Shown: in pieces, positions 1-64,000 of the stretch | Layout of the letters: the number at the start of each line of letters is the position of its first letter | Numbering within the stretch: the first letter of the stretch is position 1 | DNA from: Candidatus Sulfotelmatobacter sp. | Lineage (GTDB): Bacteria > Vulcanimicrobiota > Vulcanimicrobiia > Vulcanimicrobiales > Vulcanimicrobiaceae | Reading direction: 5' to 3' | DNA: 64,000 bases | Assembly (NCBI GenBank): GCA_035504415.1 | Contig: DATJRY010000021.1 | Coordinates: 186,001-250,000 of the forward strand | The notes under the pieces: model-generated | Seen by the model: the letters and a program-made list of their open reading frames with translations, nothing else | Told to the model about the DNA's origin: nothing | Database searches by the model: none | Translations under genes and position numbers: made by a program

Positions 1-145
1 GGGAATGAGCCTTCCGCTCCGGCGGGTCGATTACCTGGAGCATCGTCATTTCGCATACCCGGCTTGAGCCCGAACGTTTCGGCGGTCGCCCCGTGCCCGA
101 GGAAGCGCGCGGACCGCGCGCGCCGGCCGGCGAACGCGCGCCGGT
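1..145. other. Unresolved left edge
   Basis: No gene can be fixed here. One reading is the 3' end of a plus-strand gene that stops with TGA at 64-66 (visible end ...RRVDYLEHRHFAYPA). The other is the 5' end of a minus-strand gene that starts at ATG 54-56 or 47-49 and runs off the window. Neither has a convincing ribosome binding site in view. The rest of the stretch up to the MaoC gene is GC-rich and featureless. Confidence 0.25.
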
Positions 146-598
146 ATGCCGCGCCGTTATTTCGAAGACTACGTCCCCGGCTCGTCCGCCGAGCTGGGCG
201 CGCTGACCGTCGACCAGGACGAGATCATCGAGTTCGCCCGACGCTACGATCCGCAGCCGTTTCACACCGATCCCGAGGCGGCGAAGGCGACGCCGTACGG
301 CGGCCTGATCGCCAGCGGCTGGCACACCTCGGCGATGATGATGCGGATGGTCGTCGAGCACTTCGTCGACGGAGAGACCAGTCTGGGCTCGCCCGGACTG
401 GGCCCGATTCGCTGGCTGCGTCCGGTCCGGCCGGGCGACGTCCTGCGCGTGCGCGCAACCGTGCTCGAGGCGCGCCGTTCGCAGAGCAAACCCGACCGCG
501 GCACGATCACGATCGAGGTCGACGTCGTCAATCAGAACGACGAGGTCGTGATGAAGGTCGAGAACTGGCTGGCGATCATCCAGACGCGACCGGCGTAG
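146..598 (+). CDS. MaoC-like (R)-specific enoyl-CoA hydratase/dehydratase
   Basis: A 150-residue single hot-dog domain protein of the MaoC dehydratase family, which hydrates or dehydrates enoyl/hydroxyacyl-CoA thioesters in the cytosol. The hydratase-type signature is visible around residues 30-58: FARRYDPQPFHTDPEAA, then PYGGLIASGWHT, where the Asp and His of the D-x(4-5)-H pair are expected to be catalytic. The length matches single-domain MaoC proteins. The 3' end overlaps the convergent nitronate monooxygenase gene by 23 bp. The acyl substrate cannot be told from sequence, and no polyhydroxyalkanoate or beta-oxidation gene is adjacent. Confidence 0.88.
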   Translation: MPRRYFEDYVPGSSAELGALTVDQDEIIEFARRYDPQPFHTDPEAAKATPYGGLIASGWHTSAMMMRMVVEHFVDGETSLGSPGLGPIRWLRPVRPGDVLRVRATVLEARRSQSKPDRGTITIEVDVVNQNDEVVMKVENWLAIIQTRPA

Positions 599-1550
599 CC
601 GTCAGCGCGCGCAGCGCCGCGTCGTACTCGCGGACGAGCCGCGCGACCAGCTCGGCGGCGGTCGGCACGCGGTCGACCACGCCGATCCCTTGACCCGAGC
701 CCCAGATGTCGCGCCAGGCCTTGGCCTCGCGCGTCGAGCCGAAGTTCATCGCCGACGGATCGCTGAGCGGCAAGTTGTCCGGGTCGAGACCGGCGCGTTC
801 GATCGACGCGCGCAGATAGTTGCCGTGCACGCCGGTGAACAGGTTGGTGTAGACGATGTCGGCCGCGCTCGAGGCGACGATCGTGTCCTTGTACTCGGCC
901 GGCGCGTGCGCTTCGGCGGTGGCGATGAAGGCCGAGCCCACGTAGGCCAGGTCGGCGCCCATCGCGCGCGCCGCCAGCACCGAGCGGCCGTTGGCGATCG
1001 CGCCCGAGAGCGCGAGCGGGCCGTCGAACCAGGCCCGGATCTCTTGCACCAGCGCGAACGGTGACCAGGTCCCGGCGTGGCCGCCGGCGCCCGCGGCGAC
1101 GGCGATCAGCCCGTCGGCGCCCTTTTCGATCGCCTTGCGCGCGAAGGTGTCGTTGATGACGTCGTGCAGCACGATGCCGCCGTAGGAGTGGATCGCCTCG
1201 TTGACCTCGGGCCGCGCGCCCAGCGAGGTGATGACGACCGGCACCCGGTGCTCGACGACGACCTGCAGGTCGTGCATCAGCCGGTCGTTCGACTTGTGGA
1301 CGATCAGGTTGACGGCGTGCGGCGCCGACGGGCGCTCCGGATGCGCGGCGTCGTGCGCGGCGCGCGCTTCCTCGATGCGGCTCAACCACTCACTGAAGAG
1401 CGGGGCCGGCCGAGCGTTGAGCGAGGGGAAGGCGCCGACCACGCCCGCCGTGCACTGCGCGATGACCAGGTCGGGCTGCGAGATGATGAACAGCGGTGCC
1501 CCGATGACGGGGACCGCGAGCCGAGCGGGCTCGAGCGCGCCGGAGAGCAT
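576..1550 (-). CDS. Nitronate monooxygenase (2-nitropropane dioxygenase family)
   Basis: A 324-residue FMN-dependent TIM-barrel enzyme expected to oxidise alkyl nitronates such as propionate 3-nitronate with O2. Family marks include the N-terminal PVIGAPLFIISQPDLVIAQ, the HAVNLIVHKSND strand, the glycine-rich AAGAGGHAGTWSPF segment holding the catalytic His, and GSAFIATAEA near the phosphate-binding end. The length is normal for the family. ATG at 1550 is chosen. It converges on the MaoC gene with a short 3' overlap, so the two are not co-transcribed. Some members of this family act on other substrates, so the exact reaction is inferred. Confidence 0.88.
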   Translation of the reverse strand: MLSGALEPARLAVPVIGAPLFIISQPDLVIAQCTAGVVGAFPSLNARPAPLFSEWLSRIEEARAAHDAAHPERPSAPHAVNLIVHKSNDRLMHDLQVVVEHRVPVVITSLGARPEVNEAIHSYGGIVLHDVINDTFARKAIEKGADGLIAVAAGAGGHAGTWSPFALVQEIRAWFDGPLALSGAIANGRSVLAARAMGADLAYVGSAFIATAEAHAPAEYKDTIVASSAADIVYTNLFTGVHGNYLRASIERAGLDPDNLPLSDPSAMNFGSTREAKAWRDIWGSGQGIGVVDRVPTAAELVARLVREYDAALRALTATPVASG

Positions 1551-1584
1551 GCGCTCTCGTTGCGCGCCTCCGCTCGCCGTCCTG

Positions 1585-1830
1585 CTATCCGGCTTGTCGG
1601 GCCTCGCTGCGTAAGGTTCGCAGCGAATCGGCGTACGCGCCGAACCACAAATCGAGCAGCTCCGCGTCGGAGGCCTGGCGCATCCGCGGATCGCCGGCGG
1701 CCGCGGTACGCAGCACGCCGAGAATACGCCGGTTGCTCAAACGACCGAACTTATACCGAAGGGTGCGCCGAGCCACCTCGCGCGCGTCCTCTCGGAGCAC
1801 CTGATCGAACCCATTGACGGAGAAATCCAT
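1585..1830 (-). CDS. Small conserved-looking protein, unknown function
   Basis: An 81-residue basic, helix-rich protein beginning MDFSVNGFDQVLRED. I do not recognise a family. The ATG at 1830 is preferred over in-frame upstream starts because AAGGAGG lies 7-8 bases before it (1837-1843 on the plus strand). It has no signal peptide or membrane segment and many Arg/Ala residues (RRTLRYKFGRLSNRRILG). It lies 34 bp upstream of the nitronate monooxygenase gene on the same strand and could be co-transcribed with it. Confidence 0.6.
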   Translation of the reverse strand: MDFSVNGFDQVLREDAREVARRTLRYKFGRLSNRRILGVLRTAAAGDPRMRQASDAELLDLWFGAYADSLRTLRSEARQAG

Positions 1831-1850
1831 CGCGGGCCTCCTTCCGCGAC

Positions 1851-1881
1851 CGTATCGTGTCGCCACCCGCGCGACGATACG
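1851..1881. other. Imperfect hairpin between the xox cluster and the 81-residue gene
   Basis: CGTATCG plus GTCGC (left arm, 1851-1863, with a two-base bulge) can pair with GCGACGATACG (1871-1881). It lies about 110 bp past the stop of the cytochrome c gene and about 20 bp before the small gene. There is no T-run, so it may be a factor-dependent end or an operator for the small gene. Confidence 0.3.
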
Positions 1882-1988
1882 TCATTGAATACCCTTTCTT
1901 CCGCAAAGGCAGCCTGGTTCCCGCAGCGGGGCCGTTCAGCTTCGGCCAAACCGGCGGTTGCGGAGCGTCCATACAGCCGAACGAGCGG

Positions 1989-2432
1989 TCACTTGTACGA
2001 GCGCACCAGCACCTTCGAGGCGTTGGCGGAGGCCCAGGTCAGCGCCGTGGAGCCGGCCGGATAGCCGTTCTGCTTGAGGATGTAAGCGAGCGCGGCGACG
2101 TACTGGTCGTGCGAGAGGCTGCCCGGGTCGTTGAACGGCATGTTGGTGGTGATGTACCCGAACATGTCGCCGACCGTCAGGTGGGTCTTGGTGCCCAGCG
2201 TGGTCAGGTTCGGGCCGGAGAGCGGCGGGCCGGCCCCGCCTTCGAGCGCGGCGCCGTGACAGAGGGCGCACTTGCCGGCATAGACGGCGGCGCCGGTCGC
2301 GGCCTGACCGGCCGTGTAGAGCGCCGGGGCCGCCGGAGCGGCGCCGCTTCCGCTGGGCCGGAGCAGTGCGCCGGTCAAGAGGGCTGCAGACGAAAGGGCC
2401 GCGACCAGCGCGGCCCGGGAGAACTGGGACAA
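1989..2432 (-). CDS. Class I cytochrome c, probable XoxF electron acceptor
   Basis: A 147-residue exported mono-haem cytochrome c. Residues 1-32 form a signal peptide (RAALVAALSSAALLTGALL). CALCH at 55-59 binds haem, and Met98 in TNMPF is the likely sixth ligand. Translation starts at TTG 2430-2432, supported by GAGGAG 6 bases upstream. It is the last gene of the minus-strand cluster headed by xoxF, so a role in taking electrons from the PQQ enzyme (XoxG-like) is the natural inference. XoxG proteins are diverse, and sequence alone does not prove the partnership. Confidence 0.85.
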   Translation of the reverse strand: MSQFSRAALVAALSSAALLTGALLRPSGSGAAPAAPALYTAGQAATGAAVYAGKCALCHGAALEGGAGPPLSGPNLTTLGTKTHLTVGDMFGYITTNMPFNDPGSLSHDQYVAALAYILKQNGYPAGSTALTWASANASKVLVRSYK

Positions 2433-2457
2433 TGCGTACTCCTCGGGGAGGGGGCGT

Positions 2458-2910
2458 TCAGCGCGAGACCTGCGCGTACAGCTCGTCGAGATCTTCGAGC
2501 ATGTTGAGGGTGACGGCGTCGTTGATGGAGCCGTCCTTCACGCCCGAGGCGCTGCGCATGTTGCCGGCCAGATCCGGCGCGTGGTTGTATCCGAAGATCG
2601 CGTCGTTGTGCGCTTGGATCTTCTCCTTGCTGAGCGTGCCGCCGTTCTGGTCGACGACCCACTGTTCGAACTGGACGTACGTCGGCTTGCGCGTCTTGAT
2701 GTACTCGATCACACGATCGCGGTTCAGGCCGAGCCCGTCGATCGTCATTTGGTCGAAGCCTTTGCCGCACGAGTCGTAGTCGTCGGGTAACACGCCGGCG
2801 TTCGCGAGCGTGAGCTTTGCCCACAGACGCGGAAGGTGGACGGCGCCGAGCGGTCCGGCCGTACCGGAGCTGATGAGCGGGACGACGCGAGTTCCGGACG
2901 CGGTGTTCAT
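2458..2910 (-). CDS. DUF5069-like protein of unknown function
   Basis: A 150-residue soluble protein with the pattern LPRLWAKLTLANAGVL...DSCGKGFDQMTIDGLGL, which resembles the DUF5069 family. That assignment is from memory of the pattern and is moderate. No catalytic function is known to me. A single Cys sits in the DSCGKG turn. The start at ATG 2910 (MNTASG) is chosen over an upstream in-frame ATG because AGGAGG lies 9 bases before it. It sits between the hydroxyisobutyrate-dehydrogenase-like gene and the cytochrome c gene, 25 bp from the latter, so it belongs to the xox transcription unit. Confidence 0.65.
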   Translation of the reverse strand: MNTASGTRVVPLISSGTAGPLGAVHLPRLWAKLTLANAGVLPDDYDSCGKGFDQMTIDGLGLNRDRVIEYIKTRKPTYVQFEQWVVDQNGGTLSKEKIQAHNDAIFGYNHAPDLAGNMRSASGVKDGSINDAVTLNMLEDLDELYAQVSR

Positions 2911-2936
2911 GACAGACGCCTCCTGGCGAGAAGTGT

Positions 2937-3854
2937 TCAAGCGTGGTTGAGGTGACGGGCGCGGCGCGAGGGAAAGGTGAGCTCGGCCACGCCGGACTTG
3001 TCGAGCGAGTCGCCCAGACCGAGCGCGACCAGGCGGTCGAACTGCGCTTTGGTCTGGGCCGCGAGCGGGAGATCGAGGTCGCGGTCGCGCGCCAGCGCGA
3101 GCGCGATGCCCGAGTCCTTGGCGGCATGCGCCGCCGAGAAATAGACGTCGTGCTCGCGATTTTGCATGTCCTCGCCGTCGGTCTCGAGGACGCGCGAGTT
3201 GGCGCCGGTTTGCGCGAAGATCTCGCGCAGCATCGCGAGGTCCAAGCCCAGCGCCTCACCCAGGCCGAGCCCCTCGGCCAGCCCCGCGGTGTTGATGTTC
3301 ATGACCATGTTGACGAGCGCTTTGACTTGCGCGGCGCGGCCGGCTTCGCCGACGTAGCGCAAGCTCGAGCTCAGGTCGCGCAGCAGCGGCTGCAAACGGT
3401 CGAAGGCCTCGCGCCGTCCGCCGATCATCAGGTAGAGCGCGCCGTTGCGCGCCTGCGGGATCGAGCTGGCCATGCAGGCTTCGATGCTGCTCGCCCCGCG
3501 GGCCTCGGCGCGGCGCTGCACCTCGCCGTGGATGGCCGGCGTCACGGTCGCGCAGTTGACGAACGTCTTGCCGCGCGCGTCCGCGAGCAGCGAGTCGCCC
3601 GTCTCGGCGAAGATCTTCTGCATCGCGGCGTCGTCGGTGACGACGGTGATGACGACGTCGGCCCCGGCCGTCACGTCGGCCAGCGCGTCGACGGCCCGCG
3701 CCCCGGTCTCCTTGGCGACCTCCTTGGCCGCGTCGGGACGCACGTCGTAGACGGTGGCGATCGGGTACCCGAGATCGTGCAGGCGCAGCGCCATGTTGGC
3801 GCCCATCCGACCGGCCCCGACGAGGCCGATGCGAGGCTTCGTGTCCGCGTTCAC
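2937..3854 (-). CDS. NAD(P)-dependent 3-hydroxyisobutyrate dehydrogenase-family oxidoreductase
   Basis: A 305-residue beta-hydroxyacid dehydrogenase. The Rossmann motif GLVGAGRMGANMA is at residues 10-22. The family's substrate-binding loop is present but altered (SSIPQARNGALYLMIGG), and the catalytic Lys is in KALVNMVMN. It starts at GTG 3854, 16 bp after the XoxJ-like gene, so it is probably co-transcribed with the PQQ dehydrogenase. The family covers 3-hydroxyisobutyrate, tartronate semialdehyde and related substrates. The divergent substrate loop (normally G-rich DxPVSGG) means the substrate is open, possibly an alcohol-derived hydroxy-acid or semialdehyde made downstream of XoxF. Confidence 0.82.
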   Translation of the reverse strand: MNADTKPRIGLVGAGRMGANMALRLHDLGYPIATVYDVRPDAAKEVAKETGARAVDALADVTAGADVVITVVTDDAAMQKIFAETGDSLLADARGKTFVNCATVTPAIHGEVQRRAEARGASSIEACMASSIPQARNGALYLMIGGRREAFDRLQPLLRDLSSSLRYVGEAGRAAQVKALVNMVMNINTAGLAEGLGLGEALGLDLAMLREIFAQTGANSRVLETDGEDMQNREHDVYFSAAHAAKDSGIALALARDRDLDLPLAAQTKAQFDRLVALGLGDSLDKSGVAELTFPSRRARHLNHA

Positions 3855-3870
3855 GGTGGCAGTGGTGCTC

Positions 3871-4707
3871 CTATTGCGTGGCGACGTCGCTCGGTCGGTA
3901 GAGCCGAACGCCGTATTGGGCGAGGATGCCGGTCAGCTCCGCACTATGATTGGCGATCACCTGGTCGAGCCGCGCGGCCAGGGTGTGATCGTCGGGCCGC
4001 GTCGCCATCGACATCGGAAACGCGTACTGCTCGGGCGAGCCTTGCGAGCGCGCGTTGGGCACCGCCACGACCTCCAAGTTGGGACGGCTGCGCAGGAAAT
4101 AGCCGATCGAGGGTTCCCAGGTCACCGCGACGTCGACGGTCCCGCGTTCGACCGCGTCGAGGATCTCGGCCGGCGAGGTCCCGTCCTCGTCCCCGATCTC
4201 GAACGGCGTGGCGTGCGTGATCAAGGTGCGCAGCTTGAGTCCGGTCTCCGCCGGCGTATCGGTCTCGAACCCGATGCGGAGCGAGCGCAGCTCCGGTGAG
4301 TCCATCGAGGTGATGTCATAGTGCTTCGCGCGCGGATAGACGAACACGTACGAGGAGACGTAGTAGGGGTGGGTGACGGCGAGCCCGTCGATCGCGTACG
4401 GCACGTCCATCAGGACGTCGCACTTGTGCGCGCGCAGCGTCTGGCGCAGGAACCCGTCGAAGCCGTTGGGGCCGCGTTCGGTCTGCCAGGTGAACCGCAC
4501 CGGTTCGCCGAGCGCCTTGCCCACCGCGAGCGCGACGCGGTTCTCGAAGCCGCCGCCGCTGCGCGAGGAGAACGGCAGGTAGTTCGGATCGGCGCACACC
4601 CGCAGCACACCGGACCCGGCTCCGCTCGCGGCGCCGACCGGCGACGCCACGAGCGAGAGCGCGAGTGCGGCTGCGAGCAGCCCGATGCGCCTGATGCGTC
4701 CGCTCAC
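3871..4707 (-). CDS. xoxJ: XoxJ/MxaJ-like periplasmic binding protein of PQQ dehydrogenase cluster
   Basis: A 278-residue exported protein of the quinoprotein-dehydrogenase-associated solute-binding family (MxaJ/XoxJ). It has a signal peptide (IGLLAAALALSLVASPVGA) followed by LRVCADPNYLPFSS and FENRVALAVGKALG, which are typical of this family rather than of amino-acid transporters. The start is GTG 4707, overlapping the xoxF stop by 4 bp (GTGA), so the two are translationally coupled. XoxJ proteins bind and are proposed to help activate the dehydrogenase. No ABC permease is nearby, which fits that role and not transport. Confidence 0.85.
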   Translation of the reverse strand: MSGRIRRIGLLAAALALSLVASPVGAASGAGSGVLRVCADPNYLPFSSRSGGGFENRVALAVGKALGEPVRFTWQTERGPNGFDGFLRQTLRAHKCDVLMDVPYAIDGLAVTHPYYVSSYVFVYPRAKHYDITSMDSPELRSLRIGFETDTPAETGLKLRTLITHATPFEIGDEDGTSPAEILDAVERGTVDVAVTWEPSIGYFLRSRPNLEVVAVPNARSQGSPEQYAFPMSMATRPDDHTLAARLDQVIANHSAELTGILAQYGVRLYRPSDVATQ

Positions 4708-6533
4708 AAGGAGAAGACGACCAGGTCGCCACCCAGGTTGGTGTAGCGGGAGAGGTCTTGGGCAGCGTTGACCGCACCCAGGCCCGCCGTCGGCTCCGCG
4801 AGCCCGGCCGCCAGACCGATGCCGGCCCAGCCGCCGACGCCCGACATGAGCGCGACGTACTGCTTGCCGTCGTGCATATAGGTGATCGGGTTGGCGATGA
4901 TGCCCGAGGGCATCTTGAACTTCCACAGCAGGTTGCCGGTCTTGGTGTCGACCGCTTTGAACCAACCGTCCATCGTGCCGTAGAACGCGACGCCGCCGTT
5001 GGTGGTCAGCACGCCGCCCCAGGCCGGGAAGCGTTCCTTGTCGGTCCACACGATGTGGCCGTCGCTCGGATCCCAGGCGATGACCGCGCCGCGGTTGCCG
5101 CCCGGACCGGGATACATCTTGACGATCGCGCCGACGAACGGGAAGCCGCTCTTGTACTTGACCGCGAACGCCTTGTAGTCCATGCAATTGTGGTTGGTCG
5201 GAACGATGAAGTAGCCGGTCTGCGGATCGTACGAGGCGGGCTGCTGATCCTTGTTGCCCATCGCCGCCGGACAGATGTTGCTGACGTTGACGCCGGCGCG
5301 CGTCCCGTAGGCGGGATTGAGGACGGGGCGTCCGGTGGCGAGATCGATGCTCGACGCCCAGTTGACCGACGGGTCGAACTTCTGCGCCAGCAGCAGCTTG
5401 CCGTTGCGGCGATCGAGCTCGTAGCCGAAGCCGTTGCGGTCGAAGTGCACCAGCGCCGGGACCGTCTGATCGCCCTTCTTGAGGTCGACCAAGATCATCT
5501 CGTTGATGCCGTCATAGTCCCACTTGTCGTGCGGCGTCATCTGATACGCCCACACGGCTTGACCGGTCTCCGGCTTGCGCGCGAAGATCGTCATCGACCA
5601 CTTGTTGTCGCCGGGCCGCTGCGTCGGGTTCCACGTGCCGGGGTTGCCCGTGCCGTAGTAGAGCAGGTCCAATTGCGGATCGTACGAGTACCAGCCCCAA
5701 GTCGTGCCGCCGCCGACCTTCCACTGATCGCCGTGCCAGGTCGCCGTGCCTTGGCCCTTGGGACCGCTGAACGACGAACCGATCAGCACGTCGGAGTCGG
5801 GGCCCATGCTGTACGCGCGCCAGACCTTGTGGCCCGTCGCGAGGTCGAGCCCGGTCAGGTAGCCGCGCACGCCGAACTCACCGCCGGAGACGCCGACGAT
5901 GACGCGGTTGCCGACCACCAGCGGTGCGGCGGTCGTGGTCTGACCGCGCTCGGGATCGTCGTTCTTGAAGTCCCACACGACGTGGCCGTTCTCGGCGTTC
6001 AGCGCGATGATCTGACCGTCGAGCGCGGCGGCGATGATCTTCCCGTCGCCGTACGCCACGCCGCGATTGACCAGGTCGCAGCACGCGACCGAGACGGCGA
6101 ACGCGTCTTGCTTGGGCGTGTACTGCCACTTGATGTGGTAGTCGGTGAGATCGACCGCGTAGACGTGATTGGGATACGCGCTCTCGAAGTACAGCGTGTC
6201 GCCGATGACCAGCGGCTGGCCTTCGTGCCCGCGCGTCGCGCCGGTGGACATGGTCCACGCCGCCTTCAGACCGCTGACGTTTTGCGTGGTGATCTGATCG
6301 AGCGTGCTGTGCCGCGTGTTCGCGTAGTTGAGGCTGGGCATCACCCACTGGTTGGGGTCTTGGCTCATCTCCGCGAGCGAGAGCCGTTGATGGCCCGACG
6401 CGACGTTTTGGGCTACGTTGGATGCGGCGGGTTGCGTTTGGTGCGCGCCGGCCCGACCGATGGTCAAACCACCGATCAGGGCGCTGCCGGACAACGCCGC
6501 CACCAGAAGTGCGGCGAGAGCCTGACGCTTCAT
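4704..6533 (-). CDS. xoxF: Lanthanide-dependent PQQ methanol/alcohol dehydrogenase, XoxF type
   Basis: A 609-residue periplasmic eight-bladed quinoprotein. The signal peptide is residues 1-31 from ATG 6533. The adjacent Cys151-Cys152 pair (VACCDLVNRG) is the disulfide that covers PQQ. Glu219 (SGGEFGVRG) and Asn297 (YGTGNPG) are the metal ligands. Asp339 is the catalytic base, and Asp341 in WDYDG is the extra Asp two residues on that marks lanthanide-binding XoxF, where the calcium enzyme MxaF has Ala. The full length and the GIGLAAGL C-terminal region match XoxF. It heads a five-gene minus-strand cluster. PQQ synthesis genes are not in the window. The primary alcohol substrate is inferred. 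Confidence 0.93.
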   Translation of the reverse strand: MKRQALAALLVAALSGSALIGGLTIGRAGAHQTQPAASNVAQNVASGHQRLSLAEMSQDPNQWVMPSLNYANTRHSTLDQITTQNVSGLKAAWTMSTGATRGHEGQPLVIGDTLYFESAYPNHVYAVDLTDYHIKWQYTPKQDAFAVSVACCDLVNRGVAYGDGKIIAAALDGQIIALNAENGHVVWDFKNDDPERGQTTTAAPLVVGNRVIVGVSGGEFGVRGYLTGLDLATGHKVWRAYSMGPDSDVLIGSSFSGPKGQGTATWHGDQWKVGGGTTWGWYSYDPQLDLLYYGTGNPGTWNPTQRPGDNKWSMTIFARKPETGQAVWAYQMTPHDKWDYDGINEMILVDLKKGDQTVPALVHFDRNGFGYELDRRNGKLLLAQKFDPSVNWASSIDLATGRPVLNPAYGTRAGVNVSNICPAAMGNKDQQPASYDPQTGYFIVPTNHNCMDYKAFAVKYKSGFPFVGAIVKMYPGPGGNRGAVIAWDPSDGHIVWTDKERFPAWGGVLTTNGGVAFYGTMDGWFKAVDTKTGNLLWKFKMPSGIIANPITYMHDGKQYVALMSGVGGWAGIGLAAGLAEPTAGLGAVNAAQDLSRYTNLGGDLVVFSL

Positions 6534-6583
6534 GAATGCCGACCTTTCAAATGAACGATGAACGGGCGGTCCGGACTCCCCCC

Positions 6584-6612
6584 ACGATAGGACTGCGGGC
6601 GCCGAGCGACAA
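6584..6612 (-). promoter_or_regulatory. Candidate sigma70-type promoter for xoxF
   Basis: On the minus strand TTGTCG (6607-6612) and TATCGT (6584-6589) are separated by exactly 17 bp, each matching the consensus at 4 of 6 positions. It lies about 50 bp upstream of the xoxF ATG in the divergent gap shared with the response regulator. Confidence 0.4.
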
Positions 6613-6676
6613 GTCATCCGTTTGGTGGAGGGTACTTTCTTCCGCCGCTGCGCCGATGCGAGGGAGATCAGCGCCA

Positions 6677-7375
6677 ATGACGACCAGCACAGACGAGCGT
6701 CAAGCCGACGGTAGGGTTCCGCAGGCTGCGGTCACCGTCGCGGTGGTCGTCGAACGCCCGACGACCCGCGAGGCGATCATTCGCGTTCTCGCCACCGATG
6801 CGGGCATTCGCGTGGTCGGTCAGGCCGACGATTTGGCGAGCGGGCTGGCGTTGCTCGACCAGCAGCGCCCGCGCGTCGTCGTCGTCAACATGCGCCTGGG
6901 CGGTACGGACGCACCGGGCGTCGTCTTCATTCGCGCCGCCAAGGAGCGGCATCCGGAAATCGGCGTGCTCTCACTCAAGCGCCGCGTCGACGAACATCTC
7001 TTGCGGACCGCGCTCGACGCCGGCGCCGACGCCTGTTGCCTGGCGACGACGCCCGAGAACCGGCTGCGCAGCGCGATCAAAGCGGTCGGCGAGGGCGCGA
7101 CCTGGCTCGACCCCGAGATCTCGCGCATCCTGCTGCACCCGGTCGTGCGGCGGCCGGTCGATCCCCCGCGCGACGACGAGGGCATGCACCTCTCCCCGCG
7201 CGAGCACGAGATCCTCCAGCTGCTGACCGAAGGCTACACGAACGACGAGATCGCAACCTCGCTGCGCTGCTCGGAAGCGACGATCAAGACGCACCTCGTG
7301 CACGTCTTCACCAAGCTCAACGTCCACGATCGCGTCAGCGCCGCCGTCGCCGCGCTGCGCCGCGGCATTATTTGA
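6677..7375 (+). CDS. LuxR/NarL-type response regulator with degenerate receiver
   Basis: A 232-residue DNA-binding regulator. Residues 19-140 follow a receiver fold, but the strand that should carry the phospho-acceptor reads VVVVNMRLGG with Asn71 in place of Asp. The acidic pair near the N-terminus is also lost (VVVERP). The C-terminal HTH (about 165-228) is a standard LuxR domain: LSPREHEILQLLTEG, then NDEIATSLRCSEATIKTH. The ATG at 6677 is preceded by GGGAG. It is divergent from xoxF, with 143 bp between the starts, so control of the alcohol dehydrogenase cluster is likely. No histidine kinase is adjacent, which fits a phosphorylation-independent regulator. Confidence 0.85.
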   Translation: MTTSTDERQADGRVPQAAVTVAVVVERPTTREAIIRVLATDAGIRVVGQADDLASGLALLDQQRPRVVVVNMRLGGTDAPGVVFIRAAKERHPEIGVLSLKRRVDEHLLRTALDAGADACCLATTPENRLRSAIKAVGEGATWLDPEISRILLHPVVRRPVDPPRDDEGMHLSPREHEILQLLTEGYTNDEIATSLRCSEATIKTHLVHVFTKLNVHDRVSAAVAALRRGII

Positions 7376-7378
7376 AGG

Positions 7379-7414
7379 CCGAACGCGCCGGCTTCGCCAA
7401 CGGCGAGGCCACTA
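7379..7414. terminator. Convergent hairpin element, copy A (carries the TAG stop of the decarboxylase)
   Basis: GGCTTCGCC (7390-7398) pairs with GGCGAGGCC (7402-7410), with one G-U wobble and a 3-base loop. It sits between the ends of the response regulator and the decarboxylase. The flanking GAACGCG and the trailing CTAC, which is the reverse complement of the decarboxylase stop codon, recur in the hairpin at 18600-18635. Confidence 0.55.
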
Positions 7415-8923
7415 CCGCACGACGCGGATGAAGCGCAGCTCGTCGTCGTACGGACCCTGCATCTTGACGCCGGCCTTCTTCTCGAGCGTCAGATAGTCGA
7501 TCACTTCGGGGGTGATCTCCTCGCCCGGCGAGAGCACCGGGATGCCGGGCGGATACGGCGTGATGACTTCCGCGCAAATGCGCCCGGCCGAGGACTTGAA
7601 CGGCACGAACTCGGTCGCGGCCAAGAACGCGTCGCGCGGCAACAGCCGAATCGGCGGGATCTTCGGCAGCTGATAGGTGCCGGTCTTCATCCGCCGGTCG
7701 AGCACGCCCGAGGGCGAGAAGATGTCGACCGGACGGTCCTCGCGCGCCAGCTCGCGCACCCCGTAGACCAGCGCGTCGGAAGCCTCGCTCGTCGTGCCGA
7801 TCGTGTAGAGCGCGACGACGTTGAACAGGTCGGCCAGCTCGACCTGAACGTTGTAGCGCCGGCGCAGGATCTCTTCGGCCTCGTAGCCGGTGTAGCCGAG
7901 CTCCTTGACGGTGATGGTGATCTTGGTCGGGTCGAGATCGAAGACGCCCGGCCGTCCCTCGAGCTCTTCGCCGAAGCAGTAGACGCCGGGGATCTCGTTG
8001 AGCTCGGCGCGCGCGTGGTTGGCGATCTCGATCGTGCGCGAGAGCAGGGCCGGACCGTCGAGCGCCATCTGCCGGCGCGCGACGTCGAGCGAGGCCACCA
8101 GCACCAGGTTGGGGCTGGTGGAGAGGAACAGCTTGTAGACGGCCTTGAGCCGGTCGAGCTTGATGCGATTGCCCTGCACGTGCAGCATCGCCGTCTGCGA
8201 GAGCGAGCCGAGCATCTTGTGCGTCGAGTTGATGCACATGTCGGCGCCGGCTTGCATCGCCGAGAGCGGCAGCGCCGGGTGGAAGTGGAAGTGCGGACCC
8301 CAGGCCTCGTCGACCAGCAGCGGGACGTCGTGCTCGTGCGCGACCGCCGCGATCCCCTCGAGGTCGGCGGCCACGCCGTAGTAGGTCGGTGAGACGACGT
8401 ACACCGCCTTCACGTCCGGCTCGCGCGCCAGCGTCGCGCGGACGGTCTCCGGCGTGACGGTGTGATCCATGTGCAGGTTCTCGTCGACTTCGGGCTGCAT
8501 CCAGACCGGCGTCGCGCCCGACATGATCAGGCCGCCCATCGCGCTCTTGTGCGAGTTGCGCGGCAGCGCCAGCTTGTCGCCCGGGTTGAGCGCCGCCATC
8601 ATCATGCACTGGTTGCCGCTGGTCGAGCCGTTGATCAGGAAGAAGCTCTGGTCGGCACCGTAGCACGCGGCGGCCAGCTCTTGCGCCTCGACCAGCGCCT
8701 CCTCGGGCTGCAGCAGGTCGTCCAGGCCCCGGATCTGGGTGAGGTCGATCGCCAGCACGTTGTCGCCGACGAAGTCGCGGAAGGCCCGCTCCATCCCGAT
8801 CCCCTGCTTGTGACCGGGCGTATGGAACGGGATGACGCCCGCGTCGACGTAGTCGAGCAGGACCTGGAAATACGGCGCACGCGTCTGGTCCAGCGCGCTC
8901 GCGTGGGGATCCCGGCTCGTCAC
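7412..8923 (-). CDS. PLP-dependent Orn/Lys/Arg decarboxylase (SpeA/YaaO type)
   Basis: A 503-residue fold-type I PLP enzyme of the Orn/Lys/Arg decarboxylase family, likely making a polyamine precursor in the cytosol. The N-terminal PFHTPGHKQG, the INGSTSGNQ loop, the VDEAWGPHFHFHP Asp-containing segment and the PLP-binding Lys in NSTHKMLGSLSQT are all present, followed by the C-terminal PYPPGIPVLSPGE. The length of about 500 matches the short arginine/lysine decarboxylases of Bacillus and cyanobacteria. It starts at GTG 8923. A TATACT sequence lies 10 bases upstream, so the mRNA may be leaderless or nearly so. Which amino acid is decarboxylated cannot be read from the sequence. Confidence 0.92.
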   Translation of the reverse strand: MTSRDPHASALDQTRAPYFQVLLDYVDAGVIPFHTPGHKQGIGMERAFRDFVGDNVLAIDLTQIRGLDDLLQPEEALVEAQELAAACYGADQSFFLINGSTSGNQCMMMAALNPGDKLALPRNSHKSAMGGLIMSGATPVWMQPEVDENLHMDHTVTPETVRATLAREPDVKAVYVVSPTYYGVAADLEGIAAVAHEHDVPLLVDEAWGPHFHFHPALPLSAMQAGADMCINSTHKMLGSLSQTAMLHVQGNRIKLDRLKAVYKLFLSTSPNLVLVASLDVARRQMALDGPALLSRTIEIANHARAELNEIPGVYCFGEELEGRPGVFDLDPTKITITVKELGYTGYEAEEILRRRYNVQVELADLFNVVALYTIGTTSEASDALVYGVRELAREDRPVDIFSPSGVLDRRMKTGTYQLPKIPPIRLLPRDAFLAATEFVPFKSSAGRICAEVITPYPPGIPVLSPGEEITPEVIDYLTLEKKAGVKMQGPYDDELRFIRVVR

Positions 8924-8933
8924 AACGCGACGG

Positions 8934-8939
8934 AGTATA
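8934..8939 (-). promoter_or_regulatory. Candidate -10 box for the decarboxylase gene
   Basis: TATACT on the minus strand, 10 bases before the GTG start and with no clear -35 partner. If used, transcription would begin at or next to the start codon. Confidence 0.3.
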
Positions 8940-8953
8940 CCGCGCGCGAGGCG

Positions 8954-8975
8954 CCGCCGTCGATGGCTCTCGACG
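8954..8975 (-). terminator. Hairpin after the HNH/small-gene unit
   Basis: A perfect 8-bp stem, GCCGTCGA with TCGACGGC and a 6-base loop, lies 3 bases past the stop of the 143-residue gene. There is no T-run. It separates this unit from the decarboxylase gene. Confidence 0.45.
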
Positions 8976-8978
8976 GCC

Positions 8979-9410
8979 TCAGCGCTCGGCCGCGGGGACC
9001 TCGGGCGCGAGCGCCGGGCGCGGTGCTCCGCCGGCCGGCCGCGCCGGCGCCGGCTCGGGCGGGTCGGGGTGGACGGTCAGCCGGATGTAGAGCCCGTCAC
9101 GCCCGCGGCTGGTGACCTCGCGCAGGCGCGCTTCGCGGTCGTAGACGACCCGCACCCGGCGCCGCGCGTCGAAGGTGCGGCGGTCGCCGGTCTCCGGATC
9201 GACGTGGACCGGCAGCGGTACGTCGCCGTTCGCCTCGACGAACTGATCGACCGCGTCGTGGCTGATCTCGACCGTCACGAAGCCGTTGGAGTAGCGCAGG
9301 GCCAGCTCCGGCGTCGTGCCGATCTCGATGACCGGCTCGAGCTTCTGGCGCTTGCGCGCGACGCCCAGCTTCTGCGGCGCGACCGGGGTGCGCTCGACCC
9401 GGCGGATCAT
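8979..9410 (-). CDS. Hypothetical protein, 143 residues
   Basis: A soluble protein with no family I recognise. Residues 25-95 look like an alternating beta structure (ELALRYSNGFVTVEISHDAVDQF). The last 30 residues are a Pro/Ala-rich tail (PPEPAPARPAGG). It starts at ATG 9410, overlapping the stop of the 61-residue gene by 4 bp (ATGA), so the two are translationally coupled. There is no signal peptide. Function unknown. Confidence 0.65.
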   Translation of the reverse strand: MIRRVERTPVAPQKLGVARKRQKLEPVIEIGTTPELALRYSNGFVTVEISHDAVDQFVEANGDVPLPVHVDPETGDRRTFDARRRVRVVYDREARLREVTSRGRDGLYIRLTVHPDPPEPAPARPAGGAPRPALAPEVPAAER

Positions 9411-9592
9411 CCGCGCGCCTTCCCGTCGGGCGGCACCAAGCCGCGCTCGACGGCGATGTCGACCAGCGTCGCGCGCGCGCTGCGCTCGGCCTCGTCGGCG
9501 GCCCGCAGCGCGTCGGCGATCTCGGCCGCCGTGGCGGGACGACGATAGAGGACGCGGCCGGCCGCATCCGTGACGGTGACCCAGGCGTCCAC
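9407..9592 (-). CDS. Small hypothetical protein, 61 residues
   Basis: A short protein, MDAWVTVTDAAGRVLYRRP followed by one or two amphipathic helices (ATAAEIADALRAADEAERS). It starts at GTG 9592 with GGCAGG just upstream. It is coupled by a 4-bp overlap to the 143-residue gene and lies 27 bp after the HNH gene. It looks like a small partner protein, but no function can be assigned. Confidence 0.55.
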   Translation of the reverse strand: MDAWVTVTDAAGRVLYRRPATAAEIADALRAADEAERSARATLVDIAVERGLVPPDGKARG

Positions 9593-9619
9593 GCTACCTG
9601 CCGTCCTTGGCGGTAGTGC

Positions 9620-10150
9620 TCACGCCTCGATCTTCTCCTCGATCGACACGTTGTACAAGAACAAGAACTTCTTCCACTCGCCGGGCAAGGTGTTCCGCTT
9701 GACGCGGATCCACGGTATATATTTCGGCGCTTTGGGCTTGCGCTTGAGCAGCATGTTGGCGTGCTCGGGGGTGCGGTTGTTCTTGCGGTTGTTGCAGCGC
9801 ATGCACGCGCAGACCAGGTTTTCCCAGGTCGACGGGCCCCCTTTGCTGCGCGGGACGACGTGGTCGACCGTCATCATCCGCTCGCCCTTGATGCCGCAGT
9901 ACTGACAGGTGTAGTCGTCGCGCAACAGGACGTTCTTCTTCGTCAGCGCGACCTTCTGCATCGGGCGCTTGATGTAGTAGAGCATGCGGATGATCGAAGG
10001 CAGCTTCATCTCGTAGCTGGTCGATTTGATGAACGCGTCGCGCCGGTGGACGATCTCTGCTTTGCCCGAGAAGATCAGCTTCACGGCGCGCTGGAACGAG
10101 GTGATGTTCAGCGCCTCGTAGGTGAAGTTCAGGACCAGGACGTCGTTCAC
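9620..10150 (-). CDS. HNH endonuclease family protein
   Basis: A 176-residue protein with a compact HNH nuclease core at about 82-130: a CQYCG knuckle, then TVDHVVPRSKGG (catalytic His region), then WENLVCACMRCNNRK with the second Cys pair and the Asn. The N-terminal part (VLVLNFTYEALNITSFQRAVKLI) is the extension typical of a widespread stand-alone HNH family. The gene is lysine-rich and visibly less GC-rich than its neighbours. No restriction methylase, phage or intron is adjacent, so the DNA target is unknown. It heads a three-gene minus-strand unit. Confidence 0.88.
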   Translation of the reverse strand: MNDVLVLNFTYEALNITSFQRAVKLIFSGKAEIVHRRDAFIKSTSYEMKLPSIIRMLYYIKRPMQKVALTKKNVLLRDDYTCQYCGIKGERMMTVDHVVPRSKGGPSTWENLVCACMRCNNRKNNRTPEHANMLLKRKPKAPKYIPWIRVKRNTLPGEWKKFLFLYNVSIEEKIEA

Positions 10151-10182
10151 GATCGCTCCCGTGTGGAAGTGCGCAAGCGGCG

Positions 10183-10222
10183 AAAAAGCGAGAAGCGAGG
10201 CATCAGACTGCCTCGCTTCTCG
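10183..10222 (-). terminator. Rho-independent terminator of pdxST
   Basis: A perfect 14-bp inverted repeat (10189-10202 with 10209-10222, 6-base loop) is followed on the minus strand by TTTTT (10183-10187). It lies 114 bp past the pdxT stop and 33 bp before the HNH gene start, so it ends the pdxS-pdxT message. It is the only textbook intrinsic terminator in the window. Confidence 0.85.
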
Positions 10223-10335
10223 ATGAACTCGTGACGATGTGACGGCGCGGACTGCGAGATCCGCTCCATTGCGTCGGCCTGCGCCTTGGAGCGGCGCCTA
10301 CGGACGTCATCGTCATCTTGGGCCGGGAGTTCGCC

Positions 10336-10944
10336 TCAGGCGGCGAGCGGACCCTTCGGCACGGCCGCCTCGACGATCGCCAGGAAGTAGGCGTGGACGC
10401 GATCGTCGCCGGTCAGCTCGGGATGGAACGAGGTGCCCAGCAGGTTGGCTTGGCGCACCATGACGCCGTGCCCGTCGCGCTCGGCCAGCACCTCGACCTG
10501 CGGTCCGACGCGCTCGATCCAGGGCGCCCGAATGAAGATCGCCGGGAACGGCGCCTCGCCGAGGACGGGAATCGCGAGCGGCACCTCGGCGGAGTCGACT
10601 TGGCGGCCGAACGCGTTGCGGCGCACGGTCACGTCGAGCAGTCCCAGCGTGGGCTGCGGCAAGCCGGCGACGTCGTGCGCGGCCACGATCAAACCCATGC
10701 AGGTGCCCCAGAGCGGCATCCCGGCCCGCGCCCGCGCCCGCACCGGCTCGGTCAGCTCGAACCGCTCGAGCAGCCGGATCACCGTCGTCGACTCACCACC
10801 CGGGATGACCAGCGCGTCGACCTGCGCCAGATCGGCCGGCGTGCGCACCTCGCGGACGCGCGCGCCGGCCCGTTCGAGCGCGTGCCGGTGCTCGATCACG
10901 TCCCCCTGCAGCGCCAAGACGCCGATGGTGGCGGGCTGGGACAC
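10336..10944 (-). CDS. pdxT: Pyridoxal 5'-phosphate synthase glutaminase subunit PdxT
   Basis: A 202-residue class I glutamine amidotransferase that feeds ammonia to PdxS for PLP synthesis. GVLALQGDVIEH is the N-terminal mark, PGGESTT holds the oxyanion region, GTCMGL carries the nucleophile Cys, and SFHPELT carries the His-Glu of the triad. It begins 2 bp after the pdxS stop and ends before a strong terminator. Length and gene order match the DXP-independent PLP pathway. Confidence 0.95.
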   Translation of the reverse strand: MSQPATIGVLALQGDVIEHRHALERAGARVREVRTPADLAQVDALVIPGGESTTVIRLLERFELTEPVRARARAGMPLWGTCMGLIVAAHDVAGLPQPTLGLLDVTVRRNAFGRQVDSAEVPLAIPVLGEAPFPAIFIRAPWIERVGPQVEVLAERDGHGVMVRQANLLGTSFHPELTGDDRVHAYFLAIVEAAVPKGPLAA

Positions 10945-10946
10945 GG

Positions 10947-11852
10947 TCAGTTGCCGCGGGTCGCCAGGAGCTGCTCGGGCGCCAGGGTGCGGATGTCCAG
11001 GCCGTCCATCGCCTTGGCTTCCTCGGGAATCGACTCGTGGGCGCGCAGGACCACGTCGGGATCTTGCCAGTGGGTCGTCGCGTCGACGATCGCGCGGGCG
11101 AACCCGGCCGGGTCGGTCGACTTGAAGATCCCCGAGCCCACGAAGATGCCCTCGGCACCCAGCTCCATCATCAGCGCGGCGTCGGCCGGCGTTGAGACGC
11201 CGCCCGCGCAGAACAGCACCACCGGGAGCTTCTTGTGCTCGGCGACGTCGCGGACGAGCTCGAGCGGAGCGCCCAGGTCGCGGGCACGCGCCACCAGCTC
11301 CTCGCGCGGCAGCGCGGCCAGCTGCGCGATGCCGTCGCGGATCGCGCGCATGTGCCGGACCGCCTCGACGATGTTGCCCGAGCCGGCTTCGCCCTTGCTG
11401 CGGATCATCGCCGCGCCTTCGGCGATCCGCCGCAGCGCCTCGCCCAGGTCGCGCGCGCCGCAGACGAACGGGACCGTGAACGGCGTCTTCTCGAGGTGAT
11501 AGAGGTCGTCGGCCGGGGTCAGCACCTCGGACTCGTCGATGAAGTCGATGCCCAGCGCCTGCAGCTGACGCGCCTCGCCGAGGTGGCCGATGCGGACCTT
11601 GGCCATCACCGGGATGGTGACGGTGTCCATGATGCGGCGGATCAGCGCCGGGTGGCTCATGCGCGCGACGCCGCCGGCGGCGCGGATGTCGGCCGGGATG
11701 CGCTCGAGCGCCATCACGGCGACCGCCCCGGCCTCCTCGGCGATCTTGGCCTGCTCGGGGGTGACCACGTCCATGATCACGCCGCCCTTGAGCATCTGCG
11801 CGAGGCCCCGCTTGACGGTCTCGGTCCCGGTCTGCTTCGTCTCTCCGTTCAT
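10947..11852 (-). CDS. pdxS: Pyridoxal 5'-phosphate synthase PdxS
   Basis: A 301-residue (beta/alpha)8 PLP synthase that uses ribose 5-phosphate, glyceraldehyde 3-phosphate and ammonia. Recognisable stretches are [47 protein letters not shown] (active-site Lys), [10 protein letters not shown] and [12 protein letters not shown]. The start at ATG 11852 is chosen because GGAGCGGAG precedes it and the length then matches the family. An upstream in-frame start would add 18 unrelated residues. It is followed at 2 bp by pdxT. Confidence 0.96.
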
Positions 11853-11932
11853 CTCCGCTCCATTGTCTCGGCCCGAAAGGCCTCCATCAATGCGGACAAT
11901 AGGCACACCCCGCGGGTTGCGGGCACAGCAGA

Positions 11933-12370
11933 CTACGGAGGGACGGCGCCGTTGACGGGGGTGTCGCTCGGTTCGGGCGTGTTCTCGTCCGGCTCGTGGG
12001 AGGCGATCGGCAGCGGGAGCGGCGGCGAGGTATAGGCGGGCGGGACCGTGACGGTGGGCCGCGGGCTCGGCTTGGGGGTGGGCGTCGGCTTGGGCGTCGG
12101 GGCCGGGGTGTGCGTCACCCGCGGGTCGGGGAAGGCCGGGTCGGTCGCCACCGCGGTGACCTGCAGCCGCTTCCAGTCGTGGAGGTTGCCCGGATCGGTC
12201 GGGCTCGGCTGCGGCACCGGGGTGATGTTGAGCCCCGCCACCGGCATGCGCTGTTCCGATTGCAAGAGTGCCCGGTTACCCAGCTTTTGGCCGATCAGGA
12301 TCGAGACCAGCAAGACGAGCGCCCCCGCGACCAGGAGCGCCGAAAGCCCGGGGCGGCGGCTCGGCGGCAC
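11933..12370 (-). CDS. Single-pass membrane protein with Pro/Thr-rich tail
   Basis: A 145-residue protein. Residues 10-27 form one membrane segment ([18 protein letters not shown]) after a basic start. The remainder is outside and dominated by proline repeats ([16 protein letters not shown]). I recognise no domain. It sits 15 bp after the glycoside hydrolase gene and 80 bp before pdxS, so it may be in the same transcription unit. The Pro-rich part looks like a wall-spanning spacer. Confidence 0.6.
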
Positions 12371-12385
12371 GGCGGCGGGCTTCGG

Positions 12386-14818
12386 TCAGGCCCGGGCGGC
12401 CGCCTCTTGGGCCGGCCGGCTGGCCATCGCGTCGATCAGCCGCGGCTCGCCGATCAGGATCTCGGCCATCCGTCCGGCCTCGACCCGCTTGCGGTAGGCT
12501 TGCCCGCGGAACTGCAGCACGACGTCGCGCCCCCGGTCGAGGTCGTTGCAGACGAAGATCCGGACCGCTCCGGCGGCGTCCTCGAAGGCGACCGCGGCGA
12601 CCTCGACCGGCGAGGTGCGGATCTCGTCGGAGACGTCGCGGCCGGCGTAAAAGACCTGATACGGCTCCTCGGCCGAGGCGAAATCCATGTCGCCGACCAC
12701 CATCGCGCGCTCGGCGTCGATGACGTAGCTGTGCCGCCGCCCGCCCCAATGCACGCGCACCGCGGCGGCCCAGCTCCAGTGCGCCGGCAGCAGCGGGACC
12801 AGGTGCGGGCGACCGCTGGTGCGGTAGCCGTCCAGGCCGCAGGCGGTCTCGGCCAGCGCCCACAGGTACTTGGCGCCCGTCCACGGCGAGAGGTACATCC
12901 CGCGATTGGTCAGCGAGCCGCCGTCGAACCACTCGCCGAACTGGCCCGGGACGGTGTTGCGGGCGACGCCCGCCTCCATGCTGGCGTAGATCGCCTCGAG
13001 CCAGTGCGCGGCCTGCGCGGGCTCGCCGTTGCGCGCGAGCGCGACGGCGTACCACAGGGTGAGGTCGGGCCACACCCCGCCCAACAGGCCGAAGCCGTGC
13101 GAGGGGAAGTACCAGGCGTCGGCCGTCGAGATCGTGCGCAGCCCGACGGCGGTGGTGAAATCGGCCTCGCCCAGGCGTTTGAGCATCGCCGTGCGCGCGT
13201 GCGGCTCGGCCACCTCGAACAGGATCGGAAAGACTTCGTCGGCGGTGAAGTCGTCCTGGTAGTTGCCTTCCTTGTCGTAGTTGAGCACGAAGGCGTGCGT
13301 GTCGGCGTTGTAGAGCTTGGCCAGCATCGCGTCGCGCAGCGCGGAAGCGGCCTGCGAGTACTTCTCCCAGGCGAGGGGATCGTCGACGATCGCCGCCATG
13401 CGCGCCGTCGCCTCGAACGCGAAGTACGCCTCGGCGTTGATCTCGGTGACGGCGCCGTCGAGCGTGTAGTACGGGATGATGTTGCGCCACGAGGTGATCC
13501 CGAACATGTCCACCCCGGCCGCCTCGCAGAACAGCAGCCCGTTCGCGTCGCGCTGCGAGAGCATGTAGTCGGCGATCCTCGTCACCAGCGGGAAGACGGC
13601 GCGCAGCCAGTCCTCGTCGAGCGTGGCGTTGAAGTGGTGCAAGATCGCGATGATGTGCAGCGGCGTGTCGTCGTTGACGTTCAAGTCGTAGAACGTCTTG
13701 AAGCCGCTCACGCCGCGCACGTACTCGACCACCTGTCCGCTCGGCTCGAGAAAGCGGTTGAACAGCTCGATCGCGTCGCGCGAGAACTCCGGCAAGAAGT
13801 AGTCGTAGCCGTGCACGAACCACGAGGTGTCGCGCGAGACGAGGATGTCGGAGGGCGGCGAGTTGGTCGAGCCCCAGCCCTGCGGATACTCCTTGATGAC
13901 GCGCAGCATGTTGCACTTGGCCCACACCGCGCCGCGGTTGACGACGGCCGAGGGCGTGAGCAGCCGCGCGTCGGCGAGCTTGGCGGCGAAGTAGCGCTGC
14001 GTCGCGTCGAGCGCGTCGGGATCGTGCAGCAGCTGCTCGAGCACCGGCTTGGAGCGCGCGTCGCCGTCCTTGTGGAACACGACCGCCAGCCGCAGCGACT
14101 CGCGCGCCCCGGGCGCCAGATCGATGCGGTACTCGAAGGCGCCGAAGATGCGGCTGCTGGAGAACTCGGCGAGCTGCGGGGTGACCTCGTCGAGGTGCTC
14201 GTCCTCGCGCAGGGTGCCGTCCTTCATCCCCTGCAGCAGCATCTGCTCGCGCAGCGCGACCACGGCGGCGTGGGGAGCGCGCGAGCCGCCCCACCAGCGC
14301 ACCGCGCCCGACTCCTCGCCGTAGGAGCGGATGAAACGTTCGCCCGCGCTGGCGCGCACGTGCTTCTCGGGCTCGCCGTAGAAGCGCTGCCCGATCAGCA
14401 GCGCCCACGGAAAGACGCGCACGCTGGCCGGGGTGGCGGCGGCGTTGTGGATCGCGACGTCGACGACGAAGGCGACGACGCGATCGTGCGCGGGACCGTG
14501 CGGCACGTAAAACGTCTCGCGCACGCGCAGGTCGGGGTTCAGCGCGAACTCCGCGATCTGCGCGTACGGCAGGAAGGTGAACTCGCGTACGATCTGTTGC
14601 GGAAACAGCGTCGGACCGCCCTGCGCGCGGTAGGCGATCTGGTGCGCGCCGAAGATGATCTGGTCGGTGTCGGCGTCCCAGAGGCCGCGGATCCCGCCCT
14701 TGGGCGTCGACGAGCAGAACGTCTTGTAGTTGCCCAGCGACATACCGAACGGCGTTTGGTCCTCGCGGAGGACGTATGCGCTCAGCTCGTTGCGCTGCGC
14801 GTCGAAGGTCGGTCCCAC
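12386..14818 (-). CDS. Large (alpha/alpha)6-barrel glycoside hydrolase
   Basis: An 810-residue protein with an N-terminal beta-sandwich (about 1-270) and a six-hairpin helical barrel (about 290-680), the architecture of glucoamylase, debranching-enzyme and cellobiose-phosphorylase relatives. Barrel stretches include SPPSDILVSRDTSWFVHGYD, FLEPSGQVVEYVRGVSG, DDTPLHIIAILHHF and GVWPDLTLWYAVALARNGEP. There is no signal peptide, so it is probably cytosolic and may act on glycogen- or trehalose-like glucans. It starts at GTG 14818. The exact GH family and whether it is a hydrolase or phosphorylase are open. The acid/base residue cannot be fixed without an alignment. Confidence 0.75.
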   Translation of the reverse strand: MGPTFDAQRNELSAYVLREDQTPFGMSLGNYKTFCSSTPKGGIRGLWDADTDQIIFGAHQIAYRAQGGPTLFPQQIVREFTFLPYAQIAEFALNPDLRVRETFYVPHGPAHDRVVAFVVDVAIHNAAATPASVRVFPWALLIGQRFYGEPEKHVRASAGERFIRSYGEESGAVRWWGGSRAPHAAVVALREQMLLQGMKDGTLREDEHLDEVTPQLAEFSSSRIFGAFEYRIDLAPGARESLRLAVVFHKDGDARSKPVLEQLLHDPDALDATQRYFAAKLADARLLTPSAVVNRGAVWAKCNMLRVIKEYPQGWGSTNSPPSDILVSRDTSWFVHGYDYFLPEFSRDAIELFNRFLEPSGQVVEYVRGVSGFKTFYDLNVNDDTPLHIIAILHHFNATLDEDWLRAVFPLVTRIADYMLSQRDANGLLFCEAAGVDMFGITSWRNIIPYYTLDGAVTEINAEAYFAFEATARMAAIVDDPLAWEKYSQAASALRDAMLAKLYNADTHAFVLNYDKEGNYQDDFTADEVFPILFEVAEPHARTAMLKRLGEADFTTAVGLRTISTADAWYFPSHGFGLLGGVWPDLTLWYAVALARNGEPAQAAHWLEAIYASMEAGVARNTVPGQFGEWFDGGSLTNRGMYLSPWTGAKYLWALAETACGLDGYRTSGRPHLVPLLPAHWSWAAAVRVHWGGRRHSYVIDAERAMVVGDMDFASAEEPYQVFYAGRDVSDEIRTSPVEVAAVAFEDAAGAVRIFVCNDLDRGRDVVLQFRGQAYRKRVEAGRMAEILIGEPRLIDAMASRPAQEAAARA

Positions 14819-14897
14819 GGCTGTGGGGTCTACCCGAGACCGCGCGCCACGGCCTCCTCACGGGGAGCGCCGCCCGCCGAACGGAACAAAGAGCCCG

Positions 14898-15770
14898 GTG
14901 AGGCTGCAAGCGCCTGCCAAGATCAACCTGACGCTCGAGATCCTCGCGCGCCGCGAGGACGGCTACCATGCGCTGCGCAGCGTGATGGTGCCGATCGCGT
15001 TGCACGACGAGATCGCGATCGCGCCGGCGCGGCACTTCGCGTTCGCGTGCGAACCGCCGGCGCTCGCGCCCGACAACCTGGTGGTGCGCGCCTTCGCGGC
15101 GGCCGGCCTGGCCGACGCGCCGCTGGCCGTCACGTTGCGCAAGCAGGTGCCCGTCGGGGCGGGGCTGGGCGGCGGATCCAGCGACGCCGCCGCGATCCTA
15201 CGCGCGGCGATGCGCGGGGAGTTCGGCGATGCGCGAGCCGGCGATTGGCTCGCGGCGGCGCGCGCGCTCGGCTCGGACGTTCCGTTCTTCCTGGTCGACG
15301 CGCCGGCGCTGGTCGAAGGGACCGGCGAGCGGGTGACGGCGTTGGGCGCGCCGCCGCCGTGGTGGATCGTGCTCGCGGTTCCGCCCGCGCACGTCGCGAC
15401 CGGACCGGCCTACGCGCGCTTGGCCGAGGTGCGCGCGCTGCACCCCGCGCCCACCCGGCCGCGCGGCGGCTCGGCGACGATCCGCTGCGGCGAAGCGTTG
15501 CAACGCGCCGACTACGCGGCGGTGCTGGCGGCGATGACCAACGACTTCGAGCCGATCGTGCGCGAAGCGTATCCGCTGGTCGACGCGACGCTGCACGCGC
15601 TCGGCGACGCCGGCGCGCCGGGCCGCGCGATGCTCTCCGGCTCGGGCGGCGCGTGCTTCGCACTGTTCGCCGACGAAGCGTCGGCCCGCAGCTTCGCGCC
15701 GCGCGTGCGCGCGCCGGCCGGGACCGCGCTGCACGTGGTGCCGTTCGCGCCCAGCCGGAGCTTCCGGTGA
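14898..15770 (+). CDS. ispE: 4-diphosphocytidyl-2-C-methyl-D-erythritol kinase
   Basis: A 290-residue GHMP kinase of the MEP isoprenoid pathway. The N-terminal PAKINLTLEILARREDGYH is diagnostic for IspE. PVGAGLGGGSSDAAA is the ATP-binding glycine loop, and LSGSGGACFALF is the third GHMP motif. GTG 14898 gives the normal length and begins right at the conserved N-terminus. The stop overlaps the next gene by 4 bp (GTGA), so a nucleotidyltransferase is translationally coupled to it. Confidence 0.95.
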   Translation: MRLQAPAKINLTLEILARREDGYHALRSVMVPIALHDEIAIAPARHFAFACEPPALAPDNLVVRAFAAAGLADAPLAVTLRKQVPVGAGLGGGSSDAAAILRAAMRGEFGDARAGDWLAAARALGSDVPFFLVDAPALVEGTGERVTALGAPPPWWIVLAVPPAHVATGPAYARLAEVRALHPAPTRPRGGSATIRCGEALQRADYAAVLAAMTNDFEPIVREAYPLVDATLHALGDAGAPGRAMLSGSGGACFALFADEASARSFAPRVRAPAGTALHVVPFAPSRSFR

Positions 15771-16534
15771 GCGCGCTCGACGCCGTCGTGCTCGCCGGCG
15801 GCCGCCCGGACGCGGTTGCCGCGTTGGCGCCGGGCGCTCCCAACAAAGCTTTCGTGCCGATCGCCGGCGTGCCGCTGGTGACGCGCACAATCGCCGGGTT
15901 GCGCGCCTCGGCGCGCGTCGACCGCATCGTCGTGGTCGCGCCGCCCGAAGCCGCCGCGAACCCGGCGCTGGCCGGCGCCAGCGAAGTGCGCGGGGACGGC
16001 GCGACGATGCTGCTCAGCTTGCGCTCGGGTCTGGCCGGCTTCACCGAGGACGCGCTGGTGCTGGTGGCGGCCTCCGATCTGCCGGCGCTCGACGCGGCCG
16101 CGGTCGACGAGTTCGTCGACGCCGCCCGAGCGCGCGATCTCGACCTCGCCTACGCCTGCGTCGAACGGCGCTGGCATCTGGCGAGGTATCCGGAGTTTCC
16201 GCACACCTGGGCGCGCATGCGCGAGGGACGTTTCTGCGGCGGCGGGTTGGTGGCGCTGCGCCCCCGCACGCTGGCCCCGCTGGCGGAGTTGCTCGACGCG
16301 CTCGGCGCCGCGCGCAAATCGCCGCTGCGGCTGGCGGCGCTGCTGGGCTGGGACGTCGCGGCGCGCTTCGCGTTCGGCCGGCTCTCGATCGCGGGCGCCG
16401 AAGCGCGCGCCTCACGGCTGCTCGGCGGCGCGCGCGTCGGCGCGATTCGCTGCACCCAGCCGCAGGTCGCGCTCAACGTCGACCGCGTCTCCGACGTGTC
16501 GTTGGCGAACGCACGCTTTCGGCAAAGCGGGTGA
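15767..16534 (+). CDS. MobA-like nucleotidyltransferase family protein
   Basis: A 255-residue NTP-transferase. The signature loop is present in a relaxed form, VVLAGGRPDAVA...NKAFVPIAGVPL, where the Lys of NKAF should contact the phosphates, and SDLPALDAAAVDEF supplies the metal-binding Asp. It starts at GTG 15767 inside the ispE stop and ends by overlapping the next gene by 4 bp. It is not a standard IspD, because the N-terminal AAGxGxR loop is missing. A role as a sugar-phosphate or cofactor nucleotidyltransferase is possible, and its substrate is unknown. Confidence 0.75.
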   Translation: MSALDAVVLAGGRPDAVAALAPGAPNKAFVPIAGVPLVTRTIAGLRASARVDRIVVVAPPEAAANPALAGASEVRGDGATMLLSLRSGLAGFTEDALVLVAASDLPALDAAAVDEFVDAARARDLDLAYACVERRWHLARYPEFPHTWARMREGRFCGGGLVALRPRTLAPLAELLDALGAARKSPLRLAALLGWDVAARFAFGRLSIAGAEARASRLLGGARVGAIRCTQPQVALNVDRVSDVSLANARFRQSG

Positions 16535-17238
16535 ACGCGGCGCGGCGTGCCTGCGTTGGTCTGGACATGCGCGCCGCAACCTTGCTGTTGGCCCTCACCC
16601 TGACGGGCCAGACGCCCGCTCCGGCGCCGGCGGCGAGCGCCGCGCCGAGCGCCGCGCCGGTCGCCGACTGCACGCCGCGCACCGAGCCGCTGGGCGCGAT
16701 CGGGCGCGCCAGCGTCGTCACCTTCACCGGCGCCGTGTACGGCGACCACGTCTGCGCGCTGGTGCTCAACCTCGCCGACGACGGCTACCGCGCGTCGTTC
16801 GCCGCGGCGTCCGGCACGGCGCCGATCGAGGTCGCCTTGACGCCCGGCGCCGGCGGTTCGCTCGGCATCGACGCCGGCGGCGCGCTGCGCGCCGTCCCCG
16901 GCGCGCCCAGCGCGAGCGACGCGGTCGGCGTGGGCCCGTTCATCATCGCGCCCGGCGGCACGTTCGCCGCGCCGGCCGGTGCCAACGACGAGCAGCCGCT
17001 GGTGGTGCTGGCGTACGCGGGGCAGCGCATCGTGCTGCTGGCGACCAGCGCCGTCACGCCGGTCGATCTCGCCGACGCGTTGCAGCGCCAACCCGACCTG
17101 TTCGGCATCGTCGCGCCCGAGCGCGCGATCGTGCTCGCGCACGGGCCCGGCTCGACGATCTCTGTGCGCTTGCACGCTACGATACTCGGAACGCCACCGC
17201 CGACGGCGCAGCTGATCGCGATCGCGCCAAGACCTTAG
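16531..17238 (+). CDS. Secreted protein, weak phosphodiester-glycosidase-like pattern
   Basis: A 235-residue exported protein. From the GTG at 16531 it is coupled to the preceding gene by a 4-bp overlap. A second start at 16567 (MRAATLLLALTLTG) gives a cleaner signal peptide. The mature part carries GSLGIDAGGALRAV and IVLLATSAVTPVDLADAL followed by APERAIVLAHGPGSTISVR. This order recalls phosphodiester glycosidase (NAGPA) domains, in which a late Gly-rich loop follows a helix, but the resemblance is weak. Its coupling to ispE and the nucleotidyltransferase is unexplained. Confidence 0.55.
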   Translation: MNAARRACVGLDMRAATLLLALTLTGQTPAPAPAASAAPSAAPVADCTPRTEPLGAIGRASVVTFTGAVYGDHVCALVLNLADDGYRASFAAASGTAPIEVALTPGAGGSLGIDAGGALRAVPGAPSASDAVGVGPFIIAPGGTFAAPAGANDEQPLVVLAYAGQRIVLLATSAVTPVDLADALQRQPDLFGIVAPERAIVLAHGPGSTISVRLHATILGTPPPTAQLIAIAPRP

Positions 17239-17271
17239 AATTTCCTGGGAAAGGCTGCCGTCCGAGCGCCC

Positions 17272-17289
17272 TTCTCAGTTTCTTCTCAG
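17272..17289 (+). promoter_or_regulatory. TTCTCAG direct repeat, 11-bp period, upstream of sqdB
   Basis: TTCTCAG occurs at 17272-17278 and again at 17283-17289, with a 4-base spacer. The 7+4 spacing is that of PhoB/OmpR-family half-sites. It lies 103 bp before the sqdB ATG in an otherwise unremarkable 154-bp gap. Confidence 0.4.
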
Positions 17290-17392
17290 GCGGAGCGGGC
17301 AAACCGTAACAACAGCGTGCCTGCGTGGCGAAGAGCTAGGGCTCTCTTGCTAGCGCCCGCTCATTCCCGGAGACGAAAGGACCTCGAGCACG

Positions 17393-18580
17393 ATGCGAAT
17401 CTTGGTGATCGGCGGAGACGGCTATTGCGGCTGGGCCACCTCGCTGTACCTGTCGAACCAAGGCCACGACGTGGCGATCATGGACAGCTTGGTGCGCCGC
17501 GAATGGGATCGCGAGCACGGGCTCGACTCGCTCGTGCCGATCGCCTCGGCACGGCGCCGCGTCGACGAGTGGAAGCGGCTGACCGGCAAGACGATCCGCT
17601 TCGAGCAGGCCGACGTCACCGACTACCAGGCCTTGTGCACCATGATCGACGAGACGCGCCCGGAGGCGGTCGTGCACTTCGGCCAGCAGCGCAGCGCGCC
17701 GTTCTCGATGATCGACCGCGAGCACGCGATCCGCACGCACCTCAACAACACGGTCGGCAACATGAACGTCCTGTGGGCGCTCCACGAGCGCGCGCCGCAG
17801 ACGCACCTGGTCAAGCTCGGCACGATGGGCGAGTACGGCACGCCGAACATCGACATCGAAGAAGGCTTCATCACCATCGACCACCACGGGCGCAGCGACA
17901 CGCTTCCGTATCCCAAGCAGCCGGGGTCGTTCTACCACCTGACCAAGGTCAGCGACAGCGATCAGATCTACTTCGCCTGCCGGGTGTGGAAGCTGCGCGC
18001 GACCGACCTCAATCAGGGCGTCGTGTACGGCACCTACACCGAAGAGACGGCGGCGTCGCCGGCGCTGGCGAACCGCTACGACTACGATCACGTCTTCGGC
18101 ACGGTGCTCAACCGCTTCTGCGTGCAGGCCGCGCTCGGCCACCCGCTGAGCGTCTACGGCAAGGGCGGCCAGACGCGCTCGTTCCTCGACATCCGCGACA
18201 CCGTGCGCTGCATCGAGATCGCGGTGACGAACCCGGCGCAGCCCGGCGAGTTCCGCGTCTTCAACCAATTCACCGAGATGTTCGGCGTCGAGCAGCTGGC
18301 GGAACGCGTCAAAGGCGTCGCCGGCACGCTGGGTCTGGACTGCACGATCGCCCACGTCGCCAACCCGCGCGTCGAGCGCGAAGAGCACTACTACAACGCG
18401 ATCAACACCAACTTGCGCTCGCTGGGGCTCGAGCCGACGCTGCTCAGCGACGAGACCATCGCGGGGCTGATCCGCCAGGCCGCGGAGCACCGCGCGCGCA
18501 TCGACCTGAGCTTGATCCCGCCGCGCGTCGAGTGGAGCCGCCACGAACCGACCGCGGCCCTGCGCGCCGCGGCTTCGTGA
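17393..18580 (+). CDS. sqdB: UDP-sulfoquinovose synthase (SQD1/SqdB)
   Basis: A 395-residue extended short-chain dehydrogenase that adds sulfite to UDP-glucose to make the head group of sulfolipid. The NAD loop GGDGYCGWATSLYLS, the active-site stretch KLGTMGEYGTPNIDIEEGF, TLPYPKQPGSFYHLTKVSDS with the catalytic Tyr and Lys, and RATDLNQGVVYG are all specific to the SQD1 family, including plant and cyanobacterial enzymes. AAAGGA precedes the ATG. No sqdX-like glycosyltransferase is in the window. An 11-bp-period direct repeat upstream may be a control site. Confidence 0.95.
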   Translation: MRILVIGGDGYCGWATSLYLSNQGHDVAIMDSLVRREWDREHGLDSLVPIASARRRVDEWKRLTGKTIRFEQADVTDYQALCTMIDETRPEAVVHFGQQRSAPFSMIDREHAIRTHLNNTVGNMNVLWALHERAPQTHLVKLGTMGEYGTPNIDIEEGFITIDHHGRSDTLPYPKQPGSFYHLTKVSDSDQIYFACRVWKLRATDLNQGVVYGTYTEETAASPALANRYDYDHVFGTVLNRFCVQAALGHPLSVYGKGGQTRSFLDIRDTVRCIEIAVTNPAQPGEFRVFNQFTEMFGVEQLAERVKGVAGTLGLDCTIAHVANPRVEREEHYYNAINTNLRSLGLEPTLLSDETIAGLIRQAAEHRARIDLSLIPPRVEWSRHEPTAALRAAAS

Positions 18581-18599
18581 CGGCGGCTGGGGCGTAGCC

Positions 18600-18635
18600 C
18601 GAACGCGACGGCTTCGCGGAACGCGAAGCCGCTAC
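18600..18635. terminator. Convergent hairpin element, copy B (carries the TAG stop of ubiX)
   Basis: CGGCTTCGCG (18609-18618) pairs perfectly with CGCGAAGCCG (18622-18631) around GAA. The flanking GAACGCG and trailing CTAC match copy A at 7379-7414. In both copies CTA is the reverse complement of the minus-strand gene's TAG stop. Confidence 0.6.
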
Positions 18636-19201
18636 GCGCCAGACCAGCGCCGGAACAGGCCGGCGTCGATACCGAACTGATCGAGGGCCTTGCCGACCGT
18701 GTGGTTGACGAGGTCCTCGAGCGTTTTCGGGCGCGCGTACCAGCCGGGGATCGGCGGCAAGATCACCGCGCCCAGCTCGGCCAGCTGCGCGAGCGTGCGC
18801 AGGTGCCCCAGGTGCAGCGGCGTCTCGCGCGCGACGACCACCAGCCGGCGCTTCTCCTTGAGGCAAACGTCGGCGGCGCGCACCAGGAGGTTGGCGTTGA
18901 AGCCGTACGCGATCGCAGAAGCGGTGCGCATCGAGCACGGGATCACCAGCATCCCGTCGGTGTGGAACGAACCCGACGAGATCGCCGCCGCCACGTTGTC
19001 GTCGCGGTGGACGACGTCGGCCAGCGCTTCGAGGTCGGCGGCGGTCCAGTCGGTCTCCAGCTCGATCGTCTGGCGCGCCTGCTCGGAGACGACCAGGTGC
19101 ACCTCGAGCTGCGGCACGGCGCGCAGCGCGCGCAGCGCGGCGAACGCGTAGACGCTCCCGCTGGCGCCCGACACTCCGACGACGAGTCGCTTGGTCTCCA
19201 C
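18632..19201 (-). CDS. ubiX: Flavin prenyltransferase UbiX
   Basis: A 189-residue protein that prenylates FMN to make the cofactor of UbiD-type decarboxylases. GVSGASGSVYAFAALRAL is the FMN-binding N-terminus, VIPCSMRTASAIAYGFNANL and AADVCLKEKRRLVVVARETP are strongly conserved in UbiX/Pad1, and the C-terminus has LPPIPGWYARP. GTG 19201 gives the family length. No ubiD is in the window. It converges on sqdB across a hairpin. Confidence 0.93.
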   Translation of the reverse strand: METKRLVVGVSGASGSVYAFAALRALRAVPQLEVHLVVSEQARQTIELETDWTAADLEALADVVHRDDNVAAAISSGSFHTDGMLVIPCSMRTASAIAYGFNANLLVRAADVCLKEKRRLVVVARETPLHLGHLRTLAQLAELGAVILPPIPGWYARPKTLEDLVNHTVGKALDQFGIDAGLFRRWSGA

Positions 19202-19289
19202 CCTCCACCCTTTCCACGCCCGTCCACAGATCCCGGGAGCGAGCGCGGCGCCGGGGGTCGGCCGGCCGCTCCGCGGCGAAGATGACGGC

Positions 19290-21128
19290 GTGCTCCTGGT
19301 CGACGAACGGCGGTTGCCGGCGGACGGTGCGTTGGCGCCGGCCGCGCTGCTGAGCCGTCTGGTCGGGCGGCGCGTGCTCGGAAACGGCGCCCGCCGCGCG
19401 ATCGTGCGCCGGCTGGCGGCGACCCGCGAGGACGTGGTCGTCGCCGCGCACGTGCGCGCCAGCGCCTCGTTCGCGGCGCGCGTCGTCGACGCGCTCGACC
19501 GCGGCGCCGTGCCGCCGTCGCTCGAAGCGCTGGCCAATCACGTACGCACGCTGACCAGTTTCGCCGAGCTGCTCGACGTGCGCGCCGCGCTGCACCTCGC
19601 GCTGGCCGACGGGCTGCGTTTGAACGCCGAGGTGCTGCGCGTCGACGCGCTGCTCTTGAGCGACGCCGACGACGCGTTCGCGTGGCGCCGGCTGGCGGCG
19701 CTGGCCGGGGTCGCGTGCGAAGCCGTCGAGCTGGGTCCGGCGGTCCCGGCCGCGCTCGCGCTCGACGCCGTCGCCGGCGTGCAGGCGCTCTTGCGCTTCG
19801 CCGACCGGCAGCGCGACGCCGACGCACGCGCGGCGCTGCTGGCGCCGCAGAGCGGCGTCGCTCCGGACGAAGCGGGCGCGCTGCTGGCCGCCGCCGGCGA
19901 GCGCAGCACGCTGCTCGAGGTCATCGCGAAGGGAGCGTCGGCCGACGCGACCCGCTTCGCGCACGGCTTGACCACGCTCGCCGACGCGTATCGTATCCCC
20001 GACGCCTCGGCGGCCGGCGTCCTGGCTGCGGCCTGCGCCGCGTTTCCGATCGCCGATCCGGCGACGCGCGCGGCGCTGGTGCGCGTCGCCGCCGACTTCG
20101 ACGAAGCGCGCGCGTTCGCGCCGGCCTGGCAGGCCGACGACGTGCTGGCCGAGATCGACGCCGAGCTGGGCGACGCGACGCGCCGCGCCGAGCGGCCGCC
20201 CGACGTCGCGCCCGCGCCGCAGCTCGCCGACGAGCCGCCCGAACCCGTTCGCACGCGCAAGCTCTCGTTCAGCGCGTCCTCGCTCAACGCGTACGCCGAG
20301 TGCAAGCGCAAGTGGTGGTTTCGTTACGCCTGCGCCGCCGTCGAGGACAAGGGCTCGTCGGCGTCGTTCTACGGGATCGCGTTTCACGCCGCGTTGGAGG
20401 ACTTCCATCACGTGTACGCGCGCTTCGACGCCGTCGACGCGCCGGCGCTGGCGATGTTCCTGGACGGCTGCGTGAACGGCGCCTTCGACCGCTACCGGAC
20501 GCGCTTCGACGCGCCGGTCGAGTTCGAGCTGCAGAAGCGGCGCGCGCGCCGCACCGCCAAGAAGTATCTCAGCTGGCTGCTCGAGCGCGCGCGCCGTTCG
20601 CCGTTCGCGGTCATCGGCTGCGAGACGGAAACCGACATCGAGCTGGGCGGTCACCGCTTCATCGGCTATATCGACCGGCTCGACCGCGACGAACGCACCG
20701 GCACCGTCACCGTCGTCGACTACAAGACCGGCTCGATCGCGACCAGCGCGCAAGAATATCTCGACGCGGTGCGGTCGTTCCACGAGTTCCAGCTGCCGTT
20801 CTACTACTGGGCGCGCACCGCCGCCGGCGACGTCGTCACCAAGCTCGCGCTCGTCCCCCTCAAGGATGCGCTGCTCGACGTCGTCCCGGTCGAGCTCGAG
20901 GTCGTCACGACCTCACGGCCGCCGCGAGCGAACGGCAGCTACGGCGAGATCTCGGTGGCCGAGCTCGAGCGCGCGCGCGCGCGGATGATCGCGCTCGCTG
21001 ACGAGCTCTCGCACGGTGAGCGCGCGATGTTTCCGGCCACCGACGATCCGGACGCATGCCGCTATTGTGCGTACGGCAACGCGTGCAGAGAACGTCCACG
21101 CGTGCTCGAAGAACGGTTCGGTCGCTGA
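19290..21128 (+). CDS. AddB/RecB-like PD-(D/E)XK nuclease
   Basis: A 612-residue protein. The last third (about 330-612) is a RecB-family nuclease: SASSLNAYAECKRKWWF opens it, GIAFHAALEDFH gives the His, YIDRLDRDER the Asp and VVDYKTGS the D-x-K core. Cys in AECKRKWW and the CRYCAYGNAC cluster near the end form the four Cys ligands of an AddB-type Fe-S cluster. The first 300 residues are helical with no Walker A, like a shrunken AddB helicase half. The start is uncertain; GTG 19290 is used because earlier in-frame starts run into ubiX. It probably works with the UvrD-like helicase at 22659-24881. Confidence 0.82.
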   Translation: MLLVDERRLPADGALAPAALLSRLVGRRVLGNGARRAIVRRLAATREDVVVAAHVRASASFAARVVDALDRGAVPPSLEALANHVRTLTSFAELLDVRAALHLALADGLRLNAEVLRVDALLLSDADDAFAWRRLAALAGVACEAVELGPAVPAALALDAVAGVQALLRFADRQRDADARAALLAPQSGVAPDEAGALLAAAGERSTLLEVIAKGASADATRFAHGLTTLADAYRIPDASAAGVLAAACAAFPIADPATRAALVRVAADFDEARAFAPAWQADDVLAEIDAELGDATRRAERPPDVAPAPQLADEPPEPVRTRKLSFSASSLNAYAECKRKWWFRYACAAVEDKGSSASFYGIAFHAALEDFHHVYARFDAVDAPALAMFLDGCVNGAFDRYRTRFDAPVEFELQKRRARRTAKKYLSWLLERARRSPFAVIGCETETDIELGGHRFIGYIDRLDRDERTGTVTVVDYKTGSIATSAQEYLDAVRSFHEFQLPFYYWARTAAGDVVTKLALVPLKDALLDVVPVELEVVTTSRPPRANGSYGEISVAELERARARMIALADELSHGERAMFPATDDPDACRYCAYGNACRERPRVLEERFGR

Positions 21129-21266
21129 CACTTCACCGACGGGGCGGCCTTCTGCTGCACGCAAAATAGTGATGCACGGAGTGTCATTGTGCGTTTTGTC
21201 GCAGGCGATTCTCGGTAGTTGAAACGCTACCCGAGCAAGTCGTTCGGGCAAGGAGGCCACACTTCG

Positions 21267-22550
21267 GTGCATCTCACACGGACGACGTCGATCGCAGCGA
21301 CGATCGTCGCTGCCGCACTCTTGGCGAGTTGCGGCGGCGGCGGAGTCGGCGGCGGAACGTCTCGCCCAATCCCAGCCACCACACCGACACCCTCGTCGAG
21401 CGCCAGCGGTATCACCGCGCTCACCGGACTCGCCGCGGCGCCGCTCGCCGTCGGCGACACACGCGCATTCACACCGTCGGAATCGGGTTATAGCGGCGGT
21501 TACACGGTGACCTCGTCGGCGCCGAGCGTCGCGAGCGTCACGCCGTCGTCGGGTACCGGACCGTTCACCGTCAAGGGACTCGCGCCCGGCACGACGACCA
21601 TCACGACGTCCGATACGAACGGCCACAGCTCGAGCGTACCGCTGACCGTCAGCGCCACCGTCGGTTTCGGTTCGCTGACCGCGACGCCGGCGAACACGCA
21701 GCTCACGACCGGCGAGACGACGCAGTTCACGCCGAGCGAGCCCGGCTATTCCGGCACCTACACCGCCACCTCGTCGAACCCGGCGGTGATCACCGTCTCG
21801 CCGGCGTCGGGGACCGGGCCGTTCACGCTGACCGCGGTCTCGCCCGGAACCGCGACGATTACCGTCGCCGACCAGAACGGACACAGCGCGTCGACGACGT
21901 TGACCGTCACCGCGCCCGGCAGCACGCCCGCGCCGACCAACGCTCCCAGCGGCACGCCGACGACCGCACCGAGCGGTAGTCCGACGACCGCACCGAGCGG
22001 CAATCCGACGACCGCACCCAGCTCGAGCCCGACCTCGACGCCGACGAGCGCGCCGATCTCGTTGACGCCGGTCGCACTGACGGTCGACCTCAACCAGCTC
22101 GCGAACGTCGCGGAAACGGATTCGACCGGCGCGACGCCGACCACCAGCGTCGCCAACCCCGCGACCGCCACCATCGTCTCGACCGGCAGCGGTCAGTACG
22201 AAGTGGTCGGAAATCAAGCCGGCAACACGACCATCACGTTCAGCGATCCGAGCGGCAACACGACGACGCTGCCGGTCACCGTGCCGGCCTCGCCGCAGCC
22301 GGTCATCCAGCTCAACCCCACCGGCGTCAACGACGGCGCGGCCGGGCTGGGCGCCACCGCCGTGACGCTCTCGCCGACGGAGACGGGATATACCGGACCG
22401 TTCACGGCGTCGAGCAGCAACGCGTCGGTCGCGTCGGTCTCGCAGGTCGGCAACACGTTCGTCGTGGCGACGGCGAACCCGGGCTCGGTGATCATCACCG
22501 TGCGCGACGACCAGGGGAACTCCGCGAGCATCGGTTTCACGGTGCAGTAG
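21267..22550 (+). CDS. Ig-like-repeat surface lipoprotein
   Basis: A 427-residue lipoprotein. GTG 21267 is set by AAGGAGG 10 bases upstream. The lipobox VAAALLASC is near residue 20, followed by GGGGVGGG. Then come four bacterial Ig-like (BID_2 style) units of about 75 residues, with repeated phrases such as SVASVTPSSGTGPFTV and PGTTTITTSD. Between the second and third units is a Pro/Thr/Ser linker of 8-residue repeats (PTTAPSGS). There is no enzymatic motif; a surface or adhesive role is inferred. It sits between the nuclease and helicase genes but has its own ribosome site and a hairpin after it. Confidence 0.8.
   Translation: MHLTRTTSIAATIVAAALLASCGGGGVGGGTSRPIPATTPTPSSSASGITALTGLAAAPLAVGDTRAFTPSESGYSGGYTVTSSAPSVASVTPSSGTGPFTVKGLAPGTTTITTSDTNGHSSSVPLTVSATVGFGSLTATPANTQLTTGETTQFTPSEPGYSGTYTATSSNPAVITVSPASGTGPFTLTAVSPGTATITVADQNGHSASTTLTVTAPGSTPAPTNAPSGTPTTAPSGSPTTAPSGNPTTAPSSSPTSTPTSAPISLTPVALTVDLNQLANVAETDSTGATPTTSVANPATATIVSTGSGQYEVVGNQAGNTTITFSDPSGNTTTLPVTVPASPQPVIQLNPTGVNDGAAGLGATAVTLSPTETGYTGPFTASSSNASVASVSQVGNTFVVATANPGSVIITVRDDQGNSASIGFTVQ
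21933..22028 (+). repeat. Four tandem 24-bp units in the lipoprotein linker
   Basis: Units start at 21933, 21957, 21981 and 22005 and encode P-T-x-A-P-S-x-x. Units two and three differ at only a few bases, so the stretch could gain or lose copies by slippage without a frameshift. Confidence 0.75.
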
Positions 22551-22584
22551 CTTCTCCACTCCGTCCACAGCGATCCACAATCGG

Positions 22585-22615
22585 GCCCGGCGCACGGGGA
22601 CGGGGTGCGCCGGGC
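22585..22615 (+). terminator. Hairpin after the Ig-repeat lipoprotein gene
   Basis: An 11-bp perfect stem, GCCCGGCGCAC (22585-22595) with GTGCGCCGGGC (22605-22615), lies 35 bp past the stop. There is no T-run. It swallows a possible GTG start at 22605 of the helicase, which favours the later GTG at 22659. Confidence 0.5.
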
Positions 22616-22658
22616 GAGAACCGCGTCGGGTGATCCTCGACGCCTTCGGGACGGCATC

Positions 22659-24881
22659 GTGATCGCGGCGCTCGGATTGGAGCGAGCGATCGCGCTGCCC
22701 GCCGCGCACGGCCTGCTCGCGTTCACCGGGCCGCCGGCGAGCGGCAAGACGGCGGCACTGGCGCGGCGCTTCGCGGCGTTGCGCGCCGCCGATCCCGATC
22801 TCGCCGGCGCCGCGATCGTCACGGCCGCGCGCGCCGAGGGCGCCCGCGCGCTGGCCGCCCGCATCACCGCGGAGTGCGGCATCGCGGTGCGTGGTGCGAC
22901 GCTCGACACGTTCGCGCTCGAGCTGCTGCGCGCGCACCCGTTCGAGACCGGGCTCGCGCTCGACCTCGAGCTGGTCGACGCGCTCGACGCCGAAGAGATC
23001 TTCGAGCGTGCCGCCGCTCCGCTGTTCTCGGCCGAGTGGAGCGACTGGCTGGGCACCGAGATCGATCCCGAGATCGCCGGACTGCGCACGCCCGACCGCT
23101 TCGCGGACGCGGTCTTGCGGTTGATCCGCAAGCTGCGCGACGCCGGCATCGACGACGAAGCGTTCCTGACCGCCGCCAAGCGCGGCGCGGCGACGTTCTA
23201 CGCGAATCCGCCCAACCTCGCCTCGCCGGCGCTGGTCGCGGCCACCAAGGACGAGCATCGTGCCTCGCTCGCCGTCGACGGCTCGGAGCTGGACCGCCAG
23301 CGCCGCCGCGAGCTCGACTTGGCGAAGATCGTCGCGCGCTTGTACCGCGCGTACGTCGACGAGCAGGTGCGGCGCGGCTGCCTGACCGCGGTCGACGCGC
23401 TGGTCGAAGCGACGCGGCTGCTCGAGACGCAGCCGGCCATCGCGCGCGCGCTGCGCACCCGGCTGCACGTCGCGTTCGTCGACGACGCGCACGACCTGAG
23501 CGCGGCCGGCTTGCGCTTCCTGCACGCGCTGTTCGGTGACGCGCTGCACGGCGTGACCGTCGCCGGCGATCCGAGCGCGGCGACGCAGACCTTCGCCGGC
23601 GCGCGGCCCGAGCGGATCTTCGGGCACGCCACGACGACGGTCGCGCTGCCCGGCGGCGCCTTGCCGCCGCTGATCGCGCAGGTCGCGTACGCCGTCATCG
23701 ACGCCGACCCCGCGCGCCCGCTCCCGCCCGGCGAGGCGGTGCGGGTGGTGCGCGCGCGCGACCGCCTCGCCGAAGCGGAGACGATCGCCGAGCGCGTCGT
23801 CACGCTGCTCGCGAGCGGCACGCCGCCCGGCCGTATCGCGGTGCTGCACCGCACGCTGCGCACGCTCGGTGCCTACGAGGAAGCGCTGCTGGCGCGCGAC
23901 GTCCCGCTCGCGCTGGCCGGCGATCCGGTGCTGTTCGCGCGTCACGACGTGCTCGACGCGCTCGCGCTGTGGTGGAGCGCGGTCGACCCGTTCCGTCACG
24001 TTTGGCTGCTGCGCGCGCTGCAGACGCCGATGGTGCGCCTGTCCGACGCCTCGATCGCGACCTTGTGCGGCGAACCGGCCAGCCCGCAACCCGCGCTCTT
24101 CACCCTGCCCGACGACGACCAAAGCGACCGCCGCTGGGACCGCCGCCGCGATCTGCGCCTGGCGACGAACGTGCTGCGCGGCGAGCGCGACGACGATCTC
24201 GGAGCGGTGGCGCGCGAACGCGTGCGCGCGTTCCGCGAACGCCGCGCGCGCTGGACGGGCTGGCTGCGGGCGACCGACGTCGCCGGCGCGGCGCGCGCGA
24301 TCGCCGAGGACGGCGGGCTGTTCGCGCCGTTGGCCGGCGAGACCGCGGCGCGCACGCGCTTCCGCGTCACGCTGGTCGAGCGCGCGATCGCGCAGCTCGC
24401 CGCCTACGCCGCGCGCCACCCCTTCGCCGACCTGGGCGCGGCACTGGCGTACTGCGACCGGCTGGCCGCGGCCGAGGGCGGTCCGGAGCTGATCGACGAA
24501 CGCGACGACGCCGTCGTCGTCGCCTCGGTCGAGCGCGTCCTCTCGCGCCGCTTCGCGCACGTCTTCGTCGTCGACGCGCGCGCCGGCGCGTTTCCGCCGT
24601 ACTACGTACCGGACGCGTTCTTGTTCAGCCCTAGTTACGGGATGATCCCGAAGGAGAACGCCGGCGACGCGCCGGCGGCGCGCACCGCGAAGTTCACCTG
24701 GTACGAGCACCACGCGAAGCCGCGCGCGGCATACGTACGCGAGCAGCGGCGGCTGTTCGCCGCCGCGCTCGGACGCGCCGACGAGACGGTGACGGTCTCG
24801 GCCGCGGGCCGTCCGACCCGCGGCATCGCGGCGCCCGAGCTCGCGCACGAGATCGAGCTGCTGCTCGCGAACCGCGCCTAG
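22659..24881 (+). CDS. UvrD/AddA-like SF1 helicase
   Basis: A 740-residue superfamily 1A helicase. Motif I is FTGPPASGKTAALARRF. Motif II is FVDDAHDL, a DDAH variant of DEAQ. Motif III is TVAGDPSAATQTFAGA, and motif IV is RIAVLHRTLRTLGAYEEALL. The V/VI region has VVASVERVLSRRFAHVFVVDA and REQRRLFAAALGRA. There is no nuclease domain, which the RecB-like gene at 19290 would supply, so the two may form an AddAB/AdnAB-like end-resection pair. An alternative start at GTG 22605 adds 18 residues but lies in a hairpin. Confidence 0.83.
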   Translation: MIAALGLERAIALPAAHGLLAFTGPPASGKTAALARRFAALRAADPDLAGAAIVTAARAEGARALAARITAECGIAVRGATLDTFALELLRAHPFETGLALDLELVDALDAEEIFERAAAPLFSAEWSDWLGTEIDPEIAGLRTPDRFADAVLRLIRKLRDAGIDDEAFLTAAKRGAATFYANPPNLASPALVAATKDEHRASLAVDGSELDRQRRRELDLAKIVARLYRAYVDEQVRRGCLTAVDALVEATRLLETQPAIARALRTRLHVAFVDDAHDLSAAGLRFLHALFGDALHGVTVAGDPSAATQTFAGARPERIFGHATTTVALPGGALPPLIAQVAYAVIDADPARPLPPGEAVRVVRARDRLAEAETIAERVVTLLASGTPPGRIAVLHRTLRTLGAYEEALLARDVPLALAGDPVLFARHDVLDALALWWSAVDPFRHVWLLRALQTPMVRLSDASIATLCGEPASPQPALFTLPDDDQSDRRWDRRRDLRLATNVLRGERDDDLGAVARERVRAFRERRARWTGWLRATDVAGAARAIAEDGGLFAPLAGETAARTRFRVTLVERAIAQLAAYAARHPFADLGAALAYCDRLAAAEGGPELIDERDDAVVVASVERVLSRRFAHVFVVDARAGAFPPYYVPDAFLFSPSYGMIPKENAGDAPAARTAKFTWYEHHAKPRAAYVREQRRLFAAALGRADETVTVSAAGRPTRGIAAPELAHEIELLLANRA

Positions 24882-24942
24882 TGGCGGACGCGAACCTCCC
24901 GCTGCGCCACCGCGAGCATTACCCGGGAGACCTATCCGCATC

Positions 24943-25908
24943 GTGCTGCGCCTCGCACCCCTGAGCACCGACGCCTACGTCCGCGACGTGCTGCCGCACT
25001 CGGCCGAGCTGTGGGCGGGCGCGCGGAGCTTCGACGAGTACGCGGCCGAGCTGCGCGGCATCGCCGGTTCGGCCTGGGGGCGGCGGCGCTTTCGCACCGT
25101 CGGCTTGTGGGTGGGCGACGAGCTGGTCGCCTCGTGCAAGCGGTACGATCGCGTGCTGCGCTGCGGCGATCGCCGCTACCGCGCCGCCGGGATCGGCGCC
25201 GTCTTCACCCCGCCCGCGCTGCGCGGGCGCGGGTACGCGACCGCGCTGCTGGGCGCGCTGCTCGACGCCGAGCGCGCCGCGGGCACGGCCTTCGCCTACC
25301 TCTTCAGCGACATCGGCGCGACGTTCTACGAGCACCTCGGCTTCGTGAAGCTGCCCGCGCGCGCGTTCTCCCTGCGCGCCGACGGGCTGGCCGGACCGCG
25401 GGTGACGGTCGAGACGCTCGGCGCGGACGACGACGCGGCGATGCGACGGGTCTTCGCCGCCAGCGAGGCGCGCCGGCACTTCGCGTTCGTGCGCACGCCG
25501 CTCGAATGGGAGTGGCAGCGCCTGCGCGCCGCATCGCGCGAGCACGGCTCGCCGGTGCTGCGGCTGGGCGTCCGGCGCGGCCGGGCGCTGGCGGCGTACG
25601 TCGTCGGGCGGCGCATTCCGACCGCGGACGTCTTCGCGCTCGACGAGTTGGCGCTGGCCCGCGCGCAGGATGCGCCGCTGCTGGGCTCGCTCTTGCGCGC
25701 GGCCGCCGGCGACCTGCGCAAGATCGGCGGCTGGCTCCCCCCGGCGCCGCTGCGCGGCGCGCTGCCGCGCGGCGCGGTCCGCCCGCGGCGCAGCAGCCTG
25801 ACGATGGTCCTTCCGCTCGACCGAACCTTCGCGGCCGCCTGGCGGGAGACGCTGCCCCGGGTCGAAGCGGACGCTGCAGATCCGTGCTGGGCTGCCGATT
25901 ACCTCTAA
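24943..25908 (+). CDS. GNAT-family N-acetyltransferase
   Basis: A 321-residue acetyltransferase. The acetyl-CoA loop is GAVFTPPALRGRGYATALL (R-G-R-G-Y-A), followed by FSDIGATFYEHLGFVKLPAR. The remaining 180 residues look like a second, divergent GNAT half, as in Eis-like or double-GNAT proteins. It starts at GTG 24943, 61 bp after the helicase, and cysQ follows immediately. The substrate is unknown. Confidence 0.8.
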   Translation: MLRLAPLSTDAYVRDVLPHSAELWAGARSFDEYAAELRGIAGSAWGRRRFRTVGLWVGDELVASCKRYDRVLRCGDRRYRAAGIGAVFTPPALRGRGYATALLGALLDAERAAGTAFAYLFSDIGATFYEHLGFVKLPARAFSLRADGLAGPRVTVETLGADDDAAMRRVFAASEARRHFAFVRTPLEWEWQRLRAASREHGSPVLRLGVRRGRALAAYVVGRRIPTADVFALDELALARAQDAPLLGSLLRAAAGDLRKIGGWLPPAPLRGALPRGAVRPRRSSLTMVLPLDRTFAAAWRETLPRVEADAADPCWAADYL

Positions 25909-25909
25909 G

Positions 25910-26737
<828 letters not shown>

Positions 26738-27759
26738 GCGACGCCACCCGGGTCCCCAGCAGCCGGATCGGCGTTCCGGCGACCTCGGAGCGCTGCCAGC
26801 ACCAGCGCGCGGCGTCGTGGATCGCGTCGGCGTCGTTGGTCGCGACCGCCAGCGTCGTCTGCCGGCCGGTGACGGTGAAGTCGGCGCGCTTGATCTTCAC
26901 CCCGACCGTCTGCGCGCGCAGTCCCTTGGCGAGCAGATCGCGCGCCAGCTCGTCGGCCTGCTCGCGAAGCAGCGCGTGAATGCGCTGCTCGTCGGTGACG
27001 TCGTACTCGAAGGTCTCCTCGGTCGAGATCGACTTGCGCTCGCGCGACGGATCGACGGCGCGCTCGTCGATCCCGCGCGCGAGATCGCGAAAGAACGGCC
27101 CGCTGCGGCCGAACAGCGCGTAGAGCGCCTCGTCGGCGAGCACCGCGACGTCGCCGATGGTGCGAATCCCCGCCGCCTCCAAACGCGGCTGCGTCTTCGG
27201 ACCGATCCCCCACAGCCGTCCGACCGGCATCGGCGCCAAGAACGTCGCTTCGCTGCCCGGCTCGACGACCGTCAAGCCGTCCGGCTTGCGCAGATCGCTG
27301 GCGATCTTGGCGATCATCTTGCCGCGCGCGACGCCGGCGCTGGCGGTCAGCCCGATCTCGGCGCGAATGCGCGCGCGCACGCGCTCGGCCAGCGCGCACG
27401 CCGCCTCCAGGTCGTCGGTACGCGCGTCGACGAACGCCTCGTCGAGCGAGAGCCCTTCGACGGCGCGGCCGTCCTCCTCGAAGATGGCGAACACCGCGCG
27501 TGAGGCCTCGCGGTAGCGGGTGAAGTCGGGCGGCACGACGACCAGCTGCGGGCACAGCTCGCGCGCGCGGTACAGCGGCATCGCGGAACGCACGCCGAAC
27601 GGCCGCGCTTCGTACGACGCCGTCAACACGACGGCCCGGCGCGAGGAGCCCGAGATCGCGAGCGGCACGCCGCGCAGCGACGGATCGTCGCGTTGCGCCA
27701 CCGACGCGTAGAAGGCATCGAGGTCGAAATGGACGATCATCGTACGACCGTCCCCCGGA

Positions 27760-28071
27760 TCATGGAACCCCGAGCGCCTCGCGCACGTAGGCCAGCGCGT
27801 CCGCGCCGACCTCCATGAAGGCGACGGCGAAGCCGCCCATCGCGCTCGAGCGGACGATGCGGCTGGTGATCTCGTGCCGCTGGCCGGCGCCTTCGAGCAC
27901 GATCGTCAGAACGGTGTCTTCGGGGAACGTCTCGCCGGCCACGAGCAGCAGGCCGGTGCGCGAGATGTTGTCGATGGTGCCGGTGCGCTCGGGCTGGTCG
28001 CCGTAGCGGTAGCGCACGGGCATGCTGACCTTGACCCGTTCGCTGGCTCGCCGGTTACCGTCGTCGCTCAT
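27760..28071 (-). CDS. PilZ-domain c-di-GMP-binding protein (copy 1)
   Basis: A 103-residue protein that is a single PilZ domain. The c-di-GMP-binding arginines are in RRASERVKV and the second motif is IDNISRTGLLLV. It ends AYVREALGVP, which the next gene also has. It lies 12 bp after the other PilZ gene and 19 bp before dinB, all on the same strand. Confidence 0.88.
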   Translation of the reverse strand: MSDDGNRRASERVKVSMPVRYRYGDQPERTGTIDNISRTGLLLVAGETFPEDTVLTIVLEGAGQRHEITSRIVRSSAMGGFAVAFMEVGADALAYVREALGVP

Positions 28072-28083
28072 CCGCTCCTCCGA

Positions 28084-28392
28084 TCACGGCACGCCGAGTG
28101 CCTCGCGTACGTAGCGCAGCGTCTCGTCTTCGACGTGGACGAAGGAGACGCCCAGTCCGCCCATCGGTGCCGTTCGCACGACTTCACCGACGATGGTGTG
28201 CTCCGCGCCGGCTTGGTCGTGGAACGCGATGCGCAGGTGCGTTCCCTCGGCCATCGCCTCGTCCGCGATCAGCAACAGCCCGTTGCGCGAGATGTTGTCG
28301 ATCCGGGCGGCGCGCTCGTCCGGCGCGCCGTCACGACGGTAGCGCGCGGCGACGTCGACCTTTACGCGGATCGCGGTGCGCCGATCGTTCAT
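28084..28392 (-). CDS. PilZ-domain c-di-GMP-binding protein (copy 2)
   Basis: A 102-residue single PilZ domain with the arginine motif RRTAIRVKV and IDNISRNGLLLI. The C-terminus RYVREALGVP is nearly identical to that of the neighbouring PilZ protein, so the two arose by tandem duplication. ATG 28392 overlaps the nfo stop by 4 bp (ATGA). Confidence 0.88.
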   Translation of the reverse strand: MNDRRTAIRVKVDVAARYRRDGAPDERAARIDNISRNGLLLIADEAMAEGTHLRIAFHDQAGAEHTIVGEVVRTAPMGGLGVSFVHVEDETLRYVREALGVP

Positions 28393-29243
28393 ACTCCCAC
28401 TCCCTCCATGAGCGTGCGAATCGCGGTCACGTTGCGGACGTCGTCGGCCTCTTCGCCGGGCGTCTCGAGGATCGCGATCTTTCCTTGCACTCCCGGATGC
28501 GCGACGATCGCGCGGAACCCTTCGATCCCGATGCGTCCCTCGCCGATGTGGTGATGGCGGTCCCGGGCGCCGCCCAGCTCGACCTCGGTGTCGTTGAAGT
28601 GGAACATCACGACCCGGTCGAGTCCCATCTCGCGCTCGACCTCGTCGAAGAAGCGCGCCACGCCCTCGCGCGTGTCGAGCGCGTAGCCGGCGGCCCAGCT
28701 GTGCGCGGTGTCCAGACAGACGCGCAGGTTCGGGTGGCCGACGGTACGGATGAACCGACCCAGCTCCTCGATGGTCCCGCCGCACAGCTGACCCGCGCCC
28801 GCGCTGTTCTCCAGCACCAGGTACACGTTGGGGTCGATCCGCTCGAGCGCGTGCTCGAGTCCGTCGACGACGGCGGCGAAGCCGGCGGCGCGGTCGCGCT
28901 TGCCGTACGAGCCCAGGTGCGTGTTGACGTACGCGACCCGGCCGACCGCGGCCACGGCGAGATCGTTCTCGAGCAGCTTGAGCGAGCCGTTGCGCGTCTT
29001 GGGGTCCTCGCTGGCGAGGTTGATCAGATACGAGGTGTGGATCGCGACCGGCGCGATCCCGGCGGCCTCGCGCATGTTCGCGAAGCGGGTGAAGGCCGGC
29101 GCGTCGATGGCGCCGACCCGGTACGTCTTGGGGTTCCCGCTGAAGAACTGCAGCGTGGTGCAGCCCAGCTTGGCCGCATACGCGACGGCGGCCTCGTGAC
29201 CGCCGCCGACGCGCACGTGCAGACCGTAGCGCAGATCGGTCAC
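28389..29243 (-). CDS. nfo: Endonuclease IV (AP endonuclease)
   Basis: A 284-residue TIM-barrel zinc enzyme that cuts DNA at abasic sites. Metal ligands are visible in LVLENSAGAG (Glu), CLDTAHSWAAGY (Asp, His), FHFNDTEVELGG (His), RDRHHHIGEG (Asp, His) and AILETPGE (Glu). The length is normal. The 3' end is coupled to a PilZ gene by a 4-bp overlap, and the SF2 helicase stops 7 bp before its start. Confidence 0.95.
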   Translation of the reverse strand: MTDLRYGLHVRVGGGHEAAVAYAAKLGCTTLQFFSGNPKTYRVGAIDAPAFTRFANMREAAGIAPVAIHTSYLINLASEDPKTRNGSLKLLENDLAVAAVGRVAYVNTHLGSYGKRDRAAGFAAVVDGLEHALERIDPNVYLVLENSAGAGQLCGGTIEELGRFIRTVGHPNLRVCLDTAHSWAAGYALDTREGVARFFDEVEREMGLDRVVMFHFNDTEVELGGARDRHHHIGEGRIGIEGFRAIVAHPGVQGKIAILETPGEEADDVRNVTAIRTLMEGVGV

Positions 29244-29250
29244 CGCTCGG

Positions 29251-30504
29251 TCAACGGCGGCGGCCGAAGTCGAACTGGCGCGCGCGCGTGCCGCGCGGCA
29301 TGAAGCTCTTGGCCCGCCCGCTGGGCACCATCGCGCGCGAGGGGTTGCGCTCGAAGGTGGTCGAGGTCATCAGGACCGCGTCGGAGGGCCGTTCGCGGCG
29401 GCCGACGCGGCCGATCAGCTGCTCGACCTCCGACTCGCCGAACGCGTCGGCGTCGGTGATGACGATCAGATCGGCGGCCGGGATGTCGATCCCGCTCCCG
29501 ACCAAGTTCGTCGCCGCCAGCACCGCCGGTGCTTGCGCGCGGAACTTGTTCATCATCTCGACGCGCGTGCCGACCTCGTTGACCTTGACGCCCTTGCGGC
29601 GATTGCGGCTGCCGTGCTCGTGCGTGTCGGCCATGTCGCCGCGCAGCTGCTGCACGGGGATGCCGTAGGTGTGCTCGAGCCGTTCCGCCAGCCGCGGGAC
29701 GTCGCTGCGCGTGCGGCCGATGACGAACACCCGTGAGCCGCGCGCGAGGTGGTCGCGAATCAGCGCGTCGGCGCGCGAGAGCTGCTCGGCGGGCGGCTCG
29801 CCCCACACGCCTTCGACCTTGTGGATCGTCGTCGGCAGCACGTCGAACGGCATCTTCTTCATCGAGACGACGCGCGAGAGCGCGCCGATCCGTTCGAGGA
29901 AGCGGCGCAGCTCGTCGGGCGTCGCGGTGGCGAAGATCATCGGGCAGTCGAGGTCTTCGAGCAGCCGCAGGTGCTCGCGCTCGTCGAACGCGTTGACGTC
30001 GTCGATCACCAGCAGCGCGCTGCGATCGATCATGTCCCAGTAGCGCTCGATGGTCAGCATCATCGCCGAGCCGACGACGATGTTGATCGTCCCGTCGGCG
30101 ATGCCGTTTTCGACCGCGCGGCGCTCGGCGGGCGACGCGCCGCCGTGGATCTGCCCGACGCCGATGCCGGTCCCCTCGAGCCGTTCGGTCAGATAGGTGT
30201 AGTGCTGGCGGATCAGATCGCGCGTCGGCGCGACGACCACGCCGTAGCCGCCGTCGGTGGCGAGCACGGTGTCGACCAGCGTGCGCATCAGGACTTCGGT
30301 CTTGCCCGAGCCGGTCGGCGCCTTGAGGAGAAACTCATAGTGGCCCTCGTCGAGACCTTCGGCGAGAGCGAGCACGGCGTTGCGCTGGTCGACGGTGAGC
30401 CGGAACCGCTCACCGGGTTGGATCAGCTCGTGGGTCAGCGCGACGCGCTGACAGTTCTGGTCGATCCGCGCCCACGTGGCGGCGGGGTCGAGACGTGCGG
30501 TCAT
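29251..30504 (-). CDS. SF2 DNA/RNA helicase with unusual DDVN motif II
   Basis: A 417-residue superfamily 2 helicase. Motif I is LLKAPTGSGKTEVLMRTL, Ia is VVAPTRDLIRQHY, III is IFATATPDELRRFL, and the second RecA lobe has AATNLVGSGIDIPAADL and LIGRVGRRERPSDA (motif VI). Motif II reads LLVIDDVNAFD, so DDVN stands where DEAD/DEAH is usual. There is no accessory domain. It is coupled to scpB by a 4-bp overlap. DNA repair or chromosome maintenance is inferred from neighbours only. Confidence 0.82.
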   Translation of the reverse strand: MTARLDPAATWARIDQNCQRVALTHELIQPGERFRLTVDQRNAVLALAEGLDEGHYEFLLKAPTGSGKTEVLMRTLVDTVLATDGGYGVVVAPTRDLIRQHYTYLTERLEGTGIGVGQIHGGASPAERRAVENGIADGTINIVVGSAMMLTIERYWDMIDRSALLVIDDVNAFDEREHLRLLEDLDCPMIFATATPDELRRFLERIGALSRVVSMKKMPFDVLPTTIHKVEGVWGEPPAEQLSRADALIRDHLARGSRVFVIGRTRSDVPRLAERLEHTYGIPVQQLRGDMADTHEHGSRNRRKGVKVNEVGTRVEMMNKFRAQAPAVLAATNLVGSGIDIPAADLIVITDADAFGESEVEQLIGRVGRRERPSDAVLMTSTTFERNPSRAMVPSGRAKSFMPRGTRARQFDFGRRR

Positions 30505-31181
30505 ACCGCTGATGGCTGGGTCTCCGTTTCTTGGGGTGATTGCTCGGCCGCCGCGTCCTCGACGTCCGCGACGCTCTCGGACTCGATCGACGCGATCGCG
30601 TCGGCGGCCGGCGTCGTCGGTACCGTCGGAATCGGCAGCGCGAGCTCGAGCGGGCCGGCCGCGGTTTCGAGGTCGATGGTCGGCAGATCGTCGAGCCGCT
30701 TGAGGCCGAAGGCCTCCAGGAACTCCGGCGTCGTCTTGTAGAGCATCGGCCGCCCCGGCGACTCCTTGCGGCCGGACTCGGCCAAGAAGCGACGGTCGAC
30801 CAGGGTCGCGATCACCGAGTCGGCGGACACGCCGCGGATCTCTTCGATCTCACCTTTGGTGCAGGGTTGGGTGTAGGCGACGATGGCCAGCGTTTCGAGC
30901 GCCGCCGGCGAGAGATTGGTCTTGGGGGGCAGCAGATACGCTTCGACGACCTCGCGCGCCGCCGGCGCGCTCGCGAAGCGGTAGCCGCCCGCGATCTCGC
31001 GCAGCACGACGCCGCGATGCGCGAACTCCTCGTCGATCTTCTGCAACGCGACGCTGACCTCGGCCTCTTCCGCGCCGGTCAGTTTCGCCAATTGCTTGAT
31101 CGAGAGGGCTTCGCTGGCGACGAAGAGCAGCGCTTCGCAATCGCGCTGCAGTTTGCCGGTGTCGACGAGTTCAGGCTGCAC
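30501..31181 (-). CDS. scpB: Segregation and condensation protein B
   Basis: A 226-residue kite subunit of the SMC-ScpAB condensin. Two winged helices are recognisable: LQRDCEALLFVASEALSIKQ with LREIAGGYRFAS, then LSPAALETLAIVAYTQPCTK with GRPMLYKTTPEFLEAFGL. The last 45 residues are an acidic, low-complexity tail. It overlaps scpA by 11 bp and the helicase by 4 bp. The smc gene is not in the window. Confidence 0.95.
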   Translation of the reverse strand: MQPELVDTGKLQRDCEALLFVASEALSIKQLAKLTGAEEAEVSVALQKIDEEFAHRGVVLREIAGGYRFASAPAAREVVEAYLLPPKTNLSPAALETLAIVAYTQPCTKGEIEEIRGVSADSVIATLVDRRFLAESGRKESPGRPMLYKTTPEFLEAFGLKRLDDLPTIDLETAAGPLELALPIPTVPTTPAADAIASIESESVADVEDAAAEQSPQETETQPSAV

Positions 31182-31929
31182 GGTCTTCTTCGGGGACGGG
31201 GAGGATCGCGATGTCGGTGAAGGCGTCGCTCTGCTCGACGCGCACGCGGGCGCGGCGCACGAGCTCGAGCACGGCGAGGAACGTCACGATGATGGCGACG
31301 CGATCGAGGTTCGCGCACAGCGCGAAGAACGACGCGCGGCCGTCGCGGCGCACGGCACGGGCCACGGCTTCCATCTGCTCGACCAGCGAGACCCGTTCGC
31401 GGACGATCGTCCGCTTCTCGGGCTTCGCCGCGCGCAGTGCCGCGGCCAGTGCTCCCGCGAGCTTCGCCGCGTCGATCTGATAGCGCTGCACGAACTCGCC
31501 GGTCGGGTCGCCGCCCTCGCTGCGCAGGTAGAAGGCCGAGGCCTCGGCGGCCCTGGCCTTGAGGTCGGTCCCGGCGTCACGGTACTTCGAGTAGGCGATC
31601 AGCCGCTCGCGCAAGCGCTGCTCGACCGCCTCGGCCGACTCCTCCGGATCGCCCTGGAACTCGACCGGGATGGGGGGCAGCAGGGCCTTGGACTTGAGGA
31701 AGACCAGCGTCGCGGCGACGACGAGGTAGTCGGCCGCCAGCTCGACGTCGAGCGCCTCCATGGCGTGGACGTAGGCCAGGTACTGGTCGGCGACGCGCGC
31801 CAGCGGAACGGTGGCGATGTCGAGCTGCTGCTCCTTGACCAGGTTCAGCAGCAGGTCCAACGGACCGTCGAACACGTCGAGCGAGACGCGCAGCGCGCGC
31901 TCGTCGACGACGGGGACCGGGGCCGACAA
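31171..31929 (-). CDS. scpA: Segregation and condensation protein A
   Basis: A 252-residue kleisin. VFDGPLDLLLNLVKEQQLDI is the SMC-head-binding N-terminus, followed by YLVVAATLVFLKSKALLP. The C-terminal winged helix ends in FTDIAILP. It starts at TTG 31929, directly next to the NUDIX stop, and overlaps scpB. Confidence 0.95.
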   Translation of the reverse strand: MSAPVPVVDERALRVSLDVFDGPLDLLLNLVKEQQLDIATVPLARVADQYLAYVHAMEALDVELAADYLVVAATLVFLKSKALLPPIPVEFQGDPEESAEAVEQRLRERLIAYSKYRDAGTDLKARAAEASAFYLRSEGGDPTGEFVQRYQIDAAKLAGALAAALRAAKPEKRTIVRERVSLVEQMEAVARAVRRDGRASFFALCANLDRVAIIVTFLAVLELVRRARVRVEQSDAFTDIAILPVPEEDRAA

Positions 31930-32415
31930 TTACGCGCTCGTGTCCCTCACCGACGGTCCGGCGGTGACGGTCTCCGGCTCGAACTGGCCGGCGCCTTCGC
32001 GCTCCAGCCACTCCAGGCCCAGGTCGACCAAACGCTTCTCGTTGATGTACTTGAGGGCTTTCTTGGCGGCCTTGATCTCGAACCAGCGCGCCTCGTCGAC
32101 CTCGTGATCGTGGTTGGCCGTGTCGCCCGAGAGGTAGCGCATCAGGTAGAAGTGGACGTCCTTCTTGTGCTTGGTCCGGTTCAGGAAGAACCAGTAGTGG
32201 ATGTCCGAAAGCTTGGTCAGGATCTCGGCCCAGCAACCAGTCTCCTCACGCACTTCGCGCAGGGCCGCTTGCTCGTGGGTCTCCTTCGGCTCGACGTGTC
32301 CCTTCGGCAACGACCAGACGCGCGGTTCCCCACGGCCGATCAAGAGGGCCTCCAAACCGTTTCCGTCCCCACGCAGGACCAGCCCGCCGGCGGAGACCTC
32401 GTATTTGATGCGCAT
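31930..32415 (-). CDS. NUDIX hydrolase
   Basis: A 161-residue pyrophosphohydrolase. The Nudix box is complete (residues 39-61, GHVEPKETHEQAALREVREE then TG). The N-terminal SAGGLVLRGDGN and LPKGHVE are typical of diadenosine-polyphosphate or (di)nucleoside-type NUDIX enzymes. It is the first gene of the scpA-scpB-helicase-nfo-PilZ-dinB unit, with a candidate promoter and a leader hairpin in front. Confidence 0.88.
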   Translation of the reverse strand: MRIKYEVSAGGLVLRGDGNGLEALLIGRGEPRVWSLPKGHVEPKETHEQAALREVREETGCWAEILTKLSDIHYWFFLNRTKHKKDVHFYLMRYLSGDTANHDHEVDEARWFEIKAAKKALKYINEKRLVDLGLEWLEREGAGQFEPETVTAGPSVRDTSA

Positions 32416-32433
32416 CGTTGCCTTCAGATAGAT

Positions 32434-32467
32434 CCAGCCCGACGTCCCGGGCTGGTTCTTCCAGTAT
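32434..32467 (-). promoter_or_regulatory. Candidate promoter and leader hairpin of the NUDIX-scp operon
   Basis: TATACT lies on the minus strand at about 32462-32467. Downstream in the leader, CCAGCCCG and CGGGCTGG (32434-32455) form a perfect 8-bp hairpin ending 19 bases before the NUDIX ATG. A clear -35 box is not seen. Confidence 0.35.
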
Positions 32468-32502
32468 AGCGTGCCGGCCCAAGAAGGGCGCCAGCCCCCG
32501 GC

Positions 32503-33810
32503 CTAGGGCGAGGGAGGGTGCGAGAGCCTGATCATGGCCGCTCCGCTACGCGGAGCAGCCGAGCTCGTCACGTCGCTCTCGTCGGTCGCGATCGGCCCGA
32601 CGCTCGGCGCTCCGCCAGCGCTCCCCACGATCGCTTCGGCGTCCCGAACGACCGCGGCCTGCGGCCTGAAGCTTCGGCGCGGCGTCGGCGGCAGCGCGGC
32701 GACCTGCGGTGCGGCGGCCGCCGCGAGACTCCCGGCGCGGCGCGGACGGCTCGCGCGCGGCACGCTCGGCGGCGCGGGCGCGAGGGCCGGGTGGGCGGCG
32801 GGGCGCGGGAGCGCGGCGGCGGGCGGCTTCGCCCAGGCGAGCTGGACCGGGCGAGCCCGATGGGCCGGCCGCGCGTGCGGGCGATGGTGCGCGATGCGAA
32901 GCCGGCGGTGCGGCGGCGCGAGGACGGCCAGCTGCACGGGCCGCTCGGCGACCTGCGGCGCGCGCGCGGCCGGAACCGCCAGCAGGGTCACGCCCAGCAC
33001 CGCCACCGTGCCGGCCGCGCCGGCGGCGACGCCGAGGGCGCGGGCGAGGGGGCGCAGGACGACGGCCGGGCGCAGCAGGCGTTCGACCCGGATCGCGACG
33101 TGCGAGCGGCGGTTCCACAGCGCGAGCGCGGCGTCGTCGGCCGCCGGAACGGTCGCCAAGCGCAACAGGCAGGCCGCGTAGCGGTGCGCGCCGCCGGCGG
33201 CCGCGGCGTCCTCGTCGCTGGCCAGCTCGCGCTCGAGGTCGAGCGCGCGCCCGAGGATCCACAGCCCCGGCAGCCACCACCCGGCCCGGGTGAAGACGCT
33301 CTGCAGCGCCTTGGCCCAGTCGTCATAGCGGCGCAGGTGCGCGCACTCGTGCTGCAGCACGGCGCGCCACTCGCCCTCGTCGACCCGCCGGCGGAAGCCG
33401 GCGGGGACGACGATGGCCGGGTGCAGGTAGCCGATGGCGGTCGGGCTGCCGACCCGCGCGGAGACGCCGATCGGCGCGCCGCGTACGCCGGTCTCGCCGA
33501 CCGGGAGCGCGCGGCGCTTGATGTGGCGCAGTCGCACGACGTCGAGCACCAGCTCCACCAGCAGCACCGCGGCGATCAACAACGCCGCGCCGAGCAGCGG
33601 GACCGCGGTCCCGCTCAGCAGCGTCTCGGCGGCTGCCGGCGGGGCGGCCGGCGGCCGCAGCTCCGCGACCAGCCAGGCCAGCGGCGCCACCATCAGGCAC
33701 AGCCCGAACGAGGCGGTCAGGACGCGCGCGCGCGCCGCGGCGCGGTCGAAGGCGCGCGCGGTCAGGACGGCCACGGCGGCCAGCGCGAGGCTGGCACCGA
33801 GGCCGACCAA
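32503..33810 (-). CDS. BlaR1/MecR1-type M56 membrane metallopeptidase
   Basis: A 435-residue protein with about four membrane segments in the first 100 residues and at about 255-275. The zinc site is LQHECAHLRRYDDW, followed by ELASDEDAAA. The last 160 residues are Pro/Ala/Arg-rich and disordered, with no penicillin-binding sensor domain, so the signal is not a classic beta-lactam sensor. TTG 33810 is the first usual start; reading may begin nearer the blaI stop. It forms the standard pair with the BlaI-type repressor upstream. Confidence 0.83.
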   Translation of the reverse strand: MVGLGASLALAAVAVLTARAFDRAAARARVLTASFGLCLMVAPLAWLVAELRPPAAPPAAAETLLSGTAVPLLGAALLIAAVLLVELVLDVVRLRHIKRRALPVGETGVRGAPIGVSARVGSPTAIGYLHPAIVVPAGFRRRVDEGEWRAVLQHECAHLRRYDDWAKALQSVFTRAGWWLPGLWILGRALDLERELASDEDAAAAGGAHRYAACLLRLATVPAADDAALALWNRRSHVAIRVERLLRPAVVLRPLARALGVAAGAAGTVAVLGVTLLAVPAARAPQVAERPVQLAVLAPPHRRLRIAHHRPHARPAHRARPVQLAWAKPPAAALPRPAAHPALAPAPPSVPRASRPRRAGSLAAAAAPQVAALPPTPRRSFRPQAAVVRDAEAIVGSAGGAPSVGPIATDESDVTSSAAPRSGAAMIRLSHPPSP

Positions 33811-33839
33811 CGCCGCCGTTTCGACGGCGGCGGGCCCGC

Positions 33840-34214
33840 TCAGGTGTGCTCCTCGAGCAGTGCGCGGAGCCGGCGCTCCTCGTCCGGGCTCAGCCGCTCG
33901 GAGTCCAGCAGGTTCAGCATCAGCGCGCGCGCCGAGCCGTCGAAGAACGTGGTCAGGATGTTCTCGACCACGCTGCGGCGGGCGTCGTCGCGTTCGACGC
34001 GCGCCCGGTAGACGTTGGCCTTGCCGCGCACCGTGTGCCGCACGTAGCCCTTGCGCTCCAAGATCGTCAGCGTCGAGAGGACCGTCGTGTACGCGATCGG
34101 CCGCTCACCCAGACGCGCGTGGATCTCGGCGACGGTCCCGCTGCCCAAATCCCACAAGATGTCCATGAGACGATACTCCGCCTCGGTCAGCGTCGGGGAG
34201 GTCCGCCTGGCCAT
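33840..34214 (-). CDS. BlaI/MecI/CopY-family repressor
   Basis: A 124-residue winged-helix repressor that is expected to be cut by the adjacent M56 protease. LTEAEYRLMDILWDLGSGT and ERPIAYTTVLSTLTILERKG give the recognition helix region, and GKANVYRARVERDDARRS is the wing. It is followed by the dimerisation helices. A short inverted repeat lies upstream of its start. Confidence 0.92.
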   Translation of the reverse strand: MARRTSPTLTEAEYRLMDILWDLGSGTVAEIHARLGERPIAYTTVLSTLTILERKGYVRHTVRGKANVYRARVERDDARRSVVENILTTFFDGSARALMLNLLDSERLSPDEERRLRALLEEHT

Positions 34215-34515
34215 GGCCCCGGGATACGACGCACCTCCGTATTTCCCCGTTAGAAAACCGCGCGTGCAACGGCCGAGCAGACGAAGACCGCCGTCTCTTC
34301 CGAGACGACGGCCTCCGTGGCTCGGTCCGACACCCCCGTGCCGGACACGTCTTATGGCGCAAGGCCGGCGCGCGAACGTGCAACCGTGTGAGCGGCCGGG
34401 CCGGGCTCGCCTTCCCCGGTGACGAACGTGCGCACACGCAGGCGGGTCGTGAGGGATGGTGCCTCGCCTCGGTCAACGCTCGGTCAAATCGCCCGCAGGG
34501 AAAGATCACCACCCC
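34215..34515. other. 301-bp divergent control region, blaI-like and SARP genes
   Basis: It holds no gene that I can support. Near the BlaI start, ATACG (34224-34228) and CGTAT (34238-34242) form an inverted repeat with 9 bases between, a possible repressor site. Around 34290-34315, GTCTC/GAGAC within GC-rich arms can form a hairpin. Close to the SARP start a direct repeat lies at 34467-34486. No good -35/-10 pair is evident. Confidence 0.45.
34467..34486 (+). promoter_or_regulatory. CTCGGTCAA direct repeat, 11-bp period, before the SARP gene
   Basis: Two identical 9-base copies begin at 34467 and 34478. An 11-bp direct-repeat period is the known geometry of SARP and OmpR-type winged-helix binding sites, and it lies 30 bp before the ATG of a SARP-type gene, so autoregulation is possible. 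Confidence 0.4.
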
Positions 34516-37500
34516 ATGCAGAGCTCCTACCTCCGTACGTTCGGAGGCTTTCAGCTCGTCATCGGTGCCACGGAGATCCCACGCCCGCCTACGCTCAAGG
34601 CGTGTTCTCTCGCGGCCTATTTGATCTTGAGCGGCGGCGCGGCGATCGGGCGCGAGCGCCTGTTGGAGCTGCTCTGGCCGGAGATCGATCCCGAACGCGG
34701 CCGGGCCAACCTCAAGACCGCCATGTGGTCGTTGCGCGACGTGTTGCGCAAAGGCGGCTGCGATCCCGACGCCTTTCTCAGCCGCGAGCGCAGCGTCGTG
34801 CAATGGATCGCGCCGACCACCTCCGACGCCGCGCACTTGTTGCGCGTCGATCCCGCCGGCCCCGTCGAAGCGCTGGCCGAAGCGGTCGGACTCGTCACCG
34901 GCGAGTTCCTCGAAGGCATCTTCGACGAATGGGTCGTGCTGCGGCGCGAAGAGCTGGCGCGGCGCTACGACGCGCTGGTCTGCGCGCTGTTCGTCGCGCG
35001 CCCGACGGCGGAGACGGCGCGACTCGCGCTTCAGCGCGATCCCTACGACAGCGGCGCCGTCCGCGTCCTGGCCGACGAAGAACGCCGCGCCGGCCGTACC
35101 GCGCGCGCGCTCGACCTGATCGAAGCGCATCGCACGGCGCTCGACGAGCTGGGCGAGTCGCTGGCGCCGGATCTGGCCGCGCTGGTGCAGACGCTGCGCG
35201 CCGCCGGCCGCGAGGACGCGGCCGGCCCGAGCCTGCCGTTCGTCGGCCGCAGCGACGCGTTGGCGTGGTTGGAGACGCGCGCGGCGGAACGCGAGGGCCG
35301 CGCGTGCGCGCTCGTCGTCGGCGAAGCCGGGATCGGGAAGACCAGCTTGCTGCGCGCGTTCGTCGATCGCTTGCGGCGCGCCGACCATACCGTTCACGCG
35401 CTGGCCGCGCTGCCGCACGACGCGCGTCCGTTCGAGCCGTGGAGCTCGCTGCTCGAGGCGCTGACGGGGACGACGCAACGCGCGGTCCTGGCCGACGTTC
35501 GCCACCCGGTCACGAGCGCGCTGGCCGGCGCGCTCGCCGATGCGCTCCCGACCGGCGCGGTGCTGGTGCTCGACGACGCGCACTGGCTGAGCGGCGACGC
35601 GCAGGCCGTGCTGCGCGACGTGGCGCCGCAGCTGCGCCGCAAGGGAGTCGTGCCGGTGGTGGCCACGCGGCCCGACGCCGCCGAGGCCCTGCGCACGCTG
35701 CTCTCCGTCGAGAGCGGTGACGAGCTGCGGCTGCACCCGTTGACCCGCGAAGACGTGTTGGCCGCGCTCGACGTGAGCGTCGAGGGCGACGTCGGCGAGC
35801 TGGCCGACGCGCTCCACCGCCGCTCCGACGGCGTTCCGCTCTACGTCGCGCACCTGGTCACCGAGCTGGGCCGCGCCGGCGTGCTGGCGCGCAGCGCTCA
35901 GCGTTGGCGGCTGGTGCGGACGATCGACGCCGGCACGCTTCCGACCGACTCGCTGCGCGCCGCGATCGCCGCGCCGTTGCGCGCGCTCGGCGAGGACGCC
36001 GTGCTCGCCGCCGCCGCGCTGGCGATCGAGCCGCACGCCGACGACGACGATCTGTGCGCCGCGTTGGGCTGGGAGGCGGCACGTTTCGACGCCGTCGCGG
36101 AGAAGCTGATTCGCGCCGAGCTGTTGGTGGAGCGCCCCGACGGTTTGGCCTTCGCGCACGACCTGGTCGCGCAGGTCGCCGGAGGACTGGCGACGCGGCG
36201 CACACGCTTGGCGCTGCACCGCGCCTTCGCGGCGCGCGTCGCCCGCTGGCCCGACCGCGAGGCACCGCTGTGGACGGCGCGGCACCACGAAGCGCTGGGC
36301 GAACGCTGGGAGGCCGCCGTCGCGTACCGCCGCGCCGGCGACATCGCCCTGTACGCCGACGCCCTGCACGATGCGGTCGCGCGCTATCGCGCGGCGCTGG
36401 CGATGGTGGCGGGCCTGGTTCCCGACGAGCGCACGCGCGCGCTCGCGACCGGGCTGTATCGCGCGATCGCGAGCTCGTCGTTCCGTTTGGGCGATCGCGC
36501 CGGCGCGCTCGCAGCGGCGCGCGCGGCGGTCGACGAGGCGTGCGCGAGCGGCGATCGCAAGCTGCTGGCGCAGGCCTTCTCCACCCGCGCCAACCAGCTC
36601 GTCAGCGACGCGCCGGTCGGACTCGACGAGCTGCACGCGGCGGCCAAGGACGCCGACGAAGCGGTGCGGCTGACGCGCGAGTGCGGCGAACGCGAAGAGC
36701 TGGTCGCCTCGTCGATCACGACCGCGATCGCCTACGGCCGGCTGGGCGAGTTCGACCTGGCCGAAGCGGCGGCGCGCGAAGCGGTCGACCACGCCGTCGC
36801 GATGGAACGCTGGGATATGGCCGTCGGCGCGGCCGATCGGCTGGCGCGGCTGTACACGATGCGCTGGCGGTTCGACGAGGCGCTCGCGCAGCGCAAGCTG
36901 GCGGAGTCGTACGCCCGCCGCACCGGCTCACTGGCCGAAGGCACCGTCCACGATCTGCTGGCCGACGTGTGGTTCGCGCTCGAGCGCTACGACGACGCGC
37001 TGGCCGAAGTCGCGCTCGGCGAAGCGTCGATCGAGCACGCCGATCTGGAGACCTCGCGCTGGCGCCTGCCGCGCTGGTCACTGGCGTGGAACCTGACCGC
37101 CACCCGCTTCAACATCGTGCTCGCGCGCGGCGATCTGGACGCCGCCGAGATCGTGCTCGCCTCGCTGGTCGGCCGGCGCGGGCTCGACGCGCCGGGCACG
37201 AATCCGGCGCTGGGCATGTACGCGCTGCGTCTGCTGGTCGAGCGCGGCGATCCCGGCGCGCTGCGCCGCGCGGCCGACCTCGCGCGCGGCTTACCGCGCG
37301 ACTTCGCCTTCGATCAGTTCCACTGGAGCGATCGCATCGAGCTGCTCGAAGCGCGCATCGCGGCCGGTCTGGGCGAACGCGACGCGCGCGCGCGGCTGGC
37401 GCAGTCCTTCACGCTGCTCGACGCGGATGCGGCGATCGCGCCGATGACCGCCGACCGTGCCTTCGCCGCGCTGGCGGCGGCGGCGCGCAAAGCCGGCGAC

Positions 37501-37602
37501 GACGCGCTGGCCGAACGCGCCGCGCGGCAGTCGCAGCACTACCGCGCGCAGCGGATCGTCGGGCCGGAGCGCAAGCCGGCGCGCGCGCTACGCGTGGTCT
37601 GA
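34516..37602 (+). CDS. SARP/BTAD transcriptional regulator with AAA ATPase and TPR region
   Basis: A 1028-residue regulator. Residues 1-95 form an OmpR-type winged helix (RTFGGFQLVIG, then LLELLWPEIDPERGRANLK). Residues 95-230 are the bacterial transcriptional activation domain. An AAA/STAND ATPase follows, with Walker A GEAGIGKTSLL at 269-279 and Walker B VLVLDDAHWLSG near 349-360. From about 580 to the end the sequence is Ala-rich helical TPR-like repeats. ATG 34516 is used. The signal and target genes are unknown. The 3' end overlaps the convergent solute-binding gene by 15 bp. Confidence 0.9.
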   Translation: MQSSYLRTFGGFQLVIGATEIPRPPTLKACSLAAYLILSGGAAIGRERLLELLWPEIDPERGRANLKTAMWSLRDVLRKGGCDPDAFLSRERSVVQWIAPTTSDAAHLLRVDPAGPVEALAEAVGLVTGEFLEGIFDEWVVLRREELARRYDALVCALFVARPTAETARLALQRDPYDSGAVRVLADEERRAGRTARALDLIEAHRTALDELGESLAPDLAALVQTLRAAGREDAAGPSLPFVGRSDALAWLETRAAEREGRACALVVGEAGIGKTSLLRAFVDRLRRADHTVHALAALPHDARPFEPWSSLLEALTGTTQRAVLADVRHPVTSALAGALADALPTGAVLVLDDAHWLSGDAQAVLRDVAPQLRRKGVVPVVATRPDAAEALRTLLSVESGDELRLHPLTREDVLAALDVSVEGDVGELADALHRRSDGVPLYVAHLVTELGRAGVLARSAQRWRLVRTIDAGTLPTDSLRAAIAAPLRALGEDAVLAAAALAIEPHADDDDLCAALGWEAARFDAVAEKLIRAELLVERPDGLAFAHDLVAQVAGGLATRRTRLALHRAFAARVARWPDREAPLWTARHHEALGERWEAAVAYRRAGDIALYADALHDAVARYRAALAMVAGLVPDERTRALATGLYRAIASSSFRLGDRAGALAAARAAVDEACASGDRKLLAQAFSTRANQLVSDAPVGLDELHAAAKDADEAVRLTRECGEREELVASSITTAIAYGRLGEFDLAEAAAREAVDHAVAMERWDMAVGAADRLARLYTMRWRFDEALAQRKLAESYARRTGSLAEGTVHDLLADVWFALERYDDALAEVALGEASIEHADLETSRWRLPRWSLAWNLTATRFNIVLARGDLDAAEIVLASLVGRRGLDAPGTNPALGMYALRLLVERGDPGALRRAADLARGLPRDFAFDQFHWSDRIELLEARIAAGLGERDARARLAQSFTLLDADAAIAPMTADRAFAALAAAARKAGDDALAERAARQSQHYRAQRIVGPERKPARALRVV

Positions 37603-39144
37603 GTCGATCCGCCACTCGGCGAGGTTCCACAGGTCCTCGCCGTCGGGCTGCGGAGCGACGCCGTGCAGCCGCGGCGTGCGCGCGTAGCGCCCCAGCGGCC
37701 AGTCGATCGGAACGTACGGCACGTCGCGCGCGACCCGGTTCGCGATCGCCGCGCGCGCGGCGGCGCGCGTCCGCTCGTCGGGCGCCTGGACCGCCTGCAC
37801 GCACCACCGGTCGACCTGCGGATCGGCGTACTGCGCGAAGTTCTCGCCCTTGGGCGCGCGCGCCCAGCTCGCCAGCTGATCGCTGCGATCGCTGCCCGGT
37901 CCGAACGTCCAGTTCGTCAGCGCGACCTCGTAGGTGCCTTCGTACAGCGGACCGGGATCGCCGAACATCACCGCGGGGGCCAAGGCGCGCAGCTGCACGC
38001 GCACGCCGGCGCGCTCCCACGCGTCGGCGATCTGCGCCGCGCGTGCCTCCATCGACGGGCTGCCCGCCGACAGCGTCAACACCAGCGGGTGCGGATGCAG
38101 CGCGGCCAACGCGCCGCGTGCGGCGGCGAGGTCGGTGCGCGGCACGCCGGCCGGCGCGACGTAGCCGGGCTCGTCCGGCGGCACCAGCGTGCGCGCGGGC
38201 GTGGTGAAGCCGGTCGTCGCCGCGCGGCCGATGCGATCGCGGTCGAGCACCGCGGCCAAGGCGCGCCGCAGGCGCACGTCGCGGAACGGCGCGCGCTGCG
38301 TGGCGAAGCTCAGGTACACCAGCGTGCGGCCGTGCACGATACCGGTGACGAGGCCGTCGCCGAGCAGGCGCGCGTCGAAGCTCGGCGGCAGGCGCGCGTA
38401 GTCGATCTCGCCCGCGCGCAAGGCGGCGACGGCCGTGGTCGGCACCGGGATGACCAACAGTCGCACGTCGTCCAGGCGCGGCGGCGGCGCGCCGGCGGCG
38501 CGGCGCGCAGCCAGCCGCACCTCGACGCCCGGCGTCCAGCGCGCCAGCACGAACGGCCCGCTGCCGACCGGGCGGCGGTCGAAGTCGGTGCGGTTGAGGT
38601 CGACGCCCCGCAGGACGTGGGCCGGCAAGATGCTCCCGTGCGCGCCGTTGCAGAACAGCAGCCGCAGCGCGTCGACGCTGCGGTGGCGCAGCCGGATGAC
38701 GACCGCGTGCGCGCCGCGCGCGCGGACCGACGCGACCAGCGCGGCCAGCTCGTCGTTGGGCACGTCGAGCTTGGGGTCGGTCAGCACGCCGTAGGTGAAG
38801 ACCACGTCGTCGGCGGTGACCGGTACGCCGTCGCTCCAGCGCGCGTCCGTCCGCAAGCGGTACGTGTAGGTCAGCTCGTCGGCGGAGATGCCGCCGTTGG
38901 CGCGGCTCGGCAGCGCCTGCGCGACGTCGGGGACGACGCGCTCGCCGCGGCCGATCCGGACCAGGCCTTGGAAGAGCGCGCCCGCGATCTCGTTCTCGAC
39001 GACCAGCGTCGAGAAGTCGGGGTTGAGCGAGTGCGGCTCGAGGGCGATCGCGACGCGCACCGTGCGCGGCGGATGCGCCGGCGCGCAGCCGGCCAGCAGC
39101 GCGCCGGCCAGCGCCAGGCTCGCCAGCGCGCCGCGCACGCTCAC
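37588..39144 (-). CDS. ABC transporter family 5 solute-binding lipoprotein
   Basis: A 518-residue peptide/nickel-type (SBP_bac_5) binding protein. The lipobox LALAGALLAGC ends at about residue 20. VALEPHSLNP-like (AIALEPHSLNPDFS), TYRLRTDARWSDGVPVTADD and RDVRLRRALAAVLDRDRI are family hallmarks. It starts at GTG 39144, 1 bp after the gcvPB stop, so it looks co-transcribed with the glycine cleavage genes. No permease or ATPase gene is adjacent. The ligand is unknown; a peptide or amino-acid source of glycine would fit. Confidence 0.87.
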   Translation of the reverse strand: MSVRGALASLALAGALLAGCAPAHPPRTVRVAIALEPHSLNPDFSTLVVENEIAGALFQGLVRIGRGERVVPDVAQALPSRANGGISADELTYTYRLRTDARWSDGVPVTADDVVFTYGVLTDPKLDVPNDELAALVASVRARGAHAVVIRLRHRSVDALRLLFCNGAHGSILPAHVLRGVDLNRTDFDRRPVGSGPFVLARWTPGVEVRLAARRAAGAPPPRLDDVRLLVIPVPTTAVAALRAGEIDYARLPPSFDARLLGDGLVTGIVHGRTLVYLSFATQRAPFRDVRLRRALAAVLDRDRIGRAATTGFTTPARTLVPPDEPGYVAPAGVPRTDLAAARGALAALHPHPLVLTLSAGSPSMEARAAQIADAWERAGVRVQLRALAPAVMFGDPGPLYEGTYEVALTNWTFGPGSDRSDQLASWARAPKGENFAQYADPQVDRWCVQAVQAPDERTRAAARAAIANRVARDVPYVPIDWPLGRYARTPRLHGVAPQPDGEDLWNLAEWRIDSDHA

Positions 39145-39145
39145 C

Positions 39146-40654
39146 CTAGCTCGCCGAGGGCCGCCAGCGCAGATCGGGCTGGCGCGCGGCGCGCGTCTCG
39201 TCGACGCGTCCGACCGGCGTCGTCACCGGCGCCGCCAGCAGCGCGTCGGGGTCCGTCTCGGCCTGCGCGATCAGCTCGCGGAAGGCGGCGATGAACCCGT
39301 CGAGCGTCTCCTTCGACTCCGTCTCGGTCGGCTCGATCATCAGGCACTCGGGGACGATCAGCGGGAAGTAGACCGTCGGCGCGTGGTAGCCGCGGTCGAG
39401 CAGCGCCTTGCCCAGATCCAGCGCGCGCACGCCCGTCTCGCGCTTGAGCGACTGCGCCGAGGCGACGAACTCGTGCCGGTTGATCTCGTCGTACGGCACG
39501 TCGATCACGTCGCGCAGGTGAACGCGCAGGTAGTTCGCGTTGAGCACCGCCAGCTTCGACACCTGGGCGAGGCCCGCGCCGCCGTTGGCGTAGCAGTACG
39601 CCAGCGCGCGCACCATGTGCGCGAAGTTCGACCAGAACGAACGCATCGTCCCGATCGCCTTGGGGCGATCGAAGTCGAGCGCAAAGTGCAGCTCGGCGCT
39701 CTCCTGCCAGCCCGGCGCGTCGACGTCGCGGTGATCGGCGTCGAAGGCGCGCACGACCGGCGTCGGCAGGTACTCGACCAGGTGCGCCGCGACGCCGACC
39801 GGTCCCGCCCCCGCGCCGCCGCCGCCGTGCGGGATCGAGAACGTCTTGTGCAGGTTGAGGTGCATGAGGTCGAAGCCCATGTCGCCGGGGCGCGTGTTGC
39901 CCATCAGCGCGTTGGCGTTGGCGCCGTCGTAGTACATCAGCCCGCCGGCCTCGTGCACGACGTCCGACACCTCGTGGATGCGCGGCTCGAACAGCCCCAG
40001 CGTGTTGGGGTTGGTCATCATGCAGACCGCGGTCGTCGGGCCGACGACCGCGCGCAGATCGGCCGGGTCGACGCGGCCGTGCGCGTCCGAGGGCAGCGAG
40101 AGGACGGTGAACCCGACCATCGCGGCCGAGGCGGGGTTGGTGCCGTGCGCGGTGTCGGGCACGATGACGACGGTGCGCTCCGTCTCGCCGCGGGCGCGGA
40201 AGTACGCTTTCGCGATCAGCAGCGCGGTCAGCTCGGCGTGCGCGCCGGCAGCCGGGTTGAGCGAGAACGCGGCCATCCCGAACAGCGAGCTGAGCGCGCG
40301 CTCGAGCTCCCACATCACCGCCAGCGCGCCTTGCGCGGCGTGGTCGGGCGCGAACGGGTGCAGGTCGCGCAGCGCCGGCAGGTTCGCCATCGCGTCGTTG
40401 ATGCGCGGGTTGTATTTCATCGTGCACGACCCGAGCGGATAGAAGTTCGTGTCGATGCCGAACGTCTTCTGCGAGAGCCGGGTGAAGTGGCGCACGACGT
40501 CCAGCTCGCTGTTGTCCGGCAGCGGCAAGTCCTCGCGCAGCGCCTCGCGCGGGAGCAGGTCGGCCAAGTCCGGCCCCTCGGGCAGGTAGCGATTGGCGCG
40601 ACCGTCCTGGCCGGTCTCGAAGATCAGGGGCGTTTCAGACGTGGGCTGCGGCAC
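39146..40654 (-). CDS. gcvPB: Glycine dehydrogenase (decarboxylating) subunit 2
   Basis: A 502-residue PLP-containing half of the split glycine cleavage P protein. GIDTNFYPLGSCTMKYNPR is the N-terminal hallmark, DTAHGTNPASAAMVGF follows, and the PLP Lys is in HLNLHKTFSIPHGGGGAG. The C-terminus has PLIVPECLMIEPTETESKE. It overlaps gcvPA by 20 bp. Together they decarboxylate glycine and load the aminomethyl group on GcvH. Confidence 0.96.
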   Translation of the reverse strand: MPQPTSETPLIFETGQDGRANRYLPEGPDLADLLPREALREDLPLPDNSELDVVRHFTRLSQKTFGIDTNFYPLGSCTMKYNPRINDAMANLPALRDLHPFAPDHAAQGALAVMWELERALSSLFGMAAFSLNPAAGAHAELTALLIAKAYFRARGETERTVVIVPDTAHGTNPASAAMVGFTVLSLPSDAHGRVDPADLRAVVGPTTAVCMMTNPNTLGLFEPRIHEVSDVVHEAGGLMYYDGANANALMGNTRPGDMGFDLMHLNLHKTFSIPHGGGGAGAGPVGVAAHLVEYLPTPVVRAFDADHRDVDAPGWQESAELHFALDFDRPKAIGTMRSFWSNFAHMVRALAYCYANGGAGLAQVSKLAVLNANYLRVHLRDVIDVPYDEINRHEFVASAQSLKRETGVRALDLGKALLDRGYHAPTVYFPLIVPECLMIEPTETESKETLDGFIAAFRELIAQAETDPDALLAAPVTTPVGRVDETRAARQPDLRWRPSAS

Positions 40655-41999
40655 GGGCCGGAATCTCCGAGAGGGCGGTGACGAGGCGATCGACGTCGGC
40701 GCTGCCGATCAGTTCCGTCGCCGTCATGAGGATGCAGTCGTCGAGCTCGGGATAGAAGCGTCCCAGGTCCAGACCGCCGAGGATGCCGTGCCGTTCGAGC
40801 GCGACCAGCACGTCGGCGGCGCGGCCGGGGACGCGCAGCGCGAACTCGTTGAAGACCGGCCCGTCGAAGCGCGCGGCGAAGCCCGGCAGCGCCGTCGTCT
40901 TGGCGCGCAGCTCGCGCGTGCGCGCCACGTTGAGCGCGGCGCAGTCACGCAGCCCCGTCTTCCCCATCGCCGCCAGGTAGATGGTCGCGCACAGCGCGCA
41001 GTGCGCCTGATTGGTGCAGATGTTCGAGGTCGCTTTCTCGCGGCGGATGTGCTGCTCGCGCGCCTGCAGCGTGAGCACGTACGCCGTGCGGCCCTGCGCG
41101 TCGACCGACTTGCCGACCAGCCGGCCCGGGACGCGGCGCAGGTGCGCGTTGGTCGCGGCGATGAAGCCGACGTGGGGGCCCCCGTAGGCGACCGCGTTGC
41201 CGAACGATTGCCCCTCGCCCACGCAGATCTCGGCGCCCCACGAGGCCGGCGGTGCCAGCGCGGCCAGCGAGAGCGCTTCGGCGACGACCGCGATCGGAAC
41301 GGCCTTGGCCGCGCTGATGCGCGCGCCGGCGCCGTCGGGCAGCGCGTCGATGACGCCGAAGACGTTGGGCGACTGCACCGCGACCGCCGCGTAGCGGCCG
41401 CTCGCGAGGGCCGCGTCGAGCCCGCTCCAATCGGTGCGGCCGTCGGCGGCGAACGGCACCTCGTCGATCTCGAGCTCGAGCCCTTCGGCGTAGGTGCGCA
41501 GCACCGCGCGATAGTTCGGGTGCACGGCCGACGAGATCAGCACGGCTTTGCGGCCGGTCGCGTTGACCGCCATGATCGCACCCTCGGCCAGCGCCGTCGC
41601 GCCGTCGTACACCGAGGCGTTGGCGACGTCCAGGCCGGTCAGCAGCGCGACGTAGGTCTGCCACTCGTAGATCGCCTGCAGGTAGCCCTGCGAGACCTCG
41701 GCCTGATACGGCGTGTACGAGGTCAGGAACTCACCGCGCATCGCCAGCGCGCCGACGACCGGCGGCATGTAGTGGCGGTACGCGCCGGCGCCCAGGAAGC
41801 TGACGTACTCCTGGGCGCTGGTACGGTCGGCGAAGCGGCGAAAGCGCTCGGCGATCTCGATCTCGCTGAGCTGCGGCATGAGGGAGAGGGGTTCGCGCAG
41901 CGCGACCGCGTCCGGGACGCGGACGAGCTCGTCCAACGACCCGACTCCGACGGCGCGCAGCATCGCCTCGATGTCCGAGGGGGTGTGCGGCGTGTAGAT
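40635..41999 (-). CDS. gcvPA: Glycine dehydrogenase (decarboxylating) subunit 1, probable AUC start
   Basis: A 454-residue non-PLP half of the split P protein: SFLGAGAYRHYMPPVV, FLTSYTPYQAEVSQGYLQAI, NASVYDGATALAEG and LQAREQHIRREKATSNICTN are all typical. The first ATG in frame (41963) would cut off the conserved N-terminus YTPHTPSDIEAML that other GcvPA proteins have. That segment is encoded upstream. It begins at ATC 41997-41999 with GGAG 7 bases before it and no ATG, GTG or TTG in frame between. An AUC start, or a one-base sequence error in an ATG, is therefore the best reading. Confidence 0.9.
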   Translation of the reverse strand: MYTPHTPSDIEAMLRAVGVGSLDELVRVPDAVALREPLSLMPQLSEIEIAERFRRFADRTSAQEYVSFLGAGAYRHYMPPVVGALAMRGEFLTSYTPYQAEVSQGYLQAIYEWQTYVALLTGLDVANASVYDGATALAEGAIMAVNATGRKAVLISSAVHPNYRAVLRTYAEGLELEIDEVPFAADGRTDWSGLDAALASGRYAAVAVQSPNVFGVIDALPDGAGARISAAKAVPIAVVAEALSLAALAPPASWGAEICVGEGQSFGNAVAYGGPHVGFIAATNAHLRRVPGRLVGKSVDAQGRTAYVLTLQAREQHIRREKATSNICTNQAHCALCATIYLAAMGKTGLRDCAALNVARTRELRAKTTALPGFAARFDGPVFNEFALRVPGRAADVLVALERHGILGGLDLGRFYPELDDCILMTATELIGSADVDRLVTALSEIPARAAAHV

Positions 42000-42012
42000 G
42001 GGACGACTCCGG

Positions 42013-42028
42013 GGCCCGCAAGCGGGCC
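42013..42028 (-). other. Intercistronic palindrome gcvH-gcvPA
   Basis: GGCCCGC and GCGGGCC flank AA (plus strand), a near-perfect 16-base palindrome that ends just before the GGAG of gcvPA. It may be a stability or processing hairpin in the operon mRNA, or it may control gcvPA translation. Confidence 0.45.
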
Positions 42029-42075
42029 GTTGGTGGAGAAAAGGGTGACCGGCGGGGATTCCTCGCCCCCGGGGG

Positions 42076-42465
42076 CTACGCCTCGGAGATCAGCTGCTCG
42101 TAGGCGGTCGCGCCCATCAGCTCGTCGATCTGGCCGACGTCGGCGAGCTTGACCTTGAACAACCAGCCCTCGCCGTACGGGTCGCGGTTGACCACCGCCG
42201 GATCGCCCTCGATGGCCTCGTTGATCCCGACGACCTCGCCGCCGACGGGGGTGAAGATGTCGGAGACGGCCTTCACCGACTCGACGACGCCGATGTTCGC
42301 GAACTGGGTCAGCGTGCCGCCGACCCGGGGCAGCTCGACGTAGACGATGTCCCCCAGCGAGGACTGCGCGTAATCGGTGATCCCGACCGTCGCGACGTCA
42401 CCCTCGAGCGCGACCCATTCGTGTTCTTTGCTGTAGCGCAAGCCTGCCGGCGCGGTGTCTGCCAT
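42076..42465 (-). CDS. gcvH: Glycine cleavage system H protein
   Basis: A 129-residue lipoyl carrier. The lipoyl Lys is in GVVESVKAVSDIFTPVGGE, and the N-terminal RYSKEHEWVALEGD and GITDYAQSSLGDIVYVELP are standard. It lies between gcvT and gcvPA on the same strand, each spaced by about 60-75 bp and each gap containing a palindrome. Confidence 0.97.
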   Translation of the reverse strand: MADTAPAGLRYSKEHEWVALEGDVATVGITDYAQSSLGDIVYVELPRVGGTLTQFANIGVVESVKAVSDIFTPVGGEVVGINEAIEGDPAVVNRDPYGEGWLFKVKLADVGQIDELMGATAYEQLISEA

Positions 42466-42506
42466 GTCGCGTCTAGCTAGGCTCCGGGCGACCGCGGCAC
42501 CTGCCG

Positions 42507-42522
42507 GCGTGGCGCGCCACGC
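42507..42522 (-). other. Intercistronic palindrome gcvT-gcvH
   Basis: A 16-base perfect palindrome, GCGTGGCGCGCCACGC, lies in the 61-bp gap between gcvT and gcvH. As RNA it forms a 6-bp stem with a CGCG loop. It is similar in size and position to the one before gcvPA. Confidence 0.45.
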
Positions 42523-42526
42523 TCCG

Positions 42527-43639
<1,113 letters not shown>

Positions 43640-43743
43640 GACGGTCCGGGAATGCGCGGAAGCTCGCGTGCCGTCCTCGCGCGCAGGCCGCCGGGTTTGC
43701 TCGCGGCGAGCGGTCGCTTGACCGTGGAGCAGCCGTGATCTAG

Positions 43744-43784
43744 CACAAACTTTAAACTTTCTACTAGTAAAAACTATTATAGAC
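43744..43784. promoter_or_regulatory. AT-rich divergent promoter region before gcvT
   Basis: A 40-base AT-rich island in very GC-rich DNA. The minus strand has an exact TATAAT (43776-43781), and the plus strand offers TTTAAA and TATTAT at promoter-like spacing. AAACTTT is repeated in tandem at 43747-43760. It lies between gcvT and the plus-strand gene at 43849. No glycine riboswitch can be recognised in the leader. Confidence 0.5.
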
Positions 43785-43848
43785 GCGGCTGCTCTCTCCG
43801 ATGTTCTAGGCGAGACCCTCACGCACTCGCCGCCTTCGGAGCCGCATC

Positions 43849-44337
43849 GTGACCGCCGCCCGCCCGCTCGCCGCCGCCCTCGCCGCCCTGGCCCTCGCCG
43901 CCGGCCGGCCCGTCTTCGCCGACCCGACGACGCCCGCGGCGCCCGCGCCGGCGACGCTCGCCGACACCAGCACCACCGTCTCGGCCTTCCGGCCCGACCC
44001 CGTCACGCTGCAGATCGTGCAGCCGCGCCCGCCCTCGTCGTTGCCGGCGCTCTCGCGCATGGCGCTCTACGTGCTGCAAGGCATCGACGCGGTGCAGAGC
44101 GGTCGCGCGCTGCGCATCAACGGGGCCTACGAGCGCAACGGCATGATGCGCCCCTTCTCCCACGCCGGCACCGCCGGGATGGCACTGGGCTTCGCGCTCG
44201 GCGACGTCGTGCGCGACTTCGCCCTGCGCCGCAGCTCGGAAAAGGTGAAGCTCGCCGCCGAAGCGGCGCAGGCCGCCAGCAACGTCGCCGGGATCCTCAC
44301 CACCCGCGCGACGCTGGACGCCGCCTCCCACCCGTAG
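43849..44337 (+). CDS. Small exported protein, unknown function
   Basis: A 162-residue protein with a signal peptide (PLAAALAALALAAGRPVFA) from GTG 43849, which has GGAG 7 bases upstream. The mature part has a conserved-looking stretch MALYVLQGIDAVQSGRALRI and AGMALGFALGDVVRDFALR, possibly one amphipathic or membrane helix. I recognise no domain. It is divergent from the gcv operon. Confidence 0.65.
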   Translation: MTAARPLAAALAALALAAGRPVFADPTTPAAPAPATLADTSTTVSAFRPDPVTLQIVQPRPPSSLPALSRMALYVLQGIDAVQSGRALRINGAYERNGMMRPFSHAGTAGMALGFALGDVVRDFALRRSSEKVKLAAEAAQAASNVAGILTTRATLDAASHP

Positions 44338-44377
44338 CGGGCAGGACGAGAGGGCCTTCAGTCGGTAGGGCGTCGCG

Positions 44378-44953
44378 ATGAAGGCGGCGCGCGAAACGGC
44401 CGTTCGAACGAGCGTGACCGGCGGGGACACGCCGGATCGCGCCGTCGTGCGGCGCCGCGCGCCCGTCTGCGCCTACGTCACCGATCTGCAGCTCGCCGTT
44501 CAGTCGACGACGGTCGCCGATCCCTTCGCGGCCTGGCGCGACGCCGAGCGGGCACCGGACGCGCCCGGCGGCTTACCGGCGATCGTGGAGCAGGCGGCGC
44601 GCGACGCGCTCGACGGCCTCGATCTGGAGACCGCCGGCGAGCAGATCATCTTCCCGCTGCCGTCGTTGGTCGTTCGCATCGTTCCGCTCGAGCGCGACGG
44701 CGCGGTCGGGCTGGCGCTCTTCCTCGAACGCGTGCGGGCCGGCACCGACCTCGACGCGGTCGCGCAGCGCTACCGGATCTCCGCCCGCGAGCTGGCCGTC
44801 GCGCGGCTGTTGATCGAAGGCGCCTCGCTCGAGGAGGTCGGCCGGCAGCTGACGATCGCGGCGCCGACCGTCGCCGCACACGTGCGCAGCTTGGTGGTCA
44901 AGACCGGCTCGCGCCGCCGCGCCGAGATGGTGGCGCGTCTGTTGGGCTGGTAG
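44378..44953 (+). CDS. LuxR-type HTH regulator without recognisable sensor domain
   Basis: A 191-residue protein. The last 60 residues are a LuxR/GerE helix-turn-helix (RISARELAVARLLIEGASLE, then RQLTIAAPTVAAHVRSLV). Residues 25-120 form an unassigned alpha/beta sensor-like part, and there is no receiver motif. It begins 40 bp after the exported-protein gene. Its 3' end overlaps the convergent methyltransferase by 56 bp. Confidence 0.8.
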   Translation: MKAARETAVRTSVTGGDTPDRAVVRRRAPVCAYVTDLQLAVQSTTVADPFAAWRDAERAPDAPGGLPAIVEQAARDALDGLDLETAGEQIIFPLPSLVVRIVPLERDGAVGLALFLERVRAGTDLDAVAQRYRISARELAVARLLIEGASLEEVGRQLTIAAPTVAAHVRSLVVKTGSRRRAEMVARLLGW

Positions 44954-45620
44954 GGCCCTCCCACCCGCCGTAGGCGACGTAGCTCTTGGTCAGGCCGAGG
45001 ATCTTCTCGACGTGGATCTTCGCGTCGGGGAAGAGCGCGCGCACTTGGGAACGCCGCAGCAGCCGCACCGACCGCACCTCTTCTCGCGCCCGCTCCATCG
45101 ACTCGGCGCGCGCGACCCAGCCCAGCCGGCGCCGCACGAGCAGCGCCGCGCGCACCTCGAACGGCAAGAACTGGAAGCCCGGAACCAAGAAGTGCGGTTC
45201 GATCGGAAAGAAGTACGACGGCGTTTGGACGAAATAGCGCGGCGCGACGCGCATGACTTCGCGCGCCATGCGCCGCTGATCGGCAAACGTGCCGACGTGT
45301 TCGATCACCGAGTTCGAATAGACCACGTCGAAACTGCCGGCGTCGAAGGGTAGCTCGCGTGCGTCGCCGACGAGCGTTTGAATTCGCTCGCCCGCGGGCT
45401 GTTGCCGTTCGAGGTTGACGACGGTGACCGAGACGTCGTCCTCGTCGGGCAGCGAGAGCCCGCGCCAGAATTCGGTCGTCCCGCCGACGTCGCATACCGA
45501 GATCGGACGCGGCAGGCGCGCGAGCAAATCCAGGAAGAGCGCGAAACGCCGTTGACGCAGCCGCGCGGCCCACGACGCGTCGTTGCGGTGGTCGGCGAGT
45601 GCGAGCAGCATCCTCGTCAT
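44898..45620 (-). CDS. Class I SAM-dependent methyltransferase
   Basis: A 240-residue methyltransferase. Motif I is SVCDVGGTTEFWRGL, post-I VTVVNLE, motif II GDARELPFDAGSFDVVYSN and then IEHV. The start at ATG 45620 is preferred (AAGAGAG upstream) although in-frame codons extend to 45728. The last 20 residues are encoded in the overlap with the LuxR-type gene. It lies next to the polysaccharide locus and may decorate the sugar chain, which is inferred. Confidence 0.78.
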   Translation of the reverse strand: MTRMLLALADHRNDASWAARLRQRRFALFLDLLARLPRPISVCDVGGTTEFWRGLSLPDEDDVSVTVVNLERQQPAGERIQTLVGDARELPFDAGSFDVVYSNSVIEHVGTFADQRRMAREVMRVAPRYFVQTPSYFFPIEPHFLVPGFQFLPFEVRAALLVRRRLGWVARAESMERAREEVRSVRLLRRSQVRALFPDAKIHVEKILGLTKSYVAYGGWEGPTSPTDAPPSRRGGASRS

Positions 45621-45673
45621 CCGCTCTCTTCGCCCAACAGGGCTAGCGAAGCGGGACACGAAATCGAGTTGCG

Positions 45674-46504
45674 ATGCTGTCGGCAAGCTACGTCCGGGCT
45701 CATCACGTCGCGGCCACCACCGGCACACCGTCGCCGCTCTGCCTGAACGGGACGCGCTACGTCGTCACCTTCGACGACGAGTTCTCCTCGTTTCGGCCGT
45801 ACGATCCGGCCACCGGACGCGGCGTGTGGGATACCGCCTACACCTGGGGACGCATGAATCCCGGAGCGCGAGACGCTGCCATGTACGTCGATCCCGGCTT
45901 CGGCGTGCAACACGGCGTTTCGCTCGGCTTGAACCCCTTCTCGGTCTCCGGCGACGGTTTGACGATCACCGCGCGGGTCGCACCGCCGGCCGTCGCCGCG
46001 CTGCCGGGACGACCGGCCTACGTTTCCGGCGTCATCACGACGGCGCACAGCTTCTCGCAGACCTACGGCTACTTCGAGGCGCGCATGCGGCTCTCGCGCG
46101 GTCGCGGACTCTGGCCTTCGTTTTGGATGCTGCCCGTCATCGGCTATCCGCCGGAAATCGACGTCATGGAGATCCTGGGGCAAGAGCCGGCGCGCGTGTA
46201 TCAGACGACCCACGCCGTCGACAAGTCGACGCAGCAGATCGTCTCGACGGAGGCGAACCCGGACGGGTTCCATTCGTACGGCGTGGCCTGGGCGCCGTCG
46301 ACCATCACGTACTACGTCGACGGACGCGTGACCGGCACGGTCGGCAACATCTCCAATCAGCCGATGTATCTGTTGGCGAACTTGCAAGTCGGCGGCGTCG
46401 GAAGCTGGCCGGGAACGCCCGACGCGTCGACGACGTTCCCCACCTCGGCGACGATTCGGTACGTTCGGGGCTACGAAGCCGCGGGCGCTTGTCCCGTCCA
46501 TTGA
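45674..46504 (+). CDS. GH16 family beta-glucanase-like hydrolase
   Basis: A 276-residue GH16 jelly-roll enzyme. The catalytic motif is PPEIDVMEILG with nucleophile Glu161, Asp163 and acid/base Glu166. SQTYGYFEARMRLSRGRGLWPSFWML and FHSYGVAWAPSTITYYVDG frame it. A clean signal peptide is not seen from the ATG 45674. GH16 enzymes cut beta-1,3/1,4-glucans and galactans. Its place at the end of the polysaccharide operon, opposite a second GH16 at the other end, suggests it trims or releases the product. Confidence 0.87.
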   Translation: MLSASYVRAHHVAATTGTPSPLCLNGTRYVVTFDDEFSSFRPYDPATGRGVWDTAYTWGRMNPGARDAAMYVDPGFGVQHGVSLGLNPFSVSGDGLTITARVAPPAVAALPGRPAYVSGVITTAHSFSQTYGYFEARMRLSRGRGLWPSFWMLPVIGYPPEIDVMEILGQEPARVYQTTHAVDKSTQQIVSTEANPDGFHSYGVAWAPSTITYYVDGRVTGTVGNISNQPMYLLANLQVGGVGSWPGTPDASTTFPTSATIRYVRGYEAAGACPVH

Positions 46505-46543
46505 CGATCCCATCGGTCCGCTCACGCCGGCCGCGACCGCCCG

Positions 46544-47905
46544 TCAGCGAATGCCGGTCGGCCGACGCACCGGAGCCGTCCGCGAGCGCACCAACCCGCC
46601 GGCGCCGATCACGAAGCGCGCCGGCGCCGGCTCCCGCCGCGGCTGCGCGGTGCTGCTGGCCGTCTCCGGCAGCAGCGTGAAGAGGAAGAACGTGAGAAAG
46701 ACGATCCAGTCGAAGTCGTTGTATTTCGCGATGTACGCCTCGCTGATGTTCAACGTGACGAAGAACGCGAGCGCGGCTAGCGGACAGGCGCGATCGAAGG
46801 TGTAGCGGCGCATCACGAACCGCCAGCCCGCGCGGGCGGACTGGCCGAGCACGACGACCATCATCGCCAAACCGACGAGCCCGAGATCGAGCGCGAGCTC
46901 CAGATACCCGTCGTGCGCGTGGAACGGCCGCCAGCCGGACGTTCCCGGATTGAACTGCAAGAACGACCCACCCGGCTCCCAGAACACGTCATAGCCGTAG
47001 CCGACGAGCGGGTGCGCCGCGATCGCCTGCACGACGTGCGTCCAGATCTCGAGCCGCCCGGTGAGCGTCGCATCGCGGCCGAGCAGCGCGAAGACGGGGT
47101 TCTGCGTGCCGTCGGTAGCCAAGGCGGCGCCCGCGACGAGCGCTACGGCCAGCACCACGATGCCGGCGATCAGCGGACGCGCGCGTCGCCGGTTCGCCGC
47201 GAAGGCGACGACCATGGCGACCGCGCAGACGAGCAAGGTCAGGAGCGCCGTCGCCGAGCGCGTGGCGGCGAGCTCGACCAGGCACAGCACTCCACCCGCC
47301 CAGAAGAACGCCGAGGGCGCCCCGCGCCGGCGCCAGGCGGCCATCGCGACGGTGATGATGCCGAAGGCCAGGAAGAGCCCGAGCCGGTTCTTGTGCGCGA
47401 AGATGCCGCGCAGCGCGCCGGCATACTCCAGGTGCATCAAGCCGGCGTCGGGCGAGACGATGACGACGGCCAAGCTCAGCACGGCTGCCGCGATGACGAC
47501 GACGGCGAAGGTATCGATGAAGCTCTCGAGCGTGAAGCGCGACACGATGAAGTACGCGCACGCGGTGGTTCCGACCAATCCGATGGCCCGCCGCGCCGTC
47601 GCTCCGGGATCGTCCGACCACAGCGTCGAGAGGACCGCCAGCGCGACCAGCGCGACGACCAGCCACGACGAACGGATCAGCGCGGCAAGGCCGGCCGAGT
47701 GCCGCGCCAGGCCGACGACGGCGATGACGTAGAGTCCGCCCCAGACGGCTTCGGAGAGCGGGGAGCTCGTCTCGACCAGCGCGCTGAACTCTTGGTCCGG
47801 CGTCGTGATGCGTACGACGAGGATGCCCAGCAAGATGACTGCGAAGACGAACAGGCGATCGAGCAGGGTCGGCTCCGCGGCTAGGCGCGAGGACGATGAC
47901 GTCAT
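46544..47905 (-). CDS. O-antigen ligase / Wzy-like polymerase membrane protein
   Basis: A 453-residue protein with about 10-12 membrane segments. The Wzy_C/ligase hallmark is a long periplasmic loop with GRLEIWTHVVQAIAAHPLVG and HAHDGYLELALDLG, and the AHKNRLGLFLAFG loop earlier in the chain. ATG 47905 is 2 bp past the glycosyltransferase stop. It is the last gene of the minus-strand polysaccharide operon and is the best candidate for the polymerase. Confidence 0.85.
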   Translation of the reverse strand: MTSSSSRLAAEPTLLDRLFVFAVILLGILVVRITTPDQEFSALVETSSPLSEAVWGGLYVIAVVGLARHSAGLAALIRSSWLVVALVALAVLSTLWSDDPGATARRAIGLVGTTACAYFIVSRFTLESFIDTFAVVVIAAAVLSLAVVIVSPDAGLMHLEYAGALRGIFAHKNRLGLFLAFGIITVAMAAWRRRGAPSAFFWAGGVLCLVELAATRSATALLTLLVCAVAMVVAFAANRRRARPLIAGIVVLAVALVAGAALATDGTQNPVFALLGRDATLTGRLEIWTHVVQAIAAHPLVGYGYDVFWEPGGSFLQFNPGTSGWRPFHAHDGYLELALDLGLVGLAMMVVVLGQSARAGWRFVMRRYTFDRACPLAALAFFVTLNISEAYIAKYNDFDWIVFLTFFLFTLLPETASSTAQPRREPAPARFVIGAGGLVRSRTAPVRRPTGIR

Positions 47906-47907
47906 CG

Positions 47908-48855
47908 TCACATTTCCGTTCCGTACCGAAGCGTGCTCGGACGATCGTACTCCAGGAAGAGCACGCCGAACGCGCCGGCGAGCATGCCCGCGCCACGGGC
48001 GAAGTCGACCAGTGCTTCCACCGCGCCGGTGCGGCCGCGAACGGCGAGCCGTACCGGCAGGCTCGCGAGGCCGAACGTCACCCAGAACAGCGCCTTGGCC
48101 ACCCGCATGGCGATCACGCGCGCCGTGCCGAGGATGCGCAGGTCGCAGTACCACAGCGTGTTGCCCCGGCGAAACGCGCGCCGCAGGATGTACGCCGCGC
48201 AAAGCCGGTTCGGCATCACCTGCTCGGTGGCGACGGCGTTCGCCGCGTACACGATCTCGCCGCCGCGCGCCAGCAGCTCGCGGAAGAAAAACTGATCCTC
48301 GCCGCCGGCCGCGTTGAAGGCCGGATCGAAGCCGATCTCGTTGAGCGCCGGCGCACGTAACCGCAAGAGCGCGTTGCCGGTGCAGCCGTCGCGGAGCTGG
48401 GCGCCGTCGTGAAAGCGCGGCATGTCGTAGAAGGCGCCCCGGCGGATCCAGGCGGGAGCGGACGCGGGCACCAGCGCCAGGACCGGGCCGCTGACGGCCG
48501 CGGCATCGGTCAGCGACTGCACGCGCAGGAGCTCCGCGAGCCACTGCGGCTCCGGAATCTCGTCGTCGTCCAGCATCGCGAGAAACGGCGCGCGCGCCCG
48601 TGCGACCGCCAGCGCGGCATTGCGCACGTTGGAGAGGCCGCGCTCGCGCACGACCAGGTATTCGATCGCGAACGGGAGCAGCGCGGCGGCTTCCCGGACG
48701 ACGGCGCGCGCGCTCTCTTCCGGATCGTTATCGAGGACGACGACCGTGACCCGGGCGTGCTCGACGTCGGTCTGATGCCGCAAGGCGGCCAAGGCGCAAC
48801 GCAAGAGCTTCGGCCGCCGGTAGGTCGGGACGACCAGGCACACGTCGGGGGTCAC
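47908..48855 (-). CDS. Glycosyltransferase family 2, tandem copy 2
   Basis: A 315-residue GT-A glycosyltransferase. CLVVPTYRRPKLLRCALAAL opens it, MLDDDEIPEPQWL carries the metal-binding DxD, and GGEDQFFFRELL holds the catalytic-base region. GTG 48855 overlaps the previous gene by 4 bp. It is roughly 60 percent identical to its upstream neighbour by eye. There is no membrane anchor beyond a weak hydrophobic stretch near the end. Confidence 0.88.
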   Translation of the reverse strand: MTPDVCLVVPTYRRPKLLRCALAALRHQTDVEHARVTVVVLDNDPEESARAVVREAAALLPFAIEYLVVRERGLSNVRNAALAVARARAPFLAMLDDDEIPEPQWLAELLRVQSLTDAAAVSGPVLALVPASAPAWIRRGAFYDMPRFHDGAQLRDGCTGNALLRLRAPALNEIGFDPAFNAAGGEDQFFFRELLARGGEIVYAANAVATEQVMPNRLCAAYILRRAFRRGNTLWYCDLRILGTARVIAMRVAKALFWVTFGLASLPVRLAVRGRTGAVEALVDFARGAGMLAGAFGVLFLEYDRPSTLRYGTEM

Positions 48856-49808
48856 GAAGCGACTTCCGCGCCGTACTTGATCGTGCTGGCCTGATCGTAC
48901 TCCTGGAACACGACGCCGAAGAGGCCCGCGAAGGCTCCGAGCCCGCGCGCGACGTCGACCATCGCCTCCACCGCGCCGGTCTTGCCGCGCACGATCGCTC
49001 GCGGTACGAACGTGACCAGACCCAAGCCGATCCGGCCGGCCGCCTTGCACAGCCGCAGGGCGATCACGCCGGCCGTTCCGTGGATCCGCAGGTCGCAGTA
49101 CCAGAGCGTGTTGCCGCGCCGGAAGGCGCGCCGCAAGATGTATGTCACGCACAGCCGCTGCGGCAGGACGTACTCGGGCGCGATCGCGTTGGCCGCGTAC
49201 GCGACCCGCCCCCCGCGCGCGAGAAGCTGCCGGAAGAAGAATTGATCGCTTCCGCCCGCGTTGGCGAAGGCAGTGTCGAAGTGCAGCCCGTCGATGGCCG
49301 GCGAGGCGAGCCAGAACACACCGTTCCCGGTGCAGCCGTCGTCGAGGAGCTGTCCGTCGGCGAAGGTCGGGATGTCGTAGAATGCGCCGCGACGGATCCA
49401 CGCCGGCGCGCCGGCCGGGACGAGTCGCGGCACCGGACCGATCACCGCCGCCGCGCCGGTCTGGGCTTGGACACGCATCAGCTCCGCCAGCCATTGCGGT
49501 TCGGGCACCTCGTCGTCGTCCAACATGATCAAGAACGGCGCTCGCTCGCGGCCGATCGCGAGCGCCGCGTTGCGGACGTTCACGATTCCCGGTCGCGGGC
49601 AGACGGCGTAGTCGACGGGGAACGGCATCGTGCTCCCGATCTCCTCGACGAGGGCGCGAGCGCTTTCCTCCGGATCGTTGTCGAGCACGACGACGCCCAC
49701 CCGTTCGAGCGCGATTCCGGTCTGACGGCCCAGGCTCGCCATGACCGTACGCAGGAGGCGCGGCCGTTTATAGGTGGTCACGATCAGGCAGATGTCAGGG
49801 GTATTCAT
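48852..49808 (-). CDS. Glycosyltransferase family 2, tandem copy 1
   Basis: A 318-residue paralogue of the downstream gene. CLIVTTYKRPRLLRTVMASL, MLDDDEVPEPQWL and GGSDQFFFRQLL correspond to its motifs, but Ser replaces Glu in the GGED position, so the two may have different acceptors. ATG 49808 overlaps the GT4 stop by 4 bp. Confidence 0.88.
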   Translation of the reverse strand: MNTPDICLIVTTYKRPRLLRTVMASLGRQTGIALERVGVVVLDNDPEESARALVEEIGSTMPFPVDYAVCPRPGIVNVRNAALAIGRERAPFLIMLDDDEVPEPQWLAELMRVQAQTGAAAVIGPVPRLVPAGAPAWIRRGAFYDIPTFADGQLLDDGCTGNGVFWLASPAIDGLHFDTAFANAGGSDQFFFRQLLARGGRVAYAANAIAPEYVLPQRLCVTYILRRAFRRGNTLWYCDLRIHGTAGVIALRLCKAAGRIGLGLVTFVPRAIVRGKTGAVEAMVDVARGLGAFAGLFGVVFQEYDQASTIKYGAEVAS

Positions 49809-51112
49809 CGGCTCATCGCTATCACGCTTTGCTCGCTTGTGGTGTGCGTCGTGCGAGTGGACTCGAGATCATCGGCGATCGCAGCCTCGAGCGGCGCGAA
49901 GACGCGGGCGGTGCTGAAGCGCGGCGCGGCGCCACGCGCGGCCCGGACCATTCGGGCGTGCTCCTCGTCGTCGGTCAGCATCCTGGCCACCGCGTCGGCG
50001 AACTCGCCCGGCTCGTTCGCGACCGCAAAGGGCGCAGGCTGAATGTCGAGCAGTCCTTGCGCGCCGATCGACGTCGTCACCATCGGTACGCCATAGGCCA
50101 TCGCCTCCACCACCTTCAGCTTGAGCCCGCTGCCGGCGAGAAGCGGGGCGATGGCGACCGTCGCGCCGGAGAAGATCTCCGTCAGCTCATGGCTGAATCC
50201 CATCAGGGTCACGTTCTCCGGGACGCTGTCGAGGCGCAAGCAGATCGTCCCGTAGATCTCGAGGTGAGCGTGTGGAACGCGCGCGCGGATCTGTTCCCAG
50301 CACGACTCGAAGAACCAGCGAATGCCGTCGACGTTGGGCAGCGTCCCGCTCGCGACGAACACGCAGCGGCCGGGACGACGCGGTGCGCTCACACGCTGGT
50401 CCACGTCGATCGCCATCGGCAGCTCCACCACCCGCGCCGAGGGCACGAAGCGGCGAAACGTCTGTGCGTCCTCGCGCTGGATCGCGATCAGGTTTCGCGC
50501 GGCGGAGAGCACCTCTCGCTCCGTCTCGGCGCAGAAACCCGCCGGCCGAACCTCGAAACCGCGATCGCGAAGCGATTCGGCGCGCTGAATCTTCACGTCG
50601 TGGGTGATGACCCAGCCACTGCGCGCTCGGACGCCTTCACAATAGTTGAAGATCGAGTCGTACAGGATGACGTCCGGCTGGGCGCGTCGGGTGTACTCGC
50701 GCACGAAACGGCGCTCGCGCGGCGAGAGGAACGTTCCGAGCACATGCGAGAAGCCGCGAGCGCGCCGCAACGACGTCCGGGCTCGTTCGATTGCGGCGCG
50801 CAGCGGCTTGGGCAGCACGTCGAACACGCGATAGGCGAACGTCGTCGCGACGGCGACGGGCGAGCAGAGCACCGAATATCTCCCGACGCGGCGCAGGGCC
50901 GGAGAGACGAGCCGGTACGGCAAGCGCGCATCGGTGAGGACGACGGTGGTGATTCGCGGACGCAGCAGCAGCCAGGTAACGTGCCAGCCGCGCGCCGCGA
51001 AGCGCGCCACGATCGTCTTGACGTAGGTCGAAAGTCCGGACCGTTCGAGCGCGATCTGGTAGTCGGGCAAGAAGTCGCTCACGATCACGAGCTCACGCGG
51101 ACGCACGCTCAC
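49805..51112 (-). CDS. Glycosyltransferase family 4-like protein
   Basis: A 435-residue GT-B enzyme. ELVIVSDFLPDYQIALERSG opens the N-terminal lobe; the nucleotide-sugar site has FVASGTLPNVDGIRWF and SGLKLKVVEAMAYGVPMV (the E-x7-E region). GTG 51112 overlaps the preceding stop by 4 bp (GTGA). The sugar donor is unknown. Confidence 0.87.
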   Translation of the reverse strand: MSVRPRELVIVSDFLPDYQIALERSGLSTYVKTIVARFAARGWHVTWLLLRPRITTVVLTDARLPYRLVSPALRRVGRYSVLCSPVAVATTFAYRVFDVLPKPLRAAIERARTSLRRARGFSHVLGTFLSPRERRFVREYTRRAQPDVILYDSIFNYCEGVRARSGWVITHDVKIQRAESLRDRGFEVRPAGFCAETEREVLSAARNLIAIQREDAQTFRRFVPSARVVELPMAIDVDQRVSAPRRPGRCVFVASGTLPNVDGIRWFFESCWEQIRARVPHAHLEIYGTICLRLDSVPENVTLMGFSHELTEIFSGATVAIAPLLAGSGLKLKVVEAMAYGVPMVTTSIGAQGLLDIQPAPFAVANEPGEFADAVARMLTDDEEHARMVRAARGAAPRFSTARVFAPLEAAIADDLESTRTTHTTSEQSVIAMSR

Positions 51113-51906
51113 CGCACCCGTTCCTCGCGACGCCGGGCACGCAAGATCATCCCGGCGACGAGCCAGGGTTCGACCAGGTAGCGGCGCCAGAACCGGGCCG
51201 GGTCGGCCGCGAAACGGAAGAGCCACTCGATCCCCAGGCGCCCCATCCAGCGGGGCGGCGTCGGCGTCGTGCCGGCGACGTATTCCAAGCACGCCCCCAC
51301 CGTGAAGAAGCACGCCGGCGCCACGGTGTGCCGGTGGCTGAGGATCCAGCGCTCCTGTCGTCCCATCCCCATGCCGACGAGCACCACGTGCGGCCGGTAC
51401 TCGGCCAGTCGGCGGGCCACGTCCGCACCGGCCTCGTCCCCTGGATCGAAGTAGCCGCAGACGCCGTCGACCTCCAGACCGGGCACGCGCGAGCGAACTG
51501 CCGCCAGGCCCAGGCGCTGCACCGTGGCCGTGCCGCCGATCCAGAACACGCGCCAACGCAGCGTCGCCGCGAGATGCAGCAAGGGCCAGATGACGTCCAG
51601 GACCGTTACGCGGTGATCGCGTCGGGCCGGCACGCCGGCCAGGCGGCACAGTCCGACGATCGGCATCCCGTCGATGTGCACGTACGTCTCGGGCAGCCCG
51701 TGCAGCGTGCGAAAGGCGAGGTCGTCCTGCAGGACGCGCAGGCCGTGCAGATTCTGCGAGGCCACGATACACTGCTCGCTCGCCTCGACGTGCGCGCGAA
51801 CGATCTCGAGCAAGTCGTGTGCGGTCGTCGGCGTGATGCGCGCGCCGAAGACGTCGTATGAGGGAAACCGGCGCGAGAGATAGGCCGACGCCGTGTCGAC
51901 GGTCAT
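51109..51906 (-). CDS. WecG/TagA/CpsF-family glycosyltransferase
   Basis: A 265-residue lipid-linked-sugar glycosyltransferase. HIDGMPIVGLCRLAG has the conserved Asp, WRVFWIGGTATVQRLG the nucleotide loop, VLVGMGMGRQERWI the family hallmark, and VGACLEYVAGTTPTPPRWM the end. ATG 51906 overlaps the flippase stop by 4 bp. It probably adds the second sugar to the undecaprenyl-linked primer. Confidence 0.92.
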   Translation of the reverse strand: MTVDTASAYLSRRFPSYDVFGARITPTTAHDLLEIVRAHVEASEQCIVASQNLHGLRVLQDDLAFRTLHGLPETYVHIDGMPIVGLCRLAGVPARRDHRVTVLDVIWPLLHLAATLRWRVFWIGGTATVQRLGLAAVRSRVPGLEVDGVCGYFDPGDEAGADVARRLAEYRPHVVLVGMGMGRQERWILSHRHTVAPACFFTVGACLEYVAGTTPTPPRWMGRLGIEWLFRFAADPARFWRRYLVEPWLVAGMILRARRREERVR

Positions 51907-53342
51907 GTCTCGAGCGACCCGTTGGCGCGAGCGCTGACGGCGTGCCCGAGCACGGCATGCGGGGTGCGCGCGGCGATCGCATAGCAGCCGCCGTATGCCA
52001 GAACGGCGGCGGTGCACGCGAGCGCGAGCCAGGGGAGGCCGACGTGGACCGGGATCAGCAGCAAGACGGCAACCATGCCGAACGTCGCCACGCCGGCCTG
52101 GACCCACCCCGCGGCGCCGAAGGGGAGCGGGAAGAAGCGCCGTCCCCATGCCGCGCTCAAGCCGATACCGAGCGCGTTCGCGATCAGCGACGACCCGGCG
52201 GCACCGTACGCGCCGTAGCGCGGAATCAGCGCCAGGCTGCAGACGATCCCCGCGGCCGTCGCCGCCACGCTGATGAGCGCGGCCGGGCGCGTGCGCCGCG
52301 AGAGCTCGAACGCCTGATCGAAGTAGAACGTGCGCAAGCCGTAGAGTGCCGTCGCGACGGCGGCGAGCGCGATGATGGTCTCGGCCCCGTTCTGGAAATG
52401 GCGACCGAAGAAGGTGTGCGCGATCGGCCCCGCCAGGACGACCAGGCCGGCCACGGCCGGAATCGCCAAGCCGAGCATCAGCCGCACGTTTTGCCGCAGC
52501 TGCGCGCGCGCCGCCTCGGCGCCGTCCGTGTCGAGCAACCGCATCGCGAGCGGCTGCCCGGCAAGCGCAGTCGCCGAAATCAGCAAGTACACGGACTGGC
52601 GAGAGAAGTCGAACGCCACCGAATAGATTCCGACCGCCGCGGTTCCGGCCGTCACCCCGAGCAGAAGCCGGTCGAAGGTCACGTTGAGCTGAGCGAGGAC
52701 CCCGGTCGCGGTGATCGGCCAGCCGAAGTGCGCGAGCCGGTGAAACAGCTCGCGGTCGAACCGTCCGCTCATCGCGGGCGCCCATTGCCCGACGGCGAGC
52801 AACGCGCTGGCGTTTCCCAGCGTGAAGCCGAGCAGCAGGCCTTCGCCTTTCAGACCCATCGCGATGCAGCACAACGAGACGACGACGGTGGTGAAGGCGC
52901 GCGTCACGCTGAGGGCGCCGTACGCGCCGACCGCGCGCTTCGCCTGAAGCACGGTGATCGTCAGCTCGAACCATCCGTTGGCGATCGTGGCCGCAACGGT
53001 CAGCGCGATCGCGGTCGTCGAGAACCGCCCCCACGCCGCGAGTGCGGCGACCTCGACGAGCGCGAGCACCAGCGCGGTCCCGGCGAACGACACCAGCACC
53101 GTCCGGGCCAGAGCCGGATCCATGACGAGCGTGCTGCCGAGCGTGCGCAGCATCGCGACGCGCACCCAATAGAATGCGACCGCGGCGAACAGAGCGATGC
53201 TGGCGAGCAGGGCATAGAGACCGACCGCGCCCGGTTCGAGCAGTCGCGTGTACAGTGAAACGGCGAGCACGGTGACGAGCGCGGGAAGAATCCGGCCCGC
53301 GAAGTAACCGCCGAAATGGCGAACGACCGGTGGAAGCCTCAC
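51903..53342 (-). CDS. Wzx-type polysaccharide flippase
   Basis: A 479-residue MOP-superfamily exporter with about 12-14 membrane segments (for example LVTVLAVSLYTRLLEPGAVG, then LVVLAGPIAHTFFG). GTG 53342 inside the epimerase stop (GTGA) is preferred; 18 in-frame codons lie upstream. It should flip the lipid-linked repeat unit to the periplasm. Confidence 0.88.
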   Translation of the reverse strand: MRLPPVVRHFGGYFAGRILPALVTVLAVSLYTRLLEPGAVGLYALLASIALFAAVAFYWVRVAMLRTLGSTLVMDPALARTVLVSFAGTALVLALVEVAALAAWGRFSTTAIALTVAATIANGWFELTITVLQAKRAVGAYGALSVTRAFTTVVVSLCCIAMGLKGEGLLLGFTLGNASALLAVGQWAPAMSGRFDRELFHRLAHFGWPITATGVLAQLNVTFDRLLLGVTAGTAAVGIYSVAFDFSRQSVYLLISATALAGQPLAMRLLDTDGAEAARAQLRQNVRLMLGLAIPAVAGLVVLAGPIAHTFFGRHFQNGAETIIALAAVATALYGLRTFYFDQAFELSRRTRPAALISVAATAAGIVCSLALIPRYGAYGAAGSSLIANALGIGLSAAWGRRFFPLPFGAAGWVQAGVATFGMVAVLLLIPVHVGLPWLALACTAAVLAYGGCYAIAARTPHAVLGHAVSARANGSLET

Positions 53343-54154
53343 GGCGAGGCTCCGGCGGCGAGCGAAACGCTCGCCGCTTCCAGCCCGCGAAACCACGCCA
53401 GTGTTTCGGCGAGCGAGCTCTCGAGCTGACCGGCGTCGGCCGCCGCCGGCGGCACCTGGTGGGTCGCGAGCGGAACGCTCGCGGGGTTTGCGGGCCGCGT
53501 CCGCATCGCGATCCCGGCGACCAGTGAGAGGGTAGCGGCAAACTCGGCCGTCGTGACGACGGCATCGGCTTCACGGAGATTGGCGGCATGCCGCTTGCCG
53601 GCCTCGACCCACTCGACGAGGTCGTGCGCGATGCGGCGCGACGAACTGACCTCGAGCGGGACTCCCTCGATGCCGCGAATCGGCAGCGGTTCCCCGGCGG
53701 CGCAGGCCGCGAACAGCTCGTAGACGAGCGCCGATGGCCGGCGGCGCATGCGCGGCCCGTACGCGATGCCGCGGCAGATCAACGCGTTCTCGGACTGCGC
53801 GCTCGCGGTGCGGGCTTCCATGCCCGGCGGCGACTCGCGTATACGCCGCAACGCGACGACGGGCACGGCCAGCTCGGCGCCGATACGCGTGCTCGTCGCG
53901 GGCGCATCGGCGAGGTCGAAGACGACCTTCGCTCGCGCGTGCAGCACCTCCAACGCCTGCCTCACCTGCGCGAGCGACGCGGGCGAGTTCCAGAACGCGA
54001 AGGCTCCGCGCCCCGATTGGATGGCGGTCGCGGTGTTCGTCAGCGATCCCGACTGTAGCGTGTCGACGATGACCACGGGCTGGCGGCGCGCGATGAGCAC
54101 CTCGACCAACGCGCTTCCGAGAAACCCCGCTCCACCGACGACGATCGAGGCCAT
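53339..54154 (-). CDS. NAD-dependent epimerase/dehydratase-like protein lacking the YxxxK site
   Basis: A 271-residue extended SDR relative. The NAD loop GGAGFLGS is intact at residues 7-14 and a late CRGIAYGPRM matches the RxxNxYGP strand. The middle part, where SSxxvYG and YxxxK should be, is missing: VPVVALRRIRESPPGME runs almost straight into the late strand. The protein is about 50 residues shorter than usual and should not epimerise sugars. It is coupled to the flippase by GTGA and follows the BY-kinase-like gene. Confidence 0.72.
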   Translation of the reverse strand: MASIVVGGAGFLGSALVEVLIARRQPVVIVDTLQSGSLTNTATAIQSGRGAFAFWNSPASLAQVRQALEVLHARAKVVFDLADAPATSTRIGAELAVPVVALRRIRESPPGMEARTASAQSENALICRGIAYGPRMRRRPSALVYELFAACAAGEPLPIRGIEGVPLEVSSSRRIAHDLVEWVEAGKRHAANLREADAVVTTAEFAATLSLVAGIAMRTRPANPASVPLATHQVPPAAADAGQLESSLAETLAWFRGLEAASVSLAAGASP

Positions 54155-54164
54155 GTGCCGCCGC

Positions 54165-54731
54165 TCAGCGCTCCAGGACGAGTCTGTGCGAGTCGGTCGA
54201 CGATGGCACCGTCTCACCGTGCACGACGCGCAGCGATCCGCGGCCCGGGGTGACGATATCGACGCCTTGCGCGCCCTCCGCCGCCAGCTCGGCCAGGCGC
54301 CGCGGCTCGGCGGCGACGACGCCCAGGACGCGCGCACCGAAGCGCGAGAGGGCGGGCACGACGTCCCGATCCGCACGGCGCACCCGCCGCCCCATTCCGA
54401 CGACCAGGATCACGCCGTCCACGATCCGAGCGGCATCGAGCGCGACGCTGCTCTCCAAGATGCGCGCCGTCTCGATGACGCACACGTCGTATTCGGCCTT
54501 CAGCTCCGCGAGGCGCAGTCCGAGCGCGACCGCCGGGCGCTGCTCGCCGGCGTCCAGGCGCAGCAACGCCGTCGTACGTCCGGCGGCGGCGAACGCGTTT
54601 GCCAGCCCCAACCCCAACCCCGAGCCGTCGTCGTCGTCGGTCGAGGCGACGAGGATCATGGTCGGGGCACCGACTTCGGCCTCGATGGCGACCCGCAGAA
54701 TCCGGAGTTGCTCGTCCAGAGAAATTGCCAT
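54165..54731 (-). CDS. BY-kinase-like P-loop protein with degenerate Walker motifs
   Basis: A 188-residue protein in the position of the CpsD/Wzc tyrosine kinase. The N-terminal EQLRILRVAIEAEV and the pattern ILVAST...GLGLANAFAAAGRTTALLRLD follow BY-kinases, but the Walker A GEGKST is DDGSGL with Ser37 for Lys. The Walker A' region is also gone, and the Walker B IIDTPP reads VIETAR. There is no Tyr cluster at the C-terminus. It is probably non-kinase. It lies 15 bp after the Wzz/GumC-like gene. Confidence 0.7.
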   Translation of the reverse strand: MAISLDEQLRILRVAIEAEVGAPTMILVASTDDDDGSGLGLGLANAFAAAGRTTALLRLDAGEQRPAVALGLRLAELKAEYDVCVIETARILESSVALDAARIVDGVILVVGMGRRVRRADRDVVPALSRFGARVLGVVAAEPRRLAELAAEGAQGVDIVTPGRGSLRVVHGETVPSSTDSHRLVLER

Positions 54732-54746
54732 GACGATCGCCTCCCT

Positions 54747-56135
54747 TCAGCTCAGCGTCGCGACGACCGGCGCGCCGTAGACGGTCTCGACGATCGTGAC
54801 CGACCACATGCGATACTCGCGCCGGTCCAGCCAGAGGATCATCGCGAAGGCGATGCACAGGGACAGGAGCAGCGCCAGGGCGATCCGCACGGGCAGCACC
54901 GTGTAGAAGACCGGCTTGCCGTAGGGGGCGCGGTCGAGCACGCTGACGGAGCCGATGGAGCCCGCTTGCGCCTGGTCGGCCCGCGCTTCGGCCAGACGCG
55001 AGGAGAGCACGCCGTACGCCGACGTCTGCACGTCGCGTTCGCGTTGCAGATCGTCGAATCGCGACGCCAGCGTCTTGCCGGTGTTCAGCTCGGCTTGCGT
55101 CTCGCGCAGTACTTGATTCAGCCCTTGCAGCTTCGCGGCGTCACCCGCCGCGACCGATTGCGCACGGGTCGCCTCGCCGAGCGCCGCGGCGTAGCCCGTG
55201 TCGAGCGCGGGGGGTTTCTGTTGCAGGATGGCGCGCCGGCCCTGTACCGCGCTGCGCTCGCCAGCCACGGTGTGACGAAGCTCCGGCAAGCCGGGATATG
55301 CGTCCGAGTACTGCGACTGCACGGCCGCGAGGCGCGCGAAATCGCGCCCGAACTGATCGACGACGTCACGATACGCCGGATCGCTCTCGGTGATCTCGCG
55401 GCGCGCGGCCAACTCGGCTTCCGCCGGCCGCCGGTTCGTCACCGAGGCGGCCGCGGCTTCTCCCTTCGCGACCGCCTCGACCTCGGCTCGCTCTTCGGCG
55501 AGCGTTTGGTACTGGGCGCTCAACGAGTGCGCATCGTCGTGCGCGGCCAAATACGGCGCGGCGGCGGTGAGACGCTGGATCTCGGTATCGACCCGGTTGA
55601 TGCGCGCGCGACGGGCCTCGACTTGTTGCTGCAAATCCGCCGTGAGCACGCGGAACCGCGCCGTCGCGCGGTCGTGGTAGAAGCGCGTCATCTCGTCGGC
55701 GACGGCGTTCGCGCCGGCGGCACTGTCCGCCGACGAGAGCCCGGTGAAGCGGATCACGACGATCGCTCCCGGTGAGAGCGCGATCGCCCCGGCCGGCGGC
55801 GCCGACAGGTTCGCCTTGATATGGTGCATGAGGCGCAGCAGGGCGTGCGGGTCCTGGCCCCACCCGATGTCGCGCGCCACGTTCGTGAGCACGGTCGGCG
55901 TCGTGGCGAGATACGGCAAGTCGGCCGAGAGGATCGGCTTGGTCGAGGACGTGGCGTCGGCCGGCGTGTCGTGGTCGCCGCCGGCCGCCATCAGCACCGA
56001 CGACTGGGCGGCATACTCGGTGGGAACGACGAGCACGGCGAGCGCGTCGAGCACCAGCGCCGCGACGAGGAACGCCACCGCGAACGGACGCCGGCGCCGA
56101 ACGAGAACGTCTTTGACCTGAGCGAGCCGCATCAT
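54747..56135 (-). CDS. Wzz/GumC-like polysaccharide co-polymerase
   Basis: A 462-residue inner-membrane chain-length protein. Membrane segments are at about 20-38 (AVAFLVAALVLDALAVLVV) and near 417-437. A long coiled-coil lies between, with VLTADLQQQVEARRARINRV and LASRFDDLQRERDVQTSAY. No kinase domain is fused. Its start overlaps the sugar transferase stop (TGATG). It is expected to act with the Wza-like export protein. Confidence 0.86.
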   Translation of the reverse strand: MMRLAQVKDVLVRRRRPFAVAFLVAALVLDALAVLVVPTEYAAQSSVLMAAGGDHDTPADATSSTKPILSADLPYLATTPTVLTNVARDIGWGQDPHALLRLMHHIKANLSAPPAGAIALSPGAIVVIRFTGLSSADSAAGANAVADEMTRFYHDRATARFRVLTADLQQQVEARRARINRVDTEIQRLTAAAPYLAAHDDAHSLSAQYQTLAEERAEVEAVAKGEAAAASVTNRRPAEAELAARREITESDPAYRDVVDQFGRDFARLAAVQSQYSDAYPGLPELRHTVAGERSAVQGRRAILQQKPPALDTGYAAALGEATRAQSVAAGDAAKLQGLNQVLRETQAELNTGKTLASRFDDLQRERDVQTSAYGVLSSRLAEARADQAQAGSIGSVSVLDRAPYGKPVFYTVLPVRIALALLLSLCIAFAMILWLDRREYRMWSVTIVETVYGAPVVATLS

Positions 56136-56827
56136 CAGTGCGCTCCTTGGCCGTTCACGACGACCCGCACGGTCTCGAGCAAGATCTTCAGGTCGGTCGA
56201 CGCCGATGCGCGGCGAATGTACTCGAGGTCCAGCAGCGTCGCTTCCGGGCGGTGCAGCGGGACCTTCGAGCGGCACGTCACCTGCCAAAGCCCGGTGAGG
56301 CCGGGCGCGGCGAGATGCCGCAAGTGCTGCCACGGCGCGTACTCGCGCACGATGAAGGGCATCTCCGGGCGCGGCCCGATCAGCGTCATGTCGCCGCGAA
56401 TCACGTTGATCAGCTGAGGCAGCTCGTCGATCGAGGTCTTACGCAAGACGCGCCCGACGCGAGTGATCCGTGCGTCGCTCGAAGTCGACGGCGTGAACTC
56501 GTCGCCGCACATGTCGACGCGCATGGTTCTCAGCTTGTACATCGCGAAGAGGCGTTCGAAGCGTCCGACGCGGTGCTGAACGAACAGGGCCGGCCCGCGA
56601 TCCTCCGCAAGGATCGCGAGGATCGCGAGCAGGAGCAGCGGCGCGGTGACGACCAGCACGACGGTCGCGACGAAAACGTCCAGCATGCGACGTGCGACGC
56701 GTGCCGAGCGCCGGCTGCCGTAGACGAAGCTGATGTGCGGGACGTCGTCGTCCCGCTCCGGCACGACGCCGATGTGGTGATCGGACCGAACGGTTGGGAC
56801 GGAAACGGTCTGGCGGCGCATGATCAT
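56135..56827 (-). CDS. Undecaprenyl-phosphate sugar phosphotransferase (initiating enzyme)
   Basis: A 230-residue bacterial sugar transferase (WbaP/ExoY-type core). A membrane segment lies at about 47-75 (LDVFVATVVLVVTAPLLLLA). KLRTMRVDM, RKTSIDELPQLINVIRGDMT and LIGPRPEMPF are the hallmarks. It loads the first sugar phosphate onto the lipid carrier. ATG 56827 overlaps the Wza-like stop by 4 bp. Confidence 0.93.
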   Translation of the reverse strand: MIMRRQTVSVPTVRSDHHIGVVPERDDDVPHISFVYGSRRSARVARRMLDVFVATVVLVVTAPLLLLAILAILAEDRGPALFVQHRVGRFERLFAMYKLRTMRVDMCGDEFTPSTSSDARITRVGRVLRKTSIDELPQLINVIRGDMTLIGPRPEMPFIVREYAPWQHLRHLAAPGLTGLWQVTCRSKVPLHRPEATLLDLEYIRRASASTDLKILLETVRVVVNGQGAH

Positions 56828-57969
56828 GGGAACAGGATCCAGCGCAGCGTGGAAGCCAGCGAGGCGAGGATCGTGTTGTCGATCCGCTTTCCGTGCGGTA
56901 CGTAGACCTGATCGCCGTCGGCCAATCGAGGGTTCGCGGACATGTCGCCGCGCGCGACGAGCGTCACGTCGTACATCTCGACGACGCCGTCGTGCACGAC
57001 ATGGACGTGCCCGAGGTCGCCGTCCTTGTCCGGGCCGCCGGCGCTGAAGACGGCCGCCAGCAGCGAGACGTCGCTCTTGAGCGTGACCGTTCCGGGATGC
57101 AGTACGATCCCGGCGACGGTCACTTGCGGCGCCGTTTGAACGACGAGCACGTCGCCGTTCACGGCCGGCTCGCGAAACGCCGGGTCGGCGATCGAGATCG
57201 ACGTGTCGGTTCCGTTTCGCCGGAGGATGATGCCGGCCGTCCGCGCGGCGTCGGTCAATCCGTAGACTTGATCGATCGCGTCGGAAAGCGGCTCGTCGGG
57301 AGCCAAGTGCGCGAACCCCGGCTGGCGCACCGCACCGCTCACCTGCACCGCGATGGGCTTGTCATGGAACAGCACCGCGTCGCCGGGTCGCAACTGCGGA
57401 CCGGACTCGCCCGCCGCGGCCAGAGCGACCATGTCGTACGTGCCGAGCAGCGCACCGTCGCGTTCCACTCGCACCGCGCGCATGTCGATCTGCGAGTGGT
57501 ACGGGTCGAACGCCGGCGGTGCGTTCTGCGCGACCAGCTCCGGCGTCTGCCCCGTCATCCGAATCGCGTCGATGGCGCCCGCCAAGGTCTGACCCGGGTA
57601 GTACTTCGCGACGCCGTCATTGAGCGGGAAGGGCCAGCCCGCGATCGTGATCGACGATCCTTCGCTCTGGCGCTGGACTTCGACCGCGGCGAACGGGAGG
57701 TACGGCCGAAGGCGAGCGCTGATCCGGCGGGCCGCGTTCGCCGGCGTATCGCCGGCCACGTGAACGATGCCCGCCATCACCAGGATGATGTTGCCGGTAC
57801 TGTCGACGACGTGGGTTCCCGACAGCTCCGGATGGTTGTAGACGTTGACGTAGACCTGATCCCCGACGTGGACCGGGGCATCGGCGGCGAGGACGCCGAG
57901 CGGAATGGCTGCGAGGGAGACGGACGCCACCGCCGCGAGCAGCGTCCGCGCAAGCCGAAAGGAGTACAT
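56824..57969 (-). CDS. Wza-like polysaccharide export protein with SLBB domains
   Basis: A 381-residue outer-membrane export protein. A signal peptide (LLAAVASVSLAAIPLGVLA) ends near residue 28. The Poly_export domain begins APVHVGDQVYVNVYNHPEL, and SLBB-like beta-grasp repeats follow (VSGAVRQPGFAHLAPDEPLS, then TVAGIVLHPGTVTLKSDVS). No lipobox Cys is seen, unlike E. coli Wza. ATG 57969 has GAGAGGA upstream. Confidence 0.88.
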   Translation of the reverse strand: MYSFRLARTLLAAVASVSLAAIPLGVLAADAPVHVGDQVYVNVYNHPELSGTHVVDSTGNIILVMAGIVHVAGDTPANAARRISARLRPYLPFAAVEVQRQSEGSSITIAGWPFPLNDGVAKYYPGQTLAGAIDAIRMTGQTPELVAQNAPPAFDPYHSQIDMRAVRVERDGALLGTYDMVALAAAGESGPQLRPGDAVLFHDKPIAVQVSGAVRQPGFAHLAPDEPLSDAIDQVYGLTDAARTAGIILRRNGTDTSISIADPAFREPAVNGDVLVVQTAPQVTVAGIVLHPGTVTLKSDVSLLAAVFSAGGPDKDGDLGHVHVVHDGVVEMYDVTLVARGDMSANPRLADGDQVYVPHGKRIDNTILASLASTLRWILFP

Positions 57970-57977
57970 GTTCCTCT

Positions 57978-59540
57978 CTATTGATAGACGTGGACGTAGT
58001 CGACGAGCATGGTCGCCGGGAAGGACGTGCTCGCGTTCGGTGCGCCCGGGAAGTCGCCGCCGACGGCCAGGTTGAGAACGAGGTAGAACGGCTGGTTGAA
58101 GACCCACGTCCCGCCGGTCGGAATCGTGGACGGTGTCACCGTCGCGTACAGCGCGTTGTCGAAGTAGTAGCCGATGCTGCTGGCGGTCCAGAGCACGCCG
58201 TAGCTGTGGAAGCCCTGCGAGAGCACGACGTTGGGCACGGTGTACTCCACCGTCAGCGGACCGGTCGTGTCGAAGCCGGGGCCGTGCAGCGCGCCGAACA
58301 CCGTCGAGGGATCCGAGCCGATGATCTCCATCGGGTCGATCTCACCCTCGTTGGCGCCGGACGGCGTCGTCATCCAGAACGCGGGCCACAGGCCCTGCCC
58401 CGCCGGCACCTGGATGCGTGCCTCGAAGTACCCGTACGTCTGGGAGAACAGGCCGCGAGTCGTCAACCGCGCCGAGACGTATTGACACGGGCCGTACGAG
58501 CAGGTGGCATTGAACGGATTGCCGGCGTTCGCCGTGATCACCAGGTGCCCGTTGCCGTCCTGTTCCGCGTACTGCGGCGCGTAGTTCGGCGCGCTCGGGT
58601 TGGTGACGTTCGCGTAGTACTCGAGCTCCTGATTCTCGGACCACGGCCCGGTGTCGTCGGTCCACTTGGTGGTGTCGACCGGAGCGTTGGCCGCGCCCGT
58701 GAACTCGTCGTCGAAGACCAGCGTCATCCCGCTCGACGGTGATTGCGGCGGCGGGGGTGACTGGGTGGGGACGGACGTCGGCGCGATGCTCGGCGCCGGG
58801 GTCGGCGCGCCGACGGATTGCGGGATCGCGATCGCCGCGAACCAGTATTGGACGTCCGGCGCGAACGAGAACGCGCTGCTGCCGCCGGTGAAGTTCAGGG
58901 TCGTTCCCGACACGGTGGCCGGGCCCTCGAAGCCGTACTGCCACCCGAGCGATGGGCGAGTCGGGTCGTACAGGGCCAGATAGTACGACGCACCCGACAC
59001 GATGTCGGCCTGCGGAACGACGAGCGAGAAGCCGGGCGTGGTCAGGAACGTGATCGGTGAGGCCCAGTAGAGGGCCAGGTACACGAGCGGCACGGCGTTG
59101 CCGGTCGCCTGCGTCCGTCGAATCGCTTGCGCCGCGCGCTTGAGGTCGAGCACGGGAATCGATGCGGGAGCCGTGTCCTGCAGCGTCGCCGTGATGCTTT
59201 CGGTCCCCGGCGACTGTGCGGGGGGCATTTGAAGCGTCGCGGCGGTTCCTGTCCCGTTGTTCGCGAGCGAGACCGGCACGGGAGCGGCGGTCGGCTGGCC
59301 CGACGGCGGCGCGGTCGCGATCGGCACGCCGACCTGCTGTTGCGTCACCGAATACGGCGAGGCGCTCGGAATCGGCAACGACGTCGGCGTCGCCGTCGCG
59401 GTGGGTGCCGTGGTCGGAGTCGCGCCCGAGTGCGGCGCGACGCCGACCCCGCCGCCGCCGCAAGCGGCGAGCGCCGAGGCGACGACGAGCCCGAAGCCCA
59501 GCGCGCCGATTTTCCACGCGTTCATCGATTTTGTCTGCAC
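57978..59540 (-). CDS. Secreted GH16 lipoprotein hydrolase
   Basis: A 520-residue protein from GTG 59540, chosen because GGGAGGG lies just upstream; ATG 59525 is an alternative. The lipobox VASALAAC is followed by GGGG and a Thr/Pro linker. A beta-sandwich-like domain spans about 95-245, then a Pro linker, then a GH16 domain (about 270-520). The catalytic motif is GEIDPMEIIG with Glu400, Asp402 and Glu405. It heads the polysaccharide operon, and the Wza-like gene follows at 8 bp. Confidence 0.87.
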   Translation of the reverse strand: MQTKSMNAWKIGALGFGLVVASALAACGGGGVGVAPHSGATPTTAPTATATPTSLPIPSASPYSVTQQQVGVPIATAPPSGQPTAAPVPVSLANNGTGTAATLQMPPAQSPGTESITATLQDTAPASIPVLDLKRAAQAIRRTQATGNAVPLVYLALYWASPITFLTTPGFSLVVPQADIVSGASYYLALYDPTRPSLGWQYGFEGPATVSGTTLNFTGGSSAFSFAPDVQYWFAAIAIPQSVGAPTPAPSIAPTSVPTQSPPPPQSPSSGMTLVFDDEFTGAANAPVDTTKWTDDTGPWSENQELEYYANVTNPSAPNYAPQYAEQDGNGHLVITANAGNPFNATCSYGPCQYVSARLTTRGLFSQTYGYFEARIQVPAGQGLWPAFWMTTPSGANEGEIDPMEIIGSDPSTVFGALHGPGFDTTGPLTVEYTVPNVVLSQGFHSYGVLWTASSIGYYFDNALYATVTPSTIPTGGTWVFNQPFYLVLNLAVGGDFPGAPNASTSFPATMLVDYVHVYQ

Positions 59541-59593
59541 GGTCCCTCCCGCTGCCGGTCGGCTGAACAACGACAAGCACCGAGTGCAAATGC

Positions 59594-59613
59594 TGCACCT
59601 CGATGCACCTCGA
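59594..59613. repeat. Tandem 10-bp repeat upstream of the GH16 lipoprotein
   Basis: TGCACCTCGA occurs twice in tandem (59594-59603 and 59604-59613), 54 bp upstream of the GH16 start. One DNA turn per copy makes it a possible binding site. Confidence 0.5.
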
Positions 59614-59647
59614 CCCGCAGGTGTGGAGCCATCGTAGGTCATCGTCC

Positions 59648-59710
59648 GTTACAAGTCGGTTAACGCGCGGCCGCTCGGCCGCCCTGATCGGGCGTTAACG
59701 CTGCGGTTAC
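59648..59710. promoter_or_regulatory. GTTA(A/C)C array in the divergent region
   Basis: GTTAC at 59648, GTTAAC at 59659, GTTAAC at 59694 and GTTAC at 59706 form two pairs, with 11- and 12-bp periods. It lies between the GH16/polysaccharide operon and the divergent dehydrogenase gene, where winged-helix regulators would bind. No clear -35/-10 pair is seen. Confidence 0.45.
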
Positions 59711-59816
59711 ACCGGAAGCCGTAGCATAGGCGCCATCAGGCGATCCGATTTTCGGGCCGCCGTCTTCTAGTGTATGCAGCCGGTATGATCCGATCAGAGC
59801 CGGGAGGATCAGGACG

Positions 59817-61145
59817 TTGATCGATAGCGTGGAGTTCGGCCTCTCCACTCGCGGGTCGCGCCTGCGAGATCGAATCCACGACCGCACGGCGCGTATCGCC
59901 GTCGTCGGTATCGGGCGTATCGGCCTGCCGGTCGCGTTGGAGAGAGCGCGCATCGGCTACAGCGTGGTGGGAATCGATCTCGACGAGGCGCGCGTCGACG
60001 CGCTCAACGCCGGCGTGACCTATTACGATGACGTCGATGCCGGCGAGCTCGCCCAGGCCGTCGCGAAAGGTGCGCTGCGCGCGTCATCCGACTTCGCGGA
60101 GCTCGGGCGCTGCGACGTGGTAGAAATCTGCGTCCCGAGCGCGCTCACGGCGAACAAAGATCCGGATCTCTCGCGGCTGCGCAGCGTCGGTGAGGCGATC
60201 ACGCTGCAGCTGCGGTCGGGGCAGCTCATCACGCTCGAGTGCACGGCGTACCCCGGGACGACCGAAGAGGTGCTGCTGCCCATCTTGGCACGCTCCGGGC
60301 TCATCGTCGGCGAGGAGTACTTTCTCGCCTTCGCGGCCGAGTGCGAGGACCGGCAGTGCGCGCCGCCCGGCGCGAAGATCGTCGCGGGGGCGACGCCTCG
60401 CTGTCGGGAGATCGCCCAGATTTTCTACGGCCAGACCGGCCAGCGCGTCTTCACGGTCAGCTCGCCGCGGGTCGCCGAGATGGCGAAGATCTTCGCGAGC
60501 ACGTTCCGCGCGGTCAACGGTGCGCTGGTCAACGAGCTGGCGTTGCTCTGCGACCGCATGGGGATCGACGTCTGGGAAGTCGTCGACGGCGCGAGCCGTC
60601 CGTTCGGCATCACGCGCTTCGACCCGAACCCGGGTGCCGGCGGACGCTTCGCGGCGTTCGATCCGTTCTATCTGGCTTGGAAAGCGCGCCAGTTCGATTT
60701 CACGACCCGTTTCATCGAGCTCGCCGGCGAGATCAACGTGCGCATGCCGTACTTCGTGGTGGAGAAGCTGGGCCGTATCCTCAACGAGCGCGGCAGGTCA
60801 CTCCGGTATGCCGACGTGGTCGTCATCGGCGTCGCCAACGCGCGCGACGGGGCCGACTGGCACGGCTCGCCGGCGGTCAAGGTGATCGAGCTGCTCGAAC
60901 GGGCCGGCGCGGCGGTGACGTACCACGATCCGCACGTGGCGTCGTTCGTCGACGAGCGCGGGAAGTTCCGTCGCAGCATCCCGTTGGACGACGCGCAGCT
61001 CGGCGCGGCGGACTGCACCGTGATCCTGACGGATCACAGCGACATCGCGTGGGAACGGGTCGTCGAGTCGAGCACCGCGGTGCTCGACGCGCGCAACGCG
61101 ACCGCCGGCGTCGCGACGAACCGTCACAAGATCGTTCGTCTGTAG
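59817..61145 (+). CDS. UDP-sugar dehydrogenase-like protein lacking the catalytic Cys
   Basis: A 442-residue protein of the UDP-glucose/UDP-N-acetyl-sugar 6-dehydrogenase family (WbpA/TviB-like). The NAD loop VVGIGRIGLPVALERARIG, the YPGTTEEVLLPIL strand and AEMAKIFASTFRAVNGALVNE are all normal. The active-site loop that should read GGHCIPxDP reads GGRFAAFDP (275-283), with Phe278 in place of the catalytic Cys. TTG 59817 is set by GGGAGG 9 bases upstream. It should not perform the second oxidation. It is divergent from the polysaccharide operon. Confidence 0.85.
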   Translation: MIDSVEFGLSTRGSRLRDRIHDRTARIAVVGIGRIGLPVALERARIGYSVVGIDLDEARVDALNAGVTYYDDVDAGELAQAVAKGALRASSDFAELGRCDVVEICVPSALTANKDPDLSRLRSVGEAITLQLRSGQLITLECTAYPGTTEEVLLPILARSGLIVGEEYFLAFAAECEDRQCAPPGAKIVAGATPRCREIAQIFYGQTGQRVFTVSSPRVAEMAKIFASTFRAVNGALVNELALLCDRMGIDVWEVVDGASRPFGITRFDPNPGAGGRFAAFDPFYLAWKARQFDFTTRFIELAGEINVRMPYFVVEKLGRILNERGRSLRYADVVVIGVANARDGADWHGSPAVKVIELLERAGAAVTYHDPHVASFVDERGKFRRSIPLDDAQLGAADCTVILTDHSDIAWERVVESSTAVLDARNATAGVATNRHKIVRL

Positions 61146-61151
61146 CCGCCC

Positions 61152-63704
61152 TCAGGGGGTGAGCGGTTCTTCCTCTTCGCTCTCCAGGACGGCGTCGACC
61201 GCGATGCGCAGGTGGATCGGAAAGGTCGTACGCCGCTCCTGGAGCCACGCCTCGATGCGTTCAGCCTGCAGGTTGATGCGGGCGTAGACCGAGGGGACCG
61301 GAACAAGGTCGAGCAGCGTCGTGGCCGGACCGGCGAGGAGCGAACGGAGATATCGCATCGCCTGCTCGACGGTCGCCGCATCGCCGCCGTCGCGCGGCAG
61401 GCGCGCGACGAAGTCGGCGATCTCGTCGAGGTCGGTGCGCACGGTCGGCCCGCGGGCGTAGCCGTACTGCGTCGATTGGACGACGCGCGGATCACCCAGC
61501 CGTTTGCGCAAGCGGTTGACGTAGACGCGCAGTCCCACCGTTCGGTCGTCGAGCGGTGCGTTGGGCCACAGCGCTTCGAGCAGCGTCTCGGCCTCGACCG
61601 GCTCGTTGTGAACGGCCAGCAGCCCCAGCAGCGCGAACTCTTTGGGCGAGAGCGCAACCATCGCGCCGTCGTGGACGACGCGGCCCGTGAGTACCTGAAC
61701 CTCGAAGAGCTCTTCGGCCTCGGGCGGGTCCGCCGAGCCGCCGGCCGGGAAGCGGCGCAGAAACGACGCCAGCGTGCCGCTCCCGCTCTCGATCGCCTGC
61801 TGCAGCGCCACGTCGGCGCTGGCCGCGGCCAGCGTGCGCGCTTCGGCGCTGAGCCGGTCCGCATCGAGCGCCGCGGACGCGGCGGCGAGCCGTGCGAGAA
61901 CGCGCACGCGCAGTTGGCCCGAGGCGTCCGCGTCGCGGACCGCGTCTTCGAGCTGGCTGCGGCGCTCCGGGCCGTCCGGCAGGTGCGCGGCCAGGACGAG
62001 CGCGGTGAGAGCGCACTCGGCCGGACCGATGCGGTGATCGAGCGGCACCACGCGGCAGGCCGCGGCGCCGATCAGCCGGCGGGCAACCGGATCGTCGGCA
62101 CCGTGCTCCTCGACGAGCGCACGCAGCCCGTCGACATACCGGTCGAAGAGCGGCTGTTCACCGGCGAGCCAGGCCGTCGCCGCGGCGGCGAACAGCGCAC
62201 GCGAGACGAGCGCGTGGATGCACGTCCGGCGCGACCGGACGATCGCGTCTTCGAGCGCCCGCCGCTCCGCGCCGCGGTTCGCGGCGGCCGCCGCCGCCGG
62301 GGCGACGACGTCGATCAGCGCGACGACCCGCACGACCTCGGAGAGCTCGGTCGAGAGCACGCGCTGTACCGCGTCGGCGTCGAATGCGTCCCCGCGGGCC
62401 ACCGCGGCGCGCGCTCGCGCGACGAGCGCCGAGGTCGCGACGCGCGGCTCGTCGAGCACGCCGCGAGCCTGCATACGTGACGCGCACTCCAGCTCGAACG
62501 CCTCGACCTCGTCCCACGAACCGGCGCGCGCGAGTGCCGCCCGGATGACGTCGGCCACGTCGAGAATCGTCTCCGCCGACGCGGCGGTGTCGAGCCGGTC
62601 CCACGTCGCGAACGCACGCGTGAGCACCTCGAGCGGCGCGAACTCGTGATCGCGATGACGCATCGCGATCCCCCACAGCCGCGGGTGGTCGTGAAGCGAA
62701 CCCAGATCGAGTCGCCGGACCAGCTCCGCCACCTCCTGGGTCGGCGATGCGAGCGCGCGCACCTCGCCCTCGGCAAAGTCGGCGGCGCGGCGGGCCTCGC
62801 CCGCGGCGAGCGCGACGTGAGCGGCCCGCAAGACCTGGCCGCGTTGCCGCAACGCCTCCGCGGCGCGCTGCGCCGCCTCGTTCTTCCGCCGGCCGGCGTG
62901 ACGCTGGACGAACGAGGCGAGGAGCGGGTGGAGCGAAAACCGTCCGCGCTCTTCGCGCACGAGCGGCAGCGCGCGCGTCGCGTTCAATACGTGCTCGGGT
63001 TCACCGCCCAGGACCGTCGCCAGCTCGTCGAGCGTCGTCGGCTCCAGCGCGGCGATCGTACACAGCCGCTCCAGCGCGCCGTCGTTCAGCGGTCCGACGA
63101 TCTCTTGGCGGATGAATCCGTGCAGCCGACGGAACTCCAGATCGTCGGGTTCGTCGATCAGCGCCTGCAGCCGGCCGATCCGCGCGGCCCGCAGGAGAAC
63201 TTGGACGGCGATCGGCCAGCCCAGCGTCAACCGCTCCACTTGCGCCAGCAGCGCGTCGTCGAGCGCGTGATCGAACAGCGACGCGATCTCGGCGCGGGCC
63301 AGGCGCAAGTCTCGTTCGCCGATGCTCAGGACGTCGGTCGGCCGCAACGTTCGCGAGAAGACCGCCTTGGGATACGTGCGCGCGCACACGACCAGGCTCG
63401 TCCGGGGACCGGCGAAGTGCAGCACGTCCGTCAACTCGTCCGGCTCGAGGCGCTCCGCGTTGTCGACGACCGCCACCCCTCCGGTACGGGTGCCGAGGGC
63501 AGCCATCAGGGCGGGCATATCCAGCTCCGACGCGTCAAGCGGGTCGGCGCCGCCCGCCGTCCGCAACAGCTGACCGGCCAGGACCGACTTTCCGTATCCC
63601 GCCGGGGCGGCGCAAAAGACCACGCGCGGCCGCTCGCGCAAGATCGTCTCTACGAGCTGCTTGCGCTGTACCAGCTTCCGATTCGTTACATCGTCGGCCG
63701 CCAT
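61152..63704 (-). CDS. MalT-like ATPase regulator with C-terminal winged helix
   Basis: An 850-residue regulator. Walker A CAAPAGYGKSVLA lies at about 31-43 and a Walker B-like VAVVDNAERL near 90. The middle is helical, with TPR-like Ala-rich repeats. From about 685 an OmpR/SARP-type winged helix (SPKEFALLGLLAVH, LLEALWPNAPLD, LRVYVNRLRKRLGDPRV) is followed by a BTAD-like tail of about 90 residues. ATG 63704 is chosen for GGAGCG 3-8 bases upstream. It is a candidate regulator of the adjacent polysaccharide locus, and its 3' end is 6 bp from the dehydrogenase stop. Confidence 0.87.
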   Translation of the reverse strand: MAADDVTNRKLVQRKQLVETILRERPRVVFCAAPAGYGKSVLAGQLLRTAGGADPLDASELDMPALMAALGTRTGGVAVVDNAERLEPDELTDVLHFAGPRTSLVVCARTYPKAVFSRTLRPTDVLSIGERDLRLARAEIASLFDHALDDALLAQVERLTLGWPIAVQVLLRAARIGRLQALIDEPDDLEFRRLHGFIRQEIVGPLNDGALERLCTIAALEPTTLDELATVLGGEPEHVLNATRALPLVREERGRFSLHPLLASFVQRHAGRRKNEAAQRAAEALRQRGQVLRAAHVALAAGEARRAADFAEGEVRALASPTQEVAELVRRLDLGSLHDHPRLWGIAMRHRDHEFAPLEVLTRAFATWDRLDTAASAETILDVADVIRAALARAGSWDEVEAFELECASRMQARGVLDEPRVATSALVARARAAVARGDAFDADAVQRVLSTELSEVVRVVALIDVVAPAAAAAANRGAERRALEDAIVRSRRTCIHALVSRALFAAAATAWLAGEQPLFDRYVDGLRALVEEHGADDPVARRLIGAAACRVVPLDHRIGPAECALTALVLAAHLPDGPERRSQLEDAVRDADASGQLRVRVLARLAAASAALDADRLSAEARTLAAASADVALQQAIESGSGTLASFLRRFPAGGSADPPEAEELFEVQVLTGRVVHDGAMVALSPKEFALLGLLAVHNEPVEAETLLEALWPNAPLDDRTVGLRVYVNRLRKRLGDPRVVQSTQYGYARGPTVRTDLDEIADFVARLPRDGGDAATVEQAMRYLRSLLAGPATTLLDLVPVPSVYARINLQAERIEAWLQERRTTFPIHLRIAVDAVLESEEEEPLTP

Positions 63705-63909
63705 CTTCGCTCCGAGGCCGTGAGTAGCTGTGGCGCCCGTGCGCACGGTGATCGTCCGCCAACCCGGCCGGCAGCTTTACCCACGGAGTGTGACGTGGGG
63801 CACACATCGTAGCACAGCAAGCTGGCGAAGTCCTGTCCAAGGCAGTCACACGGGCTGTCGATGTGTACCTCGGTGAGCGCGGGCTCCCGCCGCTCGGACC
63901 GGCGGCGCC

Positions 63910-64000
63910 TCATGCGCGGACGTCGATGAACCGGCCCTTATACGATGCGATCGGCGCGTCGTCGTCCCAAATGACGGGCAGCGGCCCCCACTCCGCCGCG
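63910..64000 (-). CDS. Partial gene at the right edge, C-terminus only
   Basis: The minus strand is open from the window edge to TGA at 63910-63912 and gives a protein-like C-terminal sequence ending WDDDAPIASYKGRFIDVRA. It stops about 205 bp upstream of the regulator's start. The family is not recognisable from this fragment. In the 205-bp gap the only structure I see is GTGTG (63788) and CACAC (63801) as a loose inverted repeat. Confidence 0.4.
   Translation of the reverse strand, partial: AAEWGPLPVIWDDDAPIASYKGRFIDVRA

Follow-up and report, generated by a model that had tools for sequence, protein, structure and literature searches.

The window (the whole 64,000-nucleotide stretch analysed here) carries a run of genes on one strand in the order OPX-PGT-PCP-ByP-SDR-Wzx-WecG-GT-GT-GT-Wzy, and relatives have a similar order. 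Read from the reverse strand, these encode an OPX outer-membrane export protein (Poly_export, SLBB; 56824-57993), a phosphoglycosyl transferase (PGT; Bac_transf, E 1.3e-57; 56135-56827), an unfused, PCP-2 like polysaccharide co-polymerase of 462 aa (PCP; 54747-56135), a BY-kinase-fold pseudokinase of 188 aa that we refer to as ByP (54165-54731), an SDR/epimerase-like protein (53339-54157), a Wzx-like flippase (Polysacc_synt_3; 51903-53396), a WecG/TagA glycosyltransferase (51109-51861), a family 1 glycosyltransferase (49805-51100), two family 2 glycosyltransferases (48852-49808 and 47908-48870) and a Wzy polymerase-like protein (Wzy_C, E 1.4e-21; 46544-47905). The gene set, from OPX through to Wzy, therefore makes up a complete Wzx/Wzy export operon. 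Near each of its ends lies a flanking family 16 glycosyl hydrolase (45674-46504 (+) and 57978-59642 (-)). In most relatives the genes of the sugar transferase and the PCP are separated by one for a UDP-sugar dehydrogenase; there is none between PGT and PCP in the window, where such a gene is instead found on the opposite strand, beyond the operon (59817-61145 (+)).

The product of 54747-56135 is a PCP that lacks a kinase domain, as its profile matches, its model matches and the position of its C-terminus indicate. While the match to Pfam GNVR (E 8e-5) falls under the cut-off, the PCP family profile reaches PslE (1e-16) and also Wzc. The predicted structure has the two TM helices and coiled-coil periplasmic part of a Wzc-like PCP-2 and matches Wzc and WzzE, with the chain ending 22 residues past TM2 in a short helix followed by PVVATLS. 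This cytosolic tail (residues 441-462; 54750-54815 (-)) is the predicted docking site of ByP. Across 15 PCP tails, a Tyr-Gly pair is invariant, and an Arg and a Glu nearly so.

The first-pass annotation had described 54165-54731 as a BY-kinase paralogue directly after a PCP without a fused kinase, lacking the Walker A Lys, the Walker B Asp and a terminal Tyr cluster. The operon position, the reading frame, its coordinates and the motif changes are all borne out. At the P-loop, where active BY-kinases carry the Walker A motif G-x-G-K-[ST], sequence and alignment place DDDDGSGL in ByP as opposed to G[DE]GK[ST] (residues 32-39; 54615-54638 (-)), with four Asp in a row and no Lys. The Walker A' segment assigned by alignment, LRLDAG (residues 57-62; 54546-54563 (-)), has Arg at the Asp position 58. 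At the Walker B segment, where the Asp of BY-kinases precedes [ST]PP or a comparable sequence, ByP reads VIETAR (residues 85-90; 54462-54479 (-)), with Glu replacing Asp at 87. The protein contains a single Tyr, which lies outside the last 50 residues. Judged from these residues, nucleotide binding by the ByP loop is very unlikely, because four consecutive Asp and no Lys occupy the segment that would hold the phosphates.

The homology of ByP to BY-kinases is real, being weak but clear at the sequence level. A Pfam search of ByP gave no match, and NCBIfam TIGR01007 matches it with E 2.3e-6 and 27.3 bits, below the curated cut-off of 108.05. The sequence on its own matches VpsO at E 0.0011, and the family profile does so at 3e-14; in the profile search CapAB comes next (4e-13), with Etk and MinD/ParA proteins further down. 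The AlphaFold model (pLDDT 77, pTM 0.74) has a disordered stretch over the last 28 residues, and a Foldseek comparison with the PDB places Wzc and VpsO first; CapAB and Etk also appear within the top 50. Model, Foldseek and profile thus agree on a BY-kinase fold, although this is retained only in part: the Walker A' to Walker B stretch is shortened to 30 residues, compared with 77-86 in the intact BY-kinases examined, so the earlier statement that the outer fold is kept needs this restriction. A BY-kinase fold, the loss of all three Walker-type motifs together with the Tyr tail, and a partner PCP-2 without a kinase domain are features that ByP shares with BY pseudokinases of the EcpK/HfsB kind.

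A second, intact BY-kinase that could pair with the operon was looked for in the genome of origin (4.17 Mb, 21 contigs, 95.7% complete). With TIGR01007, no intact BY-kinase, and no other BY-kinase homologue than ByP, was found in this assembly. The term paralogue is therefore wrong, ByP being the only copy. The remaining TIGR01007 matches include two MinD-like proteins, a ParA and an Mrp, each of which has an intact P-loop and no connection with export; two further matches are weak and of SRP-type GTPase character. Models for LMW-PTP (Wzb-type) and CpsB/CapC phosphatases found nothing in the genome, although 11 of the 14 genomes used as controls have an LMW-PTP match above the cut-off. Since the Wzz Pfam model also gave nothing in this genome, a profile of the PCP itself was used, which found a single PCP and no second one.

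Motif loss and conserved residues in a clade of homologues

A contig scan with the single protein gave no match. A profile built from the members themselves yielded a clade of 19 stand-alone BY-kinase homologues, from 14 genomes and 10 genera of the little-studied phylum Candidatus Eremiobacterota (NCBI now Vulcanimicrobiota); a three-sequence alignment supplied outgroups. In a tree computed with the P-loop, Walker A' and Walker B columns excluded, the 19 proteins form one side of a branch with support 100/99, opposite 13 intact BY-kinases from the same and other phyla. The P-loop reads GDGK[ST] in three members (L072, L073 and L076), DDGK[ST] in two (L068 and L069) and DGKE in three copies from a single genome (G029), and the Lys is absent from its place in 11/19, the window protein included. 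At least five changes between Lys and no Lys are required on the tree, which leaves the base of the clade unresolved. The clade thus comprises intermediates from kinase-like to dead forms in one operon context. Genome G029 holds five clade members (L065 6658-8578, L063 9542-10354), two of them in tandem, and no PCP was detected alongside its DGKE-loop trio. The EX2RX2R ring motif was considered as an argument and dropped, because it is not conserved across the clade: ByP has it in full, as do no more than three relatives (L071, L072 and L073).

The complete P-loop of L072, L073 and L076 means that nucleotide use has not been lost clade-wide. The retention of GDGK[ST] in some members, and the reach of the family profile to ParA and MinD proteins, would fit a ByP that binds nucleotide non-canonically and switches as an atypical MinD/ParA-type protein to position the exporter. 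We regard this as barely credible, since BY-kinases rank first by both sequence and fold, the ByP loop is Asp-rich and has no Lys in place of the deviant Walker A KGGxGK[ST] of MinD/ParA proteins, and the Asp residues of Walker A' and Walker B are lost and replaced, respectively.

Comparison of the clade with intact BY-kinases points to a different set of conserved positions. E17 (54681-54683 (-)) and D121 (54369-54371 (-)) are fixed in 19/19 members, and R115 (54387-54389 (-)) in all 18 that have letters at this position, although collecting the clade set with a profile made from the members tends to select sequences with residues of this kind; all three positions are variable in intact BY-kinases. 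Conversely, G34, K37, D58, D87 and V110, fixed in intact BY-kinases, are variable in the clade. G36, also fixed in intact BY-kinases, is kept in 18/19 clade members, and D35 throughout. Constraint has switched from the catalytic residues to the three new ones.

The gene adjoining ByP is degenerate as well. The SDR (53339-54157 (-)) lacks the YxxxK active-site stretch, which makes it a second pseudoenzyme. The stretch TSTSEIYG...YDEGKR is lost in the window and in genome G021 (L075 5570-6382 (-)), and kept in the 8 aligned relatives. The two broken SDRs sit on long branches (5.2 and 1.7, where the median is 0.26) and fall in separate parts of the tree. The window genome and G021 also have the shortest pseudokinase cores.

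With ByP itself on a long branch (1.67), and the adjoining SDR broken and on an extreme branch, the pair could be seen as relics of an abandoned system, kinase and SDR drifting together. Several observations make such decay highly improbable. The ByP frame is open, with a codon-position GC (0.78/0.50/0.87) like that of its neighbours, and among positions conserved in the other 18 members it keeps 12/15, compared with a background of 34% (p 4e-4). For the closely related Lys-less pair G019/G046, dN/dS is 0.13 (0.15 for their PCP), a value indicative of purifying selection; for the P-loop-intact pair G084/G086 it is 0.29 (PCP 0.11). On the basis of the 0.13 value, Lys-less forms are maintained genes, at least in the pair G019/G046.

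Pairing with the co-polymerase and proposed role

An unfused PCP lies directly beside the clade member in 16/19 cases, often in the order OPX-PGT-UGD-PCP-ByP-SDR. The reverse comparison started from PCPs in 121 genomes of the phylum, each at least 80% complete. Fifteen unfused PCPs score at 275 bits or more; all other hits score at most 156 bits, and nearly all of these are fused Wzc-type proteins. A pseudokinase adjoins 14/15 of the high-scoring unfused PCPs. The exception is found in genome G007 (L094 2248-3777), where an SDR, a normal-looking epimerase, takes the place of the pseudokinase. The tail of this PCP ends in SPYGRSALS and has lost the usual IExLYGxPVIATL pattern, so that the single available case lacks both the tail pattern and the pseudokinase. 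Three genomes (G000, G019 and G021) have the pseudokinase pair only, with no fused Wzc found. In a mirror-tree test the PCP did not stand out as the partner of ByP: the distance-matrix correlation with ByP is 0.54 for PCP, 0.54 for OPX and 0.63 for PGT. Co-inheritance of the locus therefore suffices to account for the correlation, without specific coevolution.

The window pair matches the arrangement of EcpK and EpsV from Myxococcus xanthus in the features that can be tested, and it is on this ground that we read ByP as a BY pseudokinase docking on the PCP tail. ByP is probably (at roughly 70%) a phosphorylation-free scaffold of the unfused PCP-2 in a Wzx/Wzy exopolysaccharide exporter. It would descend from a stand-alone BY-kinase and would no longer perform ATP binding or phosphorylation. 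The Rossmann-like core may dock on the 22-residue cytosolic tail of the PCP, and this docking could stabilise or assemble a putative PCP ring by binding alone. PCP assembly might then be controlled by binding and release of ByP; alternatively, ByP may simply hold the PCP. The stepwise loss in the relatives likewise suggests an exporter run by protein binding as opposed to phosphorylation.

A more restricted role, in which ByP acts only as a chaperone or stabiliser of the PCP with no cycle of assembly and disassembly, has a precedent in HfsB, which stabilises and is important for the stability of HfsA, as cited in PMC12004946. It would also fit that no kinase, no Wzb/CpsB-type phosphatase and no Tyr tail that could drive a cycle were found. 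However, stabilisation by itself leaves the fixed D35, G36, R115 and D121, in or near the old nucleotide loops, unexplained, and we consider it unlikely as the sole function. A scaffold role thus remains our preferred reading. The first-pass annotation had likewise proposed a kinase-dead subunit and export regulated by binding; this proposal is supported in part and is the best-supported reading, with putative direct binding, a predicted loss of ATP use and a presumed regulation; the idea is not a new one.

Comparison with known systems

For a phosphorylation-free scaffold mechanism there are published precedents in EcpK/EpsV and HfsB/HfsA (PMC12004946). EcpK binds EpsV directly, a model places the EpsV tail in a groove of EcpK, and a scaffold role without phosphorylation has been proposed for the M. 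xanthus pair (PMC12004946). Like ByP, EcpK is a stand-alone BY-kinase fold without Walker A, A' or B motifs or a Tyr tail; EpsV resembles the window PCP in being a PCP-2 that belongs to a Wzx/Wzy pathway, lacks a kinase domain and has a short cytosolic tail (22-25 residues). The two systems differ in phylum and in gene arrangement, the EcpK gene (MXAN_7447) not being adjacent to epsV (MXAN_7421), whereas the ByP gene lies directly beside that of its PCP. In addition, the C-terminus of EcpK is a Lys/Arg-rich helix, and that of ByP is predicted to be disordered. HfsB/HfsA of Caulobacter crescentus, as cited in PMC12004946, likewise combines a stand-alone BY pseudokinase with a kinase-less PCP-2, but serves holdfast export, unlike the window operon.

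CapA/CapB of Staphylococcus aureus, a PCP-2b with a stand-alone BY-kinase, shows the same split into a membrane modulator and a cytosolic BY-fold protein, with the modulator tail forming a helix-strand unit on the kinase (PMC3795738). CapB2 differs from ByP in being active, with both the P-loop Lys and the Tyr cluster present. In CapA1 the adenine is stacked by Phe221; the end of the window PCP tail, GAPVVATLS, has no aromatic residue. Wzc of Escherichia coli is the best structural match of both ByP and the PCP, yet it is fused, catalytically active and cycles with the phosphatase Wzb. In the model drawn from Wzc and CapAB, the kinase domains assemble below the PCP into a ring, which is dismantled when the tails become phosphorylated (PMC8285477, PMC3795738). 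Wzc K540M, which is without the P-loop Lys, still forms octamers (PMC8285477).

A literature search found no paper on an operon of this type in Eremiobacterota. The present analysis adds an example from a new phylum, together with a series from kinase-like to dead forms, a switch in constraint and an adjoining second pseudoenzyme. We tentatively propose that, within one phylum, a BY-kinase clade lost catalysis repeatedly and stepwise (GDGK[ST], DDGK[ST], DGKE, no Lys) while fixing E17-R115-D121, and that the adjoining SDR also became a pseudoenzyme in the most reduced operons. Given the repeated stepwise loss and the new residue set, phosphorylation-free export would, on this proposal, have arisen independently of the EcpK and HfsB lineages. 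EcpK and HfsB raise the question of how a PCP ring is controlled without a tyrosine-phosphorylation cycle; to this the clade contributes intermediates in one operon context, and it singles out E17, R115 and D121, together with the 22-residue PCP tail.
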